Below are positions 1 to 64,000 of a stretch of 64,000 nucleotides of DNA, piece by piece. The notes under the pieces are model-generated. The model made no database searches. It was not told the DNA's origin and saw nothing but the letters and a program-made list of their open reading frames with translations. Every line of letters starts with the position of its first letter. The first letter of the stretch is position 1. The DNA lies in assembly GCA_014323545.1 (NCBI GenBank), contig CP058647.1, positions 1,122,001-1,186,000 of the forward strand, given 5' to 3'. The stretch comes from Hyphobacterium sp. CCMP332. GTDB taxonomy: Bacteria > Bacteroidota > Bacteroidia > Cytophagales > CCMP332. The translations under genes were made by a program, and so were the position numbers.

Positions 1-1
1 G

Positions 2-496
2 CGACGATGGGCCAATGAAAAAAGCCATGTACTTGCCATTAATAACAGCTTTGTAGAAGGGGGAAAGGGCGCCGTTGAACTCGCAGAAAAAGTGGTGAAT
101 GTTATTGAAAATGATGCATCTAAAGGGGTTGAATTTACTTATAATAATGACGATTCCATTCAGGATAAACTCAATGCTATTGTTCAAAAGGTTTATGGTG
201 GAAAAAGAGCTGTACTTTCTAAAAAAGCATTTCTAAACTCCAAGAGAATAGCCAGGTTGGGATTGCAGCATTTTCCGATCTGCATTGCCAAAACACAATA
301 TTCTTTTACGGATGATCCTAAAAATCCGGGACATGATGGGAATTTTGAAATTGAGATTCGCGAACTGATCATCAATGAAGGAGCAGGATTTATTGTAGCC
401 GTTGCCGGAGATATTATGCGTATGCCTGGTCTGCCAAAAGAACCTCAGGCTTTGCACATCGATATGGTAGATGGGCAGATTGAAGGGCTGAGTTGA
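2..496 (+). CDS. fhs: Formate--tetrahydrofolate ligase, C-terminal part (gene runs off the left edge)
   Basis: This is the last 164 codons of a gene whose start lies before the window. The reading frame is open from base 2 and ends with TGA at 494-496. The enzyme joins formate to tetrahydrofolate using ATP, giving 10-formyl-THF for purine synthesis and one-carbon metabolism in the cytoplasm. Recognisable family signatures near the C-terminus are PICIAKTQYSFTDDP, a GAGFIVAVAGDIMRMPGLPK segment and the closing DMVDGQIEGLS. The first in-frame ATG at 92 is internal, because the frame continues upstream with family-like sequence (VLAINNSFVEGGKGAVELAE). The identification rests on recalled family motifs, not on a database search. 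Confidence 0.92.
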   Translation, partial: RRWANEKSHVLAINNSFVEGGKGAVELAEKVVNVIENDASKGVEFTYNNDDSIQDKLNAIVQKVYGGKRAVLSKKAFLNSKRIARLGLQHFPICIAKTQYSFTDDPKNPGHDGNFEIEIRELIINEGAGFIVAVAGDIMRMPGLPKEPQALHIDMVDGQIEGLS

Positions 497-547
497 TAAA
501 GTGTGGGGCGTGGAGTGTGAAATTGAAGGTAATTGAAGATTAAAAAT

Positions 548-617
548 CCGTACTCCGTATTCCATATTCCATACTCCGTATTCCGTACTCCGAAATCCGA
601 ATTCACTACTCCGTATT
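548..617. repeat. Ten tandem 7-nt repeats, consensus CCGTAYT
   Basis: Ten consecutive heptamers keep exact 7-nt phase: CCGTACT, CCGTATT, CCATATT, CCATACT, CCGTATT, CCGTACT, CCGAAAT, CCGAATT, CACTACT, CCGTATT. The array lies in the 161-bp gap between the fhs stop codon and the TPR gene. The units are degenerate, so this is an aged or diversifying short tandem repeat, not a fresh slippage product. No coding role is apparent. Confidence 0.85.
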
Positions 618-657
618 CAAAAATAGAACTCCTTTCTATTAGAATTGTTAAAATTTC

Positions 658-1374
658 ATGGACGACAAATTAAACAGAGGTATTCAAAATTTCAGAGAGG
701 GCAATTTCAAAGAAGCCGTCTCAGAGCTCAACGAATATATTGCATTCAACGCATTTGAAGTACAGGCACTCTACGCCAGGGGAATAAGTCACAGAAAACT
801 GGATGATCACCAAAAGTCATTGGAAGACCTTGACAGAGCGTGCAATTTACTTCCTACAGATGCTGAACTATTATCGGAGCGGGCAGTGACCAAGGTACAT
901 CTGAAACAATTCGATAATGCCATTGAAGACTTTCAAAAAGCACTTGATCTGGATGATAAAAATCCATACCGCTATTCAAGTCTTGCTTTCGTACAAGCCA
1001 AAGCCGGATTGGTTTTCGAAGCCATTGAAAACTATGAGAAATGCATTGAGCTTGATCCCGAAGATGCCATTGCTCTGAATAATCTCGGATTGCTGGAAGA
1101 ACAAATTGGCTATAAGGAGAGCTCAAAAAAGCGTTTTGAAAGAGCCGATTCCATCATGTCAGAAAGCGAAGGTGAAAAATTCCAGAATGTTGAAAAACTC
1201 AGGGATGAAGCCATTGAAAAAATAAAATCACAGAGAGCAGACACACAGAAAAAGCCAAATAGCAAGAAGAAGGGATTAATTAAAACCTATTTCAATACCA
1301 TTGGAGATTTATATTCAAGTGGAGAAGAAAGGAAAAGGTTTTTGAAGTTTTTGTTTCGGGACAAATCCATTTAA
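658..1374 (+). CDS. Tetratricopeptide repeat protein
   Basis: A 238-residue protein made of about four TPR units over residues 3-140. TPR-type spacing of small and aromatic residues is visible in NFREGNFKEAVSELNEYI, QFDNAIEDFQKALDLDDKNP and VFEAIENYEKCIELDPEDAIALNNLG. TPRs form helical scaffolds that bind partner proteins. There is no signal peptide or membrane segment, so it is probably cytoplasmic. The C-terminal third (about 175-238) is rich in Lys/Arg and Glu and probably partly disordered. The start is ATG 658. The gene stands alone on the plus strand between the heptamer array and a non-coding stretch, so context does not suggest a partner. Confidence 0.85.
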   Translation: MDDKLNRGIQNFREGNFKEAVSELNEYIAFNAFEVQALYARGISHRKLDDHQKSLEDLDRACNLLPTDAELLSERAVTKVHLKQFDNAIEDFQKALDLDDKNPYRYSSLAFVQAKAGLVFEAIENYEKCIELDPEDAIALNNLGLLEEQIGYKESSKKRFERADSIMSESEGEKFQNVEKLRDEAIEKIKSQRADTQKKPNSKKKGLIKTYFNTIGDLYSSGEERKRFLKFLFRDKSI

Positions 1375-1649
1375 GAACAACATTTTTACAGCCATCTAAT
1401 CCGCTTAAATGCCGACTTTAAATGCGGAAAAGGATTTGTTCGAAGAGTAATTTCGCTAATAAGTTAAAGGGATTTTCCTCTTTCAGAGTAAAAGTTTGTC
1501 TGAATGGGTCATGATTTTTTTAGGAAGAGTCTCATTTCATGAATTAATAAGAACAAATAAAGAGTTTCCTCCATAAAGAAGATTGCATCTCTTCATGACA
1601 GGCACTTCGCTCTGAAATAGAAACACATTTGAGTCTTTTGTAAATCATA

Positions 1650-1712
1650 TTTCGAGATTCCATAGTAGCCGAAAATTGGAGACTTGATGTTTAGCCAATT
1701 TTTCGAGATTCC
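1650..1712. repeat. Direct repeat TTTCGAGATTCC (two copies)
   Basis: Identical 12-mers TTTCGAGATTCC occur at 1650-1661 and 1701-1712. Between them GAAAATTGG and CCAATTTTTC lie in inverted orientation, so the unit could also fold. The second copy runs into the inverted repeat at 1708-1761. Confidence 0.6.
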
Positions 1713-1761
1713 AAGAACCCATGAAGAACTTTCGGTCTTCAGGGCAAGCAAGTCTTGGAAT
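1708..1761. other. Nested stem-loop in intergenic DNA
   Basis: Outer arms ATTCCAAG (1708-1715) and CTTGGAAT (1754-1761) are perfectly complementary. Inside them TGAAGA (1722-1727) and TCTTCA (1736-1741) form a second perfect stem around an 8-nt loop. This may be a structured RNA or a mobile-element terminus. There is no T-tract typical of a terminator. Confidence 0.5.
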
Positions 1762-1825
1762 AACGGAAGAGTTTATGGCCTTGTTTTAATATTAACGGTA
1801 AAACCCCAAAAGTTTTCGTTACTCT

Positions 1826-1881
1826 AATCCCGTATTTCCCCGCATTTCCCCGCATTTATTGCGGGGGCGGGGTTCGGGATT
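1826..1881. terminator. GC-rich hairpin downstream of the rhomboid gene
   Basis: AATCCCG (1826-1832) pairs with CGGGATT (1875-1881), and CCCCGC pairs with GCGGGG internally. TTTCCCCGCA is directly duplicated in the left arm. The hairpin begins 20 bp past the 3' end of the rhomboid gene, so it could end that minus-strand transcript. It lacks a long T-run, so it may be an imperfect or rho-assisted terminator, or a REP-like element. Confidence 0.4.
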
Positions 1882-1901
1882 GAAGTCTCAATTTAATTTT
1901 T

Positions 1902-2534
1902 TCAATTATCGAAATGCCTATCTATTTCCTCAGTTCGATTCTCCTCCTCAATTTCCCAGTTGTATTTCTTCCTCGGATCCGACTTTCTGAAAACAATAGC
2001 CAGAATAACACCTACAATTGAGCCTGAAATATGGCTTTCAAATGAAACGCCTTCCTTAACAGGAAAGAGTCCAATGATCATGGATCCATACAAGAAAACG
2101 ACAAGCATTGAAATGGCAAGCCGTCGCTGGTCTCTTCGTATGATTCCCGATATAAAAAGGAAAGCCAATAAGGCATAATTAACACCACTCAAACCGATAT
2201 GGAAAGACTCCCTTGCAAACAGCCAAACGAACACACCGGGTACAAAAAAGCATAGCATAAATGAATTAATGGCAGCGCGTGGATACATAAAAAACAAGGC
2301 AGCAGTTGAAAGTAGAAAAGGTATGGAATTATATATCAGATGCTCCCAATCCCCGTGAATGAACTGGCCGAAAAAGAGCCCTTTTAAACCTGAAAAGCTT
2401 CTCGGAAACACACCGTAATCCGAAAAGGATAATCCCATTTTGGATTCAAATAATTTGATCCAAAACATGATCCCAATGAGTATGAGTGGCATGCCCAACC
2501 AGCGAAAAAAATAATATCTGCGTCGTGAAAACAA
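1902..2534 (-). CDS. Rhomboid-family intramembrane serine protease
   Basis: A 210-residue polytopic membrane protein. Rhomboids cut transmembrane substrates inside the lipid bilayer. The active-site parts are present: HLIYN with H65/N69 in the second helix (HxxxN), the GLSG nucleophile motif with Ser116, and the catalytic His168 in SHISG of the last core helix. About six membrane helices are visible, followed by a charged cytoplasmic tail. The longest frame starts at TTG 2534, directly after the TAA of the deacetylase gene, and its basic N-terminus (SRRRYYFFRW) looks genuine. ATG at residue 15 is an alternative start. The gene abuts the upstream deacetylase with no spacer, so the two are probably co-transcribed. 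The physiological substrate is unknown. Confidence 0.87.
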   Translation of the reverse strand: MFSRRRYYFFRWLGMPLILIGIMFWIKLFESKMGLSFSDYGVFPRSFSGLKGLFFGQFIHGDWEHLIYNSIPFLLSTAALFFMYPRAAINSFMLCFFVPGVFVWLFARESFHIGLSGVNYALLAFLFISGIIRRDQRRLAISMLVVFLYGSMIIGLFPVKEGVSFESHISGSIVGVILAIVFRKSDPRKKYNWEIEEENRTEEIDRHFDN

Positions 2535-3437
2535 TTAAAAATAAATTTCCTGCGCCAATCTATAGGTGTTGGCATGCGCATCCACAATGTCGGAAATTTT
2601 TTCTGAATAACCGCCACCCATCGTAACCACAATTGGAATATCATTACTTTTTGCCTGTTCAAAGACATATTTATCTCTTTGCCGACAACCCTCTTTGGAC
2701 AATCCCAATCTGCCCAGTTTATCCGTCGAAAGGATATCGACTCCACTTTGAAAAAAAATAATTTCCGGCTGAACTGAGTCGATGAGTTTAGGAAGGTTTT
2801 CTTTTAGTGCCTTTAAGTATTCCCTGTCGCCGGTACCATCAGCCAATTCAATATCCAGATCCGATTCTTCTTTTTTCATGGGATAATTCTTTTCACCATG
2901 AATGCTAAAGGTGAAAACCCGCTCTTCATTTTCAAATATTTTTGCCGTTCCATTGCCCTGGTGAACATCTAAATCAACGACCAGAATTTTCCCCAAGACC
3001 TTGGAATTAAGTAAATATTGAGATGCGACGGCTACATCGTTAAGCAAACAAAAACCCTCTCCCCTGTCTCTGTATGCATGATGCGTCCCACCTGCCACAT
3101 TAAAGGCACAGCCAAATTTCAATGCGTATTTGGCACAATCAAGGGTCCCCTGCGTAATGATCAATTCCCGCCTTACTAATTCTGCACTGAGAGGGAAACC
3201 GGTTTTTCTTTGTTCCGATTTGCTGAGTTTCAGTTTTTTTAATTTTTCCCAATAGGAATCGTAATGTACGGCCAAAATATCTTTTTCAGAAAGCAGTTTG
3301 GGTATGAAAAAGTTAGAATCCGAAACTGTACCCTCGTATTTTAACTGCTCCGGAATGAGAGAATATTTCTCCATCGGAAATCGATGATTTTTGGGTAAGG
3401 GATGATGGTACTCCTCGGACCAGGCAATTTTTAGCAT
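2535..3437 (-). CDS. Histone deacetylase superfamily protein
   Basis: A 300-residue zinc amidohydrolase of the HDAC/AcuC/acetylpolyamine amidohydrolase superfamily. It is likely to remove acyl groups from lysine side chains or small amines in the cytoplasm. Diagnostic pieces are GGTHHAYRDRGEGFCLLND (His119-His120 pair), DLDVHQGNGT with zinc ligands Asp157 and His159, SGVD with zinc ligand Asp234, and GGGYS with catalytic Tyr277. The length fits a minimal single-domain enzyme, perhaps closest to the class IV (HDAC11-like) type. The start is ATG 3437. It is the first gene of a two-gene unit with the rhomboid protease and is divergent from the response regulator at 3555. The natural substrate cannot be read from the sequence. 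Confidence 0.88.
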   Translation of the reverse strand: MLKIAWSEEYHHPLPKNHRFPMEKYSLIPEQLKYEGTVSDSNFFIPKLLSEKDILAVHYDSYWEKLKKLKLSKSEQRKTGFPLSAELVRRELIITQGTLDCAKYALKFGCAFNVAGGTHHAYRDRGEGFCLLNDVAVASQYLLNSKVLGKILVVDLDVHQGNGTAKIFENEERVFTFSIHGEKNYPMKKEESDLDIELADGTGDREYLKALKENLPKLIDSVQPEIIFFQSGVDILSTDKLGRLGLSKEGCRQRDKYVFEQAKSNDIPIVVTMGGGYSEKISDIVDAHANTYRLAQEIYF

Positions 3438-3518
3438 GTCTAATAAACAAGAATTTCTAAACAGCGTTTCTGATTCATTCTATATTTTATAAAATAAGTC
3501 CAAAAAAATAGAATTAGC

Positions 3519-3533
3519 TTCCCAATATGGGAA
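3519..3533. promoter_or_regulatory. Perfect palindrome TTCCCA-ATA-TGGGAA, candidate operator
   Basis: Six-base arms TTCCCA/TGGGAA are separated by ATA. The site is 21 bp before the ATG of the response regulator, in the divergent region shared with the deacetylase gene. A half-site TTCCCAT recurs at 3548-3554. Position and symmetry fit a binding site for a dimeric regulator, possibly the encoded Fis-type activator acting on its own gene. This is inference only. Confidence 0.4.
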
Positions 3534-3554
3534 AATTTGTGTTTCTTTCCCATT

Positions 3555-4916
3555 ATGAAAAACATTGAAGGCTTTAAAATATTTGCGGTTGAGGATGACC
3601 CCAGCTTTTCCAAAGTATTGGAGTACACCCTAAAATTAGATCCCGAGCACGAGGTTAGGATGTTTGAAAATGGCAAAGATTTACTCAATGCTCTACCGGA
3701 AAAACCCTCATTGATAACCCTGGATTACTCGCTTCCGGATTTTAGCGGGGGCGAACTGCTTCAAAAAATAAACTACTATAACAAGGAAATTCCTGTCATC
3801 ATCATTTCAGGACAGGAAGATGTTAAAACTGCGGTTGCCTTAATAAAAGAGGGCGCCTTCGATTACATCAGCAAAGAAGAAGACCTTCGTACCAGACTGC
3901 TCAATTCCATTAACAAGGCCAAAAAAACCAATGAACTCGAACATGAAATCGAACATTTACGCGAAGAAATAGCGCATAAATACGAGTTTGAAAAAAGCAT
4001 TATAGGCAAAAGTCCTTCCATGCAGGCCATTTTTAAATTATTGGAAAAGGCTGTTCATACAAACATAACCGTTTCTATCAGCGGAGAAACGGGCACGGGA
4101 AAAGAAGTTGTTGCCAAAGCCATTCATTACAATTCGGCATTGCGAAACAAAGCATTTGTAGCTGTAAACATCGCAGCTGTACCCAAAGACCTGATCGAAA
4201 GCGAGTTATTCGGTCATGAAAAAGGAGCCTTTACGGGTGCCATTACTCAGAGAAAAGGAAAATTTGAAGAAGCCAATGGTGGGACCATCTTTCTTGACGA
4301 GATCGGCGAAATGGATATCAATCTCCAGGCAAAAATGCTCAGGGTGTTACAGGAAAGAGAAATAACTCGGGTTGGCGGAAGCAAAACAATAAAGCTAAAT
4401 GTCAGAATATTGGTTGCCACGCATCGGAATCTGGCCGAGGAAATTAAAAAAGGAAATTTTAGGGAAGACCTTTATTATCGCTTGCTCGGTTTACCGATTA
4501 CCCTGCCAACCTTGCGCGAAAGAGGTTCCGACATTCTGATACTGGCCAAACATTTTCTTAACTCATTTGCCAAAGAAAATAACATGGGCTCAATTAATAT
4601 TGAAGAAAGTGCAAGAAAGAAATTAATGGCCTATTCATGGCCGGGAAATGTGAGAGAGCTAAAAGCGGTGATAGAATTGGCAGCTGTAATGTCAGATGGA
4701 GAAAAACTTAAATCAGAAGATATTACATTTACAAGTATTGATAAAAGTGAAAACTTCCTATTGGAAGAACAGAGCTTAAGAGATTACACGTTTAATATTA
4801 TTCGCCATTTTCTAAAAAAATACGATGATAATGTATTGTTGGTTGCTAAAAAATTAAACATTGGTAAATCAACATTGTATCGCTATTTAAAAGAAATGGA
4901 AGAAGAACAAAACTAA
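3555..4916 (+). CDS. Sigma-54-dependent response regulator (NtrC family)
   Basis: A 453-residue three-domain activator. The receiver domain (about 1-125) has acidic residues at 13-15, phosphoacceptor Asp57 in LDYSLPDFSGG and Lys107. The central AAA+ domain has Walker A GETGTGKE (177-184), the sigma-54-contacting GAFTGA loop (224-229) and Walker B FLDEIG. The C-terminal Fis-type helix-turn-helix includes VAKKLNIGKSTLYRYLKEM. Phosphorylation would trigger ATP-driven remodelling of sigma-54 RNA polymerase at target promoters. I chose ATG 3555. A TTG six codons upstream (3537) is possible but adds only CFFPI. No histidine kinase is adjacent. An HPt protein follows after 4 bp, so a multistep phosphorelay is likely, with the kinase encoded elsewhere. 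Confidence 0.93.
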   Translation: MKNIEGFKIFAVEDDPSFSKVLEYTLKLDPEHEVRMFENGKDLLNALPEKPSLITLDYSLPDFSGGELLQKINYYNKEIPVIIISGQEDVKTAVALIKEGAFDYISKEEDLRTRLLNSINKAKKTNELEHEIEHLREEIAHKYEFEKSIIGKSPSMQAIFKLLEKAVHTNITVSISGETGTGKEVVAKAIHYNSALRNKAFVAVNIAAVPKDLIESELFGHEKGAFTGAITQRKGKFEEANGGTIFLDEIGEMDINLQAKMLRVLQEREITRVGGSKTIKLNVRILVATHRNLAEEIKKGNFREDLYYRLLGLPITLPTLRERGSDILILAKHFLNSFAKENNMGSINIEESARKKLMAYSWPGNVRELKAVIELAAVMSDGEKLKSEDITFTSIDKSENFLLEEQSLRDYTFNIIRHFLKKYDDNVLLVAKKLNIGKSTLYRYLKEMEEEQN

Positions 4917-4920
4917 TATT

Positions 4921-5271
4921 ATGGCAATAACCGATTTAGCCTATTTGCACCAATACAGTTCAAACGACAAGGATTTTGTTCAGGAGATGGTAGAGCTCTT
5001 TCTGAGTTCAACACCTTCTTTCTTAGAGGAAATGAAAAGCTCCTTTGAAAATAAGGACTATAACATGGTTGCCAGAATATCTCATAAAATGAAACCCTCC
5101 ATGACATTCATGGGAATTAAAAATGGTAAAGAAATTACCATTGCATTGGAAGATTATGCCAATGAAGGCACAGATATCGCTAAAATCGAAGAGAAAATTA
5201 CTGAGTTGGATCAGTTATGTCAGCTGGCTTTTTCTGAGCTCAAAGTTGCTCTGAATGAGTTGAAATCCTGA
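4921..5271 (+). CDS. HPt-domain phosphotransfer protein
   Basis: A 116-residue all-helical protein with the HPt signature ARISHKMKPS, in which His55 would carry the phosphoryl group. HPt proteins shuttle phosphate between hybrid kinases and response regulators in the cytoplasm. The gene starts 4 bp after the sigma-54 regulator and is very likely co-transcribed with it, which suggests it feeds or drains Asp57 of that protein. It is a single domain without kinase or receiver modules. The 3' end meets the convergent thioredoxin-like gene with a one-base gap. Confidence 0.85.
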   Translation: MAITDLAYLHQYSSNDKDFVQEMVELFLSSTPSFLEEMKSSFENKDYNMVARISHKMKPSMTFMGIKNGKEITIALEDYANEGTDIAKIEEKITELDQLCQLAFSELKVALNELKS

Positions 5272-5272
5272 T

Positions 5273-5827
5273 TTATTTCCATTTGATATTACATCCGGCA
5301 CTTGGAAACTGATCCATTGGCGGAGTCTTGCCATTGAGTAGCTGCTCCAAAGCATTTCTCAAATCTTTGCCATCCACCGGTTTATCATTGCCCGGTCTTG
5401 CTTCATCCAATCTGCCGCGATAAAAGCATTTATCATTAGCATCAAATAAATATAAATCAGGGGTACATGCGGCATAATAAGCTTTGGCCACCTGCTGTGT
5501 TTCATCAAAGAGATAGGGAAATGCAAATCGATGCACTTCAGCAAATTGCTTCATTTTCTCCGGCGAATCTTCAGGGTATTTTTCGATATCATTGGAAGAT
5601 ATCGCGATGGTTTTTATTCCCCTTTTTTCGTACACTTTTGAAATTTTTACCAATTCATTAATCACATGAATAACATAAGGGCAATGATTACAGATAAAAT
5701 ATACAAGTGTACCCTTATCTCCTTTTAAACTTTCAAATGTGTATTTTTTTTGATCCAGGGTATTTATGATTTCAAATTCAGGAGCCCCTGTTTTCAAAGG
5801 CATCATGTTAGAATCGGTAAGTGACAT
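5273..5827 (-). CDS. Thioredoxin-like / redoxin family protein with CNHC motif
   Basis: A 184-residue thioredoxin-fold protein with the motif FICNHCPYV (Cys46, Cys49) and a third cysteine near the C-terminus (Cys179). The CNHCPY pattern is that of a peroxiredoxin-like/thioredoxin-family group common in Bacteroidota and Planctomycetes. Its exact substrate is not established. No signal peptide is apparent, so it is predicted cytoplasmic. A typical cis-Pro region follows (ACTPDLYLFD). The start is ATG 5827. It lies 17 bp downstream of the cytochrome c/copper monooxygenase gene on the same strand, forming a three-gene redox set with the redoxin lipoprotein. Confidence 0.85.
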   Translation of the reverse strand: MSLTDSNMMPLKTGAPEFEIINTLDQKKYTFESLKGDKGTLVYFICNHCPYVIHVINELVKISKVYEKRGIKTIAISSNDIEKYPEDSPEKMKQFAEVHRFAFPYLFDETQQVAKAYYAACTPDLYLFDANDKCFYRGRLDEARPGNDKPVDGKDLRNALEQLLNGKTPPMDQFPSAGCNIKWK

Positions 5828-5844
5828 AAGTAATTATTATTAGT

Positions 5845-7248
5845 TTAAATATTATTTACTTCCAGACTGATATTTTCATCTCCTTCGCGATAAGGTAAAT
5901 AAGTAAATATAAATTGAAACATCTCATCTGTGGTTTTCATGCTATGATCCGGCTCCCTGATTTCTCGTGGAGGAAAAAAGGGATTAAAAGGATTATCCGC
6001 TGTATTGTCGAACAATCCCTCGGCAACTAAGGTAGCCCCAGCCGGAATTTTTATCATTTTAGGAAATTTGTAATAAAACTGCCAGCGAAAATCCCAACTA
6101 TCAATTTTTACTAGCGGAATGGTATCTTTTTTTAATGTTACTGCATAGGCTTTAAACTTTCGACCAAGCAAATGCATGTGGGGATTCACCATAAGAAGTG
6201 AAATATCCTGCGGCACCTGATATTTTGTATAAAAAGTCATTATGGTATCCGGTGGTATGATCAGTTCGGGTTCTACAGGAGATATTCCCAGCGTGCCCAT
6301 TTGCGTTTCATGCGGAATTCTTTCGGGTTTTTTTCTGGAAAAAAAGATATTGATCTTTGATTTATCCCATTGATCCACCGCCGTTGGCCCATAATGCATG
6401 TCCTGCATAAAAAATGCGGCTTTTTTACTGACTTTAAAACCTCCGATCTCCTCCGGATAGGCTACAGGAGAAACACCGGGTAAATAATTGCAAACCAAGG
6501 TGCGTATCTCAGGCATGGTCCCATCATCGTTAAGAAGACCCATCACTTTATAGGCATTGCGTGTTCCCAGCGAGTCGGGAAAAACGATTTTTTCACCTGC
6601 AAAATGATCTGATTTTTTGTGTGAAGTATAATTAATCAGATGGCCATTCATGTGATGAGCCAGTTGTCTGTTGCCCGGCACAAATTCCATTAATCTCACA
6701 AAAGTGTCTTTTTCAAGCTCAAAAGGTATTTTAATAAAAACGAAATGATCCACATTGATGCCTTTTATTAAAAATGAATCCTCCATTTCAATAACGAGAT
6801 CGGGTTCACCCAATTGACTGCCTGTCGGAAATGTTGGTGGTTCGGGAATTGCAGTACTGTCTCCAATTGGCATTCCATTGTCTATCCAGTTGACTAGGGT
6901 TTGAATTTCCTCTTCCTCCAGATATTTCTCACCCAGAAAATGTCTGTAGTTTGGATCAGCAGGCCAGGGTGGCATATAGCGTGTTTCGACTACAAACTGA
7001 ATGGTCTCTGATCTTTTTTTAATATCCTTATAGGTAATCAATGAAAAAGGACCTGCTTCCCCCGGCCTATGACAAGGCATGCAATTATTATAAAAAAAAG
7101 GGGCAATATGTTCGCTGAAAGTTGGGTTTTCAATGACTTGAGCTATTTTTTCAACCTTTTCCTGATCAGCCCCTCTCTTATCTTTTCCAATTTCTGAACA
7201 GGAAAGAAAAAACAAACAGATGATTAGAAAAGAAGGGTAATTTTTCAT
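5845..7248 (-). CDS. Lipoprotein fusing cytochrome c to a PHM-like copper monooxygenase
   Basis: A 467-residue envelope lipoprotein (lipobox LFFLSC, Cys17). A cytochrome c domain follows with heme motif CMPCH (residues 56-60). The rest matches copper type II ascorbate-dependent monooxygenases (peptidylglycine/dopamine monooxygenase fold). All six copper ligands can be placed: the HHM pair (His198, His199), MHYG (His285), HMH (His357, His359) and the Met in TDEMFQF (Met443). This predicts an oxidative enzyme whose electrons may come through the fused heme instead of ascorbate. ATG 7248 is preferred because it overlaps the TGA of the upstream redoxin gene (ATGA) and opens a clean signal peptide. 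ATG 7260 would add four residues. The substrate is unknown. Confidence 0.85.
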   Translation of the reverse strand: MKNYPSFLIICLFFLSCSEIGKDKRGADQEKVEKIAQVIENPTFSEHIAPFFYNNCMPCHRPGEAGPFSLITYKDIKKRSETIQFVVETRYMPPWPADPNYRHFLGEKYLEEEEIQTLVNWIDNGMPIGDSTAIPEPPTFPTGSQLGEPDLVIEMEDSFLIKGINVDHFVFIKIPFELEKDTFVRLMEFVPGNRQLAHHMNGHLINYTSHKKSDHFAGEKIVFPDSLGTRNAYKVMGLLNDDGTMPEIRTLVCNYLPGVSPVAYPEEIGGFKVSKKAAFFMQDMHYGPTAVDQWDKSKINIFFSRKKPERIPHETQMGTLGISPVEPELIIPPDTIMTFYTKYQVPQDISLLMVNPHMHLLGRKFKAYAVTLKKDTIPLVKIDSWDFRWQFYYKFPKMIKIPAGATLVAEGLFDNTADNPFNPFFPPREIREPDHSMKTTDEMFQFIFTYLPYREGDENISLEVNNI

Positions 7249-7802
7249 TGAATAAAGCATCCCACAGCGCTGGTAGATTTAATTTTAATCTCGCGATTCT
7301 CAAGCGTCGCCACAATGGCATCTTCAAGATATCTTTCTGTAATTACGGTTCTTTTTTGGCCTAGTGAAATAGCCCAGTTATCAATAGCTCCGGAATAGCG
7401 CACATTGCCATTCTGATCCAATAAAAAAGCCTCCGGCGTTATTTCTGCACCAAGGGCATTACTTAGCTCAAAGTCAGGATCGAAATAAGTATTAAATTCC
7501 AATCCAAAACGAATTAGGTATTTCCTTACTTGTTCGCTATTGTATTCTTTTCCCGGCACGATGCCAACGAATTCTATCTGAGGAAAATTATTCTTCAATT
7601 CCCTCATGGCTACGGCATAATTTTGACAAAGAGGACATTCAGGGGATAAAAAATAATAAACTCTTACTTTGTTGTTCGCGATGTCCTGCCAGGCTTCTTC
7701 ACCTGAAATAATTGGTAAATCAAGGTCATTCGGAACTTTGTTATATTCCTTGTTGCAGGAAAATACTGCGATCAGCACGCAAATGGATAAAAGCCTATTC
7801 AT
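7245..7802 (-). CDS. Redoxin-domain lipoprotein
   Basis: A 185-residue lipoprotein (signal peptide with lipobox VFSC, Cys16) carrying a thioredoxin/AhpC-TSA fold. The active-site motif is SPECPLCQNY (Cys56, Cys59), with the cis-Pro region TPEAFLLDQNGNVRYSGAID. Such domains reduce disulfides or handle redox cofactors in the periplasm. The gene overlaps the downstream cytochrome c/copper monooxygenase by 4 bp (ATGA), implying translational coupling and a shared task, perhaps copper-site assembly or electron delivery. In some bacteria redoxin, cytochrome c and copper-monooxygenase domains occur in one polypeptide, which supports the link. The start is ATG 7802. Confidence 0.85.
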   Translation of the reverse strand: MNRLLSICVLIAVFSCNKEYNKVPNDLDLPIISGEEAWQDIANNKVRVYYFLSPECPLCQNYAVAMRELKNNFPQIEFVGIVPGKEYNSEQVRKYLIRFGLEFNTYFDPDFELSNALGAEITPEAFLLDQNGNVRYSGAIDNWAISLGQKRTVITERYLEDAIVATLENREIKIKSTSAVGCFIQ

Positions 7803-7843
7803 AAGAAATATGCAAGAGGATTAATCTTTAATAGGCCAACAAA

Positions 7844-8608
7844 TCAGACAAAATCAGGTTCCTTTTTAAATATTTTCAAAGCTTCATTATAACCCAATTC
7901 TACCAGTTCATCGACTTTCTTAAAATCAAAAATACCATATTTCTGAGCTTCAATAATATTTATGGGGTATCTGCATTTATTCAGTGCGTGTTTTGTGTTT
8001 TGCCATGCTACAATATCAATCGTTCGATCCACCAATTTTGCAAAGGAATCCGGCGTTTTACCGGATCCATCGCCCATGATGTTTACACCAATTATATCAT
8101 ATTCAAAATCCTCAAGGGGTTTAATTGGCAGATTATCTGTCAAGCCTCCGTCAGCGTATAATTCATTTTTGATTTTCACCGGAGAAAAGATCATTGGAAT
8201 AGAACAGGAAGCCACTACGGCATTGTGAATATTTCCATTGTGAATATATTCCACATCGCCAGTTCTTAGATTGGATACCGCGACATAAAATGGCGTTTTA
8301 AGATTTTCAAATTCCTCGACATCGATAAATTTCTTGAAAATCGTAGTTAGGTTCTCCATGCTCACCAAGCCGATTTTTGAAAGCGACATTTTAAAAGCCG
8401 AGTAAAACTTATGCTTTTTGGCGATGTCTGCCATTTCGTGACTTTTAAGCCCGGCAGCAAGCATATAGCCTACTATTGATCCGGCACTGGTTCCGGACAC
8501 CGCCTTCACATTCATTTCAAATTCCTCAATGGCTTTTATGACACCAATATGTGCCAATCCCCTTGCCCCTCCTCCACTCAGGCAAAGCGATACAGATTTT
8601 CCGGTCAT
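7844..8608 (-). CDS. Patatin-like phospholipase
   Basis: A 254-residue serine lipid acyl hydrolase. The glycine-rich oxyanion motif SGGGARGLAHIG sits at the N-terminus, the nucleophile elbow GTSAGS provides Ser41, and Asp153 in ADGG completes the catalytic dyad. The length fits the compact RssA-like bacterial patatins. No signal peptide is visible, so it is probably cytoplasmic or loosely membrane-associated. The start is ATG 8608. The gene lies between the PorP gene and the redox cluster, all on the minus strand with short gaps, but a functional connection is not obvious. Confidence 0.9.
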   Translation of the reverse strand: MTGKSVSLCLSGGGARGLAHIGVIKAIEEFEMNVKAVSGTSAGSIVGYMLAAGLKSHEMADIAKKHKFYSAFKMSLSKIGLVSMENLTTIFKKFIDVEEFENLKTPFYVAVSNLRTGDVEYIHNGNIHNAVVASCSIPMIFSPVKIKNELYADGGLTDNLPIKPLEDFEYDIIGVNIMGDGSGKTPDSFAKLVDRTIDIVAWQNTKHALNKCRYPINIIEAQKYGIFDFKKVDELVELGYNEALKIFKKEPDFV

Positions 8609-8641
8609 ACAAAATCGAAATAATTAAAACGTGAATTTATA

Positions 8642-9664
8642 TTATTTGAGGAAATCAGGGCAACTTAAAGTTTTTTTCTTTGGTTTAACCCTGCTTTTTC
8701 CGGGTGGGAATTGAAATTCATACACTAAGCTGAGCTCATGTGCTCCACCGGTACCGGCTCTGAGCTTAGATACTGTAAGATCATAGCTGTATCCAATTTT
8801 TAAAGTATAAACCCGAAAACCCATAAAGAGCGCGAGTGCATCGTGATTTCCCTCTGTTCGGTCATATCTTTTTAAAGGTAGGCCTCGGTACATCAAACCG
8901 AATGCTGTGTTCTGGTATTGTAAATAGCCTCCAAAATCGAGTTGATCAAATCTTCCCTGGCTCTTGTAATGAAAAACCGGCACCATTTTTACCTGCTGCT
9001 GATTCTTCCACATTCTTCTGGTTAGCGGAATTTCCAATCCACCGTGAATACTAAAATAAGGCGGCACAGTACTGGGCTCTTCTCCGTAGAGCGACTGATC
9101 GGGTTCATTCAGGTTTCTTCCTGTTATTCCAACCCAGAACTTTTTTGAGTAAAGTAATGCGCCTGTGCTAAATGAGAAATAATTGATCCCATTATTTATG
9201 GCATCGTCGCTGGTACTTGAAAAAATCTTTCCCCTTGAGTCCAGCTGATCGCCGAAGGTCAGCTTGGAAAAATCAAAATTCAATGAGTGCAAAGAAAGTT
9301 GTGAACCTACCCTAATTCCCCATTTTCTGGATAAATTCAATTTGTAAGCATAGGCAAAACCCAATTCATTATTGGAAAGACCTGCTGTACCCGCCTTATC
9401 TGTTGAAAAAATAAATGCAGCGCCGCTATTTACGTGCGACAAATTCTTGTCCAATGTAAATGCCGTCGAAACATAATTAGCGGGAATTCCCGGCCATTGA
9501 TTTCTATAGGTACTTTGAAATCTAAAATCTTCGGTGGCCCCGGCAAAAGCCGGATTTAGACTTACAGTTGATGAAAAGAATTGGGTGAATTGAGGATCCT
9601 GTGCCTTAATCTCAAACACTAAAAACAAGCCTATAATTCCTATTGCAATTTTCGCTTTCATCAT
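8642..9664 (-). CDS. PorP/SprF-type outer-membrane protein
   Basis: A 340-residue beta-barrel protein with signal peptide (MMKAKIAIGIIGLFLVF..KAQ) and the family start DPQFTQFFSSTVSLNPAFAGA. PorP/SprF proteins sit in the outer membrane and are usually encoded beside large T9SS cargo proteins, which they help to anchor or export, as SprF does for the gliding adhesin SprB. Here the gene begins 1 bp after the stop codon of the giant PKD protein, so the two form a classic cargo-plus-PorP pair. The terminal KKKTLSCPDFLK tail is unusual for a barrel. The start could be the first or second Met (9664 or 9661). Confidence 0.9.
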   Translation of the reverse strand: MMKAKIAIGIIGLFLVFEIKAQDPQFTQFFSSTVSLNPAFAGATEDFRFQSTYRNQWPGIPANYVSTAFTLDKNLSHVNSGAAFIFSTDKAGTAGLSNNELGFAYAYKLNLSRKWGIRVGSQLSLHSLNFDFSKLTFGDQLDSRGKIFSSTSDDAINNGINYFSFSTGALLYSKKFWVGITGRNLNEPDQSLYGEEPSTVPPYFSIHGGLEIPLTRRMWKNQQQVKMVPVFHYKSQGRFDQLDFGGYLQYQNTAFGLMYRGLPLKRYDRTEGNHDALALFMGFRVYTLKIGYSYDLTVSKLRAGTGGAHELSLVYEFQFPPGKSRVKPKKKTLSCPDFLK

Positions 9665-9665
9665 T

Positions 9666-12600
9666 TTACCTTAATAATGTTACATCCCCAATTTCCACTC
9701 TTTTTTGCCCATCGATAAAATCTAGAGCAATGCGATAGACATACACATCTTGCTTGCACAGTTTTCCACGATAGTAACCATCCCAGCCTATATCCAATCG
9801 CTTGCTCTCAAATATCAATTCCCCCCAGCGGTTAAATATTTGCATGTGCATTCCGGTAGCACCATCGGTGACCGGAAAAAATACATCATTAACTCCTGAA
9901 GAATTTATTTGTCCCCCATTGGAGAAATTGGGATTGGGTGTAAATGCATTTGGGATACTCGCTGCCCCCCCTTCTTTAGCCCTGATGCTGAGAAAAGCGG
10001 TGTCTTTACATTGAAATTCATTTTCTGCTATCAATGAAATAAGATATTCTCCCAATTGATTGTACTCCTTTTCCGGATTTTCTACGATAGAAATGCTTCC
10101 ATCGCCGAAATCCCACAAATAATTGATAGCCCCTTTGGAGTAATTTCTAAAGGCAATGGTTTTTCGAGGAATAAAAATTACAGAATCACCCGGTTTGCTC
10201 AGCGAAAATCTTGCCTCGGGGTTTTCAAAGACCACAGCAATTGAATCGTATTCTACACTTATGGAATCCAATTCATTCATCGCCGTTAATTTTACCTGAT
10301 AGATTCCCGGACTTACATAAGTGTGCACCGGGTTTTCAGCATTGGATTTAATACCATCTCCAAAATCCCATTCGTAGCTTTTTGCATAATCCGAAAAATT
10401 CTGAAAATCAACCTTCAGGGGTGCACAGCCCACACCATAGGCATCAAAATCAGGTATAGGAGCGACGGGTTTGATAAGTACGATTACTTCAGCACTATCA
10501 AAACAGCTTCTGTTTTGGGCAATCATAGTAATCAGGTATTGGCCATGTTCCTGATAGGTATAGTCCACAGGATTTCCCGGGATCTGTGGAGAGCCATCTC
10601 CAAAATTCCAATAAAATTCATTTGCCTTTTGCGATTCCTGAAATAATTGAAAGGTCTTATCGGGAAGGTTTTTAATTGGATTGTCTACAGAAAACTGAGC
10701 AATGGGTTTGACCAATACATTTATGTCACTGTATATGGTATCCGCACAGCCTTCGGAAGATTGCCCAATAAGTCTGGCAGAGAAAATTGAGTCATTATCA
10801 GAATCATTTACAAACACCTGACGACTGAGTACGCCGGCATCGCTGTTTCCATTTTCAAATTCCCAGAAATAGTTGCTCGCATTGCCAAGAGCAGTGAATT
10901 CTATTTCCAATGGACTACAACCTTCAATGGTATCCACCCCAATATTGATATTTGGCTGTGGTAAAATTGTTATTGTTTTTGTAGCAGTATCATTACAGCC
11001 ATAATTGGCAAAAGCTATCAGCTCGACTAAATAGTTTACCGGATTCCCAGTGGTATTGACATAGGTATTGCTCACATTTGAAGCTGACGAAATATTAATA
11101 TTTCCGTCTCCGAAGTCCCATTTATATGAAATTGCTTTGCTTGTATCGGATAGATTAAAAAAATTAATTGTTGCCGGAGTACAAATGGGCGTATTTACCG
11201 TAGTGAAATGTGCATTGGCACTTGGGTAAATGTCTATGGTTTTAACTGTGGTATCCTTGCATTGATAGGTATTGGTACTGATTAAGCGCACATTAAAAGA
11301 TGTATCCAGATTCGTAGTAAATACCTGATTCGTATTTTGCCCGATTCCATTATTGCCATTCCCGAAATTCCACTCATAAAGAATTGCGCCTGATTCCGCA
11401 TTAAAATCTACTGACAGGGGTGAACAGCCGTTCAACGGCGTGCCGACAAAGTCGTAGCTTGTTACAGGATTTACACTAATGGACTGTATAAATGTATCGG
11501 CACACATTCCACCGGGTGAGAGAATTAAGATGGGCAGAAATATTTTTGGCATCGAATCAGTATTGATATAAGTGGTTTGAATTCCGTTGAATTGATTGTT
11601 AATCACCGTACCATTATCCAGATCCCAGATATAATTAAAACTCGAATCAGAGGAACTGTTAAATGAAACATTCAATGGTGTGCAGGCCGGGTTTGGATAA
11701 ACTGTGTTAAAGTTGGCATTGGGCTGTCGAATTACCAGGAGATCAACCGTATCAGAATCTGTACATCCCTGAAAAGACTGTCCTTGCAAAACAATTTGAA
11801 ATATGGAATCCACAGAACTTATATAGCTTGAATTACCGGTGAATCCCGTTCCAAAGGAATTATTGCCAAAATCCCAATTGTATATATCGGCGTTTGATAT
11901 GTTATTATCAACTATAAACTGAGCAAGACTGCCACTGCAAATGCTATCCTGCAGAGCGCTGATGGCCACATCAACCTTCGGATAAACAACAATATTTTTC
12001 AATGCTGTATCCGAGCAACCATTCAATTTACTTGCAATAAGCTCAATGGTAAATGTTTGGTTTTGAGATCCATTGTTGACAAAAATGTGATTGACTATTG
12101 TATCACTGCTGTTTAGGATTGAGGAACCGTCCCCAAAATCCCAGTAAAATTCATCGCCATCGCTTGAGAGGTTTTGAAATGTACTCAATGCCGGACTACA
12201 GCCTGCGGGAATAACAAGCGGCCCTATTTGGGCATTTGCCTGCAATTTTGAGTTCAGCGTATCGTAAACCGTATCCCGGCAATTGAATGATGAGAGACCT
12301 GTTAATCTTATGAGATATGAGGAATCGGCATTTGATAAATAGGTATGGCTTGTATTTTGACCAACAGAATTCGATCCATCTCCAAAATCCCAGGAGTAAG
12401 CACTTGCCACTCCGATGGCGTTAAAAGCAACCATCTGAGGGCCGCAAAAACTATCGGGCGTAAAATTGAAGCTGAGTTTCAATTCGGGTTTTATTAATAC
12501 ATCCTTGACCAGCGTGTCTCTGCAACCGGATGAAGATTCAGCAATTAGCTGAACCGGAAAAACGAGTGTAAATGAAGAATCATTGTTATAAGTATGATTG

Positions 12601-15200
12601 ACCTGATTTCCTGTGCCTTGAGTGCCATCTCCAAAATCCCAGTAAAGGTTTTGAGCATTTACAGAACTGTCGTAAAATTCAACTTGAACCGGCGCGCAAA
12701 CGGATGTATTGACGGATGAATTAAAGTCAGCTTTTGCACCACCCAGAACGGTTAAAGATTTTTGAATTGTATCGCGACAACCGAATGCATTTAAAGTACG
12801 CAAAGTGACATTAAATGCCGTATCAACGGTGCTAGTGTAGGTCATTTGGGTAAATTGTCCAATGCCCGGTTGGCCATTACCAAAATCCCAGTTATAAGAA
12901 ACAGCCCCCGGTTCTGCACTAAAGGTGGCATTAAGCGGAGAACATGATATCGAAGGGCTGAATGTAAAATCAAAGTAGGGGTTCGGACCAATCGAAATGG
13001 TATCCCTATGACTATCTACACAGCCTTTTGAAGAGCTTGCACTTAACAATACAGGGAATTCCAGAATGGTCAGTGAGTCATTGGTAAATAAATGCGATGG
13101 ATTAAAGACATTACTTGTGCTGCCATCACCAAAATCCCAAAAAACGTTGTTTACATTTCCACTCAGTATGGTGTTGAATTGTATCGAATCGGGATTACAA
13201 AGGTCAATCGACGTATGTGTAAATGAAGCCATGACCTCGGGGAATAGGGTAACGTCAATTGCTGATGAATCCTTACAGCCAAAAGTGGTTTCCGCTATCA
13301 GACTAATACTGTATATGCTATCCTGAACAGCATTGTTCTGTAATAAAATGAGAGTATCCTTTGAGCCTGAATAGACAGTATTATCGACGTACCAGAAATA
13401 TTGCAGACTAGGCGTGCCCATGCTATCGCTTTGATTATTCGTAGTAAAAAGATAAGGAGAGCAAGCCTCAATTGAATCCAATGTAAAAATCGACTGTGGG
13501 ACAGGTTCCACGATTATGCTGACCGTATCTATTCCGGTACATTCATTGGTATTGATGGAAAGGACAATATCAAAGGTATCCGCATTTAGGTAAATATGAT
13601 TGGGGTTTTGCAATGCTGAATTGGTGCCATCCCCGAAATCCCAGTTCCAGCTCAATATGGAATCGCCCAGAGAATAAATGCTTTGATCTATAAATTGAGT
13701 ATTTATACCCTGACAAACCGCATTGGGAGAGATATTGACAATTGGCGACATAAAGACATCAACCGTATCGCTGGTTAAATCAATGCATCCTTTGGCTGAT
13801 TGAACCTGAAGGGTTATTTCATAAGATCCTATGCTGTCAAAAAAAATTGTTCCCGGATTCTGAGCATTTGAATTTTGGCCATTTCCAAAATTCCAGTTCC
13901 AAATGCTTACATCAGGACTTGAATTATCCTGAAAATTCACACTTAAAGAGTCACAACCTCTGTCATCACTCAAAAGGAGAGAGGCATCGGGCGCCTTTAA
14001 AACAAAAATATTTTTGGTAAAAACATCCAAACAAGAAGCAGAGCCACCCGCGATACTTGAACTAAGACTTACAGTCTGTAAACCCGAAGTATCATAGCTA
14101 TATGTAGGGTTTGTATTAGTACTAAAATTTCCGTCTCCAAAATTCCATTGAAATGCATTGGCTCCATTGCCCGAAAGGTTTGTAAAATTGATAAGATCGC
14201 CCTGACATACGGTATCCGGTGATGAAAAATTTGCCGATGGCGGACTTGTAATTACGATCTGCATTATTTCGGTGGCTATTCCACACTGATTACTGTCAAG
14301 CAATTGAATGGTATATGTACCCGGTCCCGGAAAAGCTATGGTTCTTGGAATCGAAACCGGAAAAGGTCCCCAGCCAATCACAGAATCCTGACCCGGCCCG
14401 TAGAGGTCAAAAAATGTCCATTGCTCATATCTTTGTTTGGTGTTGCCCAGTGCAGGTGTAGCACAATTTAAATCTGAAACATTTGTAAATGTGACTACCG
14501 TATCCGGATAACAAAGCAACGTTTGCGATGCATTTATAATGGCTGAGTCAATGTCCCATATCTGTATTGGCCTTAAAATATTCTGAGATGGATTTCCCGC
14601 CGTACAGAAATTTTCGGCGGTTAATGTCACTTCGGTTTCGCAATCCACTGTCCCTTTTAAATAAGTATGGGCAAGAGTGTCTCCATGATTTGCAGGACCA
14701 TAAAATTCTATTGGGCTTCCATCGCCCCAATCCCAGGTATAAGTGGTATTTGGTGAGTTATGGACACTCTGGTTTGTAAAAAACAGGGTGGCAGGCGCAC
14801 ATGATTTAGTGACACCGCCAAATCCGGTTTTAACCGAAGCAATCACTGCTTCTTCCATAACCACCAAACCCGATATTGTTCCACAGGCATTGCTGAAGGT
14901 CACATTAAATGTATCTACGGTCGCGGCATATGTATGAGAAATAAATGCAGTACTCAATAATCCATTGCCACTGCTGGAATTACCATCGCCCCAGTCAATG
15001 GTAAAGGCACCGGTGATGTCTCCGGTCATTTGAAAATTGACCGTAAATGGCCCGGATCCACATCCTATCCATACAGGGTTTTGCGATGGTGTGATGACCG
15101 TACCGAAACTCCCAAGGACATCCGGACACTGTGCCATTGATTGGAAAGGCAACAATGAAATTAGACTAATAAATAATATGCACCTAATGCAATTTTTCAT
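9666..15200 (-). CDS. Giant PKD-repeat surface protein with T9SS type B sorting domain
   Basis: About 1,844 residues. A signal peptide (MKNCIRCILFISLISLLP..AQ) is followed by about 18 PKD-like Ig domains, each marked by a W-(D/N)-F-G-(D/N)-G variant, for example WDFGDGTNS, WNFGNGNNG and WDFGDGSIS. The C-terminal about 95 residues are the gliding-motility-associated CHU_C/type B sorting domain (IPNAFTPNPN, IFNRWGELIFES, ending GDVTLLR). It is predicted to be exported by T9SS and displayed as an adhesin, with the PorP/SprF protein encoded next door as partner. I prefer ATG 15200, which opens directly on the signal peptide. ATG 15236 would add 12 residues. Spaced DTxxK and CxP segments recur between domains. 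Confidence 0.9.
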   Translation of the reverse strand: MKNCIRCILFISLISLLPFQSMAQCPDVLGSFGTVITPSQNPVWIGCGSGPFTVNFQMTGDITGAFTIDWGDGNSSSGNGLLSTAFISHTYAATVDTFNVTFSNACGTISGLVVMEEAVIASVKTGFGGVTKSCAPATLFFTNQSVHNSPNTTYTWDWGDGSPIEFYGPANHGDTLAHTYLKGTVDCETEVTLTAENFCTAGNPSQNILRPIQIWDIDSAIINASQTLLCYPDTVVTFTNVSDLNCATPALGNTKQRYEQWTFFDLYGPGQDSVIGWGPFPVSIPRTIAFPGPGTYTIQLLDSNQCGIATEIMQIVITSPPSANFSSPDTVCQGDLINFTNLSGNGANAFQWNFGDGNFSTNTNPTYSYDTSGLQTVSLSSSIAGGSASCLDVFTKNIFVLKAPDASLLLSDDRGCDSLSVNFQDNSSPDVSIWNWNFGNGQNSNAQNPGTIFFDSIGSYEITLQVQSAKGCIDLTSDTVDVFMSPIVNISPNAVCQGINTQFIDQSIYSLGDSILSWNWDFGDGTNSALQNPNHIYLNADTFDIVLSINTNECTGIDTVSIIVEPVPQSIFTLDSIEACSPYLFTTNNQSDSMGTPSLQYFWYVDNTVYSGSKDTLILLQNNAVQDSIYSISLIAETTFGCKDSSAIDVTLFPEVMASFTHTSIDLCNPDSIQFNTILSGNVNNVFWDFGDGSTSNVFNPSHLFTNDSLTILEFPVLLSASSSKGCVDSHRDTISIGPNPYFDFTFSPSISCSPLNATFSAEPGAVSYNWDFGNGQPGIGQFTQMTYTSTVDTAFNVTLRTLNAFGCRDTIQKSLTVLGGAKADFNSSVNTSVCAPVQVEFYDSSVNAQNLYWDFGDGTQGTGNQVNHTYNNDSSFTLVFPVQLIAESSSGCRDTLVKDVLIKPELKLSFNFTPDSFCGPQMVAFNAIGVASAYSWDFGDGSNSVGQNTSHTYLSNADSSYLIRLTGLSSFNCRDTVYDTLNSKLQANAQIGPLVIPAGCSPALSTFQNLSSDGDEFYWDFGDGSSILNSSDTIVNHIFVNNGSQNQTFTIELIASKLNGCSDTALKNIVVYPKVDVAISALQDSICSGSLAQFIVDNNISNADIYNWDFGNNSFGTGFTGNSSYISSVDSIFQIVLQGQSFQGCTDSDTVDLLVIRQPNANFNTVYPNPACTPLNVSFNSSSDSSFNYIWDLDNGTVINNQFNGIQTTYINTDSMPKIFLPILILSPGGMCADTFIQSISVNPVTSYDFVGTPLNGCSPLSVDFNAESGAILYEWNFGNGNNGIGQNTNQVFTTNLDTSFNVRLISTNTYQCKDTTVKTIDIYPSANAHFTTVNTPICTPATINFFNLSDTSKAISYKWDFGDGNINISSASNVSNTYVNTTGNPVNYLVELIAFANYGCNDTATKTITILPQPNINIGVDTIEGCSPLEIEFTALGNASNYFWEFENGNSDAGVLSRQVFVNDSDNDSIFSARLIGQSSEGCADTIYSDINVLVKPIAQFSVDNPIKNLPDKTFQLFQESQKANEFYWNFGDGSPQIPGNPVDYTYQEHGQYLITMIAQNRSCFDSAEVIVLIKPVAPIPDFDAYGVGCAPLKVDFQNFSDYAKSYEWDFGDGIKSNAENPVHTYVSPGIYQVKLTAMNELDSISVEYDSIAVVFENPEARFSLSKPGDSVIFIPRKTIAFRNYSKGAINYLWDFGDGSISIVENPEKEYNQLGEYLISLIAENEFQCKDTAFLSIRAKEGGAASIPNAFTPNPNFSNGGQINSSGVNDVFFPVTDGATGMHMQIFNRWGELIFESKRLDIGWDGYYRGKLCKQDVYVYRIALDFIDGQKRVEIGDVTLLR

Positions 15201-15469
15201 GGTAAGGCTTAATAGAGCGTCTGAAAATTTACGCATCTTTAAGCCCTGTGTTTTGCTTTAAAGGCATATTTGACGAAAATCATTATTCGCCGCTAAGGGT
15301 TTTCAGCCATATTGCATCATGGTTTTCTGCTAAAATTTTAAAAAAATTCTATTTATAGATTTTTATAAATATTTTCTGAAGTCCCAAATTTTGATTCAAT
15401 TTTTAAAAATGAAATGGCAATTCAATGAAATAATTACTGAATAACTGTAATTCATCTTAAGTTTGAATA

Positions 15470-16684
15470 ATGAGTTTAAAATCTATTCTGAACTTAGCTA
15501 TTGTAATGGCCTTTTACTCCTGCCAGGAAAACAACTCCGGACCCTCCGGCAACTGGCGGGCAGAACTCTACCTTCAAAATGATACCCTTCCTTTTAATTT
15601 TATAATTGAGGATTCTGCTGAATTAAAGTTGTGGTTGATCAATGGTAATGAAAAAATATTAGTAGAAGACGTACTCATTGAAAAGGATTCAATAAAAGCC
15701 CAAATGCATATTTTCGATACGGAATTGAGAGCCAAAATTATCGGCAATTCAATGAAGGGTGTTTTCGAAAAAAAGTATGCTCAAGGCTATGTGCTTTCTT
15801 TTTCTGCTCAAAAAGGGATTAAATACCGCTTTAGTGAAGATCCAAAAACCAATTTGGATATAAGCGGTAAATGGGCCGTTCAATTTGAATCCGAAGCAGA
15901 AGATTCAACTTTGGCCCTTGGAAAATTTTCACAAAATGGAAGCAAAGTAGAAGGAACTTTTCTCACAATAACCGGTGACTATCGTTTTCTCGATGGTGAA
16001 GTTGATGGAAACCAATTAAAATTATCCTGTTTCGATGGTGAACACGCTTTTCTTTTTAAAGCAAGATTGGGGGAAAATGATGAGTTAAGTGGTTATTTCA
16101 AATCGGGAATTAGCTGGAATGAAACCTGGACAGCGCAGCGCAATAATTCTGTTGAATTAAAAGATGCTTATCAATTGACCTATTTAAAGGAAGGCTATGA
16201 CAGCATTTATTTTGCCTTTCCAGATATGAATGGTGATACGGTGAAGTTCCCTAATCCGCAATTGAAAGGCAAGGTTGTGCTTGTGCAAATATTTGGAACA
16301 TGGTGTCCCAATTGTATGGATGAAACCAAATTTCTCGCGGATTGGTATAAAAAAAATAAAGATAGAGGCCTTGAAATTCTTGCTGTGGCATTCGAAAGAA
16401 AAAATGATCTCGACTACGCAGCAGAAAGAGTTCAAAAAGTGAAGGATAAGCTCGGAGCCAATTACACCTTTCTTTTTGGCGGGCCGTCTGACAAACAAGC
16501 GGCTTCTGAAGCTTTCCCTATGCTCAATCAGGTCATGTCTTTCCCTACTTTGATTTTTATAGACAGAAATGGGATTGTGCAAAAAATCCATACAGGATTT
16601 TCAGGGCCGGGAACCGGTTTGTACTACGAAAAATTTGTGAAAGAATTCGAAATACTCAGCGAAGAATTGCTGGAAGAAAAATAA
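15470..16684 (+). CDS. Lipoprotein with C-terminal TlpA-like thioredoxin domain
   Basis: A 404-residue protein with a lipobox (FYSC, Cys18), a beta-rich N-terminal region (about 25-235) and a thioredoxin domain with active site FGTWCPNCMDE (Cys279, Cys282) and cis-Pro in SFPTLIFID. TlpA/ResA-type proteins reduce disulfides in periplasmic or envelope proteins. The layout resembles the many Bacteroidota lipoproteins that join a DUF4369-like N-terminal region to a thioredoxin domain. The start is ATG 15470. A TAAGTTTG box (15458-15465) lies 4 bp before the ATG. The small membrane protein gene follows after 35 bp and may share the transcript. Confidence 0.87.
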   Translation: MSLKSILNLAIVMAFYSCQENNSGPSGNWRAELYLQNDTLPFNFIIEDSAELKLWLINGNEKILVEDVLIEKDSIKAQMHIFDTELRAKIIGNSMKGVFEKKYAQGYVLSFSAQKGIKYRFSEDPKTNLDISGKWAVQFESEAEDSTLALGKFSQNGSKVEGTFLTITGDYRFLDGEVDGNQLKLSCFDGEHAFLFKARLGENDELSGYFKSGISWNETWTAQRNNSVELKDAYQLTYLKEGYDSIYFAFPDMNGDTVKFPNPQLKGKVVLVQIFGTWCPNCMDETKFLADWYKKNKDRGLEILAVAFERKNDLDYAAERVQKVKDKLGANYTFLFGGPSDKQAASEAFPMLNQVMSFPTLIFIDRNGIVQKIHTGFSGPGTGLYYEKFVKEFEILSEELLEEK

Positions 16685-16719
16685 ATATATTCTAATATTG
16701 TCGATATAAAATTTAAACC

Positions 16720-17208
16720 ATGAACGCTACGCTTATTCATCTTGCTTTAAATCACCTCCCAATTTTGGGTACATTAACCGGAATTGTGATTCTGGCTTTT
16801 GCACTTTGGAAAACAAACTCATCTATGATTAATACCGCCTTGATTATTCTGATTGTTTCTGGCGTTTCTGCCATTCCGGTTAGCAAAAGCGGTGAGGAAG
16901 CAGAGCATGTGGTGGAAGAGTATCCGGGTGTTTCACATGATCAGATCCATGAACACGAAGAATTGGCTGAATCCGCTATGCCGGTCAGCTTGGTTATGGG
17001 TGTTTTAGCGGCATTCGCCTTGTATTTTCAGATTAAATCACATCCCAGAGCGAGAATTGCCTCTATTTCTGTTTTGGTACTTGCCATTTGTAATTTTGCA
17101 CTAATGGCCAATGTGGCACATGAAGGCGGGAAAATCAGGCGGCCGGATCTAAGACAAGAAATGCATGACAGCGATCATAGCATTCAACAAGAGGCCGAAG
17201 AACATTAA
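16720..17208 (+). CDS. Four-helix membrane protein, His-rich loop, function unknown
   Basis: A 162-residue protein with four predicted membrane helices (about 9-28, 36-53, 84-103, 113-131). TM1 starts HLALNHLPILG, reminiscent of the HPxxVHFP opening of DUF2231-type membrane proteins. The loop after TM2 is acidic and His-rich (VSHDQIHEHEE), TM4 ends ANVAHEGGKIR, and the tail is acidic with three His. The placement of His residues near helix ends would allow heme or metal binding, but this is inference. The start is ATG 16720. The gene lies downstream of the TlpA-like lipoprotein and stops one base before the convergent polyprenyl synthase gene. Confidence 0.7.
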   Translation: MNATLIHLALNHLPILGTLTGIVILAFALWKTNSSMINTALIILIVSGVSAIPVSKSGEEAEHVVEEYPGVSHDQIHEHEELAESAMPVSLVMGVLAAFALYFQIKSHPRARIASISVLVLAICNFALMANVAHEGGKIRRPDLRQEMHDSDHSIQQEAEEH

Positions 17209-18183
17209 TTATTTTTTCCGTTCAATCGTATAGGTGACCAGGGCTTCAATTGAGCTTCTGCTTTCCGAATCGGGGTATTCTTTTAAAAGTGAAAGTGCTT
17301 CGTCCTTATACTGATGCATTATTTTTTTTGCATAATCCAAACCACCGCAGTCTTTTACAATTTTGATGACTTCCTGCACCCGTTTGCTGTCGGTAGAATG
17401 ATTTTTCACCGTGTTGATAATTTTTCTTCTCTGTGAATAATTCACTTTTTGCAGGGTGTAAATCAAAGGCAGGGTTAGTTTCTTTTCTTTGATATCTATG
17501 CCACGTGGTTTTCCGATATCATCGGCTCCGTAATCAAATAGATCATCCTTAATTTGAAAGGCCATCCCCACTTTTTCACCAAACTCTCTGGCCTTGAGAA
17601 CGGTTTCATCACTTGAGTTAGTCGAGGCCGCTCCAACCGCACAACAGGAAGCGATGAGCGATGCCGTTTTCTGTTTAATAATCTCAAAGTAGACCTCTTC
17701 AGAAATATTGAGTTTCCTTGCTTTTTCAATTTGAAGCAATTCACCTTCGCTCATTTCCTTAACGGCATCGGAAACGATTTTCAACAATTTAAAATCGCCG
17801 TTATCGATGGCCAGAAGTAAACCACGCGATAGCAGGTAATCTCCAACCAATACAGCTATTTTATTTTTCCAAAGCGCATTGATACTAAAAAACCCCCGGC
17901 GGTAATTGGAGTCATCAACGACATCATCATGCACCAATGTAGCGGTGTGAAGTAGCTCAATTAAAGCGGCTCCCCTGTAGGTTTCTTCGCGAATACCGCC
18001 ATTCATTTGCGCCATAAGTAAAACAAACATCGGACGCATTTGCTTTCCCTTTCTGCTAACGATAAAACCCATGATCCGGTCTAAAAGCGCGACTTTGGTT
18101 TTCATAGAAGATTGAAACTTTTTTTCAAAAATTTTCATCTCCTCTTTGATTGGCGCTTGTATAGTTTTAATTGAGGTTTTCAT
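17209..18183 (-). CDS. Polyprenyl diphosphate synthase
   Basis: A 324-residue trans-prenyltransferase of the IspA/IspB type. It condenses isopentenyl diphosphate onto an allylic diphosphate to make long isoprenoid chains, most likely the menaquinone side chain in this group. The first Asp-rich motif is in HDDVVDDSNYRRG and the second in QIKDDLFDY, with the usual KQKTASLIASC segment between them. Length and motifs suit an octaprenyl/heptaprenyl-type enzyme, but chain length cannot be fixed by eye. The start is ATG 18183. It is monocistronic and convergent with the upstream plus-strand pair. Confidence 0.9.
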   Translation of the reverse strand: MKTSIKTIQAPIKEEMKIFEKKFQSSMKTKVALLDRIMGFIVSRKGKQMRPMFVLLMAQMNGGIREETYRGAALIELLHTATLVHDDVVDDSNYRRGFFSINALWKNKIAVLVGDYLLSRGLLLAIDNGDFKLLKIVSDAVKEMSEGELLQIEKARKLNISEEVYFEIIKQKTASLIASCCAVGAASTNSSDETVLKAREFGEKVGMAFQIKDDLFDYGADDIGKPRGIDIKEKKLTLPLIYTLQKVNYSQRRKIINTVKNHSTDSKRVQEVIKIVKDCGGLDYAKKIMHQYKDEALSLLKEYPDSESRSSIEALVTYTIERKK

Positions 18184-18332
18184 TTGGGTATTGCAATATT
18201 AAGTTCTCTTGCATTAGCAAGCAAAAAGCCAATTAGATTGCTTTCAAATAATCCATGCTATATCATTTCATTAAGAATTAAGCAAGGTGCGATAAAAAAG
18301 TTTTAATACTTTTATTCAATAAAAACTTATAA

Positions 18333-19655
18333 ATGAAAAGGCCTTTTCTCTTTATCCTTTTTTTGTATTTATCAAGTATTGCTTTTGCTCAAAACGCTCT
18401 TGTGCGATCGGGCCCCATGCTGGGTTATTCGAGTATGAAAGAAGTTGGTATTTGGATTCAGCTCGAAAAAGAAGCCGATGTTAAAGTCAGATATTGGCCT
18501 GCCACAAATGAGAAGGAAAAAAAGGAAACTGCAATGGTAAAAAGCCAAAGTGAAAATTCATTTATTTGTCATCTAATAGCAGTAGTAAATCCGGGAGTAA
18601 AATACAATTATGCCATCATTGTAAATAAAAAAGAGATTGCCTTTGACTATCCTCTAGAATTTCAATCGCAATCCTTATGGCAACACCGTTCTGATCCTCC
18701 CGATGTTAAATTTGCGCTTGGTAGTTGTGTTTACATTAACGAACCCGAAGTAGACCGGCCTGGCAAGGCTTATGGAGGGAATTATGAGGTGTTTTCTTCA
18801 ATAAACAATGAAAATCCCGATTTTATGCTTTGGATGGGTGACAACGCTTATCTGCGGGAAGTGGATTGGAACAGCAAAACGGGCATTTATCATCGCTATT
18901 CGCACAGCAGGGATGTTTCAGAAATGCAGGCCTTGCTCGCAAGATCACATCATTTTGCCATTTGGGACGATCATGATTATGGTCCCAATAACTCGGATAA
19001 ATCATTTTGGAATAAAAAAATAACCGAAAAAGCATTCAAAGATTTCTGGATGAATCCCAATTACAATTTAACAGGGAATGGGGGAATAACCGGAACTTTT
19101 TTTTGGAACGATTGCCAGTTTTTTATGCTGGATAACCGCTATTTCAGAACTGCCAATGGACGTAAAACCGGAGATAAGGAGATTTTGGGTAATGCGCAAA
19201 TTGATTGGTTGATCAATGCTTTAAAATCGAGTCCGGCCAGGTTTAAATTTATTGTAATCGGCGGGCAGTTTATCAGCAATGCTGCAGTTCATGAAAACCA
19301 TATAAATCTCGCTCCCGAAGAAAGACAGGAAATCATAAACCTTATCAGTGAAGAAAATATAAAGGGTGTCATTTTCCTTAGTGGTGATCGCCACCATTCC
19401 GAATTATCAAAACTGGATAGAAAAGATCAATATCCAATTTACGACTGGACTGTAAGCCCTTTAACGGCCACAGCCTACGAAATCGAGGATGAAGGAAATA
19501 CACTGCTAATACCCGGTAGCAGTTTTGGCGAACGATGTTTTGGAACAATAGAAGTAACCGGCGCTTACAAAGAAAGATTGCTCAAACTGAAGTTATTTAA
19601 TAAAGATGGTGAAGAACTCTGGAATTTTGAAATTAAAGCAGAGGACCTCAATTAA
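18333..19655 (+). CDS. PhoD-like metallophosphatase, secreted
   Basis: A 440-residue protein with signal peptide (MKRPFLFILFLYLSSIAFA). An N-terminal Ig-like segment is followed by a calcineurin-like metallophosphoesterase core of the PhoD alkaline phosphatase family. Metal and phosphate motifs are FALGSC, WMGDNAYL, WDDHDYGPNNSD and LSGDRHHSEL. PhoD enzymes hydrolyse phosphodiesters and monoesters outside the cytoplasm, typically with Ca/Fe cofactors, to scavenge phosphate. The start is ATG 18333. The last 4 bp overlap the convergent murI gene. No Pho-box-like repeat was recognised upstream. Confidence 0.88.
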   Translation: MKRPFLFILFLYLSSIAFAQNALVRSGPMLGYSSMKEVGIWIQLEKEADVKVRYWPATNEKEKKETAMVKSQSENSFICHLIAVVNPGVKYNYAIIVNKKEIAFDYPLEFQSQSLWQHRSDPPDVKFALGSCVYINEPEVDRPGKAYGGNYEVFSSINNENPDFMLWMGDNAYLREVDWNSKTGIYHRYSHSRDVSEMQALLARSHHFAIWDDHDYGPNNSDKSFWNKKITEKAFKDFWMNPNYNLTGNGGITGTFFWNDCQFFMLDNRYFRTANGRKTGDKEILGNAQIDWLINALKSSPARFKFIVIGGQFISNAAVHENHINLAPEERQEIINLISEENIKGVIFLSGDRHHSELSKLDRKDQYPIYDWTVSPLTATAYEIEDEGNTLLIPGSSFGERCFGTIEVTGAYKERLLKLKLFNKDGEELWNFEIKAEDLN

Positions 19656-20458
19656 GACCAGAGTCTATAGCTTTCCAACTTAATTTTTTCACCAAAAAAA
19701 AGTTTAGTGGATCGCTCAAAGGAAGCCGTGTAATCCGAAACATAAAAAGAATCCTCATCGGCAGGTGATTCATTTAATAATGATTTTGATTCAAGTAAAT
19801 TTTTTAAGGATAAGGCTACGGGATCTGCAGAATTGACCACCTTGACTTTGGATTGATAGAATTCATTTATTTCATTTTGGATCAAAGGATAATGCGTACA
19901 TGCCAATAGCAGAGCATCAATATCCTTGAGCTCAGGCATGGATAGATAATTGGAAATGATATCGTGGCTGATATTGTTAAAAACAAAACCCTCTTCAATC
20001 ATTGGAACGAGCAATGGTGTGGCCAATGCCTGAAGTTTGAGGCCATTCATTTTTTCGGAAATTTTTTCCTGATAAACACCGGAGGCCACGGTTTGTCTTG
20101 TTCCAATCAATCCAATATTTTGATCCTTTAAATGTTCTGCAGCATAATTTACCATGGGATCTATGACATTGATTACCAATGCTTTTGAAGCTACGTATTC
20201 TTTAATCAAGTCATAAGCGGCAACAGATGCCGAGTTACAAGCGATAAGGATGACCTTGCAACCTTTTTGTAGCAAAAGATCACATATTTTGACAGAAAAT
20301 GCCTGTATAGCTGCGGTTGATTTGTCCCCATATGGTAGATGTTCTGTATCACCAAAATAAATCAATTGCTCATTGGGAAGCACATCCTTTACTGTTCTGG
20401 CTACGGTTAGTCCACCAATTCCACTATCAAAAATTCCAATGGGATCTTCTTTTTTCAC
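19652..20458 (-). CDS. murI: Glutamate racemase
   Basis: A 268-residue enzyme converting L- to D-glutamate for peptidoglycan synthesis in the cytoplasm. Family motifs are IGIFDSGIGGLTVART with Asp11/Ser12, IACNSASVA with the first catalytic Cys (Cys74), and LLACTHYPLI with the second catalytic Cys. The length is standard. The start is GTG at 20458; no ATG fits in the N-terminal region. It is a single gene overlapping the convergent PhoD-like gene by 4 bp and divergent from the small coiled-coil gene at 20527. Confidence 0.95.
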   Translation of the reverse strand: MKKEDPIGIFDSGIGGLTVARTVKDVLPNEQLIYFGDTEHLPYGDKSTAAIQAFSVKICDLLLQKGCKVILIACNSASVAAYDLIKEYVASKALVINVIDPMVNYAAEHLKDQNIGLIGTRQTVASGVYQEKISEKMNGLKLQALATPLLVPMIEEGFVFNNISHDIISNYLSMPELKDIDALLLACTHYPLIQNEINEFYQSKVKVVNSADPVALSLKNLLESKSLLNESPADEDSFYVSDYTASFERSTKLFFGEKIKLESYRLWS

Positions 20459-20526
20459 GGATTAGTTTGTCAAATTTTTATTCAAAAATCATTAAATTGA
20501 AAATATAAACCATTTTTAAATGCTAA

Positions 20527-20811
20527 ATGTCGGAAAGATCAGAGAACATTAAGAAAATTCTCTCGGAAATCGGAGGGAAATTTGAAGACTTATTTAATGA
20601 GTTAAAAAAAGATGCCACGGAAGAAGACGGTGAGATCAATCAAGCCTTTCAGTCTCTCAAAAGAAAAATGAAAGAAGTTGAAGACGATGTAGAAGGATTC
20701 GTTGACAATAATCAGGAAACCATCGATAAGTTTAAGGGCAATATTAAAAAAGTCGCTGAGGACTTAGAAAGTGCTTTCGACAAGACCTTTGGCCAAAAAA
20801 AGGGAGGTTAA
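20527..20811 (+). CDS. Small charged helical protein, function unknown
   Basis: A 94-residue, highly charged protein (SERSENIKKILSEIGG.., VEDDVEGFVDNNQETIDK..) predicted to be almost wholly alpha-helical with heptad-like spacing, hence a coiled coil. It has no signal peptide, membrane segment or Cys. The composition resembles small stress-related or DNA/envelope-associated helical proteins, but I do not recognise a family. The start is ATG 20527. The 3' end overlaps the convergent bcp gene by 4 bp, and divergence from murI leaves a 68-bp shared promoter region. Confidence 0.72.
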   Translation: MSERSENIKKILSEIGGKFEDLFNELKKDATEEDGEINQAFQSLKRKMKEVEDDVEGFVDNNQETIDKFKGNIKKVAEDLESAFDKTFGQKKGG

Positions 20812-21254
20812 TCTTTGTGGAGTGCAAGTATTTTTCTGACGTGTTTATCAAAACCCGTAAGGCTTTCAAATTTTCCTATAATTCTCAATTCCTCATCGAT
20901 TAAATAAGTGATTCTCTTTATCATACCAATTAGCGGCAGAACGGCATCGTATTTTTTAGCCACTTTTGCTTTTTCATCGCTCAGTAGATGAAAGGGTAAA
21001 TTGAGCTCTTCTCTAAATTTATTGTGAGTGGAAATTTTATCCTTATTAATCCCGAAGACATCAATATCTAATTCTCTGAAACTTTCAAACTCATCCCTGA
21101 AAGAACAGGCTTCTTTTGTACATCCATAGGTAAAATCCTTAGGATAGAAATACAGAATTGTGATTTTTCCTTTGCGGTCTGCCAAATTAAAATCTTGTCC
21201 CGAAGTGGAGGGAACTGAAAATAGCGGTGCTTTACTTCCTTTTCTTAAGCTCAT
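20808..21254 (-). CDS. bcp: Thiol peroxidase of the Bcp/PrxQ type
   Basis: A 148-residue peroxiredoxin that reduces hydrogen and organic peroxides in the cytoplasm. The active site YPKDFTYGCTKEACSFRDEF has peroxidatic Cys45 and resolving Cys50 four residues on, the Bcp/PrxQ pattern. Tyr replaces the usual Pro in the canonical TPGCT. The start is ATG 21254. A strong terminator just upstream separates it from the ArsR gene, so bcp probably has its own promoter within the short gap or relies on read-through. Confidence 0.9.
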   Translation of the reverse strand: MSLRKGSKAPLFSVPSTSGQDFNLADRKGKITILYFYPKDFTYGCTKEACSFRDEFESFRELDIDVFGINKDKISTHNKFREELNLPFHLLSDEKAKVAKKYDAVLPLIGMIKRITYLIDEELRIIGKFESLTGFDKHVRKILALHKD

Positions 21255-21283
21255 GCAAAAAAAAACGCCCCGCAGGACGTTTT
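21253..21283 (-). terminator. Intrinsic terminator of the ArsR gene
   Basis: Read on the minus strand, AAAACG-T-CC pairs with GG-G-CGTTTT around a TGCG loop, followed by a run of nine or more T. It lies 19 bp past the ArsR stop codon and immediately before the bcp start codon. Confidence 0.85.
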
Positions 21284-21301
21284 GTTTGAATTAGAATTGG
21301 A

Positions 21302-21607
21302 TTAAGCCAGACACGACTCTGCTACTTTTAATAAATCAACTAATTTTTCAGTGCCAAGTGAATAATAAATATTCTTACCTACTCTTTTTGAATTCAACAC
21401 ACCTTTGGTTTTTAATAATCCCAAATGATGAGATGCCACAGCCTGCTCAAGGCCTAGACGTTGATAAATTTGTGTAACTGATTTGCTCGAACCATCGCTC
21501 AAGAGGTCCAATATAGCCAGACGCATCGGATGCGCTATTGCTTTCAAGAATGTGGCTGTCTTTTCCAGTTCTTCTTCGTTGTGATTGTTTTTTACAAGAA
21601 CTTCCAT
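21302..21607 (-). CDS. ArsR-family winged-helix regulator
   Basis: A 101-residue HTH protein. The core HPMRLAILDLLS..VTQIYQRLGLEQAVASHHLGLLKTKGVLNSKRVGKN is characteristic of ArsR/SmtB repressors, with the recognition helix around residues 50-66. It lacks the CVC metal motif of arsenic sensors. The only Cys is at residue 99, near the C-terminus. It may sense a redox or metabolic signal instead of a metal. It is transcribed alone, ended by a hairpin terminator, with the AbgT transporter divergent on the other side, a plausible target. The start is ATG 21607. Confidence 0.87.
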   Translation of the reverse strand: MEVLVKNNHNEEELEKTATFLKAIAHPMRLAILDLLSDGSSKSVTQIYQRLGLEQAVASHHLGLLKTKGVLNSKRVGKNIYYSLGTEKLVDLLKVAESCLA

Positions 21608-21955
21608 CGTTTCTAATTTACATTAATGATTAATACCGAATTTTAAGTCAACCTGAGTTAATTTTTTGGTATAGTATTTTAACTTTGGCCTGACCTTCCA
21701 AATAGTGAACTAAATAAATAATTAACTATCAACATCTTAACGCCCATCTATATATTTTAGTTTGATTTGGCTAAAAAATATTTGTCTTGCGTAATACATT
21801 TCATCTAGATAATCTTAAGACAATCAGCTTAATCCAATTATTCGACCTGTTTTAAAGATAAATAGAACCCCGGTTAAATTGTTTGAATGTCATCTTGAAA
21901 AAAATAATTTCAGAAATGAATGCTTTTGTGTTAATTCGAGGCTTTAACAAATGCT
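21608..21955. other. 348-bp divergent intergenic region (ArsR / AbgT)
   Basis: No ORF is evident. A TAACTTTG box (21680-21687, plus strand) fits the Bacteroidota -7 consensus TAnnTTTG, but no TTG lies at the proper distance upstream. The region should hold the promoters of both flanking genes and perhaps ArsR operator sites. No perfect long palindrome was found. Confidence 0.5.
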
Positions 21956-23515
21956 ATGACTGAAGAAAACCAAAAGAAAAACGGAACGATTGAGAAATTT
22001 CTGACTATTGTTGAAAAAACGGGCAATGCCCTTCCTCATCCTGCCACCTTATTCGCATTATTTGCCATTCTTGTCGTCTTTTTATCATGGGTTTTCAGCC
22101 TGATGGATATTACTGTTCAGCATCCCGGTACCGGTGAATCCATCCATCCAATTAACCTGATGTCCGAAACAGGTCTGCACAGAATACTAACGGAAATGGT
22201 GACTAATTTTACCGGTTTCGCTCCATTAGGAACTGTTCTGGTAGCTATGCTGGGAATTGGTATAGCTGAAAGCAGTGGTTTGATTGGAACGGGATTAAGA
22301 CTTTTGGTTTTAAAAGCACCGGAAAGATTATTGACCTTTGTCATCGTATTTTCCGGCATACTATCTAATACGGCCAGTGAGGTTGGATATGTTTTGCTTG
22401 TACCTCTGGCCGCTATCATCTTTTTAGCTGCCGGAAGACATCCGATTACAGGTATGGCCGCAGCTTTTGCCGGCGTCTCAGGGGGATATAGTGCCAATTT
22501 ACTTTTGGGTACTATCGATCCATTACTTTCTGATCTTTCACAGGAAGCTGCCCGCATTATCGACCCGGAATACATAATCAACCCCACCTGTAATTACTAT
22601 TTTATGTTTGTCTCTACCTTTTTTATTGCCGCAGTAGGGACATGGGTTACCGAGAAAATTGTATCGCCGAGATTGGGTGAATACAAAGGTGATGCCCAAC
22701 CCGAAGAAATTAAAAGATTAAGCAAGGAAGAGAAAAAGGGCTTGAAATGGGCCTTAATAGCTGCTTTAATTCTTACTGCTCTTGTATTATGGGGCCTTTT
22801 GCCTGTCGATGGTTTTTTAAGAGACCCGAATAATCCTGATGTTTTGAAATCCCCATTTTTTAAGGGCATAGTAGCGTTTATATTTTTGGCCGCAGGCATT
22901 TGTGGTGTGGCCTACGGCATGGGTGCCAAATCCATCAAAAGCGATGAAGATGTAATGAATGGCATGGGGAAATCCATGGAAACACTTGGCCTTTATATTG
23001 TGCTTGTATTTTTTGCTGCTCAATTTGTGGCCTATTTTAAATGGACCAATATTGGTTTGATAACAGCTGTGAAAGGGGCCAATGGATTAAAAGCTTTTAT
23101 AGATCTGGTTGGTATTGAAAATCAACTATTGCAGGCTATTGTAGTTATAGTGCCCTTTATTGTTGTAGCTGCTCTGATTAATCTTGTCATGGGCAGTGCT
23201 TCTGCAAAATGGGCTATTATGGCACCGGTTTTTATTCCTATGTATATGTTGCTGGGATTTACACCTGAATTTACGCAAGTGGCCTATAGAATCGGAGACA
23301 GTGCCTCAAATATTATTTCTCCAATGATGTCCTACTTTGCGCTCATTGTGGCATTTATGCAGCGTTATGATAAAAATGCTGGGATAGGTACGATCATTTC
23401 AACCATGTTGCCCTATACCTTCTTTTTTCTCTTTGTCTGGATTATATTATTGATTATCTGGATTGCGCTCGGCATACCAATTGGCCCGGGTGCAGAATTA
23501 TTTCTCAGCAATTGA
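21956..23515 (+). CDS. AbgT-family transporter
   Basis: A 519-residue inner-membrane carrier with about 12 helices. AbgT proteins were first known for p-aminobenzoyl-glutamate uptake and some export sulfonamides. The N-terminus [20 protein letters not shown], the segment [17 protein letters not shown] and the core [18 protein letters not shown] are typical. The true substrate here is undetermined. The start is ATG 21956. The stop overlaps the TTG start of the ACP phosphodiesterase gene (TTGA), so the two are translationally coupled, though their functions are not obviously linked. Confidence 0.92.
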
Positions 23516-24120
23516 ATTTTCTAGCTCATCAATATTTATCAGGGGAAAATGAATCCCTGAGATTTGGAAATTTTATTGCCGATTTCGTAAAAGGAAAGAA
23601 ATATCTCAATTATGAAAAAGATATACAATTGGGAATTCTTTATCATAGAGAAATCGATTGGTTCACCGATAATCACAGCATTACCCGTGAAAGTACTTCT
23701 TTGTTGAGAAATGATTTTGGGAAATACGCCGGAGTCGCTTTAGATGTATATTTCGATCATTTTCTAAGTAAAAACTGGTCTGAATATTCAAAAATTCCAT
23801 TAAATGAATATACGCGCTCAACCTATGAAATTGTGGGGGCAAACAAGGAAAAGTGCCCGGCACGCGCACTGCATATGCTCAGGTACATGAAAAGAGATGA
23901 TTGGTTGTTTAATTATCAATATCCCGAAGCAGTGGGACGTTCTCTTAAAGGTATTTCGAGCAGAACAAATTTTGATTCCGGCCTTGAAAAAGGTAAAGAA
24001 GTTTTATTAAGGGAATACGAATATTTAAAATCCGCCTTTGAAATATTTATTGCAGATATTATTTCAAATAAGAGTTCAATACTTTTAAATGCTAATTCAA
24101 AATATGAAGAAAACCTTTAA
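23512..24120 (+). CDS. acpH: Acyl carrier protein phosphodiesterase (AcpH family)
   Basis: A 202-residue HD-like metal hydrolase. AcpH removes the 4'-phosphopantetheine arm from acyl carrier protein. The N-terminus [10 protein letters not shown], the segment [15 protein letters not shown] and [13 protein letters not shown] are the conserved His/Asp-rich blocks of the family. The start is TTG 23512 overlapping the AbgT stop codon; no nearby ATG keeps the conserved N-terminus. The last 29 bp overlap the convergent T9SS protein gene, an unusually long 3' overlap. Confidence 0.85.
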
Positions 24121-25918
24121 AGGTTCTTTCTTCGAATGACACCTGGTAAAAATATTGTCCGGCTGCCACATTTTGAGCTTTCCAGTCAAAATCACTTTCA
24201 TTCGAATGGAACACTTCCCTTCCCCATCGGTTATAAATGATTATCTCTCTGAATGAGCGTTCAAGGCATAAATTTTCATCAAGAATTGGAAAATAAAATG
24301 AATCGTTAATGCCATCTCCATTAGGTGTTATCACATTTGGAAATATAAGCTCCTCAGCAAATTCACCCTGAGGGGTTTCAATAAAAATTTCAAGACTTAG
24401 ACTGTCTTTTCCGCTTATTCCACAATTTTCTCCACTGGCGGTAAAGTACAATTTGTATTTGTCGATTTCCAGAATATTTGAACATTGCGGCAGCCAGGCA
24501 AAATCTCCATTAGCTTCACAGCAGTTTTCCAAATTATAATTAAACTCCATGCCAAGCATCTCCGGATTAAATCCATCTCCCTTAAAAAGAATATCAATTC
24601 CCGAAGAATCCACATCACTGACCCGGACCTGAAAATTAATTGGTTCTCCTATTTGGTGTATTTCCGGAATATAGTTTGTGCTAATAACCGGTGGCACATC
24701 CTCTGATTCTATAATTCTAAAATTTACATCTATAAAATTCTCTTCTGGAACCGGACAATGATCGTCGACTACATTAAGTCTTATAGTGAAAAAATTCTGC
24801 TCCGGACTTTCGCAATTTGGAAAACACATTTCCCATTGGGGAATTGCAGCACTTTGGTTTATACTAATTTCTGGAGCCAATACACTATGACCCAAAAGGT
24901 CATAGGATACATAATTTACCTCACCATTTGGTGAATTACTGTCGGGGTCCCTGGTTTCAATTAAATGACATAAATCATTTTGACTTCGAATAAGTACAGT
25001 ATCGCCGGAAACATAAGGCTGACTTTCGCCATAAGGATAAAAAATAATTTCCGGTCTTTGATTGTCTTCACAATTCCTTATCAAAATGGCCAAATCACGT
25101 ATTACCTCTCCTATTTTTTCTCCATTTCTAAATTCTTCACATAAAACAGCTACGGTATACAATCCACTTTGTGCCGGGGTAAATGACAAAATTCCAGTTG
25201 AAGATAATTGAACTCCGTTGACTGGGGAAACATCAAAATATCCATTGACCAGAGGGTAAGGCCCTGATTGACCTATGATTACATTATCATCGGGCCTTGA
25301 AAATCCGGCAATAGGTGTAATCAAAGAATAGATCAAATCATCATTATCAGGATCCATTGCTCCAAAATCAATTTGCACGTCTTCACCTACACAATAATAA
25401 TCACCGGAAATAGAACTAAACTGTGGAGATGAATTGACTGTGAAGTTTTTTGGTGAAGGAAATTCCAAATAAAACACAAAACCTGTAGTACCTGATCCTG
25501 CAATATTGGAGATATTATTTGCCCTACAACATCTTTGCCATGAAAAATAATAACCACCTGTAGAGCTATATAGGTTTTCGTCGATAAAAACGCTTGTTGT
25601 ATAAGTATAAATTCGAATATTCAAACCATCTGAGCATAAAGTATTGGTCAATTCCGCATTTACATAATTAAGGCTCCTGGTCATATAATAATCCTCAATT
25701 TTCTGATTGTCCGTCTTCCGGAAACTGGAAATGATAATGGAGTCCTCCACTACGTCCTGCCCATCCGCTACATCGTAAAAAAGCTTGAGGTTTACTTCAT
25801 AGCGGGATGCTACAACATGCTTCATCGTCATTTCTCCGCCAATGATATGCGATGCAAATAATTGTACATAGCAAATCACAAAAAAGGCCGTTATAAGATG
25901 TGACTTATTTAATAACAT
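24092..25918 (-). CDS. Secreted SHIIGGE-type protein with T9SS type B sorting domain (array member 4)
   Basis: 608 residues from ATG 25918. Signal peptide (MLLNKSHLITAFFVICYVQLFA), mature start SHIIGGEM, vicinal Cys motif WQRCCRANNISN, acidic turn DPDNDDLIYSLITPIAGFS, and EEFRNGEKIGEVIRD. The C-terminal type B sorting domain has VITPNGDGINDSFYFP, IYNRWGREVFHS and a final GFLHILN. It is predicted to be exported by T9SS and displayed on the surface or released. ATG 25948 would add ten residues that spoil the signal peptide. The gene overlaps its upstream paralogue by 14 bp, so it is the last gene of a coupled three-gene unit. Confidence 0.87.
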   Translation of the reverse strand: MLLNKSHLITAFFVICYVQLFASHIIGGEMTMKHVVASRYEVNLKLFYDVADGQDVVEDSIIISSFRKTDNQKIEDYYMTRSLNYVNAELTNTLCSDGLNIRIYTYTTSVFIDENLYSSTGGYYFSWQRCCRANNISNIAGSGTTGFVFYLEFPSPKNFTVNSSPQFSSISGDYYCVGEDVQIDFGAMDPDNDDLIYSLITPIAGFSRPDDNVIIGQSGPYPLVNGYFDVSPVNGVQLSSTGILSFTPAQSGLYTVAVLCEEFRNGEKIGEVIRDLAILIRNCEDNQRPEIIFYPYGESQPYVSGDTVLIRSQNDLCHLIETRDPDSNSPNGEVNYVSYDLLGHSVLAPEISINQSAAIPQWEMCFPNCESPEQNFFTIRLNVVDDHCPVPEENFIDVNFRIIESEDVPPVISTNYIPEIHQIGEPINFQVRVSDVDSSGIDILFKGDGFNPEMLGMEFNYNLENCCEANGDFAWLPQCSNILEIDKYKLYFTASGENCGISGKDSLSLEIFIETPQGEFAEELIFPNVITPNGDGINDSFYFPILDENLCLERSFREIIIYNRWGREVFHSNESDFDWKAQNVAAGQYFYQVSFEERTFKGFLHILN

Positions 25919-27725
25919 GTATAAATCCTTTATAAAAACTCTTGTCAAACTGTATTAAATAAAAATACTGACCGGAATTTAAGTTTTCCGCCTGCCATTT
26001 AAATTCCCGGTCATTGGATTTAAAAACCTCTCTCCCCCATCTGTTATAAATAGCAACAAATTCAAAATTCTGAAATTCACAAGACTGCGCTAAGGGTTGA
26101 GGAAAATAAAAATATTCATTTAATCCATCCCCGTTTGGTGTGATTACGTTTGTTGGAGGTATAACGTTTTGCTCATAGGGGATATAGTCGTTGATTTTTG
26201 CAATGAAAAATAAACTATCAGTATTATTGGATGCACAGCTGTTATCCTTTACATATATGCTGTATTCATAGGCTTCTTCCCTGTAGTCTGAGCATTTCGC
26301 AAGAAATGAAAAATTACCTTCAATATCGTTGCCGAAATTATCTTGCCTTATTGTCGGGATCAAAGCCCCTTCTTTTAATTTAAAACTAAAACTTAAGGAA
26401 TCATTTAAATCACTGTCATATCCACCCAACCACATATTGAAGGGATTTCCAACTGGCCATTCTGTGTTTTTATATTCCGATTCAATAATAGGTTTGGAAT
26501 TACTTTCTTCTTCAACCTTTAAAATAATTTTTGTGGAATCGACATTGGGCATCGGACAGGCATTATCCTTAACCAAAAGCCAAAATTCAAACAAATCCTC
26601 ATTTATAGGTTCAATGCAATCCGGCCAGCACATTTTTACATTTAAAGTATCGGACTCACCGCTGAGTGCTCCGTTCTCCGGACTAAAGCTCACCGCTTTT
26701 GACTCAAAATTTACCGGAACAATTTCATAATTGATTCTACTTTCATTATCGCTGTCTGTTATTTTAATATCAAAACACAGTTCATCTCTGGATGAAATAA
26801 CCAGGGTATCATTTTCATTATAGGGTACGGAATTCTGATTATATAATTGGCTTTGTGGGCTTGTATTATCCACACACTGATCAACCAGAATTTGAAAGTC
26901 GCGATGCACGGCACCGATTTTTTTACCATCTCTGAACTCATTGCAAATCACTCTGAATACATAAAGTCCATTTTGACTTGGCCTTGCACTCAAAATCCCT
27001 GTACGACTATCGATTTTTAAATTTGGCGTACCGGGCATTAAAAAATAGTTTTCAACAAAGGGATAAGGTCCGGGAATCAAAGCAGATATAGGATCATCGG
27101 GCGTTGTAAATCCGGCAATGGGTGTGGCCAAGCTATAGGAAAGGCTGTCGCTGTCGATATCAATGGCGCTGTAATCGAGTTCAACATAACGATCCCGGCA
27201 AATGTATTCGCCTTGAATTTCTTTAAACAGTGGCCTTGAGTTCAAGGGAAAATCGTCCATATCGGGGAATTCCAATAAAAATACCATACCCTGCCTGCCG
27301 GGTTGAAATACATTTGAAATGATATTATTGCGACAACATCTTTCCCAGGTAAAATAATAGCCCTGATCTTCATAGTAGCGCTCAGAAGAAAAACGATGTA
27401 GCCCCTCGTATGTAATTTTAATTGTCTTTAGGGAATCTTCAAGACAATAGGGATTCGCATAATCTACAATTGTACTGGTTTTTACATCCAGAATTCTATC
27501 ATCTATCCGCGTGTTGTTGGATTTTCTGAAAATACCGATTTCTATATTGCGATCCACCAGGTTAAATTCTGCATTGGCCTGATCATAATAAAGTATCAAG
27601 CGAAGCAAATAAATCTCTCCTCTTTGATGAATCATTTGCATCTCCCCACCCACAATGTGCGAAGCCTGCGAAAATGAGCAAATGCAGGATACCAAAAAGA
27701 GTAAAAATAATGATTTAAAGCGCAT
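25905..27725 (-). CDS. Secreted SHIVGGE-type protein with T9SS type B sorting domain (array member 3)
   Basis: 606 residues. Signal peptide MRFKSLFLLFLVSCICSFSQA, mature start SHIVGGEM, then WERCCRNNIISN, DSDSLSYSLATPIAGFT and NEFRDGKKIGAVHRDF, all matching its neighbours. The type B sorting domain has VITPNGDGLNEYFYFP and IYNRWGREVFKS and ends GFIHVIK. The middle region contains beta-sandwich-like segments with several Cys and Asp-rich loops (SDSDNES, DSDLNDS). It lies 4 bp after member 2 and overlaps member 4, so co-expression is very likely. It is probably a surface adhesin or structural protein; no catalytic motif was recognised. Confidence 0.87.
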   Translation of the reverse strand: MRFKSLFLLFLVSCICSFSQASHIVGGEMQMIHQRGEIYLLRLILYYDQANAEFNLVDRNIEIGIFRKSNNTRIDDRILDVKTSTIVDYANPYCLEDSLKTIKITYEGLHRFSSERYYEDQGYYFTWERCCRNNIISNVFQPGRQGMVFLLEFPDMDDFPLNSRPLFKEIQGEYICRDRYVELDYSAIDIDSDSLSYSLATPIAGFTTPDDPISALIPGPYPFVENYFLMPGTPNLKIDSRTGILSARPSQNGLYVFRVICNEFRDGKKIGAVHRDFQILVDQCVDNTSPQSQLYNQNSVPYNENDTLVISSRDELCFDIKITDSDNESRINYEIVPVNFESKAVSFSPENGALSGESDTLNVKMCWPDCIEPINEDLFEFWLLVKDNACPMPNVDSTKIILKVEEESNSKPIIESEYKNTEWPVGNPFNMWLGGYDSDLNDSLSFSFKLKEGALIPTIRQDNFGNDIEGNFSFLAKCSDYREEAYEYSIYVKDNSCASNNTDSLFFIAKINDYIPYEQNVIPPTNVITPNGDGLNEYFYFPQPLAQSCEFQNFEFVAIYNRWGREVFKSNDREFKWQAENLNSGQYFYLIQFDKSFYKGFIHVIK

Positions 27726-27729
27726 CGGG

Positions 27730-30246
27730 CTATTTTATTACTTTTATCGGGCCTTTGTAGCTCGCTCCATCAAAACGTATTTGGAAAAAATAATCACCCG
27801 CAGGAACATTTGCAGCATCCCATTTAAAATCGGCATTTTCGCTGCGATAAACTTCCCGGCCCCATCGGTTATATATGGTAATATCAGCAAACTGACATTG
27901 TTTTGGCAATTGTTGTGGGTAGAAATAATCATTGTATCCATCTCCATTTGGTGTGAATACATCAGGTACTTTTATCTCTTTGTAAAACTCTTCCACATTT
28001 ATACTCAACTCGATGGTATCTTCAAGATTCAGACAGGATTCCTCCTTAAGAATTACATTAATCTTGGTTTGATAAATTTCCAGCTCGGAACATAATGCCG
28101 GTCCTATTATCATTTCCCCTTCTGAATTTCCTATTCCATCACTACTGCTAAAACTGATAGGCAAAAATAAACTTGATGAATCTTGCCATTCCCAGCGCAT
28201 GTTGAGAAGATCAAGATCAACATCTTCCCCGGCAAATTCGAGAGCAATAACGGAATCGGTGAAGGTGTTGATCGTGAAGCTTTTTTTGCCATTAATAATA
28301 CCTGAAACTATACTTAAATCGGGGCTTTCATTTTCATAAAAAAGCTCCGCATTAAAAGAAATTGTGTCCGATTTTTTCTCACATCCATTATCCAGTAGTT
28401 CAAACTGAAATAATATTTCTTCGGTATTTAAAAAACTGCAGTCGGCTTGCCAGGTAAATGTACTTTGCAATTGTCCTCTGGCGCTTGTAGGCGTTAAAGT
28501 ATAGTTCAGATTCTGTATTGGGCTGCCATCGGGGTTAAAAAATTTTGGCCTTATCAATAAAATATCATTTGTATTTGTATCTATAGCAGATAAGTTAAAA
28601 GAAAATACATCTCTGATATTTATATCTACATCATTGCTCCCTAAATCGCTTTCCAGTACGGGTTTTTTATTATCCGTGGTAATTTTTAAGGGGAAAGTCA
28701 GAAAGTCCTCATAATTAGAACAGAAAAAATCCGAAACGCGGAATACCAGATCCTTTCCATTTAAATCCAGGGCATTGCAATCAGGCACCCAGAAAAATTC
28801 ATTGCTTAGTTGAGCGACACCTGTGGATCTGGAAAACTGCATGCCATATGTCTGCGGATTGAATTCCATATCCCCGTAATAAAGAATTATGGTATCGTTG
28901 TCGGTATCAAAACCGTTAACATTCATAATAAGGGTATCTCCTACTTCAAGAATAATGCTATCACCAATAAAACTGCTGTTTATCATCGGTGGATTATCCG
29001 TGATCGCATCCACAATTGCTGTTATTAAAAATGTGTCTTTTTTTGGTAGACTACATCCGTCATCGGCCATAATAATTTCAAAGAGATAGGGTTCGTTGAC
29101 TGTAGAATTAGCACATTTATTAAAACAAACGGTAGCTTTTAATGAATCTCCGGAACCCGGAATCAATCCATTTGCAGGACTTACAGATATAAATGTAGGA
29201 TCAAAATTTAATGCATTTATCTCCACATTAAAGGCTGTGTTGGGGTCGGGGTCCTTTAAAAAAATATCAAAACAGCGATTATTCAGATCGATATACATTG
29301 TATCATCCCTGTTAAAATTTGTGCTGTCTACGGGATCTTGAACTGATACTACCGGACTTTGATTATTCGGACAGGTGCGAACAATTATCTGGAAATCTCT
29401 TCGAATTTCACCGATTTTTACTCCGTTTCGGTATTCCTCGCATTTAACTGAAAACACAAATAAGCCATTTGTATTGGGCCTTACTGTAAGAAATCCTGTA
29501 GGGGATATATTTAATGGTGGATTTCCGGGAATCATGGAATCCACATCAAAACCGCTCTGCCAGATCACCGTGGGATAAGGTCCGGGGAAAGGTAGAAAGG
29601 GGCTAGGATTATTCACGGAACTCCATCCGCGAATGGGTTCGGCCATTGAATACACCAGTGAATCACCGTCCGGATCAGTACCACTAAAATCAAAATAAAA
29701 AAACTCATTCAAACATGCGTAATCACTAACTGGCGGGAATAATACCGGAGAAGAATTTATAAATGGTGTACCTCCAATATTTACTGGGGGGAATTCAAGA
29801 TAAAAAGCCTGACCCTGGGCACCGGGAGATAATAAATTTGATATGTTATTGTTTCTGCAACAGCGATCCCAAACCATGTAATAACCATTGATATCGGTAT
29901 AAATATTGGGATCTAATTCAAGTTGTGCGCTATAAATTATTCTACTCGTATTTAATTCAGCAATAGAACAATCCGGAAAAGAATAAGGAACACTCGCCTC
30001 GGAAACCTTTGGAAGGAATACCGAATCCATAAAGACATCATCCAGCTGTCTGAAAATGCCAATCCTTAAAAAATTGTCTTTAGCCTGGGGATTTCCGTTG
30101 AACTCATCAAAGTACATGATTAGGTTCACCGTATAGAAGTATCCGGTATCGTGAACAAGCTCTATTTCACCGCCAACAATATGAGTGGAAAATGAAAAGT
30201 TTGTTTGAAATAAGATGAAAGGTATTAAGAGGTGTTTCCATTTCAT
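27730..30246 (-). CDS. Secreted THIVGGE-type protein with T9SS type B sorting domain (array member 2)
   Basis: 838 residues. Signal peptide MKWKHLLIPFILFQTNFSFS, mature start THIVGGEI, then WDRCCRNNNISN, DPDGDSLVYSMAEPIRGWS and EEYRNGVKIGEIRRDF. It is about 230 residues longer than members 3 and 4, with at least two additional beta-sandwich-like units carrying DTDNDTI, DTNTNDI and DVDLDLL loops, possibly calcium-binding. The type B sorting domain is PDVFTPNGDGYNDYFYP, IYNRWGREVYRS, ending GPIKVIK. It heads the three-gene unit with members 3 and 4. The start is ATG 30246. Confidence 0.88.
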   Translation of the reverse strand: MKWKHLLIPFILFQTNFSFSTHIVGGEIELVHDTGYFYTVNLIMYFDEFNGNPQAKDNFLRIGIFRQLDDVFMDSVFLPKVSEASVPYSFPDCSIAELNTSRIIYSAQLELDPNIYTDINGYYMVWDRCCRNNNISNLLSPGAQGQAFYLEFPPVNIGGTPFINSSPVLFPPVSDYACLNEFFYFDFSGTDPDGDSLVYSMAEPIRGWSSVNNPSPFLPFPGPYPTVIWQSGFDVDSMIPGNPPLNISPTGFLTVRPNTNGLFVFSVKCEEYRNGVKIGEIRRDFQIIVRTCPNNQSPVVSVQDPVDSTNFNRDDTMYIDLNNRCFDIFLKDPDPNTAFNVEINALNFDPTFISVSPANGLIPGSGDSLKATVCFNKCANSTVNEPYLFEIIMADDGCSLPKKDTFLITAIVDAITDNPPMINSSFIGDSIILEVGDTLIMNVNGFDTDNDTIILYYGDMEFNPQTYGMQFSRSTGVAQLSNEFFWVPDCNALDLNGKDLVFRVSDFFCSNYEDFLTFPLKITTDNKKPVLESDLGSNDVDINIRDVFSFNLSAIDTNTNDILLIRPKFFNPDGSPIQNLNYTLTPTSARGQLQSTFTWQADCSFLNTEEILFQFELLDNGCEKKSDTISFNAELFYENESPDLSIVSGIINGKKSFTINTFTDSVIALEFAGEDVDLDLLNMRWEWQDSSSLFLPISFSSSDGIGNSEGEMIIGPALCSELEIYQTKINVILKEESCLNLEDTIELSINVEEFYKEIKVPDVFTPNGDGYNDYFYPQQLPKQCQFADITIYNRWGREVYRSENADFKWDAANVPAGDYFFQIRFDGASYKGPIKVIK

Positions 30247-30309
30247 TACAACTAATTTAACACATATCGGATAAAAATAGTCTCCATTCAGTCACATATC
30301 TGACCGAAG

Positions 30310-30340
30310 AAAAAAAAAGGGGATACATAATGCATCCCCT
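30310..30340 (-). terminator. Intrinsic terminator after the 1003-residue secreted protein gene
   Basis: On the minus strand AGGGGAT and ATCCCCT form a stem around a short loop, followed by about ten T. It begins 23 bp downstream of the 30363 stop codon and ends array member 1 before the promoter region of member 2. Confidence 0.85.
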
Positions 30341-30362
30341 CTTCAATCATTCAAATGCTATT

Positions 30363-33300
30363 TTATTTAAGCACTTTGATATAACTCTTGTAAGTTCGGT
30401 TTCCAAACTTCATTTGATAGAAGTAGTCACCCGAAGGTACATTGGCAGCATCCCAGCTGAAGTCTTTTTCTTCAGACTCGAATACCAATTGCCCGTATCT
30501 GTTATACACTTTAATGCTTTCAAATCCGCATTGCATGGGCTCAACGATAAGGTTTCTTCCTTCTTCATCGAAACCACCGAAAGCGTATAGCTCCAATCGA
30601 TCGTTGTAACCGTCACCATTTGGTGTGATAACATTGATTGCGTTGAACTCACCAACCGGAACGATATTAACAAACATATCATCTATTAAACCTAGTTCGG
30701 TATCATCCGGATCAACTGGACAAGCATTATCCCTTACTCTGAAATTCAATCTGTCAAGTGGTGTCTCTCTGTCTTCACAAGCCGGATCCCAGAAGAAGAA
30801 AATAGTGTCATTCTTCTCTACGTATTGCAGCGGGTTTCTATAAGTAGCCTCAATCTTCTTGGCCTGGAATACATCTTCGGTATCATTGATATCGAGATCT
30901 TCAAGGGTAAGGCCTAATCTTACTTTATCGTTTTCAAATTCAGCTGAATCTATTTCAACGGTGTCCAGGTCAAAACCTGTAACGTAGAATGAAAGATCTT
31001 TAGAAGAGAATGTGATTTCCACATTTCCATCTGCATCTCTTGGGATTAACTCTGTTCCACCATCAAGATCCTGATATAATTCTAACTGTGGAGGCGTACC
31101 GTTATCAAGTAAAATTTCTATTTCGGCAACAGCCTGGGCTGCAAAACAACTTGAATCTGTGGTTACAGCTCTTAACATAATTGGCGCATACTCCAGAGCC
31201 TCACAGGTAATAAATCTGTTTTCCCAGAAGAAAGTCGAAGCTAATACAGAATCTCCAATATTATTATTACTTCTACCTGTGCTTATTCCCAATTCAGATA
31301 TTCTGTCTCTCGATTCCAATAGGTCTAGGTATTCACCTCGGTCATTATCAAAGATATAATATTCGGTAAAGAGCTCATCCAAATCTGCATCTCTACCTAC
31401 TACATCAAAAATCAGACTTTCTCCTTTTTTCTTACCGCTACCACCTATGGATCTATCTGTACCTACTCTTTGAGTAAAGCTGTAGAAAAAGGTTGAATCG
31501 TTAAGCTGCGTACCTTGAATTGTAGCAGGAGTTTCTGTTGTCTCTTCGCCTAAACCTGTCAACAATGTAGGTCTTTCATTGGTATTCAGGATGTTAAATA
31601 TCATTCGTTTTGAAGATATGTTTTGACCACAATACCTATCTTCCGTAATTAAATAAATGGTATCTCTAAAGACCTGACCAGCATTGAACAATGAACAGTC
31701 AGGCACCCATCTAAAGACAGTTTCCATTTCACCAAGACCCTTAATTGTATCTGTTTGAACGATAGAATCTGCAGGTAACAGAGAATCAGCGGTATATTGG
31801 AAAAATTCCATACCATAATCCAGATAATCCAAGGTATCATTGTTATATACAATGTATTGAAACAGAGAATCATAGGTACTGTCAATGACACCCAAGCTAA
31901 ATTCTATTTCCCAATTTGGTCGAATAAAAAATTCAACCTCAGAGATATTATTGTTTGCATCTGCTGTTTCTACAAAGAATTGTGAAGGGAAATCCACATT
32001 CCTAGTTTCAACTTTTGCTTCCGGACTTGGTATTTCCTGAACAAGGAAAAACAACCTTATGGTATCAAAGAATGGCTGCGGACAGTGTTCTTTTTTATAA
32101 ATAATGTTCAGCTCCAATGGCTCACCATTTACAGAAAATGCACAATCGCCAAAACACAAATCAATAAGGAATGTATCCGATGGATTGTTTAAAGCAAGAT
32201 TCGCCGGAGTTAAATTGATTGTTGAATCAGGGAAATTCACTGCATCAACAATTATTTCAACATTACTTGTACCATTTGGAATAGCAGAACCTGCTCCCGG
32301 ATCTGAAACTTTATATTGAACACATCTCTGTCCTACGATACCCGGTACAAATACGGTATCGGTAATGGTAATGCTTGAGTCAACTGGTACAGGTGGATCT
32401 ACAGGAATTTGTGGCGAACATGAAGAAGCCGGTGAAACTTGTAGCTGAAAATCTCTAAATACGCTACCAATCAGATCTTTCTGACCATCATTGTCTATAT
32501 CTCTCCATTCCTGTGCCCAAACTCCAATAACAAAATAAGCATTTCCTACAGAAGGTGTAACGGTTACAAAACCCGTATTTACATCTACTTTTAATCTGTC
32601 AGGTTCCGTTAAAGAGCCACAAGCCGGATTACTAAATCCATTGATCTGATTATCCTGATTATAGCAATTGGCCCAAAGACCCGGAGTAAATTGAGTACTT
32701 GGATCAGGGTAAGGGGCTGAAATTGGATTGACCAAACCGGGACCGGGAGCGCCGGGCTGGTCAAATGGGGTATAAAGCACATAGCTTAATGAATCACCAT
32801 CGGGATCAATACCACCAAACGGTTGATAATACAATTGCCCTACACAACCGTAATCTGCCAATGGAGGAAATAACTGAGGTGTACTGTTTACAATTTGATT
32901 TCCTGCACCATCTACAACGGGTGGAAATAAAGTCGCTGTTGTTTGGCCCTGTCCACCGGAATTCTGAAGATTAATTACTCCGGCATTTCTACAACATGAA
33001 GTCCATGTAAATAGATAGCCACTTGCATGATTGAAAGTGGTCGGAGGCAATTGAACCGTATCCTGATAAAAATGTCTTTCAATCGTCAATTGCTGACCGG
33101 CACAACCTGCAATCTGAGGTGGTACCACATTAAAAGATATCTTTGGCAAGGTCCAGTTTCCTACCGTCTGCTGATTCGACCTTTGATAGGCTGTTATTGC
33201 AGCAGTTGCCGGCGCAGAAATACCACTGGCATCACGATAAAGGTTCATCGTCATGACATACTGGAATCCCTGAACATGTGTGATTATTATTTCACCACCA

Positions 33301-33374
33301 ACAATGTGTGAGGCCTCAACTTTACCCCAAACAAATAGTAGTGCAAATAATGGGAGTAGCAATAATTTCTTCAT
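30363..33374 (-). CDS. Large secreted SHIVGGE-type protein with T9SS type B sorting domain (array member 1)
   Basis: 1003 residues. Signal peptide MKKLLLLPLFALLFVWGKVEA, mature start SHIVGGEI, then WTSCCRNAGVINL, DPDGDSLSYVLYTPF, and a modified EWRDIDNDGQKDLIGSVFRDF with an EF-hand-like DIDNDGQKD loop. The long middle holds repeated beta-rich units with many Asp loops (DADLDEL, DLDTVEID). The sorting domain is NVITPNGDGYNDRLEL, VYNRYGQLVFES, ending SYIKVLK. It is followed by a strong terminator, so it is expressed apart from members 2-4. The start is ATG 33374. Codon usage looks smoother than in the other three, perhaps reflecting higher expression (impression only). Confidence 0.88.
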   Translation of the reverse strand: MKKLLLLPLFALLFVWGKVEASHIVGGEIIITHVQGFQYVMTMNLYRDASGISAPATAAITAYQRSNQQTVGNWTLPKISFNVVPPQIAGCAGQQLTIERHFYQDTVQLPPTTFNHASGYLFTWTSCCRNAGVINLQNSGGQGQTTATLFPPVVDGAGNQIVNSTPQLFPPLADYGCVGQLYYQPFGGIDPDGDSLSYVLYTPFDQPGAPGPGLVNPISAPYPDPSTQFTPGLWANCYNQDNQINGFSNPACGSLTEPDRLKVDVNTGFVTVTPSVGNAYFVIGVWAQEWRDIDNDGQKDLIGSVFRDFQLQVSPASSCSPQIPVDPPVPVDSSITITDTVFVPGIVGQRCVQYKVSDPGAGSAIPNGTSNVEIIVDAVNFPDSTINLTPANLALNNPSDTFLIDLCFGDCAFSVNGEPLELNIIYKKEHCPQPFFDTIRLFFLVQEIPSPEAKVETRNVDFPSQFFVETADANNNISEVEFFIRPNWEIEFSLGVIDSTYDSLFQYIVYNNDTLDYLDYGMEFFQYTADSLLPADSIVQTDTIKGLGEMETVFRWVPDCSLFNAGQVFRDTIYLITEDRYCGQNISSKRMIFNILNTNERPTLLTGLGEETTETPATIQGTQLNDSTFFYSFTQRVGTDRSIGGSGKKKGESLIFDVVGRDADLDELFTEYYIFDNDRGEYLDLLESRDRISELGISTGRSNNNIGDSVLASTFFWENRFITCEALEYAPIMLRAVTTDSSCFAAQAVAEIEILLDNGTPPQLELYQDLDGGTELIPRDADGNVEITFSSKDLSFYVTGFDLDTVEIDSAEFENDKVRLGLTLEDLDINDTEDVFQAKKIEATYRNPLQYVEKNDTIFFFWDPACEDRETPLDRLNFRVRDNACPVDPDDTELGLIDDMFVNIVPVGEFNAINVITPNGDGYNDRLELYAFGGFDEEGRNLIVEPMQCGFESIKVYNRYGQLVFESEEKDFSWDAANVPSGDYFYQMKFGNRTYKSYIKVLK

Positions 33375-33535
33375 GGTTCTTTTTTAATTTAATATCGAAT
33401 GTAAAAGTATGAATAATATTTCTTCCTGATAAGGCCGTTTAACAAACGGGAGCTTTTTTTAATAAGTGTATCGATTAAAGGCTATTTCGGCTTTTTGAAA
33501 TTCTAAAAAAAATGCTTTCTTAACTCGCTTTGGCT

Positions 33536-33543
33536 TAAGTTTG
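33536..33543 (+). promoter_or_regulatory. Candidate -7 box TAAGTTTG upstream of rlmD
   Basis: It matches the Bacteroidota TAnnTTTG -7 element 19 bp before the rlmD start codon. A TTG -33 element at the right distance is missing, so this is a weak prediction. Confidence 0.3.
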
Positions 33544-33562
33544 AGGCAATTTTAAGAATATT

Positions 33563-34951
33563 TTGAAGAAGATTATAAAGAATATTGAGGTTCTTGATTT
33601 CGCCGCAGAAGGAAAATGCATTTCAAAACAGGGGGATAAGGTGGTGTTTACAAAAAATACAGCGCCCGGTGACAATGTGGATATTCTCATCACCCGAAAA
33701 AGAAAAGGCTATTCAGAAGGGCGAGCGATCCATTTTCACAGAAAATCAGAACTTAGATCAGAGCCTTTTTGCGAACATTACAATTATTGCGGAGGCTGTC
33801 AATGGCAACATGTTCCCTATACCGAACAACTCAAGTTCAAAGAAGATCAGGTCAGACAGCAATTAATGAGAATTGGCGCTTTGGAAGATCCACAAGTTGA
33901 AGAAATTATAGCCTGTGATAATCAGGTGGCATATCGAAATAAACTGGAATTTTCGTTTGCATCGCAGCGCTGGTTAACACCGGAAGAACTCAATCAAGCT
34001 GATGTAAAAAAAAGTCCCGGTTTAGGTTTTCATATCAGCGGGCATTTTGATAAAGTCCTTGACATTAACAAATGCCATCTTCAGGAAGATTTTTCAAATA
34101 CAATCAGAAACTGGTTCAGAGATTACGCGCTTAGCCATGGCATTAGCTTTTATTTTTTGAGAAAAAAGCAAGGCGAACTGCGCAGTTTGACCATCCGAAA
34201 TACCAGGGCGGGCGAATGGATGCTAATTATTCAGTTTGGTACCGAACTAAATGAAAAACTGGAAAAATTATTGGAAGCTTTGAAGCGTGAGTTCCCCCAG
34301 ATTAATTCCATATTTTTTGTGATTAACAAAAAAGTCAACGACACTTTCCTCGATCAGGAGACCATTTTATTCCAGGGCCAGGCAACGATAAGCGAAAAAA
34401 TTCAGGATTTGAATTTCAGAATAAGGCCCAAATCCTTTTTTCAAACCAATCCTGATCAGGCTGAAAAATTGTATTCCAAAGCCATTGAAATGTGTGGTGA
34501 ACTTAGGGGAAAAACAGTTTATGACCTTTATACCGGTACAGGAACCATTGCTTTAATCATGGCAAAACAGGCCCAAAAAGTAATTGGTATAGAATCTGTT
34601 GACCAAGCCATAGAGGATGCCAATTTCAATGCAGCTCAAAATAAAATTTCAAATGTGGAGTTTTTCTGTGGCGATATGCGTGAATTGCTTACAATAGAAT
34701 TTTGTAAAAAAAATGGATTCCCCGATCTTATAATTTGCGATCCGCCGAGAGATGGAATGCACAAGGACATCATTGAAGTTTTATTACAAATTGAAGCCAA
34801 AAGAATAATTTATATCAGTTGCAAGCCAAGCACTCAAGCCAGAGATCTATCTTTGCTATCTGAAAAATACGATGTGGGTAAAATTCAACCTGTGGATATG
34901 TTTCCACAAACCCATCATGTAGAGAATATATTACAATTAAATTTACGTTGA
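33563..34951 (+). CDS. rlmD: 23S rRNA (uracil-C5)-methyltransferase, RlmD/RumA type
   Basis: A 462-residue SAM-dependent enzyme making m5U in 23S rRNA (U1939 in E. coli numbering). An N-terminal TRAM-like domain is followed by the Fe-S cysteines Cys70, Cys76 and Cys79 (CEHYNYCGGCQW) and Cys171. The methylase domain shows SFFQTNPDQAEKLY, DLYTGTGTIAL (SAM site), CDPPRDGMH and the catalytic Cys in YISCKPSTQARDL. Some family members modify other uracils, so the exact position is inferred. The start is TTG 33563, since no ATG lies in the conserved N-terminus. A hypothetical gene follows after 1 bp. Confidence 0.9.
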   Translation: MKKIIKNIEVLDFAAEGKCISKQGDKVVFTKNTAPGDNVDILITRKRKGYSEGRAIHFHRKSELRSEPFCEHYNYCGGCQWQHVPYTEQLKFKEDQVRQQLMRIGALEDPQVEEIIACDNQVAYRNKLEFSFASQRWLTPEELNQADVKKSPGLGFHISGHFDKVLDINKCHLQEDFSNTIRNWFRDYALSHGISFYFLRKKQGELRSLTIRNTRAGEWMLIIQFGTELNEKLEKLLEALKREFPQINSIFFVINKKVNDTFLDQETILFQGQATISEKIQDLNFRIRPKSFFQTNPDQAEKLYSKAIEMCGELRGKTVYDLYTGTGTIALIMAKQAQKVIGIESVDQAIEDANFNAAQNKISNVEFFCGDMRELLTIEFCKKNGFPDLIICDPPRDGMHKDIIEVLLQIEAKRIIYISCKPSTQARDLSLLSEKYDVGKIQPVDMFPQTHHVENILQLNLR

Positions 34952-34952
34952 A

Positions 34953-35327
34953 ATGGATTTAAGCAATGATCCGGAACTGGACGGTAAATATTTAGGCACT
35001 ATTACATCGGATTTCATAAAAGTTTCTGACACGTTAAAAGAAGCGGCTTATCAATTAAAGGTCAGAAAAATCAGCGAATACCCGATTTTTCCTATAAGTA
35101 AAAATCCGATGAAAATCGGACAGTTACTGCTAGGGCAAAAAGAAGCTGAGCTGAAATGGAACATCAATTTTTCGTTCCTGGAAAATCTTATCTCGCATGA
35201 AATCATTCATGAAAATAAAGTAGATGAATTCTTAAAAACTTACAAGGACCCGGAAGAATTTGCCTGCTTGCTGGTTATCGATAAGGAGTTTATGAATTTC
35301 CTCTACATCCCTTATCCTGTAGATTAA
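34953..35327 (+). CDS. Conserved-looking hypothetical protein downstream of rlmD
   Basis: A 124-residue soluble protein without signal peptide or membrane helices. It contains SDFIKVSDTLKEAAYQLK, a basic PISKNPMKIGQLLLGQK patch and an acidic C-terminal half ending LYIPYPVD. I do not recognise a family. It begins 1 bp after the rlmD stop codon, so the two are co-transcribed, and it might assist RNA modification or simply share the promoter. The start is ATG 34953. Confidence 0.7.
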   Translation: MDLSNDPELDGKYLGTITSDFIKVSDTLKEAAYQLKVRKISEYPIFPISKNPMKIGQLLLGQKEAELKWNINFSFLENLISHEIIHENKVDEFLKTYKDPEEFACLLVIDKEFMNFLYIPYPVD

Positions 35328-35354
35328 TTGTAATCATCTGGCAAAGACATAATT

Positions 35355-35366
35355 GATAGCGCTATC
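35355..35366. other. 12-bp perfect palindrome GATAGCGCTATC
   Basis: It lies in the 94-bp gap between two convergent genes (hypothetical and thiL). No T-tract follows, so it is not a typical terminator. It could be a protein-binding site or chance. Confidence 0.35.
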
Positions 35367-35421
35367 TCCGAATCAATCTTCGTTTTTCAATTTTCCGTCT
35401 TCAATTATTGATCTACAATTT

Positions 35422-36453
35422 TTAGATTTTGAAGTGTTGCCAGCCCTGGGCCTCAAGGTCTTTTAGATTGCCGGAACGAAATACCATTTTTACCCCTTCT
35501 TCAAAAGCCGTGACATATCCAATAGAACTTACATCCGGATGGTTTTTAAGTTTTTCAAAATCTTCAAGGCTCACGGTGAATAATAATTCATAGTCTTCTC
35601 CACCATTTAAAATACTCGTACTTGGGTCAATGTGAAATTCCAAAGAAGTTTCCCTGGTCTGTTCGTCCAAAGGCAATTTGTCTTCATAAATTTTCATTCC
35701 CATTTTCGATTGGAAATGCAAGTGAAATAATTCTGAAGCCAGACCGTCGGAAATGTCAATCATGCAATTCGGCCTTACCTCCAATTCTTTTAAAGAATGA
35801 ATAAAATCCGCCCTGGCTTCAGGCCTAAGCTGTCTTTGAATTACATAACTTTTATCCTGAATGTCCGGTTGCATTTCCGGATTGGCTTTAAATTCCTGTT
35901 TTTCCCTTTCTAAAACATGTAGGCCCATATAGGCCGCACCCAAATCACCCGTAACACATATAACATCCTTGTCTTTTGCGCCTGATCGGTAGCTTATATT
36001 TTCTTTTTCCCCATATCCAATTGCCGTTATTGAAATAACAAGCCCACTGACAGAAGATGATATATCACCTCCAATCAGATCCACTTTATAATTTTTACAT
36101 GCCTCCCTTATGCCATCCATTAATTCATCTACTGCTTCCACCGAAAAGCGATTACTCAATCCAAAGCTCACCATAATCTGACTTGGTACTGCATTCATTG
36201 CACAGATATCAGAAAAATTAACTACTGCAGCTTTGTAGCCCAAATGTTTAAGAGGCATATATGTAAGATCAAAATGCACGCCTTCAATCAACAAATCAGT
36301 TGAAAGTAGCATTTGCCGGTCACCGGCATTTAAAACGGCACAGTCATCGCCAACAGACTTTATTGTATTTTTATTTGCGACCGGAAAATCCTTAGTTATG
36401 CGGTCTATTAAACCAAATTCCCCTAATTCACTTATTTCTGTTCTTTTTGTCAT
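35422..36453 (-). CDS. thiL: Thiamine-monophosphate kinase
   Basis: A 343-residue ATP-dependent kinase that converts thiamine monophosphate to thiamine diphosphate, the last step of vitamin B1 activation. Motifs are SVGDDCAVL, LSTDLLIEGVHFDLTYMP, NFSDICAMNA, LIGGDISSS and MIDISDGLASEL, in the expected order for the PurM/ThiL fold. The start is ATG 36453. It is a single gene, divergent from a tiny lipoprotein gene and convergent with the rlmD unit. No TPP riboswitch was recognised upstream. Confidence 0.94.
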   Translation of the reverse strand: MTKRTEISELGEFGLIDRITKDFPVANKNTIKSVGDDCAVLNAGDRQMLLSTDLLIEGVHFDLTYMPLKHLGYKAAVVNFSDICAMNAVPSQIMVSFGLSNRFSVEAVDELMDGIREACKNYKVDLIGGDISSSVSGLVISITAIGYGEKENISYRSGAKDKDVICVTGDLGAAYMGLHVLEREKQEFKANPEMQPDIQDKSYVIQRQLRPEARADFIHSLKELEVRPNCMIDISDGLASELFHLHFQSKMGMKIYEDKLPLDEQTRETSLEFHIDPSTSILNGGEDYELLFTVSLEDFEKLKNHPDVSSIGYVTAFEEGVKMVFRSGNLKDLEAQGWQHFKI

Positions 36454-36497
36454 CTTTGGAACTTATTTGGGTAAATATTTATTTATAATTTCACACT

Positions 36498-36626
36498 GTG
36501 AAAAAAGTCCTTTTAATAGTTTTAGCCTTAGCATTCATATTTGCTTCTTGTCGTCCTCAAAAAGAATGTAGCACGAGAAAAGGTATGGCCAAAAAGAAAT
36601 ACTACAACAGTATTCAATACCGCTAG
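36498..36626 (+). CDS. 42-residue putative lipoprotein
   Basis: A small gene with GTG start at 36498 and stop TAG 36624-36626. The N-terminus is a textbook lipoprotein signal: Lys-Lys, a hydrophobic core VLLIVLALAF, and lipobox FASC with Cys18 as lipid anchor. The mature 25 residues are basic (CRPQKECSTRKGMAKKKYYN..) with one more Cys. It is divergent from thiL with a 44-bp gap and overlaps the convergent mce stop by 4 bp. Its function is unknown. The strong signal peptide and tight fit between genes argue that it is real. Confidence 0.65.
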   Translation: MKKVLLIVLALAFIFASCRPQKECSTRKGMAKKKYYNSIQYR

Positions 36627-37027
36627 TCGTTTTTTTCCTGACATAGTTCTATCAATACACCTGCTGTACTTCTAGGGTGTAAAAAAGATATGAGTTTATT
36701 ATCAGCGCCTTCTTTTGGTTCTTCATTCAAAATGGTGAAACCCAATTCTTTTAGTCTTTTGATTTCTTCATAGATATCTTCAACATGAAATGCTATGTGG
36801 TGCATTCCCCCTCCTTTTTTATCTATAAATTTAGAAATAGCCGAATCCTTATTATCCGAATCAAGTAATTCTATTTTTGTCTCACCCATTTTATAAAAGC
36901 GCGTGGTCACATGTTCCGACTCCACTCTTTCATCCTTATAGGCTGATTTACCAAAAATTTTATCAAAAACCTGAGAGGCGTCTTCAATATTTTTTACAGC
37001 AATTCCGATATGTTCTACTTTCTTCAT
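36623..37027 (-). CDS. mce: Methylmalonyl-CoA epimerase
   Basis: A 134-residue vicinal-oxygen-chelate (glyoxalase-like) protein that interconverts (R)- and (S)-methylmalonyl-CoA in propionate and odd-chain metabolism. Motifs VEHIGIAVKNIEDA, KIELLDSD, HHIAFHVEDI and GVLIELCQ supply the metal-binding His and Glu residues of the two beta-alpha-beta-beta-beta modules. The length is typical. The start is ATG 37027. It is a single gene; methylmalonyl-CoA mutase is not in the window. Confidence 0.92.
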   Translation of the reverse strand: MKKVEHIGIAVKNIEDASQVFDKIFGKSAYKDERVESEHVTTRFYKMGETKIELLDSDNKDSAISKFIDKKGGGMHHIAFHVEDIYEEIKRLKELGFTILNEEPKEGADNKLISFLHPRSTAGVLIELCQEKND

Positions 37028-37102
37028 TTTTATTCAAATTGCAGACAAACTATTTTTACACTTAATTAGTTATCACGATGCAAAGTTGCAATTTTTTAAA
37101 TT

Positions 37103-37510
37103 ATGACCACCGAAGTCGATAATCACGTAGAACTCGCCAAAATCCAAAAACAGATTAAGAATCATTTGGGATTAAGATCTGAAAATTTGGTATTTGATTA
37201 TAAAATGAATGATAACCAGATCATACTAAATCTGATTACCATCAATCCAAGGCATAATCAATCGTTTTTATTTCACAGCATTTCAGGAACGGATAAAGTA
37301 GATGCTGCAAAAAAAATGTGGGATTATGTTAGGCTCCACAATCAAAATAATTACTCCTATACCATCCAATGGATTGCAGATGGGGACAAAGAATTGCACA
37401 CGTCTTATTTCAAAGCAAAAAATATGTACGAGGCTTTGGATAAATTGTATTTTGGAAGAGATATGAATACCATCAGTGTATTTAGTATAGTTTTAAATCC
37501 TGTTTCTTAA
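37103..37510 (+). CDS. Hypothetical protein upstream of an IscA-type protein
   Basis: A 135-residue soluble protein with alternating beta and alpha segments (NQIILNLITINPRHNQSFLF, NYSYTIQWIADGDKELHTSYF, YEALDKLYFGRD). It has no signal peptide, membrane helix or recognised motif. It lies 9 bp upstream of the Fe-S carrier gene, so a shared transcript is likely. I do not recognise the family. The start is ATG 37103. Confidence 0.72.
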   Translation: MTTEVDNHVELAKIQKQIKNHLGLRSENLVFDYKMNDNQIILNLITINPRHNQSFLFHSISGTDKVDAAKKMWDYVRLHNQNNYSYTIQWIADGDKELHTSYFKAKNMYEALDKLYFGRDMNTISVFSIVLNPVS

Positions 37511-37519
37511 TTTTGTATC

Positions 37520-37846
37520 ATGATCACAATTACAGATAACGCAAAAAGCAAAATTCTCGAACTTAGATCGGAAGAAGGTCATTCAAAAGATCACAATGTA
37601 AGAGTATTGGTTAAAGGAGGTGGATGTTCGGGCTTAATGTACGATCTGATATTTGATAATAAGCTTGACGAAAGCGATGAAATATTTGAAGATAAGGGTG
37701 TGAAAATTTTAGTGGACAAAAAAAGTCTGCTTTACCTGCTTGGTACTACACTTGATTTTTCCGATGGCCTAAATGGAAAAGGTTTTCAGTTTATCAATCC
37801 AAATGCCACAAGAACCTGTGGTTGCGGTGAAAGCTTCGCAGTCTAA
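37520..37846 (+). CDS. A-type iron-sulfur carrier (HesB/IscA/ErpA family)
   Basis: A 108-residue protein with the three invariant cysteines of A-type carriers: Cys36 in GGGCSGL and Cys100/Cys102 in TCGCGESF. It receives and delivers [2Fe-2S] or [4Fe-4S] clusters to apo-proteins in the cytoplasm. The family-typical GKGFQFINPNAT precedes the last pair. IscA, ErpA and SufA cannot be told apart by eye, so no symbol is given. The start is ATG 37520. It is paired with the upstream hypothetical gene. Confidence 0.9.
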   Translation: MITITDNAKSKILELRSEEGHSKDHNVRVLVKGGGCSGLMYDLIFDNKLDESDEIFEDKGVKILVDKKSLLYLLGTTLDFSDGLNGKGFQFINPNATRTCGCGESFAV

Positions 37847-37949
37847 AAAACCCGTTTAAATGTAAATTACCCCTCTCGTAAATTTTAGTTAAGACTAATT
37901 AAAATTTGATTCTACCTTAAGTTCGGTTGTCAAATTAAACGTATTAGTC

Positions 37950-39863
37950 ATGAAAAAAATCTACATGGCCACGGCATTATTATGCTCCGGCCTTTGGGTG
38001 CATTCTCAGGATATTGAGAAAATGTCCATCCAAAATCAAAAACAAAAATTAAATCTTTCAGAAAATTATTTATTGCAAAATGATCCGGAAATTTATTCCG
38101 GAAGCTCTACTACATCTTACGGAACAGTTATAGGCCAAACTACCTATGATCTTCAAAGTAATTTTGGAACAGGTACAACGAGAATTCAGCAATATCCGGA
38201 TGGCAGTGTTGCAGCCGTTTGGATGCAATCGCTTAATTTATTCGGCGGGCATGGTGACAGGGGAACAGGATATAATATTTTAGACCCCATTAGTCAGAGC
38301 TGGGATACAGGTGAAACAGGTTGGTATGGTCTAAATACTGTGCGAACCGGCTGGCCGCAATTGTTAAACCTCGGTTCTAAAGAATACACAATCCAACATG
38401 ACTTTAGTGTCTCAAATATTGTTGTCAACAGTCGCGATACCATTGGTCAGGGATTCTGGGGAATAAGCCAGGGACTCTCCTTTGATGCTGTCTGGCCGAG
38501 AGCCGTTAATGTTGGAGATACTATTCACATGATTGCTATAGACAATCAGAGTGCTGCCCACAATGGAATTAATAACCCTTTAAAGTACTACCGCTCTGAC
38601 AATGCAGGCCAAAGCTGGACCATTTCTTCATTTGTAAATTTCCCATCCTATGATAACAGTACCTTTTGGTTTTCGGAGATAAGTGCCGATGCCTATGCCA
38701 TCGATGCATACAAAAACTATGTTTCCATTGTTATTGGTGGCGCCTGGGATCCTCTTGTATTATATAAATCAGACAATTATGGTGAAAGCGGTTCGTGGAT
38801 CAAAACAATTATATATACACCGGATTCTAGTAATGGATTCACAGATATAAGTAACAACAGACATGTAGTGCCCTCGCTTAGTAGTGAAATGTCAGTGGTA
38901 ATAGATAAAAATGGACAAACTCATGTTTCTACTACCGGCCTTTCCATTAATTGGTATTTTGGCGAAGACAAGCCGCAGAATTCTTCCGGAATTCGTCAAT
39001 ACAACCCATTAACAAGTCTTGGTGCTTATTACTGGAATGAAAATATGGGTAGCATAAATCATATTTATAATGAATTCATTAGTACAGATACCCCTACTGG
39101 AAATGTGCTTTATCCGATAAGTTATTTTTATGATTACACCGGAGATGGTAATTATGACATTAAATCAAACGCGAATGATATAGGACAATACAATAGCGGT
39201 CTTGCGGGTCATACAAACATTTCGATTGATCAGGACAGTGGAATATTCATTGTTTGGTCTCAGGTGGCCGAAACTTCAGAGGACTTGTTACCCGACAATT
39301 ACAGAGACCTTTTCTTTGCATATTCATTTGATGCGGGATTATCCTGGAACGGTCCTGTGAGTATAGCCGCACTTGAAATTGCCGATGATGGCTTTAGTGG
39401 TGGCACATTAGCAGAAGAGGAAGTATTTCCTTCAACCATAAAAAGGGTGGGAAATGATGATAAATTGCATATGATTTTTCAAACCGATGCACAAGCAGGT
39501 ATGCATGTAGCCGGTGATATGCATTCCATTGCTTTTAACGATATCGTTTATTATCCTATCGACATTCAATATTTTAGAAATTTATCGTCATTGAAAAGCC
39601 GGTATAATTTTTCGAATGGCATTGCAGTTTATCCCAATCCGAGTTCGGGTATCGTCAATTTAGAGTTTGACCAAGAATTGACTAATTCTATTGATGCTAT
39701 TGAAGTATATAATCTAATCGGAAGTGCAATGGATGTCGGACGCAAAAATATGAAGACTCAAAATATTTTGGAGCTCGACATTAGGCATCTTGAAAAAGGG
39801 ATTTATTTATTAAAAATTCCTGACGGAAATGAATTTATTACCAAGAAAATCATTAAGAATTAA
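37950..39863 (+). CDS. Secreted protein with T9SS type A sorting domain
   Basis: 637 residues. Signal peptide (MKKIYMATALLCSGLWVHSQ), a large beta-rich body, and a C-terminal type A sorting domain (YPNPSSGIVNLEF, EVYNLIGSAM, LEKGIYLLKI, ending KKIIKN). The body shows sialidase/BNR-like Asp-box hints (SDNAGQSWTIS, SFDAGLSWNG, KSDNYGESGSW), suggesting a beta-propeller that binds or acts on glycans. No catalytic Arg/Tyr set could be assigned. It is predicted to be released or displayed through T9SS. It is a single gene followed by a strong terminator. The start is ATG 37950. Confidence 0.87.
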   Translation: MKKIYMATALLCSGLWVHSQDIEKMSIQNQKQKLNLSENYLLQNDPEIYSGSSTTSYGTVIGQTTYDLQSNFGTGTTRIQQYPDGSVAAVWMQSLNLFGGHGDRGTGYNILDPISQSWDTGETGWYGLNTVRTGWPQLLNLGSKEYTIQHDFSVSNIVVNSRDTIGQGFWGISQGLSFDAVWPRAVNVGDTIHMIAIDNQSAAHNGINNPLKYYRSDNAGQSWTISSFVNFPSYDNSTFWFSEISADAYAIDAYKNYVSIVIGGAWDPLVLYKSDNYGESGSWIKTIIYTPDSSNGFTDISNNRHVVPSLSSEMSVVIDKNGQTHVSTTGLSINWYFGEDKPQNSSGIRQYNPLTSLGAYYWNENMGSINHIYNEFISTDTPTGNVLYPISYFYDYTGDGNYDIKSNANDIGQYNSGLAGHTNISIDQDSGIFIVWSQVAETSEDLLPDNYRDLFFAYSFDAGLSWNGPVSIAALEIADDGFSGGTLAEEEVFPSTIKRVGNDDKLHMIFQTDAQAGMHVAGDMHSIAFNDIVYYPIDIQYFRNLSSLKSRYNFSNGIAVYPNPSSGIVNLEFDQELTNSIDAIEVYNLIGSAMDVGRKNMKTQNILELDIRHLEKGIYLLKIPDGNEFITKKIIKN

Positions 39864-39869
39864 TAAAAC

Positions 39870-39892
39870 AGCCCCTTAATCGGGGCTTTTTT
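39870..39892 (+). terminator. Intrinsic terminator, likely bidirectional
   Basis: AGCCCC (39870-39875) pairs with GGGGCT (39882-39887) around a 6-nt loop and is followed by six T on the plus strand. It lies 6 bp past the stop codon of the T9SS type A protein and ends just inside the convergent purF-like stop codon, so it may serve both transcripts. Confidence 0.9.
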
Positions 39893-41783
39893 AATAAGCT
39901 CTTTCCAGACTTCCTTTCATGAAGTTTATAAAGGAACGGTTAACCACTCTATTGCCTCCGGGAGTAGGGTAATTTCCTGTAAAATACCAGTCGCCCAAAT
40001 GTTTTGGGATGGCTTTATTTAAATTTTCAACCGTTTGGTAAATTACCTGAACTTCAGCATTCACATCATCGGTGGTAATTATTTCCGCAATTTTGTTTGA
40101 AATTTCCTCATAGGAAAACTCTTCATAGAGCTCCTTTACATAATTTTCTATCTCTTCAACCGGTTTATCCATAGAGTTAATGCATTTTTCCATCACATCA
40201 TCCATTTTATTCTCTTTGCCAGCCTCTTTTAGTAATTGACAAGCCGCTCTGAATGCAATGAATTCCTGCATTCTGGACATGTTAATTCCATAGCAATCAG
40301 GAAAACGTATTTGTGGGGCTGAGGAAACAATTATAATTTTCTTGGGACCTAGTCTATCTAGCATTTTAATGATGCTCTTTTCAAGGGTTGTACCTCTAAC
40401 AATAGAGTCATCGATTACTACAATAGTATCAATTCCTTTTTTAACCAGTTCATAGGTGGTATCGTATACGTGCGCCACCATATCATCGCGCTCTTCATCC
40501 TTGGTAATAAAAGTTCTCATTTTAACATCTTTTAAAACCAGTTTTTCAACGCGCATTTTCGACTTAAGAACCTTATCGAGTTCTTTTCCTTTAATTTTGC
40601 CCTCTTCAATAATTTTCCTCTTTCTGGAAACGATATGATCATCAATTTCCTGAGTCATTCCTAAAAATGCCGTCTCAGCGGTATTGGGAATATAGGAGAA
40701 TACTGTATTTTCAAAATCTAGATCTATGGACTTTAGTATCTCTGGAACCAGAAGTTTTCCGAGTGATTTCCTTTCCTGATAAATATCGGGATCCGTTCCT
40801 CTTGAAAAATAAATTCTTTCAAAACTGCAAGATCTTTTTTCGCGTTGTTCTGTGAAACGATCCAGTTTTGAGTTGCCATATTTGTCGATGACGAGCGCAT
40901 GGGCGGGTGGTAACTCCTGAATTTTGTCAAAATCTACATTGAAGGCTGTTTTAATCGGTGGTTTTTCTGAAGTGACAACAATTATCTCATCATCTTCATA
41001 AAAATATGCCGGTCGTATACCCGAAGGATCCCTGGCTACAAATGAGGCGCCATATCCTGTGATTCCTGCCATGACGTAACCACCGTCAAAATCCCGGGCG
41101 GCCTTGGTCAGTACTTTTGTTAAATCCAGTTCATTTTCTATGATCCTCGAAATTTCCTGATGATTGAATTTATCCTTTTTAGCGTCAAAGATTTCCTGAT
41201 TCGCCATATCGAGAAAATGACCAATTTTTTCCATCACGGTTACAGTATCTGCCTTTTCACGCGGATGTTGACCAATGCTCATCATAAAATCGAAGAGCTC
41301 ATCGACATTGGTAAGGTTGAAATTTCCGGCAACCACCAGGTTTCGGCTTCTCCAATTATTTTCTCTGAGCATGGGATGACAAACGGCTATGGAATTATCA
41401 CCATGTGTACCATATCTCAAATGTCCCAGAAGTGATTCCCCTGAAAATGGAATGTTCTTTTTGAGCCATTTTTCATTGTAAAAATTGCTTTTATTCTCAT
41501 TGAAAGCGACCCGAAAATTTTGCTGAACTTTCCCAAAAATATCCTGAATGGGCTGTTTTGCAATGGACCGTGTTCTGTCTATATATTTGATGCCCGGTTC
41601 TGCATTGAGCTTAATGCTGGCAATTCCCGCTCCATCCTGCCCTCTGTTATGCTGCTTTTCCATCAAGAGATAAAGCTTGTTTAAACCGTATAAAGGCGTC
41701 TCGTATTTGTCAATATAGAATTGCAAAGACTTTTTAAGACGTATGTGGGCTATGCCACACTCATGCTTTATTTGCTCACTCAT
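39891..41783 (-). CDS. Long PurF-like amidophosphoribosyltransferase
   Basis: A 630-residue class II glutamine amidotransferase fused to a PRPP-binding phosphoribosyltransferase domain. The glutaminase nucleophile would be Cys9 after removal of an 8-residue propeptide (MSEQIKHE|CGIAH). The GQDGAGIAS and HLRYGTHGD segments and the PRPP loop VVIDDSIVRGTTL (455-467) are present. PurF makes phosphoribosylamine, the first step of purine synthesis. The protein is about 120-150 residues longer than typical PurF, with extra charged segments (about 385-420) and a long C-terminal tail, and SYIPNTAE stands where typical PurF has a PVPDSG-like segment. It may be a divergent paralogue. The start is ATG 41783, 75 bp past nuoN. 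Confidence 0.85.
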   Translation of the reverse strand: MSEQIKHECGIAHIRLKKSLQFYIDKYETPLYGLNKLYLLMEKQHNRGQDGAGIASIKLNAEPGIKYIDRTRSIAKQPIQDIFGKVQQNFRVAFNENKSNFYNEKWLKKNIPFSGESLLGHLRYGTHGDNSIAVCHPMLRENNWRSRNLVVAGNFNLTNVDELFDFMMSIGQHPREKADTVTVMEKIGHFLDMANQEIFDAKKDKFNHQEISRIIENELDLTKVLTKAARDFDGGYVMAGITGYGASFVARDPSGIRPAYFYEDDEIIVVTSEKPPIKTAFNVDFDKIQELPPAHALVIDKYGNSKLDRFTEQREKRSCSFERIYFSRGTDPDIYQERKSLGKLLVPEILKSIDLDFENTVFSYIPNTAETAFLGMTQEIDDHIVSRKRKIIEEGKIKGKELDKVLKSKMRVEKLVLKDVKMRTFITKDEERDDMVAHVYDTTYELVKKGIDTIVVIDDSIVRGTTLEKSIIKMLDRLGPKKIIIVSSAPQIRFPDCYGINMSRMQEFIAFRAACQLLKEAGKENKMDDVMEKCINSMDKPVEEIENYVKELYEEFSYEEISNKIAEIITTDDVNAEVQVIYQTVENLNKAIPKHLGDWYFTGNYPTPGGNRVVNRSFINFMKGSLERAY

Positions 41784-41858
41784 TGGGCGATTTTATAATA
41801 TCGAATTTACTCAAATTATCTTGATATGATTAATACACAAAAATCTAAAAATTAGTTT

Positions 41859-43328
41859 TCATATTATGTCAGCTCCTATATCAATGATTAATTCCTTAAA
41901 ACTGCTAAAGAATAAAAATGACAAAATGAGTACTGCCGCGGAAATGAAAATCAGAATAAAATTAATTGACAGAGATGCTTTAAAAGACATTTGACTGCTC
42001 TTAAAAAACATGAAATATGGTATTTTCAAATAGTAGAAAAGGGAGATAACCACATTGATAATTGCCAGAATAAAAATGACTAATCTGAAATTCATTTCAA
42101 CCGAACTGTACCATTCAAAAAGTCCGGAAAGAATTATAAACTTGACTGTAAATCCTCCGGTGGGAGGCAATCCGATTAAAGCCAACATCGCTATTAAAAA
42201 TGCAAGCCCAAAGAATATATTTTTCGCTCCCAAACCGGCAAAATCGGAGATTTTCAAATCTGAGGCTTTTTTATCAATTTGATTTGCCGATAAAAACACA
42301 ATGATATTCATGAAAACATATAGACTTAAAAAAATCTCCAATTTTAAAATACCATCAAAGCCATTCACCAGGGCCAAAATCATAAAACCTGCTTGAGCGA
42401 TACCGCTATAAGCAAAGAGCCGTGCAAAATTATCCTGCCGGAGTGCAGATAGGTTCCCCCAAATAATGCTTATCGTGCCAAGAATGGCGATTATATTAGA
42501 GAATTGGGTAAACTCCACGGCCGCGGGCCAGATAATTAAAAATTGGGAACAGAAAAATCCAAAAGCTGCGATTTTTGGTATGGAAGATACCATTAGCATG
42601 AATGGTAAGGAGCTGCCCTGATACACATCGGGAACCCAGAAATGAAATGGGAACAATGAGAGTTTAAAAAATATTCCGGCAAAAGCCATCAGCAAGCCTA
42701 TGCTCACTAAATCGAGACCTTCAAAAACGGCATGATATGAAAATTCAAAACCTGAGAAATAGAGGTTTTGAACGTCTGCAAGTATGAGCGATATCCCGAA
42801 TACCATTATTCCGGAAGACAAAGCACCAAAAACAAGGTATTTGAAAGCAGCTTCTATGTTTTTCTTTTTAAAGCCAATTCCCAAAAGAATATATGAACTG
42901 ATGGAAAGCATTTCAATGGATAGAAATACCATCAACCAATTATTACTAATGCAGAGAAAATGAGCTGCAAAAAGTACAGAAAGCCACAAAAATGGTAGCT
43001 CAGTTGTATCTTTCCTTTTATCTGTTTCTGTTGTTTTCCAAAAAATCAATACGACCAGCATGGTAAAATCAGCCAGTAGTCTGAAAAATACGCTGGGCTG
43101 ATTGGGAAAAAGGGAATTGTAAAATACAGGCGAGTGACTGTGCTCCAGATACAAAAGCGTACAAGCACTTGATAATACAATGATTAGAGCTAATGTGGTT
43201 TTTAACAAAGCCCTTTTATTAAAAAATATCAGGTCAAGGGCAATCAAGACAATAATCCCCAATGCAATAATCAATTCGGGAATTATGTATTTAAATTCAG
43301 ATAGGTATAACTGAATGTTTTCTGCCAT
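41859..43328 (-). CDS. nuoN: NADH-quinone oxidoreductase subunit N
   Basis: A 489-residue membrane subunit of respiratory complex I, one of three antiporter-like proton-pumping modules, with about 14 helices. Typical motifs include YILLGIGFKKKNIEAAFKYL, PFHFWVPDVYQGS and LARLFAYSGIAQAGF-type sequence (FARLFAYSGIAQAGF). I start at ATG 43328, the second codon of the longest frame, rather than the preceding TTG. It lies 5 bp after nuoM as the last gene of the complex I unit, with the purF-like gene following after 75 bp. Confidence 0.94.
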   Translation of the reverse strand: MAENIQLYLSEFKYIIPELIIALGIIVLIALDLIFFNKRALLKTTLALIIVLSSACTLLYLEHSHSPVFYNSLFPNQPSVFFRLLADFTMLVVLIFWKTTETDKRKDTTELPFLWLSVLFAAHFLCISNNWLMVFLSIEMLSISSYILLGIGFKKKNIEAAFKYLVFGALSSGIMVFGISLILADVQNLYFSGFEFSYHAVFEGLDLVSIGLLMAFAGIFFKLSLFPFHFWVPDVYQGSSLPFMLMVSSIPKIAAFGFFCSQFLIIWPAAVEFTQFSNIIAILGTISIIWGNLSALRQDNFARLFAYSGIAQAGFMILALVNGFDGILKLEIFLSLYVFMNIIVFLSANQIDKKASDLKISDFAGLGAKNIFFGLAFLIAMLALIGLPPTGGFTVKFIILSGLFEWYSSVEMNFRLVIFILAIINVVISLFYYLKIPYFMFFKSSQMSFKASLSINFILIFISAAVLILSFLFFSSFKELIIDIGADII

Positions 43329-43333
43329 CAATT

Positions 43334-44968
43334 CTATTTCAATTGTATCTGATTGATAAGGTTCTGAATGGAAATTTCTGATATATCAATTATTAATGAA
43401 GGAAAAATACCTATAAGCAATGCGAATAAAACCAATGCCATAAGTGAAAATTTCTCATAATTTTCAAGATCTTTTATTTTCTCTCCCCAGGATGAATTAA
43501 TGAGCGAAAACTTACCAAAAAACATTCTTTGCATTGTCCATAGAAAATAAGCCGCCGAAATAAATATCCCAAGTAAACCAAGAATCGGAAGCCAAATAGA
43601 AATACCATTTTGCATTGAGGCTCCAAAGGCCCCAATAAGGACCAGCACTTCAGCAATGAATCCCGAAAAACCGGGTAAGCCCATGCCGGCTAAAAAGGCC
43701 AGTAAGGTGAAACTTGCATAAACCGGCATTTTAGCATTTAAACCGCTGTAATGACTGATATCCCTGCTTCCCGTTCTTCGGTAAATCACACCGGCTAAAA
43801 TAAATAGCATGGCAGAGATCAATCCGTGTGACAACAATTGATAATTGGCGCCGATTAAGCCTTCAATATTGAATGCTGCCAATCCCAATAAAACAAAACC
43901 CATGTGTGAGACCGAAGAATAAGCAATCATTTTCTTAAGGTCCTTCATGGCCAGGGCATTCATCCCGCCATATACAATGGAAATCACCCCGATAATCCCC
44001 AGTGCTGTCAGACTATTCATGAAAATATCCGGGAATACTGGAAGGGCTATTCTAATAATTCCATAAGCTCCGATTTTCAATAACAAAGCAGCAAGAATAA
44101 TTGAAACAGGGGTGGGTGCTTCAACGTGCGCATCCGGGAGCCAGGTGTGCAATGGGACCGCCGGAAGTTTAATCATAAATCCAAAAATTAAAGCCCAAAA
44201 TGCCCAAAAACGAATAGATTCAGACCAAAAACCATAAGCAGATTCCGCATCAAGTGGACTGTTTTTTAAAATGCTGTTCTGATCGGAATACTCAAAAAGA
44301 TTAAAACCGTGAATGAGTCCCTCTTCCAAAAATGAAGCAGACTCCAATGCTGTTTTCCCCATATCGAAGGTCGAAATATTTAATACGATCATCACAGCTA
44401 AAATGAACAGCGAACCAAAAAGCGTATAAATGAAAAATTTGATGGATGCGTATTCTCTTCTGGGACCACCCCAAATTCCAATCAAAAAAAACATTGGCAA
44501 GAGCATGAACTCGAAAAACAAATAAAAAAGGAAGAAGTCCAGAGCGAGAAAACTGCCGATAATCGCAGCACTTATCAACTGGTATAAAGCCATATAACCT
44601 TTGACCTGGTTTTTTATTTCAAAAGAAAAAATGGCGCCGATGACCAAAATAACTCCACTCAGGATTATCAGTGGAAAGTTTATACCATCAAGCCCAAGAA
44701 AATAATCAATAGAAACCTCACCAAATGATCCGATCGAAAACCGAAACCATTCCCACTTTTCAATTAAAAGTACATCTCCGTAATTACTAAGTCCCTGAAG
44801 ATTTTGATATTCTCTTATGCCAATAAATGCAATTAGAATAAAAAGTAAGATTGAAAATCCGAGATTAAGCCATTGAATTATCCTTTCCTGTTTCAAAGGT
44901 AAAATCAGAAATAAAAGACTCCCGATCAGTGGGATTAAAATTAAAGAACTTAAAAGGTGATTAGCCAC
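43334..44968 (-). CDS. nuoM: NADH-quinone oxidoreductase subunit M
   Basis: A 544-residue antiporter-like proton-pumping subunit of complex I with about 14 membrane helices. Diagnostic segments are FFEFMLLPMFFLIGIWGG, KLPAVPLHTWLPDAHVEAPTP (conserved Lys and His in the pumping channel) and DLKKMIAYSSVSHMGF. The start is GTG 44968. It follows the phosphatase gene after 29 bp and precedes nuoN by 5 bp. The predicted protein is full length with no visible disruption. Confidence 0.95.
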   Translation of the reverse strand: MANHLLSSLILIPLIGSLLFLILPLKQERIIQWLNLGFSILLFILIAFIGIREYQNLQGLSNYGDVLLIEKWEWFRFSIGSFGEVSIDYFLGLDGINFPLIILSGVILVIGAIFSFEIKNQVKGYMALYQLISAAIIGSFLALDFFLFYLFFEFMLLPMFFLIGIWGGPRREYASIKFFIYTLFGSLFILAVMIVLNISTFDMGKTALESASFLEEGLIHGFNLFEYSDQNSILKNSPLDAESAYGFWSESIRFWAFWALIFGFMIKLPAVPLHTWLPDAHVEAPTPVSIILAALLLKIGAYGIIRIALPVFPDIFMNSLTALGIIGVISIVYGGMNALAMKDLKKMIAYSSVSHMGFVLLGLAAFNIEGLIGANYQLLSHGLISAMLFILAGVIYRRTGSRDISHYSGLNAKMPVYASFTLLAFLAGMGLPGFSGFIAEVLVLIGAFGASMQNGISIWLPILGLLGIFISAAYFLWTMQRMFFGKFSLINSSWGEKIKDLENYEKFSLMALVLFALLIGIFPSLIIDISEISIQNLINQIQLK

Positions 44969-44997
44969 GAATATCTTTATTAAGCCTCAAAATAAAC

Positions 44998-45726
44998 TTA
45001 AAATTCATCAAAAATAGAATTTGGATTCTGATCTGTATTTTTTTGAGAAATCAGCTCAAAACTTTTTGCCTCCAATGCCAGTAATCTACCCGTTCCCGGC
45101 CGTTCTCCAATATAGACACAACCGTTGTCGAGGGGTATTCTTTGTGCTTTCTTTTCTACCGCTTCAAAAATCTTTACAAAAGGATGGGCAATATGTCCGT
45201 GAATCACTCTCTTACCCTCCAAATAGCGATCATCCAATTCCCATTCCCTAATGTTTGTCATGTCAACATATTCTTCAAATGGCGAATCTGATTGAAAATT
45301 AAATCCGGCATGCACAAGGTAATTATCAGATAAAAGAATGTAATAATAGGAGCGCCTTAAAAAATCAATGTATTCTTCATTTTTAACTTGTGCAGGTTTA
45401 AGATTTTGTTGATTCATGATCTTTATATCATCGGCTTGTATTTTTCCTTGCAATAAATCCAGCCAAATCAAATCGTGATTTCCCATTACTTTGAAAATGA
45501 TAAAGCCCTGTTTTTCCAAATCAATAAGGTAATCCAAAGTTTCAGAGCTCCGCGGGCCTTTATTTACAAGGTCTCCCAAAAGAAAAAGGCGATCCTTTTT
45601 TGAGAGTTCGATTTTTTTTAATAGTCTTCTGAGTGTATTAAAACAAGCATGGATATCTGTAATTATCCAATCTTTCCCATGTACGTTGTATTCCAGTGCA
45701 ATTGATTTTGGAAATTGCTTTGACAT
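44998..45726 (-). CDS. PPP-family serine/threonine phosphatase-like protein inside the complex I operon
   Basis: A 242-residue calcineurin-like metallophosphatase. Metal motifs are TDIHACF (Asp24, His26; the Gly-Asp and trailing Gly of the usual GDxHG are altered), GDLVNKGPRS (Asp52; Asn-Lys replaces the usual Asp-Arg) and MGNHD (Asn83, His84), with later His in LVHAGF and RVIHGH. It resembles bacterial PrpA/ApaH-type phosphatases acting on phosphoproteins or dinucleotides, but the altered first two motifs leave the substrate open. It starts 1 bp after the nuoL stop codon and precedes nuoM by 29 bp, so it must be co-transcribed with complex I and may regulate it or its assembly. Confidence 0.85.
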   Translation of the reverse strand: MSKQFPKSIALEYNVHGKDWIITDIHACFNTLRRLLKKIELSKKDRLFLLGDLVNKGPRSSETLDYLIDLEKQGFIIFKVMGNHDLIWLDLLQGKIQADDIKIMNQQNLKPAQVKNEEYIDFLRRSYYYILLSDNYLVHAGFNFQSDSPFEEYVDMTNIREWELDDRYLEGKRVIHGHIAHPFVKIFEAVEKKAQRIPLDNGCVYIGERPGTGRLLALEAKSFELISQKNTDQNPNSIFDEF

Positions 45727-45727
45727 A

Positions 45728-47653
45728 TTAGAAAATGAGCAGAAAAGCTATTATGATAAAAAGTATTAGCCAGAACAAATAATTCCTGAGTTTGCCTCCC
45801 TGAAATTGCCTGGTTATTTCACCTATAAATGTTGCAGTGCCTGCCATAGCTTTTACCAGACCATCCACAACATTGGTATCAAAAAGACGGAAAATCATTG
45901 CCATCATTACAAAAGAATAAGTCAGAAAGCCTATTGTTTTATCTATGATGCTATTTTCAACAAATAAAACGATGCTTGTTCCCGAGTTTTTCAAGCCACT
46001 AAAAGAAGAAGTGATAAACTTGTCGATATAAAAGCCATTTTGAATCGCCTCATCTACAGGTTTTGTAAAATCAAAATCCTTATTACTTTGAATTATAAAT
46101 ACATAGGATAACAATAATCCTCCCAATGTTAAAAATACCGATAGAACCAGCAAGAGACTTGAGCCTTTAATATCTAATGCATTTGGATGCAGCCCCTTGT
46201 AAAACCATGAATTGGAATAATCAATAGGATTTATAGAGTAAACGATTGATAATGAGAGTATGACAAGTATGATTATAGGGATATAGGCGCTAAAGTTCAA
46301 CCGAAAGTCTGAATTCAAAGTAATTTTTAGAAATTCTTTCTCAGTCGGTTTTAAGAGATGAAACACCATTCTTCCTGTGTAAAGCGCTGTAATCAAAGTG
46401 GCAATAAGTGCGAAGCTGAAAATTAAATTATTCCCTTCCAATCCTGCAATGATTGCCTCTTTAGAAAGAAAACCGGAGAATAATGGCAATGCGGACAAAG
46501 CCATTGCGCCCATTATCACCAATAAGCTTAACACAGGAGATTTATTCCAGAAGTTATTCATAAAACGAATATCACCGGGTGATTCATTGGAATCCTGAGA
46601 CCTTAAGTATTTTGTTTGCTGATTTATTATTAATCCGGCGGAAAGGAAAAGGGAAGATTTGAAAAAAGCATGGGTCACAAGGTGAAAAAATGCAGCCTGT
46701 ATATTACCACTGGCAATCCCCAAAAACATAAATCCAAGTTGAGAGACAGTAGAAAAGGCCAATATTTTTTTTATATCATTTTGTTTAAATGCAGTAATGC
46801 CTGCCCAAATGACAGTTAGAATTGCGATATACATGCAGATTTCTAAAACATGCGTATCTAAAAACGGAAAACAACGGATCAGTAAGAAAATACCAGCTGT
46901 AACCATTGTCGCAGAATGAATTAATGCCGAGGCCGGCGTGGGACCCTCCATGGCATCGGCCAGCCAATTTGAAAAAGGCAGTTGAGCTGATTTGGCGAAT
47001 GCCGCAATTAAAATTCCTATGCTGAAAAGGATATGTAAACTATTAACCGCATCGGTGGAATTCTGTATGATAAAAGGAATATTGAAACTCTCAAAGTGAA
47101 AATAGAAAATGCCCAGCGCCAATAAGAATCCCAAATCACCCAATTTATTATACATAAAAGCTTTTCTGGCTGCTTCTGCTGCCTGTGTTTTGCTATACCA
47201 AAATCCAATCATTAGATACGAAGCCAGGCCTACCCATTCCCAGAAAAAGAAAATTCCAAGGAGATTAGATGACAGTACGATGCCGTACATGGCAAAAGTG
47301 AAAAATCCGATAAGTACTAAAAACCAGGATTTTCTATTATCATTTTTGAGATAGCCCGAGGAATAGAGTCGAACCATTAAAGAGACAGTGGAAACCACCA
47401 ACAAAAACACCAAACTGTAATTGTTAATCCAAATTCCGAATTCAAGTATGTTTTTATTGGCAATGCTCAAAAGTTGCCAATTGATAAGGCTTTCACTCCC
47501 CCAATTTTGGATAAGAATTACTACCGAAAGGCCCAATTCTAATATTCCTGAAATTGAAACTAAAATTGTTGAAAGCCTTCCTTTATCGACCAAATAGAGG
47601 AGAAAAGGAATGAGTGGTGATAATAAAAGTACGAGTATGAGACTTGTATCCAT
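45728..47653 (-). CDS. nuoL: NADH-quinone oxidoreductase subunit L
   Basis: A 641-residue complex I subunit, the distal antiporter-like pump with a C-terminal lateral helix. Family segments are FFFWEWVGLASYLMIGFWY, SAQLPFSNWLADAMEGPTP with the conserved Lys-adjacent loop, and DIKKILAFSTVSQLGFM. About 16 membrane helices are expected. The start is ATG 47653, 3 bp after nuoK, and the gene is followed by the phosphatase gene with a one-base gap. The length is normal for the family. Confidence 0.95.
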   Translation of the reverse strand: MDTSLILVLLLSPLIPFLLYLVDKGRLSTILVSISGILELGLSVVILIQNWGSESLINWQLLSIANKNILEFGIWINNYSLVFLLVVSTVSLMVRLYSSGYLKNDNRKSWFLVLIGFFTFAMYGIVLSSNLLGIFFFWEWVGLASYLMIGFWYSKTQAAEAARKAFMYNKLGDLGFLLALGIFYFHFESFNIPFIIQNSTDAVNSLHILFSIGILIAAFAKSAQLPFSNWLADAMEGPTPASALIHSATMVTAGIFLLIRCFPFLDTHVLEICMYIAILTVIWAGITAFKQNDIKKILAFSTVSQLGFMFLGIASGNIQAAFFHLVTHAFFKSSLFLSAGLIINQQTKYLRSQDSNESPGDIRFMNNFWNKSPVLSLLVIMGAMALSALPLFSGFLSKEAIIAGLEGNNLIFSFALIATLITALYTGRMVFHLLKPTEKEFLKITLNSDFRLNFSAYIPIIILVILSLSIVYSINPIDYSNSWFYKGLHPNALDIKGSSLLLVLSVFLTLGGLLLSYVFIIQSNKDFDFTKPVDEAIQNGFYIDKFITSSFSGLKNSGTSIVLFVENSIIDKTIGFLTYSFVMMAMIFRLFDTNVVDGLVKAMAGTATFIGEITRQFQGGKLRNYLFWLILFIIIAFLLIF

Positions 47654-47656
47654 TAT

Positions 47657-47962
47657 TTAGCTTTCTCCTAAATCCTGAAAAACATCCGGATCGTTTTCTC
47701 TAAAATGAAAATACAACTTATAAATCAAGGCCAGGGCGATGGCCAGCTCGCAAGCTGCAACAACCATAACAAACATTGAAAACATTTGTCCTTGTATGGC
47801 CAAATCAGTTTTAGCTGAAACACCTATTAAATTGACATTTGCCCCGTTAAAAATTAATTCCAAACCCATCAGTATAAGAATTACATTTTTTCTTGTGAGA
47901 ACAATGAACAAGCCAATGGAAAATAGCAGACATCCGATCATTAAATATTCAAAGGCGCTCAT
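47657..47962 (-). CDS. nuoK: NADH-quinone oxidoreductase subunit K
   Basis: A 101-residue three-helix membrane subunit of complex I. The conserved Glu residues lie in MGLELIFNGANVN and in the AACELAIALAL segment of the last helix, both needed for proton transfer. The start is ATG 47962, immediately after the stop codon of the inserted secreted-protein gene. It precedes nuoL by 3 bp. The length and motifs are standard. Confidence 0.95.
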   Translation of the reverse strand: MSAFEYLMIGCLLFSIGLFIVLTRKNVILILMGLELIFNGANVNLIGVSAKTDLAIQGQMFSMFVMVVAACELAIALALIYKLYFHFRENDPDVFQDLGES

Positions 47963-48598
47963 TTATTCGAGATTATTTTCGACAAGATAATTATAATCAA
48001 GCAGCATTTGTTCTAAATTTTCAAAGGTATAATAGCCCGAATTAAGACGATCTCTTACACGTTTTTTATCCCCGAGTGCGCGAATTGAAATTTCGTAGAA
48101 ATTTTTGTCATTGATCAAGACCGCCGGAAGTTTTGGATTAAAATGTAAAAACAATTGAGATTCTGGAACTTTGTTGAGGAATCCTTTTGCATCCGAATTT
48201 ATATCCGGGTCCATTAATTTTATTCTTTTTACGTTTCTTTCAAATAAAGAAGCGGGGCCATCAATTTTTACTTTTAGAAAGACTTTGGATGTTTGAGCCA
48301 GAGCTATCAAGGCCTCTGTATCCTCAGGTGTTTTGAGATTTATTGAGACTCTTTTGTACACTGTATCATTTAAATGATACTCTGTCACCGTTTTTGTACT
48401 TAATCGGCGTACCTTATATTGATTATTCACAATTGAGGCAATTGTAATTCTCGATTCACCAATTTCCTCTATGAATCCCCTAATCGTATCTCCAAAATCA
48501 TTGACAGCATAGTTTTCGGATCCTTCAAGACCGGATTGACCAAAAACCGGAACAGCAGATATAAAAAGGAAAAACAAGGAAAAGAATTTTTGCATCAT
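47963..48598 (-). CDS. Secreted hypothetical protein between nuoJ and nuoK
   Basis: A 211-residue protein with signal peptide (MMQKFFSLFFLFISAVPVFG) but no lipobox or membrane helix, so it should be periplasmic or surface-exposed. The mature N-terminus NYAVNDFGDTIRGFI resembles the GDTIxGxI opening shared by many secreted Bacteroidota proteins of unknown role. A later part reads LFLHFNPKLPAVLINDKNFYEIS. The ATG overlaps the nuoJ stop codon (ATGA) and nuoK begins directly after its stop codon, so it is translated together with complex I subunits. I recognise no function. It could be an assembly or envelope factor of complex I. Confidence 0.75.
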   Translation of the reverse strand: MMQKFFSLFFLFISAVPVFGQSGLEGSENYAVNDFGDTIRGFIEEIGESRITIASIVNNQYKVRRLSTKTVTEYHLNDTVYKRVSINLKTPEDTEALIALAQTSKVFLKVKIDGPASLFERNVKRIKLMDPDINSDAKGFLNKVPESQLFLHFNPKLPAVLINDKNFYEISIRALGDKKRVRDRLNSGYYTFENLEQMLLDYNYLVENNLE

Positions 48599-49083
48599 TT
48601 AGTATTTCTACCTCCAATAATAACGGCGCCTATAAGTGTAATGAGTAAAAATAATGCCATAAATTCAAGAGCCACAAGATGATTGGTCATTAATGATATG
48701 CCAATCTGTTCTGAATTAGATAAATTCGATGTCGTTTCAGTTATCAGCGGCTCCTCTATATTTCTTAATTTTGATATACCCTGATAAAAGAAATAGGCCA
48801 ACACGGATATTAATATCAGGGCCGGAATTTCCGCGATAAAACTATAATCCTGAACTTTTTTTTTCTGAGTAACGATGATTCCAAACAGTATCAAAATTAA
48901 TATGCCTCCCACATAGATTATCAACTGCGCCACACCGAGAAATTCTGCCCCCGCCAGAATAAAAATAGCCGCTACCACCAAAAGGATTACCAATAAAAAG
49001 AGGGCACTATGCAATAATTGCTTGCTTAAAATTAAGCCCAAAGCTGCCAGACTTATTAATGATATAATTATATAAAATGTCAT
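48595..49083 (-). CDS. nuoJ: NADH-quinone oxidoreductase subunit J
   Basis: A 162-residue membrane subunit of complex I with five helices. The TM3 segment GAEFLGVAQLIIYVGGILILILF contains the family motif with the pi-bulge helix. Its ATG overlaps the nuoI stop codon (ATGA) and its own stop codon overlaps the start of the inserted secreted-protein gene (ATGA), so translation is chained across all three genes. Confidence 0.94.
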   Translation of the reverse strand: MTFYIIISLISLAALGLILSKQLLHSALFLLVILLVVAAIFILAGAEFLGVAQLIIYVGGILILILFGIIVTQKKKVQDYSFIAEIPALILISVLAYFFYQGISKLRNIEEPLITETTSNLSNSEQIGISLMTNHLVALEFMALFLLITLIGAVIIGGRNTK

Positions 49084-49775
49084 TCAGTACTATCCTTGTC
49101 CGAATCTTTTCGCGGTGGTTTTTTAATTAGTGGTTTGATAAATTTTGGACGGAACACAGGTTTTTGAACTACTTTGGCTGAGCCTGAATCCTCGCTTTCT
49201 TTTTCTTCTGATTTTTTTGTGGCTACTTTTTGAGCCTCTGCCAATTCTGCAATTTTTTTCTTTTCGATTATTTCTTCCTCGCTCATATTTCCAAAACCAA
49301 AATTGTGTTTACTGATATCAAAAACGGAAAAGTCATAATCCTCCGTCATAGTTAGGCATTCGGTTGGGCAGACGGTCGTGCAAAGTCCGCAAAAACAACA
49401 TTTTGCCATATCAATATCAAATTTGGCAGCATAGAGGCGTTTGGGTGTATCATCCGAGGTTGTGCCAATGACTTCCGGTGACTTGATCGCTTCAATATCG
49501 ATACAATTGACAGGGCATATTTTTGCACATTTATCACATACAATGCAATCGTCAATTTCATTGTGCAATTTGTACCTGCCAACTTCCGGGACTTCTAGTT
49601 TTTCATTGGGATAATCCAAAGTTACACGGCCGGTATCCTGAAGAAAATAGTCTTTCTGATCGACATAGGATTCATTTCTGCGTTTTCTGGCCTGAAATAA
49701 ATGCCTACCAGTAAGTCTTATTCCAACGATAAGTGTTTTTATGGTATTGACAATATTTTTAAAATAATCTATCAA
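49080..49775 (-). CDS. nuoI: NADH-quinone oxidoreductase subunit I (ferredoxin-like)
   Basis: A 231-residue subunit carrying two [4Fe-4S] clusters in CIVCDKCAKICPVNC and CCFCGLCTTVCPTEC, which pass electrons toward quinone. The likely start is TTG 49775, overlapping the nuoH stop codon (TTGA) and giving the usual N-terminal helix IDYFKNIVNTIKTL. The longer frame back to 49841 would only read through nuoH. After the ferredoxin core an extra charged tail of about 60 residues follows (EKKKIAELAEAQKVATKK.. ending in a KPLIKKPPRKDSDKD stretch), longer than in typical NuoI. Confidence 0.93.
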   Translation of the reverse strand: MIDYFKNIVNTIKTLIVGIRLTGRHLFQARKRRNESYVDQKDYFLQDTGRVTLDYPNEKLEVPEVGRYKLHNEIDDCIVCDKCAKICPVNCIDIEAIKSPEVIGTTSDDTPKRLYAAKFDIDMAKCCFCGLCTTVCPTECLTMTEDYDFSVFDISKHNFGFGNMSEEEIIEKKKIAELAEAQKVATKKSEEKESEDSGSAKVVQKPVFRPKFIKPLIKKPPRKDSDKDSTE

Positions 49776-50851
49776 ATAGCAATTTTCCAGAGTCCTACGA
49801 TAAAAACAATGACCAAAGCTGCGGGTGTCAGGTATTTCCAACTTAGGCTCATCATCTGATCAATTCTCAAACGTGGATAGGTCCAGCGAATGATCATTTG
49901 AAGTAAAATCAGGAGCATCGTCTTTGAAAACAACCAAAATATACCCAATAAATTGCCCCCGAGACTTCCGGCTTTTCCATTGCTCCATTCAGCTAATTTT
50001 AAAGAACCAATATTTGGTAAAGGAGAATGCCATGCACCTAAAAATAATATCACCGCGAGAATACTGACCAATAGCATCATGCCGTATTCGGATAAAAATA
50101 GCAATGCAAATCTGAATCCTCCGTATTCCGTATGAAAGCCGCCAATCAGTTCAGATTCTCCTTCGGGAAGATCAAAGGGTGCCCTGTTGCATTCTGCCAA
50201 TGATGCTATAAAAAAGATTACAAAGGCGAATAGTAGAACGGGCATCCGAAAAATATTCCAGGCCAAAAATCCACCGACGGCATTAATGTTCACATCAATT
50301 GCTGAAATCCCAAATAAAGGATTTGAATATTCCGTATTATTCCCCTGCTGTAAAGCTATTTCGGCTAGATCGAATGTTCCGCTTATCATTATTACAGTCA
50401 AAATCGAAATTCCCAATGGGATTTCGTAGGATATAATTTGTGCAACCGTCCTCATTGCACCAAGCATACTGTATTTGTTATTTGAGCCCCAACCAGCCAT
50501 TATTAAACCTATGATATCCAGTGAAACGATACCCATGAGAAACAGTACTCCGGTGGAGATGGGTGCTGCCAAAAGTGTAGGGCTTAATGGCAATGTGGCA
50601 TAACCTGTCAAAATAGCAGCAAATACGAAAAGTGGCGCAATTAGAAATAAAACTCTGTCGGAGGAAGTCGGAACGATATTTTCTTTTTGAAGAAGTTTCA
50701 GGATATCAGCCAGGGTTTGTAAAAGTCCATAAGGACCGGTTTTATTTGGTCCCATTCTATCCTGAATAAAAGCTGATATTTTTCGCTCCAGATAAACAGC
50801 TGCCAGTGCAAAAAGCGGTATTAGCAAAAGAATTATGATTAAGGCAATCAT
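49772..50851 (-). CDS. nuoH: NADH-quinone oxidoreductase subunit H
   Basis: A 359-residue membrane subunit with eight to nine helices that forms the quinone chamber with NuoB/D. The motifs YLERKISAFIQDRMGPN and CNRAPFDLPEGESELIGG are unmistakable. The start is ATG 50851. It is the first complex I gene in the cluster and lies 41 bp downstream of birA on the same strand. The peripheral-arm genes nuoA-G are not within the window. Confidence 0.96.
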   Translation of the reverse strand: MIALIIILLLIPLFALAAVYLERKISAFIQDRMGPNKTGPYGLLQTLADILKLLQKENIVPTSSDRVLFLIAPLFVFAAILTGYATLPLSPTLLAAPISTGVLFLMGIVSLDIIGLIMAGWGSNNKYSMLGAMRTVAQIISYEIPLGISILTVIMISGTFDLAEIALQQGNNTEYSNPLFGISAIDVNINAVGGFLAWNIFRMPVLLFAFVIFFIASLAECNRAPFDLPEGESELIGGFHTEYGGFRFALLFLSEYGMMLLVSILAVILFLGAWHSPLPNIGSLKLAEWSNGKAGSLGGNLLGIFWLFSKTMLLILLQMIIRWTYPRLRIDQMMSLSWKYLTPAALVIVFIVGLWKIAI

Positions 50852-50892
50852 CGGGCAAAGGTAAAGAGACTGTAATTAAAATTTTTTCTCAG

Positions 50893-51639
50893 CTATCGGA
50901 TAAATTTAATTTCATTTATGACAAAATGTTTTTCATTACCATTTTTTTCAATCACCAGACGTCCTGCTTCATCTGCTTCGCGAATTATTCCTTCCCATTG
51001 ACTTACACTTTGAAAGATATGTTTTTCATTTTTCCAATAAAGTGCATTGTTGTATTCTTTTCTGATTTCCTCTAAATCATTGTTTATCAATCTATTATAT
51101 TCTTTATTTATGTTTTTGAAAAGGATTTCCCTAAGCTCTGCAAGATTGTAGTGAATTCTTGTAATCTGAAATAAAGATGTGGCATTTTCAGTTTTAAAAA
51201 AGTGTTGGTTCACATTTAAACCAATGCCAATTACAGCTTCGTCAATTTTTTTGGGGGAAAGAAAATTTTCAATCAAAATGCCCGAAATCTTTCTGTCAGA
51301 GAAATAAACATCATTAGGCCACTTCACTTTGAAGTTTTTTAAATGCGTGACTTCAATCAGCGTTTTTAAAATAGCCAGGGAGAACACAAGGTTCAAAAAA
51401 AACTGATTGGTAATTGGAAGATTTTCGGGTATTAATATTATTGACATGAGCAGGTTCGATCCGGGTTCGGATTCCCAATATTTTCCCGACCTGCCTCGGC
51501 CTCCCGACTGATAATCGGTCTGGATTACCTGACCATTTTTCACCTTATCACTTTTTATAAGCGATTTGGCATAATCATTGGTGGATATGCATTCATCAAG
51601 AAAAATTGTTTCTATACCTATATGGCTCTTTGGAGTCAA
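50893..51639 (-). CDS. birA: Biotin--[acetyl-CoA-carboxylase] ligase
   Basis: A 248-residue monofunctional biotin protein ligase that attaches biotin to carrier proteins such as the biotin carboxyl carrier protein of acetyl-CoA carboxylase. Motifs are GGRGRSGKYWES (biotinyl-AMP loop), KWPNDVYFSDRKISGILIE and GIGLNVNQ. It has no N-terminal HTH, so it is not a repressor. The start is TTG 51639; no ATG is available before the conserved FLDECISTNDYAK. It is divergent from rsfS with a 44-bp gap, and nuoH follows after 41 bp, suggesting a shared transcript. Confidence 0.93.
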   Translation of the reverse strand: MTPKSHIGIETIFLDECISTNDYAKSLIKSDKVKNGQVIQTDYQSGGRGRSGKYWESEPGSNLLMSIILIPENLPITNQFFLNLVFSLAILKTLIEVTHLKNFKVKWPNDVYFSDRKISGILIENFLSPKKIDEAVIGIGLNVNQHFFKTENATSLFQITRIHYNLAELREILFKNINKEYNRLINNDLEEIRKEYNNALYWKNEKHIFQSVSQWEGIIREADEAGRLVIEKNGNEKHFVINEIKFIR

Positions 51640-51683
51640 ACTAATGCAATTTTAATTGTTACTTTAGTATAAAATTATAAACA

Positions 51684-52085
51684 TTGACAAAAAAGAAATC
51701 TACCAACGATAATGCCAATGAAATTGTAAACGCAATTATCGCAGGTATGCAGGAGAAAAAGGCCAAAAAGATTGTTTTAATCGACCTCAGAAAAATTTCA
51801 AATCCACTTGCCGATTATTTTGTTATCTGTTCCGGTACTTCGGACAAACAGGTTGATGCAATTTCGGAATCCATTGAAAAATTTACTTTTTTAAACGAAA
51901 AAGAAGAGCCCTGGAGAACGGAAGGAAAGAACAATTTTGAGTGGGTAATATTAGACTATATAAATGTTGTTGCCCATGTGTTCACTGATAAAATGAGAGA
52001 ATTTTATGCTCTTGAAGAACTATGGGGCGATGGCAAAATCACAGTTTTCGAAGATGAGGCTGAACTAAAAGAATTAAATAATTAA
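51684..52085 (+). CDS. rsfS: Ribosomal silencing factor RsfS
   Basis: A 133-residue protein of the RsfS/YbeB/Iojap family. It binds L14 on the large subunit and blocks subunit joining in starvation. The core DLRKISNPLADYFVICSGTSDKQVDA and the WVILDYINVVAHVFTDKMREFYALEELWGD segment are characteristic. The start is TTG 51684. It heads a plus-strand run with ftsH (13 bp later) and the lpxH-like gene, the rsfS-ftsH order seen in other Bacteroidota. Confidence 0.94.
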   Translation: MTKKKSTNDNANEIVNAIIAGMQEKKAKKIVLIDLRKISNPLADYFVICSGTSDKQVDAISESIEKFTFLNEKEEPWRTEGKNNFEWVILDYINVVAHVFTDKMREFYALEELWGDGKITVFEDEAELKELNN

Positions 52086-52098
52086 TCATCCATAAGGA

Positions 52099-54264
52099 AT
52101 GGCAGATCAAAAAAAACCAAATAATAAAAAATTAATGCCGGGAGGAAATGGCAAGCAGCCCAATATACAGATTTATGTAATTGGTGCTCTTTTGCTCATG
52201 GTAATCCTCGTAACCTATTTAAGCAAAGCGGGTTCGACCATTACGATAACTGAAAAACGTTTTCACGAAATGCTCGTTTCCAATGACGTCAAAGAAGTAG
52301 TGCTTATAAAAAATCAGGATTTAGTCGAGGTCACCTTAAAACCGGAATCCGTAAGCAATGAGAAATACAGGAAAGAGCTTGAAAACCGCGGAGTATTAAG
52401 CAATACCTCGGGACCGCATTATCAATTTCAAATTACTTCTGTCGAAATTTTTCATGATGATTTCAATGAAATCATGGATAAACTACCCGAAGAAGATCGA
52501 ATTGGATATAAGACCGATACGCGTTCAGATTTCACCTCTTTGGTGTTTAACTGGGGCTTTTTGTTTTTAATCCTCTTTGTGTTCTGGATTTTAATGCGGA
52601 GAATGACGGGCGCAGGTGGCCCGGGAGGACAAATCTTTAATATCGGAAAATCTAAAGCAGCCCTTTTTGATGCTGAGAACAAAGTAAAGATCACATTTAA
52701 AGATGTGGCCGGAGTTGAGGAAGCAAAAGAGGAAGTCAAGGAAATCGTGGAGTTTTTAAAAGACCCGGGCAAATTCACCAAATTGGGTGGTAAAATACCA
52801 AAAGGCGCATTGCTTGTGGGTGCTCCCGGAACAGGTAAAACCCTTCTTGCAAAAGCTGTTGCAGGAGAAGCCGGTGTTCCTTTCTTTTCATTGTCGGGTT
52901 CTGACTTCGTGGAAATGTTTGTAGGTGTTGGTGCAGCCAGAGTAAGAGATCTCTTTAAACAGGCCAAAGAAAAAGCTCCAGCTATCATTTTTATAGATGA
53001 GATCGATGCAATTGGCAGAAGCCGGGGAAGAGGACAAATGCCTGGTTCCAATGATGAAAGAGAAAACACTTTGAATTCCCTTTTAGTTGAGATGGATGGT
53101 TTTGCTACTGACTCAGGTGTAATTATTCTTGCAGCCACCAACCGTCCGGATGTCCTGGATTCGGCTTTATTGCGACCGGGAAGGTTTGACCGTCAGATAA
53201 GCATTGACAAACCCGATATCGCCGGAAGAGAAGCCATATTTAAAGTTCATACAAAACCTTTAAAACTGCATTCGGAAATTGATCCAAAGAAACTGGCGGC
53301 GCAAACTCCCGGTTTTGCAGGGGCAGAAATTGCCAATGTCTGTAATGAAGCAGCTCTGATTGCCGCAAGAAAATCAAGAACTGAAGTGCATATGGACGAT
53401 TTCCACGATGCCATTGACAGGGTAATTGGTGGATTGGAAAAAAAGACCAAAATCATTTCTCCAGATGAAAAAAGAATTGTCGCTTTTCACGAAGCAGGTC
53501 ATGCCGTTGCAGGATGGTATCTCGAGCATGCCGATCCTTTAGTTAAGGTAAGTATCGTACCGCGTGGTATTGCAGCACTTGGTTATGCCCAATATCTGCC
53601 CAAAGAGCAGTTTTTACATACTACCGAACAATTGTTTGATGAGATGTGTATGGCTCTGGGTGGAAGAGCTGCTGAGGAGTTGACTTTTGGTAAAATCTCC
53701 ACGGGCGCACTCAGCGATCTGGAAAGAATAACCAAAATGGCATACGGAATGGTTACCATTTACGGTATGAACGATAAAATCGGTAATATTTCATTTTATG
53801 ATTCCAAGCAGAGCGAATACAATTTTTCAAAACCCTATTCAGAATCAACTGCTGAAACAATTGATGAAGAAGTGCGAAAAATTGTCACCAAGGCCTATGA
53901 AAGAACCAAGCAATTATTGACAGAGAAAAAAGAGGAACTCGGTAAGCTTGCCGAAGAACTTCTTGAAAAAGAAATAATATTTCAGTCTGATCTTGAAAAA
54001 CTCATAGGAAAAAGGCCATTTGCTCAGCCAACCACTTACGAGGAGTTTATTAATAAACAGGATAAAAAAGTAGAAGAAAAAAAGCATGTCTCTCCTGAAG
54101 AATCCGGAGAAAACAAGGAAGCCAAGGAGCCAAACAGTCCAATTTCCGAAACTTCATCCTCAGCCAACGGCGCTGTAAAACGAGAAAAAAAGGAAGATGA
54201 AGATTCCGAACTTTCAGAAAATTCTGGTTCAGAGGACCATAATACTGATAGAAACAAGGAATAA
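52099..54264 (+). CDS. ftsH: ATP-dependent zinc metalloprotease FtsH
   Basis: A 721-residue membrane-anchored AAA+ protease that degrades damaged membrane proteins and regulators. Two N-terminal membrane helices (about 25-41 and 147-165) flank a periplasmic domain. Walker A GAPGTGKT is at 241-248, Walker B FIDEID at 298-303, and zinc motif HEAGH at 464-468. The C-terminal about 80 residues form an acidic Ser/Glu/Lys-rich disordered tail, longer than in E. coli FtsH. A good Shine-Dalgarno-like AAGGA precedes ATG 52099. The stop codon overlaps the lpxH-like start codon by one base (TAATG). Confidence 0.96.
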   Translation: MADQKKPNNKKLMPGGNGKQPNIQIYVIGALLLMVILVTYLSKAGSTITITEKRFHEMLVSNDVKEVVLIKNQDLVEVTLKPESVSNEKYRKELENRGVLSNTSGPHYQFQITSVEIFHDDFNEIMDKLPEEDRIGYKTDTRSDFTSLVFNWGFLFLILFVFWILMRRMTGAGGPGGQIFNIGKSKAALFDAENKVKITFKDVAGVEEAKEEVKEIVEFLKDPGKFTKLGGKIPKGALLVGAPGTGKTLLAKAVAGEAGVPFFSLSGSDFVEMFVGVGAARVRDLFKQAKEKAPAIIFIDEIDAIGRSRGRGQMPGSNDERENTLNSLLVEMDGFATDSGVIILAATNRPDVLDSALLRPGRFDRQISIDKPDIAGREAIFKVHTKPLKLHSEIDPKKLAAQTPGFAGAEIANVCNEAALIAARKSRTEVHMDDFHDAIDRVIGGLEKKTKIISPDEKRIVAFHEAGHAVAGWYLEHADPLVKVSIVPRGIAALGYAQYLPKEQFLHTTEQLFDEMCMALGGRAAEELTFGKISTGALSDLERITKMAYGMVTIYGMNDKIGNISFYDSKQSEYNFSKPYSESTAETIDEEVRKIVTKAYERTKQLLTEKKEELGKLAEELLEKEIIFQSDLEKLIGKRPFAQPTTYEEFINKQDKKVEEKKHVSPEESGENKEAKEPNSPISETSSSANGAVKREKKEDEDSELSENSGSEDHNTDRNKE

Positions 54265-55091
54265 TGAACTCTAATTTTCCACTGCTCCTGGAGCTTGAAA
54301 ATCTTGACGGAGGTAAAAAAATATTTTTTGCCTCCGATTTTCATTTAGGGACACCTAATGAAAAATCGAGCCTGGAAAGGGAAAAACTCATTGTAAAATG
54401 GCTCGAAGATATCAAATCTCAAGCTTCACACATTTTTTTACTCGGTGATATATTTGATTTCTGGTTTGAATACAAACACTGCATTCCCAAGGGTTTTCAT
54501 CTATTCAAAGCAAAAATAACCGAGCTTCGGGAAGCCGGTATTCCCATTTATTTCTTTACCGGAAATCACGACATGTGGATGTTTGATTATTTCCCAAAAG
54601 AATACGGCATCCCTGTGTTAAGAAAAAATCAAATCCTAAAAGTCGCCGATAAAAAATTGCTCATTGGCCACGGCGACGGACTCGGACCAGGTGATCGTTT
54701 CTATAAATTTTTAAAAGCTTTTTTCGCCAATAAAATCTGTCAGTTTCTGTTTGAATGGATCCACCCAAATCTTGGAATGGCTCTGGGAAAATTTTGGAGT
54801 GGAAGGAGCAGATTAGCAAATTCAAAAAACGATGAATCTTTTCATGAAGAAGATGAACGCCTTTTGCACTATTGTATAAACACCTTGAAAAAAAATCAAT
54901 TTGACTATTTCGTTTTTGGTCATCGGCATCTTCCTCTTGATTTGAAAATTTCAGATGAATCTCGATATATAAATCTCGGTGAATGGGTGAATCATTTCAC
55001 ATTTGCCACTTTTGATGGAATTGAAATGGAGCTCAAATCCTATGCTGGGAAAAACGATTTAATCATTCGAAAGGACTTCAGTCAGAGGTAA
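54264..55091 (+). CDS. lpxH: UDP-2,3-diacylglucosamine diphosphatase-like metallophosphoesterase
   Basis: A 275-residue calcineurin-like enzyme that would hydrolyse UDP-2,3-diacylglucosamine to lipid X in lipid A synthesis at the inner membrane. Motifs are FASDFHLGTPN, LLGDIFDFWFEYK, FTGNHDMWMFDY, IGHGDGLGPGDRFYK and FGHRHLPL. The GDxxDxW pattern and the HGD block fit LpxH closely. The start is ATG 54264, coupled to ftsH by TAATG. Linkage with ftsH is notable because FtsH controls lipid A synthesis in E. coli through LpxC. The symbol is a best match, since LpxH2-type relatives exist. Confidence 0.85.
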   Translation: MNSNFPLLLELENLDGGKKIFFASDFHLGTPNEKSSLEREKLIVKWLEDIKSQASHIFLLGDIFDFWFEYKHCIPKGFHLFKAKITELREAGIPIYFFTGNHDMWMFDYFPKEYGIPVLRKNQILKVADKKLLIGHGDGLGPGDRFYKFLKAFFANKICQFLFEWIHPNLGMALGKFWSGRSRLANSKNDESFHEEDERLLHYCINTLKKNQFDYFVFGHRHLPLDLKISDESRYINLGEWVNHFTFATFDGIEMELKSYAGKNDLIIRKDFSQR

Positions 55092-55105
55092 ATTAATCCC
55101 TAGAA

Positions 55106-55771
55106 TTAATTACTTAGCCAACCGTCCACTAAGTTTATAATTCTCGAACCGTATTCTGCATTTTTTTCCGAATGAGTTACCTGAATAATGGTAACTCCAT
55201 CTTCCCGATTAAGTGTTTTGAACAAATTCATAATTTCCTCACCCTGTGTTGAATTAAGATTTCCTGTGGGTTCATCGGCAAGAATCAATTTGGGTTTCCC
55301 AACGATCGCACGCGCTACTCCTACAAGTTGTTGTTGTCCTCCTGAGAGCTGATCGGGAAACAAGTCTTTTTTGGCCACAATATTAAAGCGGTCGAGAACA
55401 TCGGCTACCCTGCTTTTTCTTTCTCTAGAAGGCACATTCTGATAGATCAAGGGCGTTTCAATGTTCTCGTATACAGTGAGTTCATCGATGAGATGATAGC
55501 TTTGAAATACAAATCCGATAAAATTTTTATGAAGCTCTGACTTCTTTCTATCCTTCAATTGGTGAACTGCCTCCTCGAGAAAATAATAAGAACCCGCTGA
55601 AGGAACATCTAACATTCCAAGAATGTGAAGTAAAGTAGATTTCCCCGCTCCAGATGGTCCCATAATCGATACAAAATCACCTTCATTAAATTGCAGATTT
55701 ATATTTCTGAGAACATATGTTTTGTTAAAAGCATTGGAATAATATTTCTCGATTCCCTCTAGTCGAATCAT
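55106..55771 (-). CDS. ABC transporter ATP-binding protein (LolD/MacB-like), orphan
   Basis: A 221-residue ATPase with Walker A GPSGAGKST, Walker B LILADEPTGNL and signature LSGGQQQLVGVARA. The usual Arg after LSGGQQQ is Leu here. The family couples ATP hydrolysis to lipoprotein sorting or efflux through FtsX/MacB-like permeases. No permease gene is adjacent, so its partner is encoded elsewhere. I prefer ATG 55771 over an upstream TTG at 55789. The gene is convergent with the lpxH-like gene (14-bp gap) and divergent from the flippase gene. Confidence 0.88.
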   Translation of the reverse strand: MIRLEGIEKYYSNAFNKTYVLRNINLQFNEGDFVSIMGPSGAGKSTLLHILGMLDVPSAGSYYFLEEAVHQLKDRKKSELHKNFIGFVFQSYHLIDELTVYENIETPLIYQNVPSRERKSRVADVLDRFNIVAKKDLFPDQLSGGQQQLVGVARAIVGKPKLILADEPTGNLNSTQGEEIMNLFKTLNREDGVTIIQVTHSEKNAEYGSRIINLVDGWLSN

Positions 55772-55786
55772 ATCAAATGTTTTATT

Positions 55787-55794
55787 CAAATTTA
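55787..55794 (-). promoter_or_regulatory. Candidate -7 box TAAATTTG for the ABC ATPase gene
   Basis: It matches TAnnTTTG on the minus strand 15 bp upstream of the ATG at 55771. No TTG -33 element is found at the expected spacing, so this is weak evidence. Confidence 0.3.
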
Positions 55795-55955
55795 TTTTAA
55801 ATCGAAGAATTAATCGGCTTTACTTGATAAACGGCTCTTATCCATGGTTTAAAATAAATTTCACAGAGAATTATTATTTCTCATTTTTGAATTGAATACA
55901 ATTTAATTCTCTTAAATAGGCCATCTTCATCAAAGTCCAATTCTTTCAACCATCA

Positions 55956-55963
55956 TAAATTTG
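55956..55963 (+). promoter_or_regulatory. Candidate -7 box TAAATTTG for the polysaccharide cassette
   Basis: A TAnnTTTG match 44 bp upstream of the first flippase start codon. A TTG -33 partner is not evident. It would be the promoter of the four-gene cassette if functional. Confidence 0.3.
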
Positions 55964-56007
55964 AAAATCTATCTTTAAAAACGTCATTTGCGCAAAGCAT
56001 TAATTAT

Positions 56008-57249
56008 TTGAAAATTTTAAAATCATCCATTTGGTCGGTTGCTTCGGTAGGAATACGCTCTGTCATAATCTTTATCGTCAATAAACTATTTGCCGCCAAT
56101 TACGGACCACAAGGGATTACGCTTTTAGCCCATTTTCAAAATCTACTGAGCATATTTCTTACCGTTCCTAATGACGGTGTCAATAAAGGGGTCATTAAAT
56201 ATGCCGCTGATTCTACTCTGGATGAAAAAAATTATTATCCAATTCTGAATGCAGGCCTGGTACTCAATTTGTCCATTTTTCTAATATGTGTAATTGGTAT
56301 TTTTCTCTTAAAAGGAAATTTTGAAAATCCATTTACAGGCACAAATACGCTTTGGCTAATACTGGTATTTTTTCTGGCATTATTGCAATTGATAAACCTG
56401 CTCGGTCTGAGTATTTTACTGGCCAAAGAAAAACTTCAGCCATTTGTAATTCTGCAGGTTGTTGGAAATGTAATTTCGCTGCTAATGGTCTGGGTTTTAA
56501 TTGAAATGGCCAGCTTTCAGGAAGCGCTTTTGGGCTGGGCTTCAGGACCCGCAATTAGTTTGGTATTTACTTTTATTTATCTGCTTAGAAAAGAAAAGCT
56601 TTCGATCTTCAAGTTGTTTATTCTTCCCTCCCTCGCTTATCTCAGGAAATTAAGCGATTTTATTCTGATGGCACTGAGTATTGTCATTTTTAGTAAATCG
56701 GTCGATTTTATCATCCGTCAATACGCCATTTCCAATTTTAATACCATTGATACGGGCCATTGGCAATCTGTAGTAAGAATTTCGGATTTATATTTGATGG
56801 CATTCGTAGCTGTTTTGAGCATGGTGTACTATCCTAGAGTTAGTTCTATCATCAACAAAGAAGATGAGTTGAAGGCCTTTGTTAAAGCTTTCTTTTGGAA
56901 GGCCAGTGCGCTTTCCATTCCCTTTCTAATTATTGTTTATTTATTCAGGAGTGAATTTTTAATTCTTTTTTTTAATAAAGGATTTACCGATGCCGCCTGG
57001 TTATTTCCCTATCAATTGTTGGGTGACTTTTTCAAGATGGCTAGTTGGATTTTGGCTTTTTTAATTCTAGCGCAATCGAGAACCAGACTTTTTGTAAGCT
57101 CGCAATTTGTTTTTGCGATAATTCTATTGTCTGTAACCTATTACTTGATCGGCATATTCGGAATTGAGGGATTCCCTATGGCTTATGCTTTTAAACAAGC
57201 ATTGTACTTAATTTTTGTAATTTACGTTTACAGAAAAATGATTTCCTGA
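56008..57249 (+). CDS. O-antigen translocase-type flippase (Wzx/WzxE-like)
   Basis: A 413-residue membrane protein with about 12 helices of the MVF/PST superfamily. Its N-terminus (SSIWSVASVGIRSVIIFIVNK..YGPQGITLLAHFQN..VNKGVIKYAAD) resembles O-antigen/ECA translocases that flip undecaprenyl-linked glycan units across the inner membrane. The start is TTG 56008. It is the first of a tight four-gene polysaccharide cassette; the next flippase begins directly after its TGA. The specific glycan is unknown. Confidence 0.87.
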   Translation: MKILKSSIWSVASVGIRSVIIFIVNKLFAANYGPQGITLLAHFQNLLSIFLTVPNDGVNKGVIKYAADSTLDEKNYYPILNAGLVLNLSIFLICVIGIFLLKGNFENPFTGTNTLWLILVFFLALLQLINLLGLSILLAKEKLQPFVILQVVGNVISLLMVWVLIEMASFQEALLGWASGPAISLVFTFIYLLRKEKLSIFKLFILPSLAYLRKLSDFILMALSIVIFSKSVDFIIRQYAISNFNTIDTGHWQSVVRISDLYLMAFVAVLSMVYYPRVSSIINKEDELKAFVKAFFWKASALSIPFLIIVYLFRSEFLILFFNKGFTDAAWLFPYQLLGDFFKMASWILAFLILAQSRTRLFVSSQFVFAIILLSVTYYLIGIFGIEGFPMAYAFKQALYLIFVIYVYRKMIS

Positions 57250-58476
57250 TTGAATAAAAGAATTACCAAGGAAACATTCATTTACATACTTGGTACAATG
57301 GCTATACTATTAATAGGCTTTGTACTTAAGTATCTACAAACCAATGGTCTTAGCACTGAGGATTTTGGAAATTATACATTTATAACTTCATTCATTGGAT
57401 TTACAGTCCTATTTTTTCAAATGGGATTTATTCCCAGCTTGAAGTTGATTATTAGCAATGAAAGTCCAGAAGCCCAGAAAAAAACTCTCGGTATAGGATT
57501 TATTATAACGATGGTTCTTGGAATCATTTTTAGTCAATTCATATTATTATCCTCTTTTTTTGTAGATGATATTTTTAACACAAAAGTTTCAGAAATATTT
57601 CTGCTTTGTTCGCCTTTGTTTTTTTCATTTTTATTTGTCCACTTTTTTAATGCTGTGGGAATTGGAAAAGGGAAACCGAGTATTGGAATATACTTTGAAT
57701 TAGCTTCAAGAGGTGTATTTGCATTAATCCTATACTACTTTTTCATAATTGGAGAAATGAGCGTATTTAAAGTAATTATCCTCAGCACTCTTTCTAATAT
57801 TTTCTCTATTCTTTTGTTCTTTCTAATTCTTAAACCAAGTTTTCAAGATTTGAAAACATCATGGGAAAAAGTAAAGGACATGCAAAGAAAATTTGGCAAA
57901 GACTACTATTTAGGGTCTATTACCAATCAAAGTACATTTAAAATTGATGACCTTTTAATTTCCGCTTTCGTTTCACCCATTCAATTGGGTTTTTACGCAC
58001 TTGCGCGATTATTATGCTCGCCGATAGGATTGGCATCCAGTGCATTGAATAATGCTTTGTTCAGGGATTACAGCAAGTACGATAGAATTCCGGGCAAAAT
58101 ATTTATTATAAATGCAGGTTTCGGGCTTTCAGGATTGATAATTATAAATGTCATTTCTGATTTCATTGTAAATGAAATATTTGGAAATGAATACGCTGAG
58201 GTAAATAATTACATATTCCTTTTTTCATTAGCTTTTTTATTTATGGCTCTTTATCAGCCTTTCAATTTTTTAACTGCCAAGGGTAAAGGCAAAGTCGTTA
58301 GAAATACTGCGCTTATAGAATCCGGGGTAAATCTTTCAGGTAATTTTGTCCTTATTCCAATTATTGGTTTATACGGAGCTTTAATTACAACATTATGCGC
58401 CCGAATGGTTCATTTCGGAATGAAATGGTATTATTATCGTCTTTATATAAAAGAAATCAGTAAAAGTAATGTCTAA
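57250..58476 (+). CDS. Polysaccharide flippase (oligosaccharide flippase family)
   Basis: A 408-residue polytopic protein of the PST/MVF superfamily (YILGTMAILLIGFVLKYLQTNGLSTEDFGNYTFI at its N-terminal end is typical when read in short pieces such as GLSTEDFGNYTF). It would export lipid-linked sugars. The start is TTG 57250, directly after the stop codon of the first flippase. It overlaps the next glycosyltransferase by 8 bp. It shares no obvious close similarity with the preceding flippase beyond fold, so the pair is not a recent duplication. Base composition is AT-rich. Confidence 0.87.
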   Translation: MNKRITKETFIYILGTMAILLIGFVLKYLQTNGLSTEDFGNYTFITSFIGFTVLFFQMGFIPSLKLIISNESPEAQKKTLGIGFIITMVLGIIFSQFILLSSFFVDDIFNTKVSEIFLLCSPLFFSFLFVHFFNAVGIGKGKPSIGIYFELASRGVFALILYYFFIIGEMSVFKVIILSTLSNIFSILLFFLILKPSFQDLKTSWEKVKDMQRKFGKDYYLGSITNQSTFKIDDLLISAFVSPIQLGFYALARLLCSPIGLASSALNNALFRDYSKYDRIPGKIFIINAGFGLSGLIIINVISDFIVNEIFGNEYAEVNNYIFLFSLAFLFMALYQPFNFLTAKGKGKVVRNTALIESGVNLSGNFVLIPIIGLYGALITTLCARMVHFGMKWYYYRLYIKEISKSNV

Positions 58477-59626
58477 AAAAGTATGCATGCTTTCAACCGG
58501 TCATTCTGTAAAAGATGACAGGATCTTTTTTAAAGAGGCTCTTTCATTGCAAAGCGCCGGTTATGAAGTAAATATGTTATTTCTTGTAAATTCTGATGGA
58601 TTTGCAAGAGATATGAGTGGCAAAATTTTAAATCCCGATGGTCACCATGATTTTTATATAAACGATATACGGGTGATTCTGGTAAAACGAAAATCTAATA
58701 TTTTAGACAAATATTTGAACAAAATATTTCTTTCTTCTTTTCAAAAAGAAATTATAAAAACCGGTATAGATTTAAATGCAGACATATATCATTGTCATGA
58801 ACCAGAATCATTGTATTTGGGCTACAAAATTTGCAAAAGACTATCTAAAGGTAAGCTGGTTTTAGATGCACATGAATCCTGGGTCAAATTGGGTTTTAAG
58901 TCCAGATATGTAAAAAATAAAATCATTCCAAAACTTAAATACCTTATATCAGCTAATCAACTGACACGTGGGTATTTACTCAATTTGAACTACGGAATAA
59001 AATCTGAAGTCATATATAATGCAGCCATTTTTCAAAAAGATGTAGAAACTAAAAGTGATAATTCCTCTACTTTCAGAATTGTTCATGAAGGAACGCTTAA
59101 ATTTAATCGAGGATTAAAAATGATGCTCAAGGGCATCAAAATATTAAAATCAAAAGGTATTGATTTTGAATGGGACTTTTTAGGATATATTCCTTCCAAG
59201 GAATTGGCCTTTATTAAACAATATCAAAAAACACATAAACTTGATCAATACATCAATTTAAAAGGCAATTTAAATTATGAGGACTTACCCTCAGCTCTTG
59301 AACGGTACAATTTGGGAATAATCGCCTCCATTTATGAAAGCAATAACTACCTCGCAGGTCCTCCGAATAAATTATTTAACTACATAGCAGCAGGAATTCC
59401 TGTCTTAGCGCTGGATATACCTGAAACTTCCAGGATTATTCAAAAATATCAGGTTGGAAAAGTTCTTAAATCAGCCTCTGTTGAAAATTTTGTGAACGAA
59501 ATACTAAAATTAGACAGGGATCGGAATTTATACACCGAAAATATTCGGACCAATCAACATGAATTTATTTGGAAGGCAGAAGAAAAAAAGCTTTTAAAAT
59601 TCTATGGCGATTATTTAATTTCATGA
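58469..59626 (+). CDS. Glycosyltransferase, family 4 (GT-B)
   Basis: A 385-residue GT-B enzyme transferring sugars from nucleotide donors to surface glycans. An N-terminal acceptor domain (STGHSVKDDRIFFKEALSLQSAGYEV) and a C-terminal donor domain (FRIVHEGTLKFNRGLKMMLKGI, NLGIIASIYESNNYLAGPPNKLFNYIAAGIPVLA) are visible, with the donor-contact Glu in an E(x)7-type position around YESNNYLAG. The start is ATG 58469, overlapping the flippase by 8 bp. It is probably cytoplasmic and membrane-associated. Donor and linkage are unknown. Confidence 0.88.
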   Translation: MSKKVCMLSTGHSVKDDRIFFKEALSLQSAGYEVNMLFLVNSDGFARDMSGKILNPDGHHDFYINDIRVILVKRKSNILDKYLNKIFLSSFQKEIIKTGIDLNADIYHCHEPESLYLGYKICKRLSKGKLVLDAHESWVKLGFKSRYVKNKIIPKLKYLISANQLTRGYLLNLNYGIKSEVIYNAAIFQKDVETKSDNSSTFRIVHEGTLKFNRGLKMMLKGIKILKSKGIDFEWDFLGYIPSKELAFIKQYQKTHKLDQYINLKGNLNYEDLPSALERYNLGIIASIYESNNYLAGPPNKLFNYIAAGIPVLALDIPETSRIIQKYQVGKVLKSASVENFVNEILKLDRDRNLYTENIRTNQHEFIWKAEEKKLLKFYGDYLIS

Positions 59627-59642
59627 AGTTGAAACAAAATTA

Positions 59643-60590
59643 ATGATCCTTACAATTATTGTTACCTGTTATAATCACGAAAATTATCTTGAAGAAGCAA
59701 TTAATTCAGCGATTCATCAAAAAATACAAGAGAAGCAAATAATTGTCATTGATAATGGAAGTGAGGATTCAAGCAGGGAACTACTTATTAAAATAAAAGA
59801 GACACATCCCTTCATTGAATTAATTTTACCGGATAAAAAGCTTAACTATTGTCAGGCTTTTAATTTGGCCTTTAAAAAAGCCAAAGGCCAGTTTATTATT
59901 GATCTTTCAGGTGATGATGTTCTTACACCGGAATTTGCATTAAAAGTTCTGGCAGAATCCAATTCACTTTCGGCAGAATACGGTGTTTTCTATAGTAATG
60001 TGGAATACATTGACAAAGAGGGCAAACATTTGAAATACCATTTTGGCAAGAAGGGCGATTCAAAATATCAGTTTCAAGCGCCTAGTGGTTTTATTTATAA
60101 AAATCTGCTTGAAAAACATATTATTTCTTCACCGGGAATGATATTTAAAAAAGAGGTTTTAAACGAATTGGGCGGCTACGATGAGTCATTGTATTATGAA
60201 GACTTTGATTTTTGGATACGAAGCAGTAGAAATTGGAAATACAAATACCTGGATAGTATTGGCGTAAAAGTTCGCCGACATGGAGGAAGTCTCGGAAGCA
60301 ATTTCTATAAAAAAAATCAAAAGGAAATGATGTGGTCCACTTTTAAAGTTTGTCTTAAAGCAAAGGAGCTCAACCGCACAGATGAAGAAAATATGGCACT
60401 TCACAAACGATGCTCCTATCATATGAGGCATGCTGTGCTTACCGAACATTTTCGTTTGGGCAAAAAGTATTATGCATTGATCAAATCCATCGGGAAGCCA
60501 TTTTTAATAGACAGAATTTTTCTCGGGCTTGCCTTATTGCAGTGGCCGGTTTACCCTTTTTACAAAATGTACATCAGCGATCATCGATGA
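59643..60590 (+). CDS. Glycosyltransferase, family 2 (GT-A)
   Basis: A 315-residue GT-A enzyme. It starts LTIIVTCYNHENYLEEAINSA and has IDNGSEDSSRELL, the donor-binding acidic SGDDVLTPEFA (DxD-like) and a YEDFDFWIRSSR block containing the catalytic-base region typical of family 2. It is the last gene of the cassette, 16 bp after the family 4 transferase. The start is ATG 59643. The 3' end overlaps the convergent rsgA gene by 10 bp. Confidence 0.9.
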   Translation: MILTIIVTCYNHENYLEEAINSAIHQKIQEKQIIVIDNGSEDSSRELLIKIKETHPFIELILPDKKLNYCQAFNLAFKKAKGQFIIDLSGDDVLTPEFALKVLAESNSLSAEYGVFYSNVEYIDKEGKHLKYHFGKKGDSKYQFQAPSGFIYKNLLEKHIISSPGMIFKKEVLNELGGYDESLYYEDFDFWIRSSRNWKYKYLDSIGVKVRRHGGSLGSNFYKKNQKEMMWSTFKVCLKAKELNRTDEENMALHKRCSYHMRHAVLTEHFRLGKKYYALIKSIGKPFLIDRIFLGLALLQWPVYPFYKMYISDHR

Positions 60591-61525
60591 GTTTCCTCAT
60601 CCAGAATGATACTTAAATAACTTTTATATCTGTCCGGATCAATTCGCGCATTTTCAAGCGCATCAATAACCGCACAACCGGGTTCATGCACATGCGTGCA
60701 GGTATTAAAACGGCATTCAAGAGCAAAATCTTTGAGATCGGGGAAAAACATTGAAATTTCATAGGCTTCCAGATCCTCGATGCCAAATTCTTTTATTCCG
60801 GGCGTGTCTATAATTTTAGTTTGTTCTCCGAGGTCATACATGGTAGCAAAAGTAGTCGTATGCTTTCCTTTATTGCTAAATTTTGAAATCTCCGCGGTTC
60901 GCAAATCAAGGTCGGGCTTGAGATAATTTAACAAACTTGACTTACCCGAGCCGGAATGCCCTGAAATTAATGATTTCTTTCCCTTAAAAACAGCATCAAC
61001 CTGCGCCAAACCTTCCCCGCTTTTTAAGGAAAATGAATATACAGGATATCCAATGGCCCTGTAAATGAGTTCTATTTCTTCGAGCTTCATCAAATCCTTT
61101 TCGCGGAGCAAATCAATTTTATTAATCAATACTGTGGCATTAATTCCAAATGCTTCTGCCGCTAAGAGATAGCGATCCAGAAATCCCCTTGACGTCCTGG
61201 GTTCTTTGATTGTAAAAAGTAAAACAGCCAAATCGAGATTTGAAGCCACAATATGAGAATGTGCGGTTTTCCGCGGTGATTTGCGGATCATATAATTCTC
61301 TCTCGGAAGAATTTCGACAATATTAGCAGCATTGGGCCCTTCGTGATTTTTTTCAAGATCGATAATGACCCTATCCCCTACTGCAATTGGATTGGTAACT
61401 TTTTTATCAGCGAGTTTAAATTTCCCACGCAATCTGCATTGAAAATAATCGCCTCTTTCAGATTTGACCGTATACCAGGAGCCGGTTGATTTATATACTT
61501 CTGCTTTAATACCGGTGCTAACCAT
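60581..61525 (-). CDS. rsgA: Ribosome small subunit-dependent GTPase A
   Basis: A 314-residue circularly permuted GTPase that checks maturation of the 30S subunit. An N-terminal OB fold precedes the G motifs in permuted order: INKIDLL (G4), GHSGSGKSS (G1) and DTPG (G3). The C-terminal zinc site is CRFNTCTHVHEPGC. The start is ATG 61525, overlapping the waaA end by 8 bp, so the two are probably co-transcribed on the minus strand. The length is standard. Confidence 0.95.
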   Translation of the reverse strand: MVSTGIKAEVYKSTGSWYTVKSERGDYFQCRLRGKFKLADKKVTNPIAVGDRVIIDLEKNHEGPNAANIVEILPRENYMIRKSPRKTAHSHIVASNLDLAVLLFTIKEPRTSRGFLDRYLLAAEAFGINATVLINKIDLLREKDLMKLEEIELIYRAIGYPVYSFSLKSGEGLAQVDAVFKGKKSLISGHSGSGKSSLLNYLKPDLDLRTAEISKFSNKGKHTTTFATMYDLGEQTKIIDTPGIKEFGIEDLEAYEISMFFPDLKDFALECRFNTCTHVHEPGCAVIDALENARIDPDRYKSYLSIILDEETHR

Positions 61526-62756
61526 CGTTTAAAATGCTTTTAATTCCATCCAGCACCTTATTGGATGCTCCTAAATTTCCGGAGATGTATTGATAGGCAT
61601 TTTTTCCGCACTTTTTACGGTAGTCTTCATTGCTCAAAATCTTTAATGTTTTTTCGAAACCTTCTTTATCGTGAATGGAAAAAGCCGCTCCCGCATCGAT
61701 CATGGCCTGCGCCTCTGGAAATTTTTTGTAATTCGGGCCAAATATAATTGGAATGCCAAAAACGGCCGGTTCCAGGATATTGTGCAAACTGCCGTGAAAA
61801 GCACCGCCTACATAGGCCAGTTTTCCCATGGCATAAACCGAAGCGAGCATACCAATATTATCAATAATCAGCACTCTGTAATTTTTTAAATCCATACGCT
61901 CATTCGTTTCTGAAAACAATATGGATTTCAAGCGGATTCTTTTTCTTGTGACTTCAATCTCCTCTTTTCCGATATTATGTGGAGCAATGATGATCTTAAA
62001 ATCATTAATATGATTGACAGTATCCAGAATTACATTCAAATCATCCTGCCAGGTTGAGCCCAGGACAAATATCCTTTCAGCTCTAGCAAATTTCGCAATG
62101 GTTGGATGCATTCTATTTTTTCTCATTCGGAATTTCACACGGTCAAAACGTGTATCGCCGCTAACCTCAGAATTCAATCCTATGCTTTTAAGAATTTTTT
62201 GAGAATCCGAGTTTTGGACATAAATTTTATCAAAAGTTTTAAGCGCCTTTCGCATGAGCGAACCGTAAAACCTGAAATATATCTGGTCTTTTCTGAACAA
62301 GGAAGAAAATAGAATGGTCTTAATGCCCCTCTTATTGGCCTCATTCAAATAGTGATACCAAATGTCATATTTAACAAAGAGAATAAGTTTGGGCTTGACG
62401 TTGTCCAGAAAATACCTGGCGTTTGAAGCCGTATCGAGTGGCAGGTAATAAACATACCAGATGTATTCCGGAATTTTTGCATTCTCGTATCCGGATGGGG
62501 AGAAAAAAGTTAGTACAATATTATAGTTCGGATAAAATTTATTGATCTTATCAAGGACAGGTAGGGATTGTTCAAATTCACCAAGGCTCGCGACATGAAC
62601 CCAAATATTATTAGTTGAAAGTTCGATTTCAACATTGAGTTTTTTTCTCCAGTTTTTTCTTCCTTCCACAAAAGATCGCGCTTTAGGAGAACGCAATGCT
62701 ACCAGATGTATCGCTAATCTATAAATGAAGATGAAAAAATCGTAAAGAATTCGCAT
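61518..62756 (-). CDS. waaA: 3-deoxy-D-manno-octulosonic acid (Kdo) transferase
   Basis: A 412-residue GT-B glycosyltransferase of family 30 that adds Kdo to lipid A, the first step of LPS core assembly, at the cytoplasmic side of the inner membrane. An N-terminal membrane anchor (FFIFIYRLAIHLVAL) is followed by WVHVASLGEFEQSLP with the catalytic Glu60. The C-terminal domain has YVGGAFHGSLHNILEPAVFG and IIFGPNYKKF. The start is ATG 62756. It overlaps rsgA downstream. Confidence 0.94.
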   Translation of the reverse strand: MRILYDFFIFIYRLAIHLVALRSPKARSFVEGRKNWRKKLNVEIELSTNNIWVHVASLGEFEQSLPVLDKINKFYPNYNIVLTFFSPSGYENAKIPEYIWYVYYLPLDTASNARYFLDNVKPKLILFVKYDIWYHYLNEANKRGIKTILFSSLFRKDQIYFRFYGSLMRKALKTFDKIYVQNSDSQKILKSIGLNSEVSGDTRFDRVKFRMRKNRMHPTIAKFARAERIFVLGSTWQDDLNVILDTVNHINDFKIIIAPHNIGKEEIEVTRKRIRLKSILFSETNERMDLKNYRVLIIDNIGMLASVYAMGKLAYVGGAFHGSLHNILEPAVFGIPIIFGPNYKKFPEAQAMIDAGAAFSIHDKEGFEKTLKILSNEDYRKKCGKNAYQYISGNLGASNKVLDGIKSILNDG

Positions 62757-62758
62757 TC

Positions 62759-62799
62759 TGAGTCAAAGAAATAAAAAGAGCAGCAATAAGACTGACTCA
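62759..62799. promoter_or_regulatory. Inverted repeat TGAGTCA / TGACTCA upstream of waaA
   Basis: Arms at 62759-62765 and 62793-62799 are perfect reverse complements 27 bp apart, just before the waaA ATG. Each arm is itself nearly palindromic. It could bind a regulator or form an RNA hairpin in the leader. Support is weak. Confidence 0.3.
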
Positions 62800-62927
62800 A
62801 TAAAAAATAATTCAAAAAAATAGTGGAAATATATTCAATTTCTTCTGCTACAATTAAAATGAAACAATACAAATTCGATTTCAGAGCCTTAAAATTCATT
62901 CTTAAAAAATATTTTCTATTAATCTTT

Positions 62928-62956
62928 TTGACCCTATTCAAACTGTTTTAGTTTTG
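62928..62956 (+). promoter_or_regulatory. Bacteroidota-type promoter for the NhaD-like gene
   Basis: TTG (62928-62930), an 18-bp spacer, then TAGTTTTG (62949-62956) match the Bacteroidota consensus TTG-N17-23-TAnnTTTG in both boxes and spacing. Transcription would start near 62963, leaving a leader of about 30 nt before ATG 62992. It is the cleanest promoter match found in the window. Confidence 0.6.
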
Positions 62957-62991
62957 CAGCCTTTTTTAAGACAATCCCATAAATTTTTCAT

Positions 62992-64000
62992 ATGGATTTT
63001 AGTTTGGACTACCTACTGATATTTGTATTTGTAGTAGGTTATACGGGAATCGTATTGGAGCATGTAATCCATGTTGATAAAACTGCTTCGGCCCTTTTGA
63101 CGGGCATACTTTGCTGGACCTTATACATAATTGGCTTTAGTAATAAAGAGCTGGTAAACAGTCAGTTGTTTGAGCATTTAAGCGATATTTCTTCCATACT
63201 CTTTTTTCTTATGGGAGCAATGGCAATTGTTGAATTAATAGATGCGCATGAGGGATTCAATGCCATCATGAACAGGATTAAAACAACCAATAAGCTAAAA
63301 CTTTTATGGATACTCTCTTTTGTTAGCTTTTTTCTGTCGGCGACATTGGATAACCTGACCACCTCGATCATCATGATTTCTCTTTTGCGCAAAATAATCC
63401 GGCCTAAAAGAGAGCGTTGGTTTTTTGCCGGCATGATCATTATAGCGGCTAATGCGGGTGGCGCGTGGACACCCATTGGCGATGTAACAACAACCATGCT
63501 TTGGATCGGAGGACAAATCACAACAGTTAATATCATGTTAAAGCTGATTCTACCCAGTTTAGTGTGTATGATTGTGCCCTTACTAGTCATTTCAAACAAA
63601 ATCAAAGGCAATTTCCCAGATTATAAAAGCAGACACAGCGGCGATCTTAGAACCACAAGATTCGAAAGGAGGTCGATTTTAACACTGGGAATCGCAGGTT
63701 TGGTATTTGTGCCGATTTTCAAAACTACAACCCATCTTCCTCCCTTTATGGGAATGCTTTTTAGTTTGGGAGTCATTTGGGTGGCAACTGAATTAATCCA
63801 CAGAAGAAAAAATTTCGAAAGCAAAAAGCAGTATATGGTATCATCTGCTTTATCAAAAATAGATCTCTCAAGCGTATTGTTCTTCTTTGGTATTCTAGCG
63901 GCTATTTCATGTCTTGAGTCCACCGAAATACTTCATCATTTAAGTACATTTCTGGATCAGGAAATTGGCAATTTGAATGTAATTGTAATGAGCATAGGCG
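62992..64000 (+). CDS. nhaD: NhaD-type Na+/H+ antiporter, N-terminal part (runs off the right edge)
   Basis: 336 codons with no stop before the window end. The protein begins with a membrane helix (DFSLDYLLIFVFVVGYTGIV) and contains the family hallmarks ATLDNLTTSIIMISLLRK and NAGGAWTPIGDVTTTMLW, the ion-transport core of NhaD. Six or more helices lie within the visible part. It would export Na+ or Li+ in exchange for protons across the inner membrane, fitting a marine or saline lifestyle. The start is ATG 62992 behind a good promoter. Several short reverse-frame ORFs inside it are shadows. Confidence 0.92.
   Translation, partial: MDFSLDYLLIFVFVVGYTGIVLEHVIHVDKTASALLTGILCWTLYIIGFSNKELVNSQLFEHLSDISSILFFLMGAMAIVELIDAHEGFNAIMNRIKTTNKLKLLWILSFVSFFLSATLDNLTTSIIMISLLRKIIRPKRERWFFAGMIIIAANAGGAWTPIGDVTTTMLWIGGQITTVNIMLKLILPSLVCMIVPLLVISNKIKGNFPDYKSRHSGDLRTTRFERRSILTLGIAGLVFVPIFKTTTHLPPFMGMLFSLGVIWVATELIHRRKNFESKKQYMVSSALSKIDLSSVLFFFGILAAISCLESTEILHHLSTFLDQEIGNLNVIVMSIG

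Follow-up and report, generated by a model that had tools for sequence, protein, structure and literature searches.

A predicted bacterial lipoprotein that joins a c-type heme motif to a PHM/DBM-type copper core, and its redoxin partner

Introduction

Animal PHM and DBM enzymes take electrons from ascorbate. An earlier note on the window (the whole stretch of DNA analysed here, 64,000 nucleotides from Hyphobacterium sp. CCMP332) proposed that one of its lipoprotein genes encodes a copper core of this kind fused to a c-type heme, and that an adjacent redoxin lipoprotein may mature the copper site or take part in the electron path. The locus raises the question of whether a bacterial copper monooxygenase could carry its own electron donor, and what the redoxin beside it would do. 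We addressed this question by motif and profile searches, structure prediction, and comparison of homologous loci in bacterial genomes and viral contigs.

Results

The lipoprotein gene and its motifs

The cytochrome c - PHM/DBM-type copper monooxygenase lipoprotein gene, so assigned from its ORF, Pfam, the predicted model and the top fold matches, lies at 5845..7260 on the minus strand and encodes 471 aa as listed. The listed ATG (7258-7260) sits 16 bases within the redoxin gene. A second in-frame ATG (7246-7248), which gives a protein of 467 aa, shares the sequence ATGA (7245..7248, minus strand) with the redoxin stop codon TGA (7245-7247). Position 7248 is the likelier start, because the signal peptide appears to begin there.

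A signal peptide with a lipobox Cys is followed, in this order, by CMPCH (residues 60-64; 7069..7083), MPPW (residues 96-99; 6964..6975), HHM (202-204), MHYG (288-291), HMH (361-363) and DEM (445-447), all on the minus strand. Except for MPPW, these motifs had been claimed in the same order in the earlier note, and all were present. The putative ligands of the CuH site are His202-His203 (6652..6657, minus strand) and His289 (6394..6396, minus strand), and those of the CuM site are both His residues of His361-Met-His363 (6172..6180, minus strand) and Met447 (5920..5922, minus strand). Cys residues were found only at positions 15, 21, 60, 63 and 257, corresponding to the signal, the lipobox, the heme motif and one free Cys. 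The Pfam model PF03712 (Cu2_monoox_C) matched the protein at 25.6 bits, above its cut-off of 23. PF01082, the model for the N-terminal copper domain, was not found in it by Pfam and was weak, under its cut-off, in one homologue (L075). NCBIfam gave no usable name.

Conservation of the copper ligands

All six ligands (H202, H203, H289, H361, H363 and M447), the CxxCH motif and Met96 were kept in 46/46 aligned homologues, as were Pro97 and Pro98 of MPPW; the Met of HHM was present in only 13/46. In alignment A1 (44 proteins), which was used for structure prediction and as a search profile, the six positions were invariant in 44/44, so that no homologue in A1 (0/44) lacked the ligand residues while keeping the rest. 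Alignment A2 contained 33 diverse relatives with 22-61% identity to the window protein, including three copper-only rows without the cytochrome; the six ligands were among its 15 invariant columns (33/33), a count for which A1 is the cleaner figure, as part of A2 was chosen by a CxxCH + HxH pattern. The ligand pattern in these alignments is more than chance. A2 also revealed an invariant motif of the family's own, DN..(N)..N-P (D418 N419, N423, N426 P427), a candidate for part of the substrate pocket.

Predicted fold and its match to PHM and DBH

The AlphaFold2 model built on A1 had a mean pLDDT of 87.5 and a pTM of 0.81, and consisted of a short helical N-terminal domain (helices 48-127) followed by an all-beta region (155-456). 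In a Foldseek search against the PDB, ranks 1-30 were all PHM or DBH (best E 4.2e-13). VIA-align gave Z 17.9 for DBH (281 residues, 3.4 A) and Z 17.8 for PHM (250 residues, 3.0 A), and Z 7.6 for the best unrelated fold. The TM-score of the best Foldseek match was modest (0.40 by query, 0.59 by target), and therefore the domain arrangement may differ from that of PHM/DBH, possibly at the hinge between the two copper domains of the model. DBH is described as occurring in open and closed states (PMC4846438). A BFVD structure search gave no convincing match.

At the sequence level, neither the window protein alone nor the A1 profile matched PHM or DBH at E <= 1 against the PDB sequences; only the broader A2 profile did so, with E 2.1e-12 for DBH (4zel) and 1.7e-5 for PHM (1opm). 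In the A2 alignment, HH, HY and HxH (HTH in both enzymes) were in register with PHM and DBH, and DEM was in register with the DEM of PHM in a second stretch of its own scoring -1.0 bits. The family's ligand columns fall on what we take to be H107/H108, H172, H242/H244 and M314 of PHM (printed chain index plus 44). The ligands of DBH are given as H262, H263, H333, H412, H414 and M487 (PMC4846438). The fold matches, the ligand register and the invariance of the ligands bear out a PHM/DBM-type core with both copper sites, and sequence and model place this bacterial protein in the copper type II (PHM/DBM-type) monooxygenase fold superfamily.

It is highly improbable that the protein is a true peptide-amidating enzyme acting on glycine-extended peptides: its fold and ligands are the same as those of PHM, but R240, N316 and Y318 of PHM, presumably the peptide-binding residues, correspond to Asn359, Gln449 and Ile451 in the A2-profile register, and no lyase (PAL-type) domain was found among the Pfam matches. 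Peptidylglycine hydroxylation as such is not supported, given this loss of the presumed substrate-binding residues. The same loss, together with genomic neighbors that indicate no pathway, would suit a PHM-fold copper protein that is no monooxygenase at all, for instance a redox sensor linked to copper or O2, a protein that stores copper, or an oxidase of quinols or phenols. We consider this unlikely, since both sites, including the weakly binding CuM Met, are invariant over 22-61% identity, which would suit catalysis better than storage.

The heme domain

The fused c-type heme motif proposed in the earlier note was kept in all 46 aligned homologues, as described above, and the Pfam cytochrome c models all scored under their cut-offs on the N-terminal part. 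Met96 is a candidate axial heme ligand; its region is helical in the model, and the fold search barely covered the cytochrome part. The genome encodes Cytochrom_C_asm proteins, and therefore heme c can be made.

In a sister lineage (L020/L092, L058, L066 and L096), lipoproteins with the six-copper-ligand pattern carried an N-terminal CxxxxCH (e.g., CATSGCH) in place of CxxCH. This is perhaps a variant heme attachment motif.

The redoxin lipoprotein

The redoxin (thioredoxin-fold) lipoprotein, of 185 aa, is encoded at 7245..7802 on the minus strand and belongs to a family with CP and a GC end. The Pfam models AhpC-TSA, Redoxin and Thioredoxin_8 matched it over their cut-offs, with AhpC-TSA as the best match. 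Its model had a mean pLDDT of 89.3, and the top seven Foldseek rows were members of the CP...GC-end thioredoxin-like family (2cvb/2ywi/3u5r); 2ywi, 2cvb and 3u5r were also the nearest solved relatives (E 2.7e-21 to 2.4e-18). In alignment A3 (24 redoxin orthologues), Cys56 of CPLC (7635..7637, minus strand) and Cys182 of the C-terminal VGCFI (7257..7259, minus strand) were conserved in 24/24, and the second Cys of CPLC, Cys59 (7626..7628, minus strand), was Cys in 19/24 and Ser in 5/24. A3 was selected by a GCx[IV] pattern, which biases it toward invariance of Cys182; with a profile built without the GC end, 43/43 hits (duplicates and the third gene of the window included) had both CP and the GC end.

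Two known roles were tried for the redoxin and rejected. As an SCO1/SenC copper chaperone, it had no SCO1-SenC Pfam match up to E 1. The genome's own PF02630 (SCO1-type) match lies elsewhere, separate from the redoxin, which leaves the cell with a candidate copper chaperone other than the redoxin. As a ResA/CcmG apocytochrome c thiol reductase, it was rejected on the Ser variants at the second Cys and on DsbE and ResA models that scored far under their cut-offs. A third role, that of a peroxiredoxin-like protector in which Cys56 attacks peroxide and Cys182 resolves, clearing H2O2 formed by uncoupled copper chemistry, would agree with AhpC-TSA as the top Pfam match and with a conserved pair made of Cys56 and the C-terminal Cys rather than of the CxxC. 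However, the redoxin has an invariant TPE loop, presumably typical of thiol oxidoreductases, and its nearest solved proteins are thioredoxin-like and not peroxiredoxins; we therefore regard peroxide protection as a minor prospect.

Coupling of the redoxin to the copper gene

The redoxin was found directly upstream and on the same strand in 29/61 distinct loci by pattern, and in 30/61 when one locus found by profile (L012) was added; the 61 loci are best hits and not a random sample. Four further loci (L014, L017, L084 and L090) had a redoxin nearby in another arrangement. Overlaps or gaps of a few bases between the two genes recurred in homologous loci. In L091 (823-2622, minus strand), a single 599-aa lipoprotein contains the redoxin, then the cytochrome c, then the copper core, with PF03712 at 22.1 bits, just below the cut-off of 23. 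On a tree of 118 rows, redoxin adjacency required at least 8 changes, and therefore it has been repeatedly gained or lost.

Close members of the redoxin subfamily (>100 bits) occurred in 7/16 genomes that carry the copper gene (four of these had been picked for having the redoxin adjacent) and in 0/17 genomes without it, one of which (G029) has a distant copper-core relative. Among 12 genomes without a redoxin beside the best copper gene, 3 had a subfamily member elsewhere (two of them near a second copper gene) and 9 had none >100 bits. These patterns point to the redoxin as a real partner, functionally linked to the copper gene and not essential. The coupling proposed in the earlier note is upheld as a link, by the upstream loci and the L091 fusion, with maturation and electron transfer as candidate roles.

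The same data bear on the possibility that an envelope thiol system, and not the respiratory chain, supplies the electrons, which would reach copper by way of first the redoxin and next the heme. This route would fit the overlapping genes in many loci, the natural fusion of redoxin, cytochrome and copper core in L091, and a thioredoxin fold near ResA/CcmG-type reductases. We nevertheless consider it distinctly unlikely, given that the redoxin lies directly upstream in only about half of the distinct loci, that its second CxxC Cys can be Ser, and that three viral loci (L173-L175) have a redoxin-like domain fused to a cytochrome without any Cys in the redoxin-like part. Because many homologues lack an adjacent redoxin and 9/12 genomes without adjacency lack a close member, the redoxin is not an obligatory electron donor.

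The third gene and other neighbors

The third gene (5273-5827) encodes a CNHC...GCNIKWK thioredoxin-like protein, distantly paralogous to the upstream redoxin, whose core profile it matches at 65 bits. The earlier note had suggested that it may belong to the same unit. When 73 rows were scanned, with about 1.5 kb of flank in most of them, a GCxIKW gene beside the copper gene was found only at the window's own locus (a single place, represented by L001, L065 and L067). On this finding the third gene was rejected as a unit member; the wider thioredoxin-like family to which it belongs also scores 65-97 bits in several genomes that lack the copper gene. The unit consists of the redoxin and the cytochrome-copper protein, without the third gene.

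On the other side of the redoxin gene, a patatin-like gene (7844-8608) adjoins a region (8642-15236) with a PorP/SprF-type gene (Pfam 204 bits) and, in an overlapping range, a repeat protein of 1856 aa. These neighbors look unrelated to the copper–redoxin unit. In two genomes of the same family, a gene of 213 aa overlapped the end of the copper gene (L006:852-1493, minus strand; also L021); that of L006 matched DUF6563.

Spread and forms of the family

Whole-genome searches covered the phylum of the window, and their rates are not comparable with one another, as the genome draws differ in make-up. When the window protein itself was the query, 16/59 relatives gave a match at E 0.001 (14 of them, the own genome included, at <1e-60), and matches were found in 153/295 genomes of the class (150 at <1e-25). 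The A1 profile matched 167/395 genomes of the phylum, most of them only via the cytochrome part and 24 at <1e-80. PF03712 exceeded its cut-off in 18/198 genomes of the phylum and in 0/14 control genomes. A scan of genome contigs yielded 4 loci, all from Bacteroidota, and a plasmid collection held no relatives at E 1e-5. The window gene is one member of a widespread family that is common in its class, and is not singular.

The heme and copper motifs occurred together in 61 distinct bacterial ORFs; 46 of these ended soon after DEM and 15 had a long C-terminal tail. In the two tailed proteins that were scanned, the tail matched Por_Secre_tail, a type IX secretion sorting domain, at 24.9 and 24.5 bits, under the cut-off of 27. 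Family members, whether anchored or exported, seem always to lie outside the cytoplasm.

Relatives on viral contigs

A search of IMG/VR with A1 gave 214 encoding contigs, of which 80 were kept (L097-L176). Two such ORFs were carried by 55/80 of the kept loci (two full cytochrome-copper ORFs in 47 and one full plus one copper-only ORF in 8; e.g., L175:3182-6252, L116:3644-6164 and L143:3584-6152), and the remaining 25 had one. On a tree of a thinned set, each of the two types of paralogue grouped as a single branch with full SH-aLRT support, under long-branch warnings. The loci L173-L175 contain a cassette of a cytochrome-copper gene, then the Cys-less redoxin-like domain fused to a cytochrome, then a copper-only gene.

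Ten neighbors from four viral loci were scanned against PHROGs. Those of L175 matched head scaffolding, major head (6.8e-160), tail tube and UvsY-like proteins; those of L100 had endolysin/virion structural matches, and L173 had a tail lysozyme. The neighbors of L116 were a ribonucleotide reductase and a protease, neither of them phage-specific. At least L175 is a real phage, and the viral origin of the other contigs rests on IMG/VR. The GenBank phage collection gave no relatives at E 1e-5 for two queries, and PHROGs gave no match for five proteins up to E 0.01. In the main text of a study of viral auxiliary genes of the oceans (PMC11360552), the words monooxygenase, cytochrome, copper and peptidylglycine were all absent (0 occurrences).

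Discussion

In this study, a heme motif and six copper-ligand positions in one lipoprotein were traced through a large family of homologues, and a redoxin gene was linked to them. We favor, as the probable reading, an extracytoplasmic O2-dependent copper oxidase/monooxygenase that is fed through its own heme, with the redoxin as a partner in thiol/copper maturation or protection. Sequence and model provide the fold, the positions of the six ligands, the heme motif, the operon and the fusion; from these we infer the copper and heme content, the electron route, monooxygenation and the role of the redoxin.

According to this favored reading, the lipoprotein would be located on the outer side of a membrane, where its N-terminal c-type cytochrome domain would receive single electrons from a respiratory or thiol redox chain and hand them to CuH (His202, His203 and His289). 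At CuM (His361, His363 and Met447), O2 would be bound and used, in the manner proposed for PHM and DBH, to oxidize a C-H bond in a substrate outside the cytoplasm. The invariant fused heme would be a natural donor where the cell has no ascorbate. In DBH, electron transfer takes place at CuH, O2 and the substrate are handled at CuM, and each turnover requires two electrons (PMC4846438). The redoxin lipoprotein would be a dedicated, not universal, accessory to the copper–heme enzyme; through Cys56 and the C-terminal Cys182, it may hold thiols or Cu(I) in the right state during heme/copper loading, or protect the enzyme. Three observations lead us to favor such a thiol/Cu(I) helper: conservation falls on the pair Cys56 and Cys182 and not on the CxxC, many genomes do without the redoxin, and the redoxin gene tends to accompany the copper gene.

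A wider proposal, which we put forward tentatively and hold with rather less confidence than the favored reading, is that these proteins form an ascorbate-independent, self-sufficient class of copper monooxygenases with a covalent c-type heme as donor. This class would occur in Bacteroidota, in lipoprotein and sorting-tail forms, and in marine phages with tandem paralogue pairs, where it may act as a two-subunit oxidase during infection.

The window protein adds a variant to an enzyme fold already known and does not represent a new kind; it is also common. It belongs to a large bacterial family that has seemingly gone unstudied. Among the open-access papers searched we found none on a bacterial or phage-borne cytochrome c - PHM-type protein, a weak indication, as subscription papers and preprints lie outside that scope. 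Public databases presumably label such proteins 'ascorbate-dependent monooxygenase'. The same two copper sites together with a tethered heme donor, in a family so frequent among bacteria, would make electron entry at CuH and the crossing from CuH to CuM testable, would turn the origin of the animal enzymes into a testable question, and would give a chemistry to many unannotated envelope proteins.

Comparison with known systems

In its predicted architecture, the copper core of the window protein follows the animal enzymes that produce peptide hormones and noradrenaline. PHM (1phm, 1opm and 1sdw) has, like the window protein, a two-domain copper core with a three-His CuH site and a two-His-Met CuM site in the same order. 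Unlike PHM, the window protein is a bacterial lipoprotein with an N-terminal cytochrome c domain; it does not have the presumed peptide-binding Arg/Asn/Tyr set, and its Cys content, with one Cys outside the signal/lipobox and heme motif, means that there are no core disulfides. DBH (4zel) was the best match of the window protein both by VIA-align and by profile. Its extra N-terminal domain, a feature shared with the window protein, is described as a DOMON domain (PMC4846438). In the window protein, this part is a CxxCH cytochrome-like domain with no DOMON match in Pfam up to E 1, and the dimerization domain and core disulfides of DBH are absent. Because the presumed peptide-binding residues of PHM, its disulfides and the DOMON domain of DBH are all missing, the protein is neither PHM nor DBH.

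The window redoxin shares CP and the GCxI end with 2cvb/2ywo (Thermus), 2ywi (Geobacillus) and 3u5r (Sinorhizobium), and differs from them in being a lipoprotein, in having CPLC instead of CxxCP, and in its coupling to a copper gene. A distant fold is shared with the copper core by PNGase F and double jelly-roll capsid proteins, which do not have the copper ligands (Z of only about 6-7; PMC8812541).
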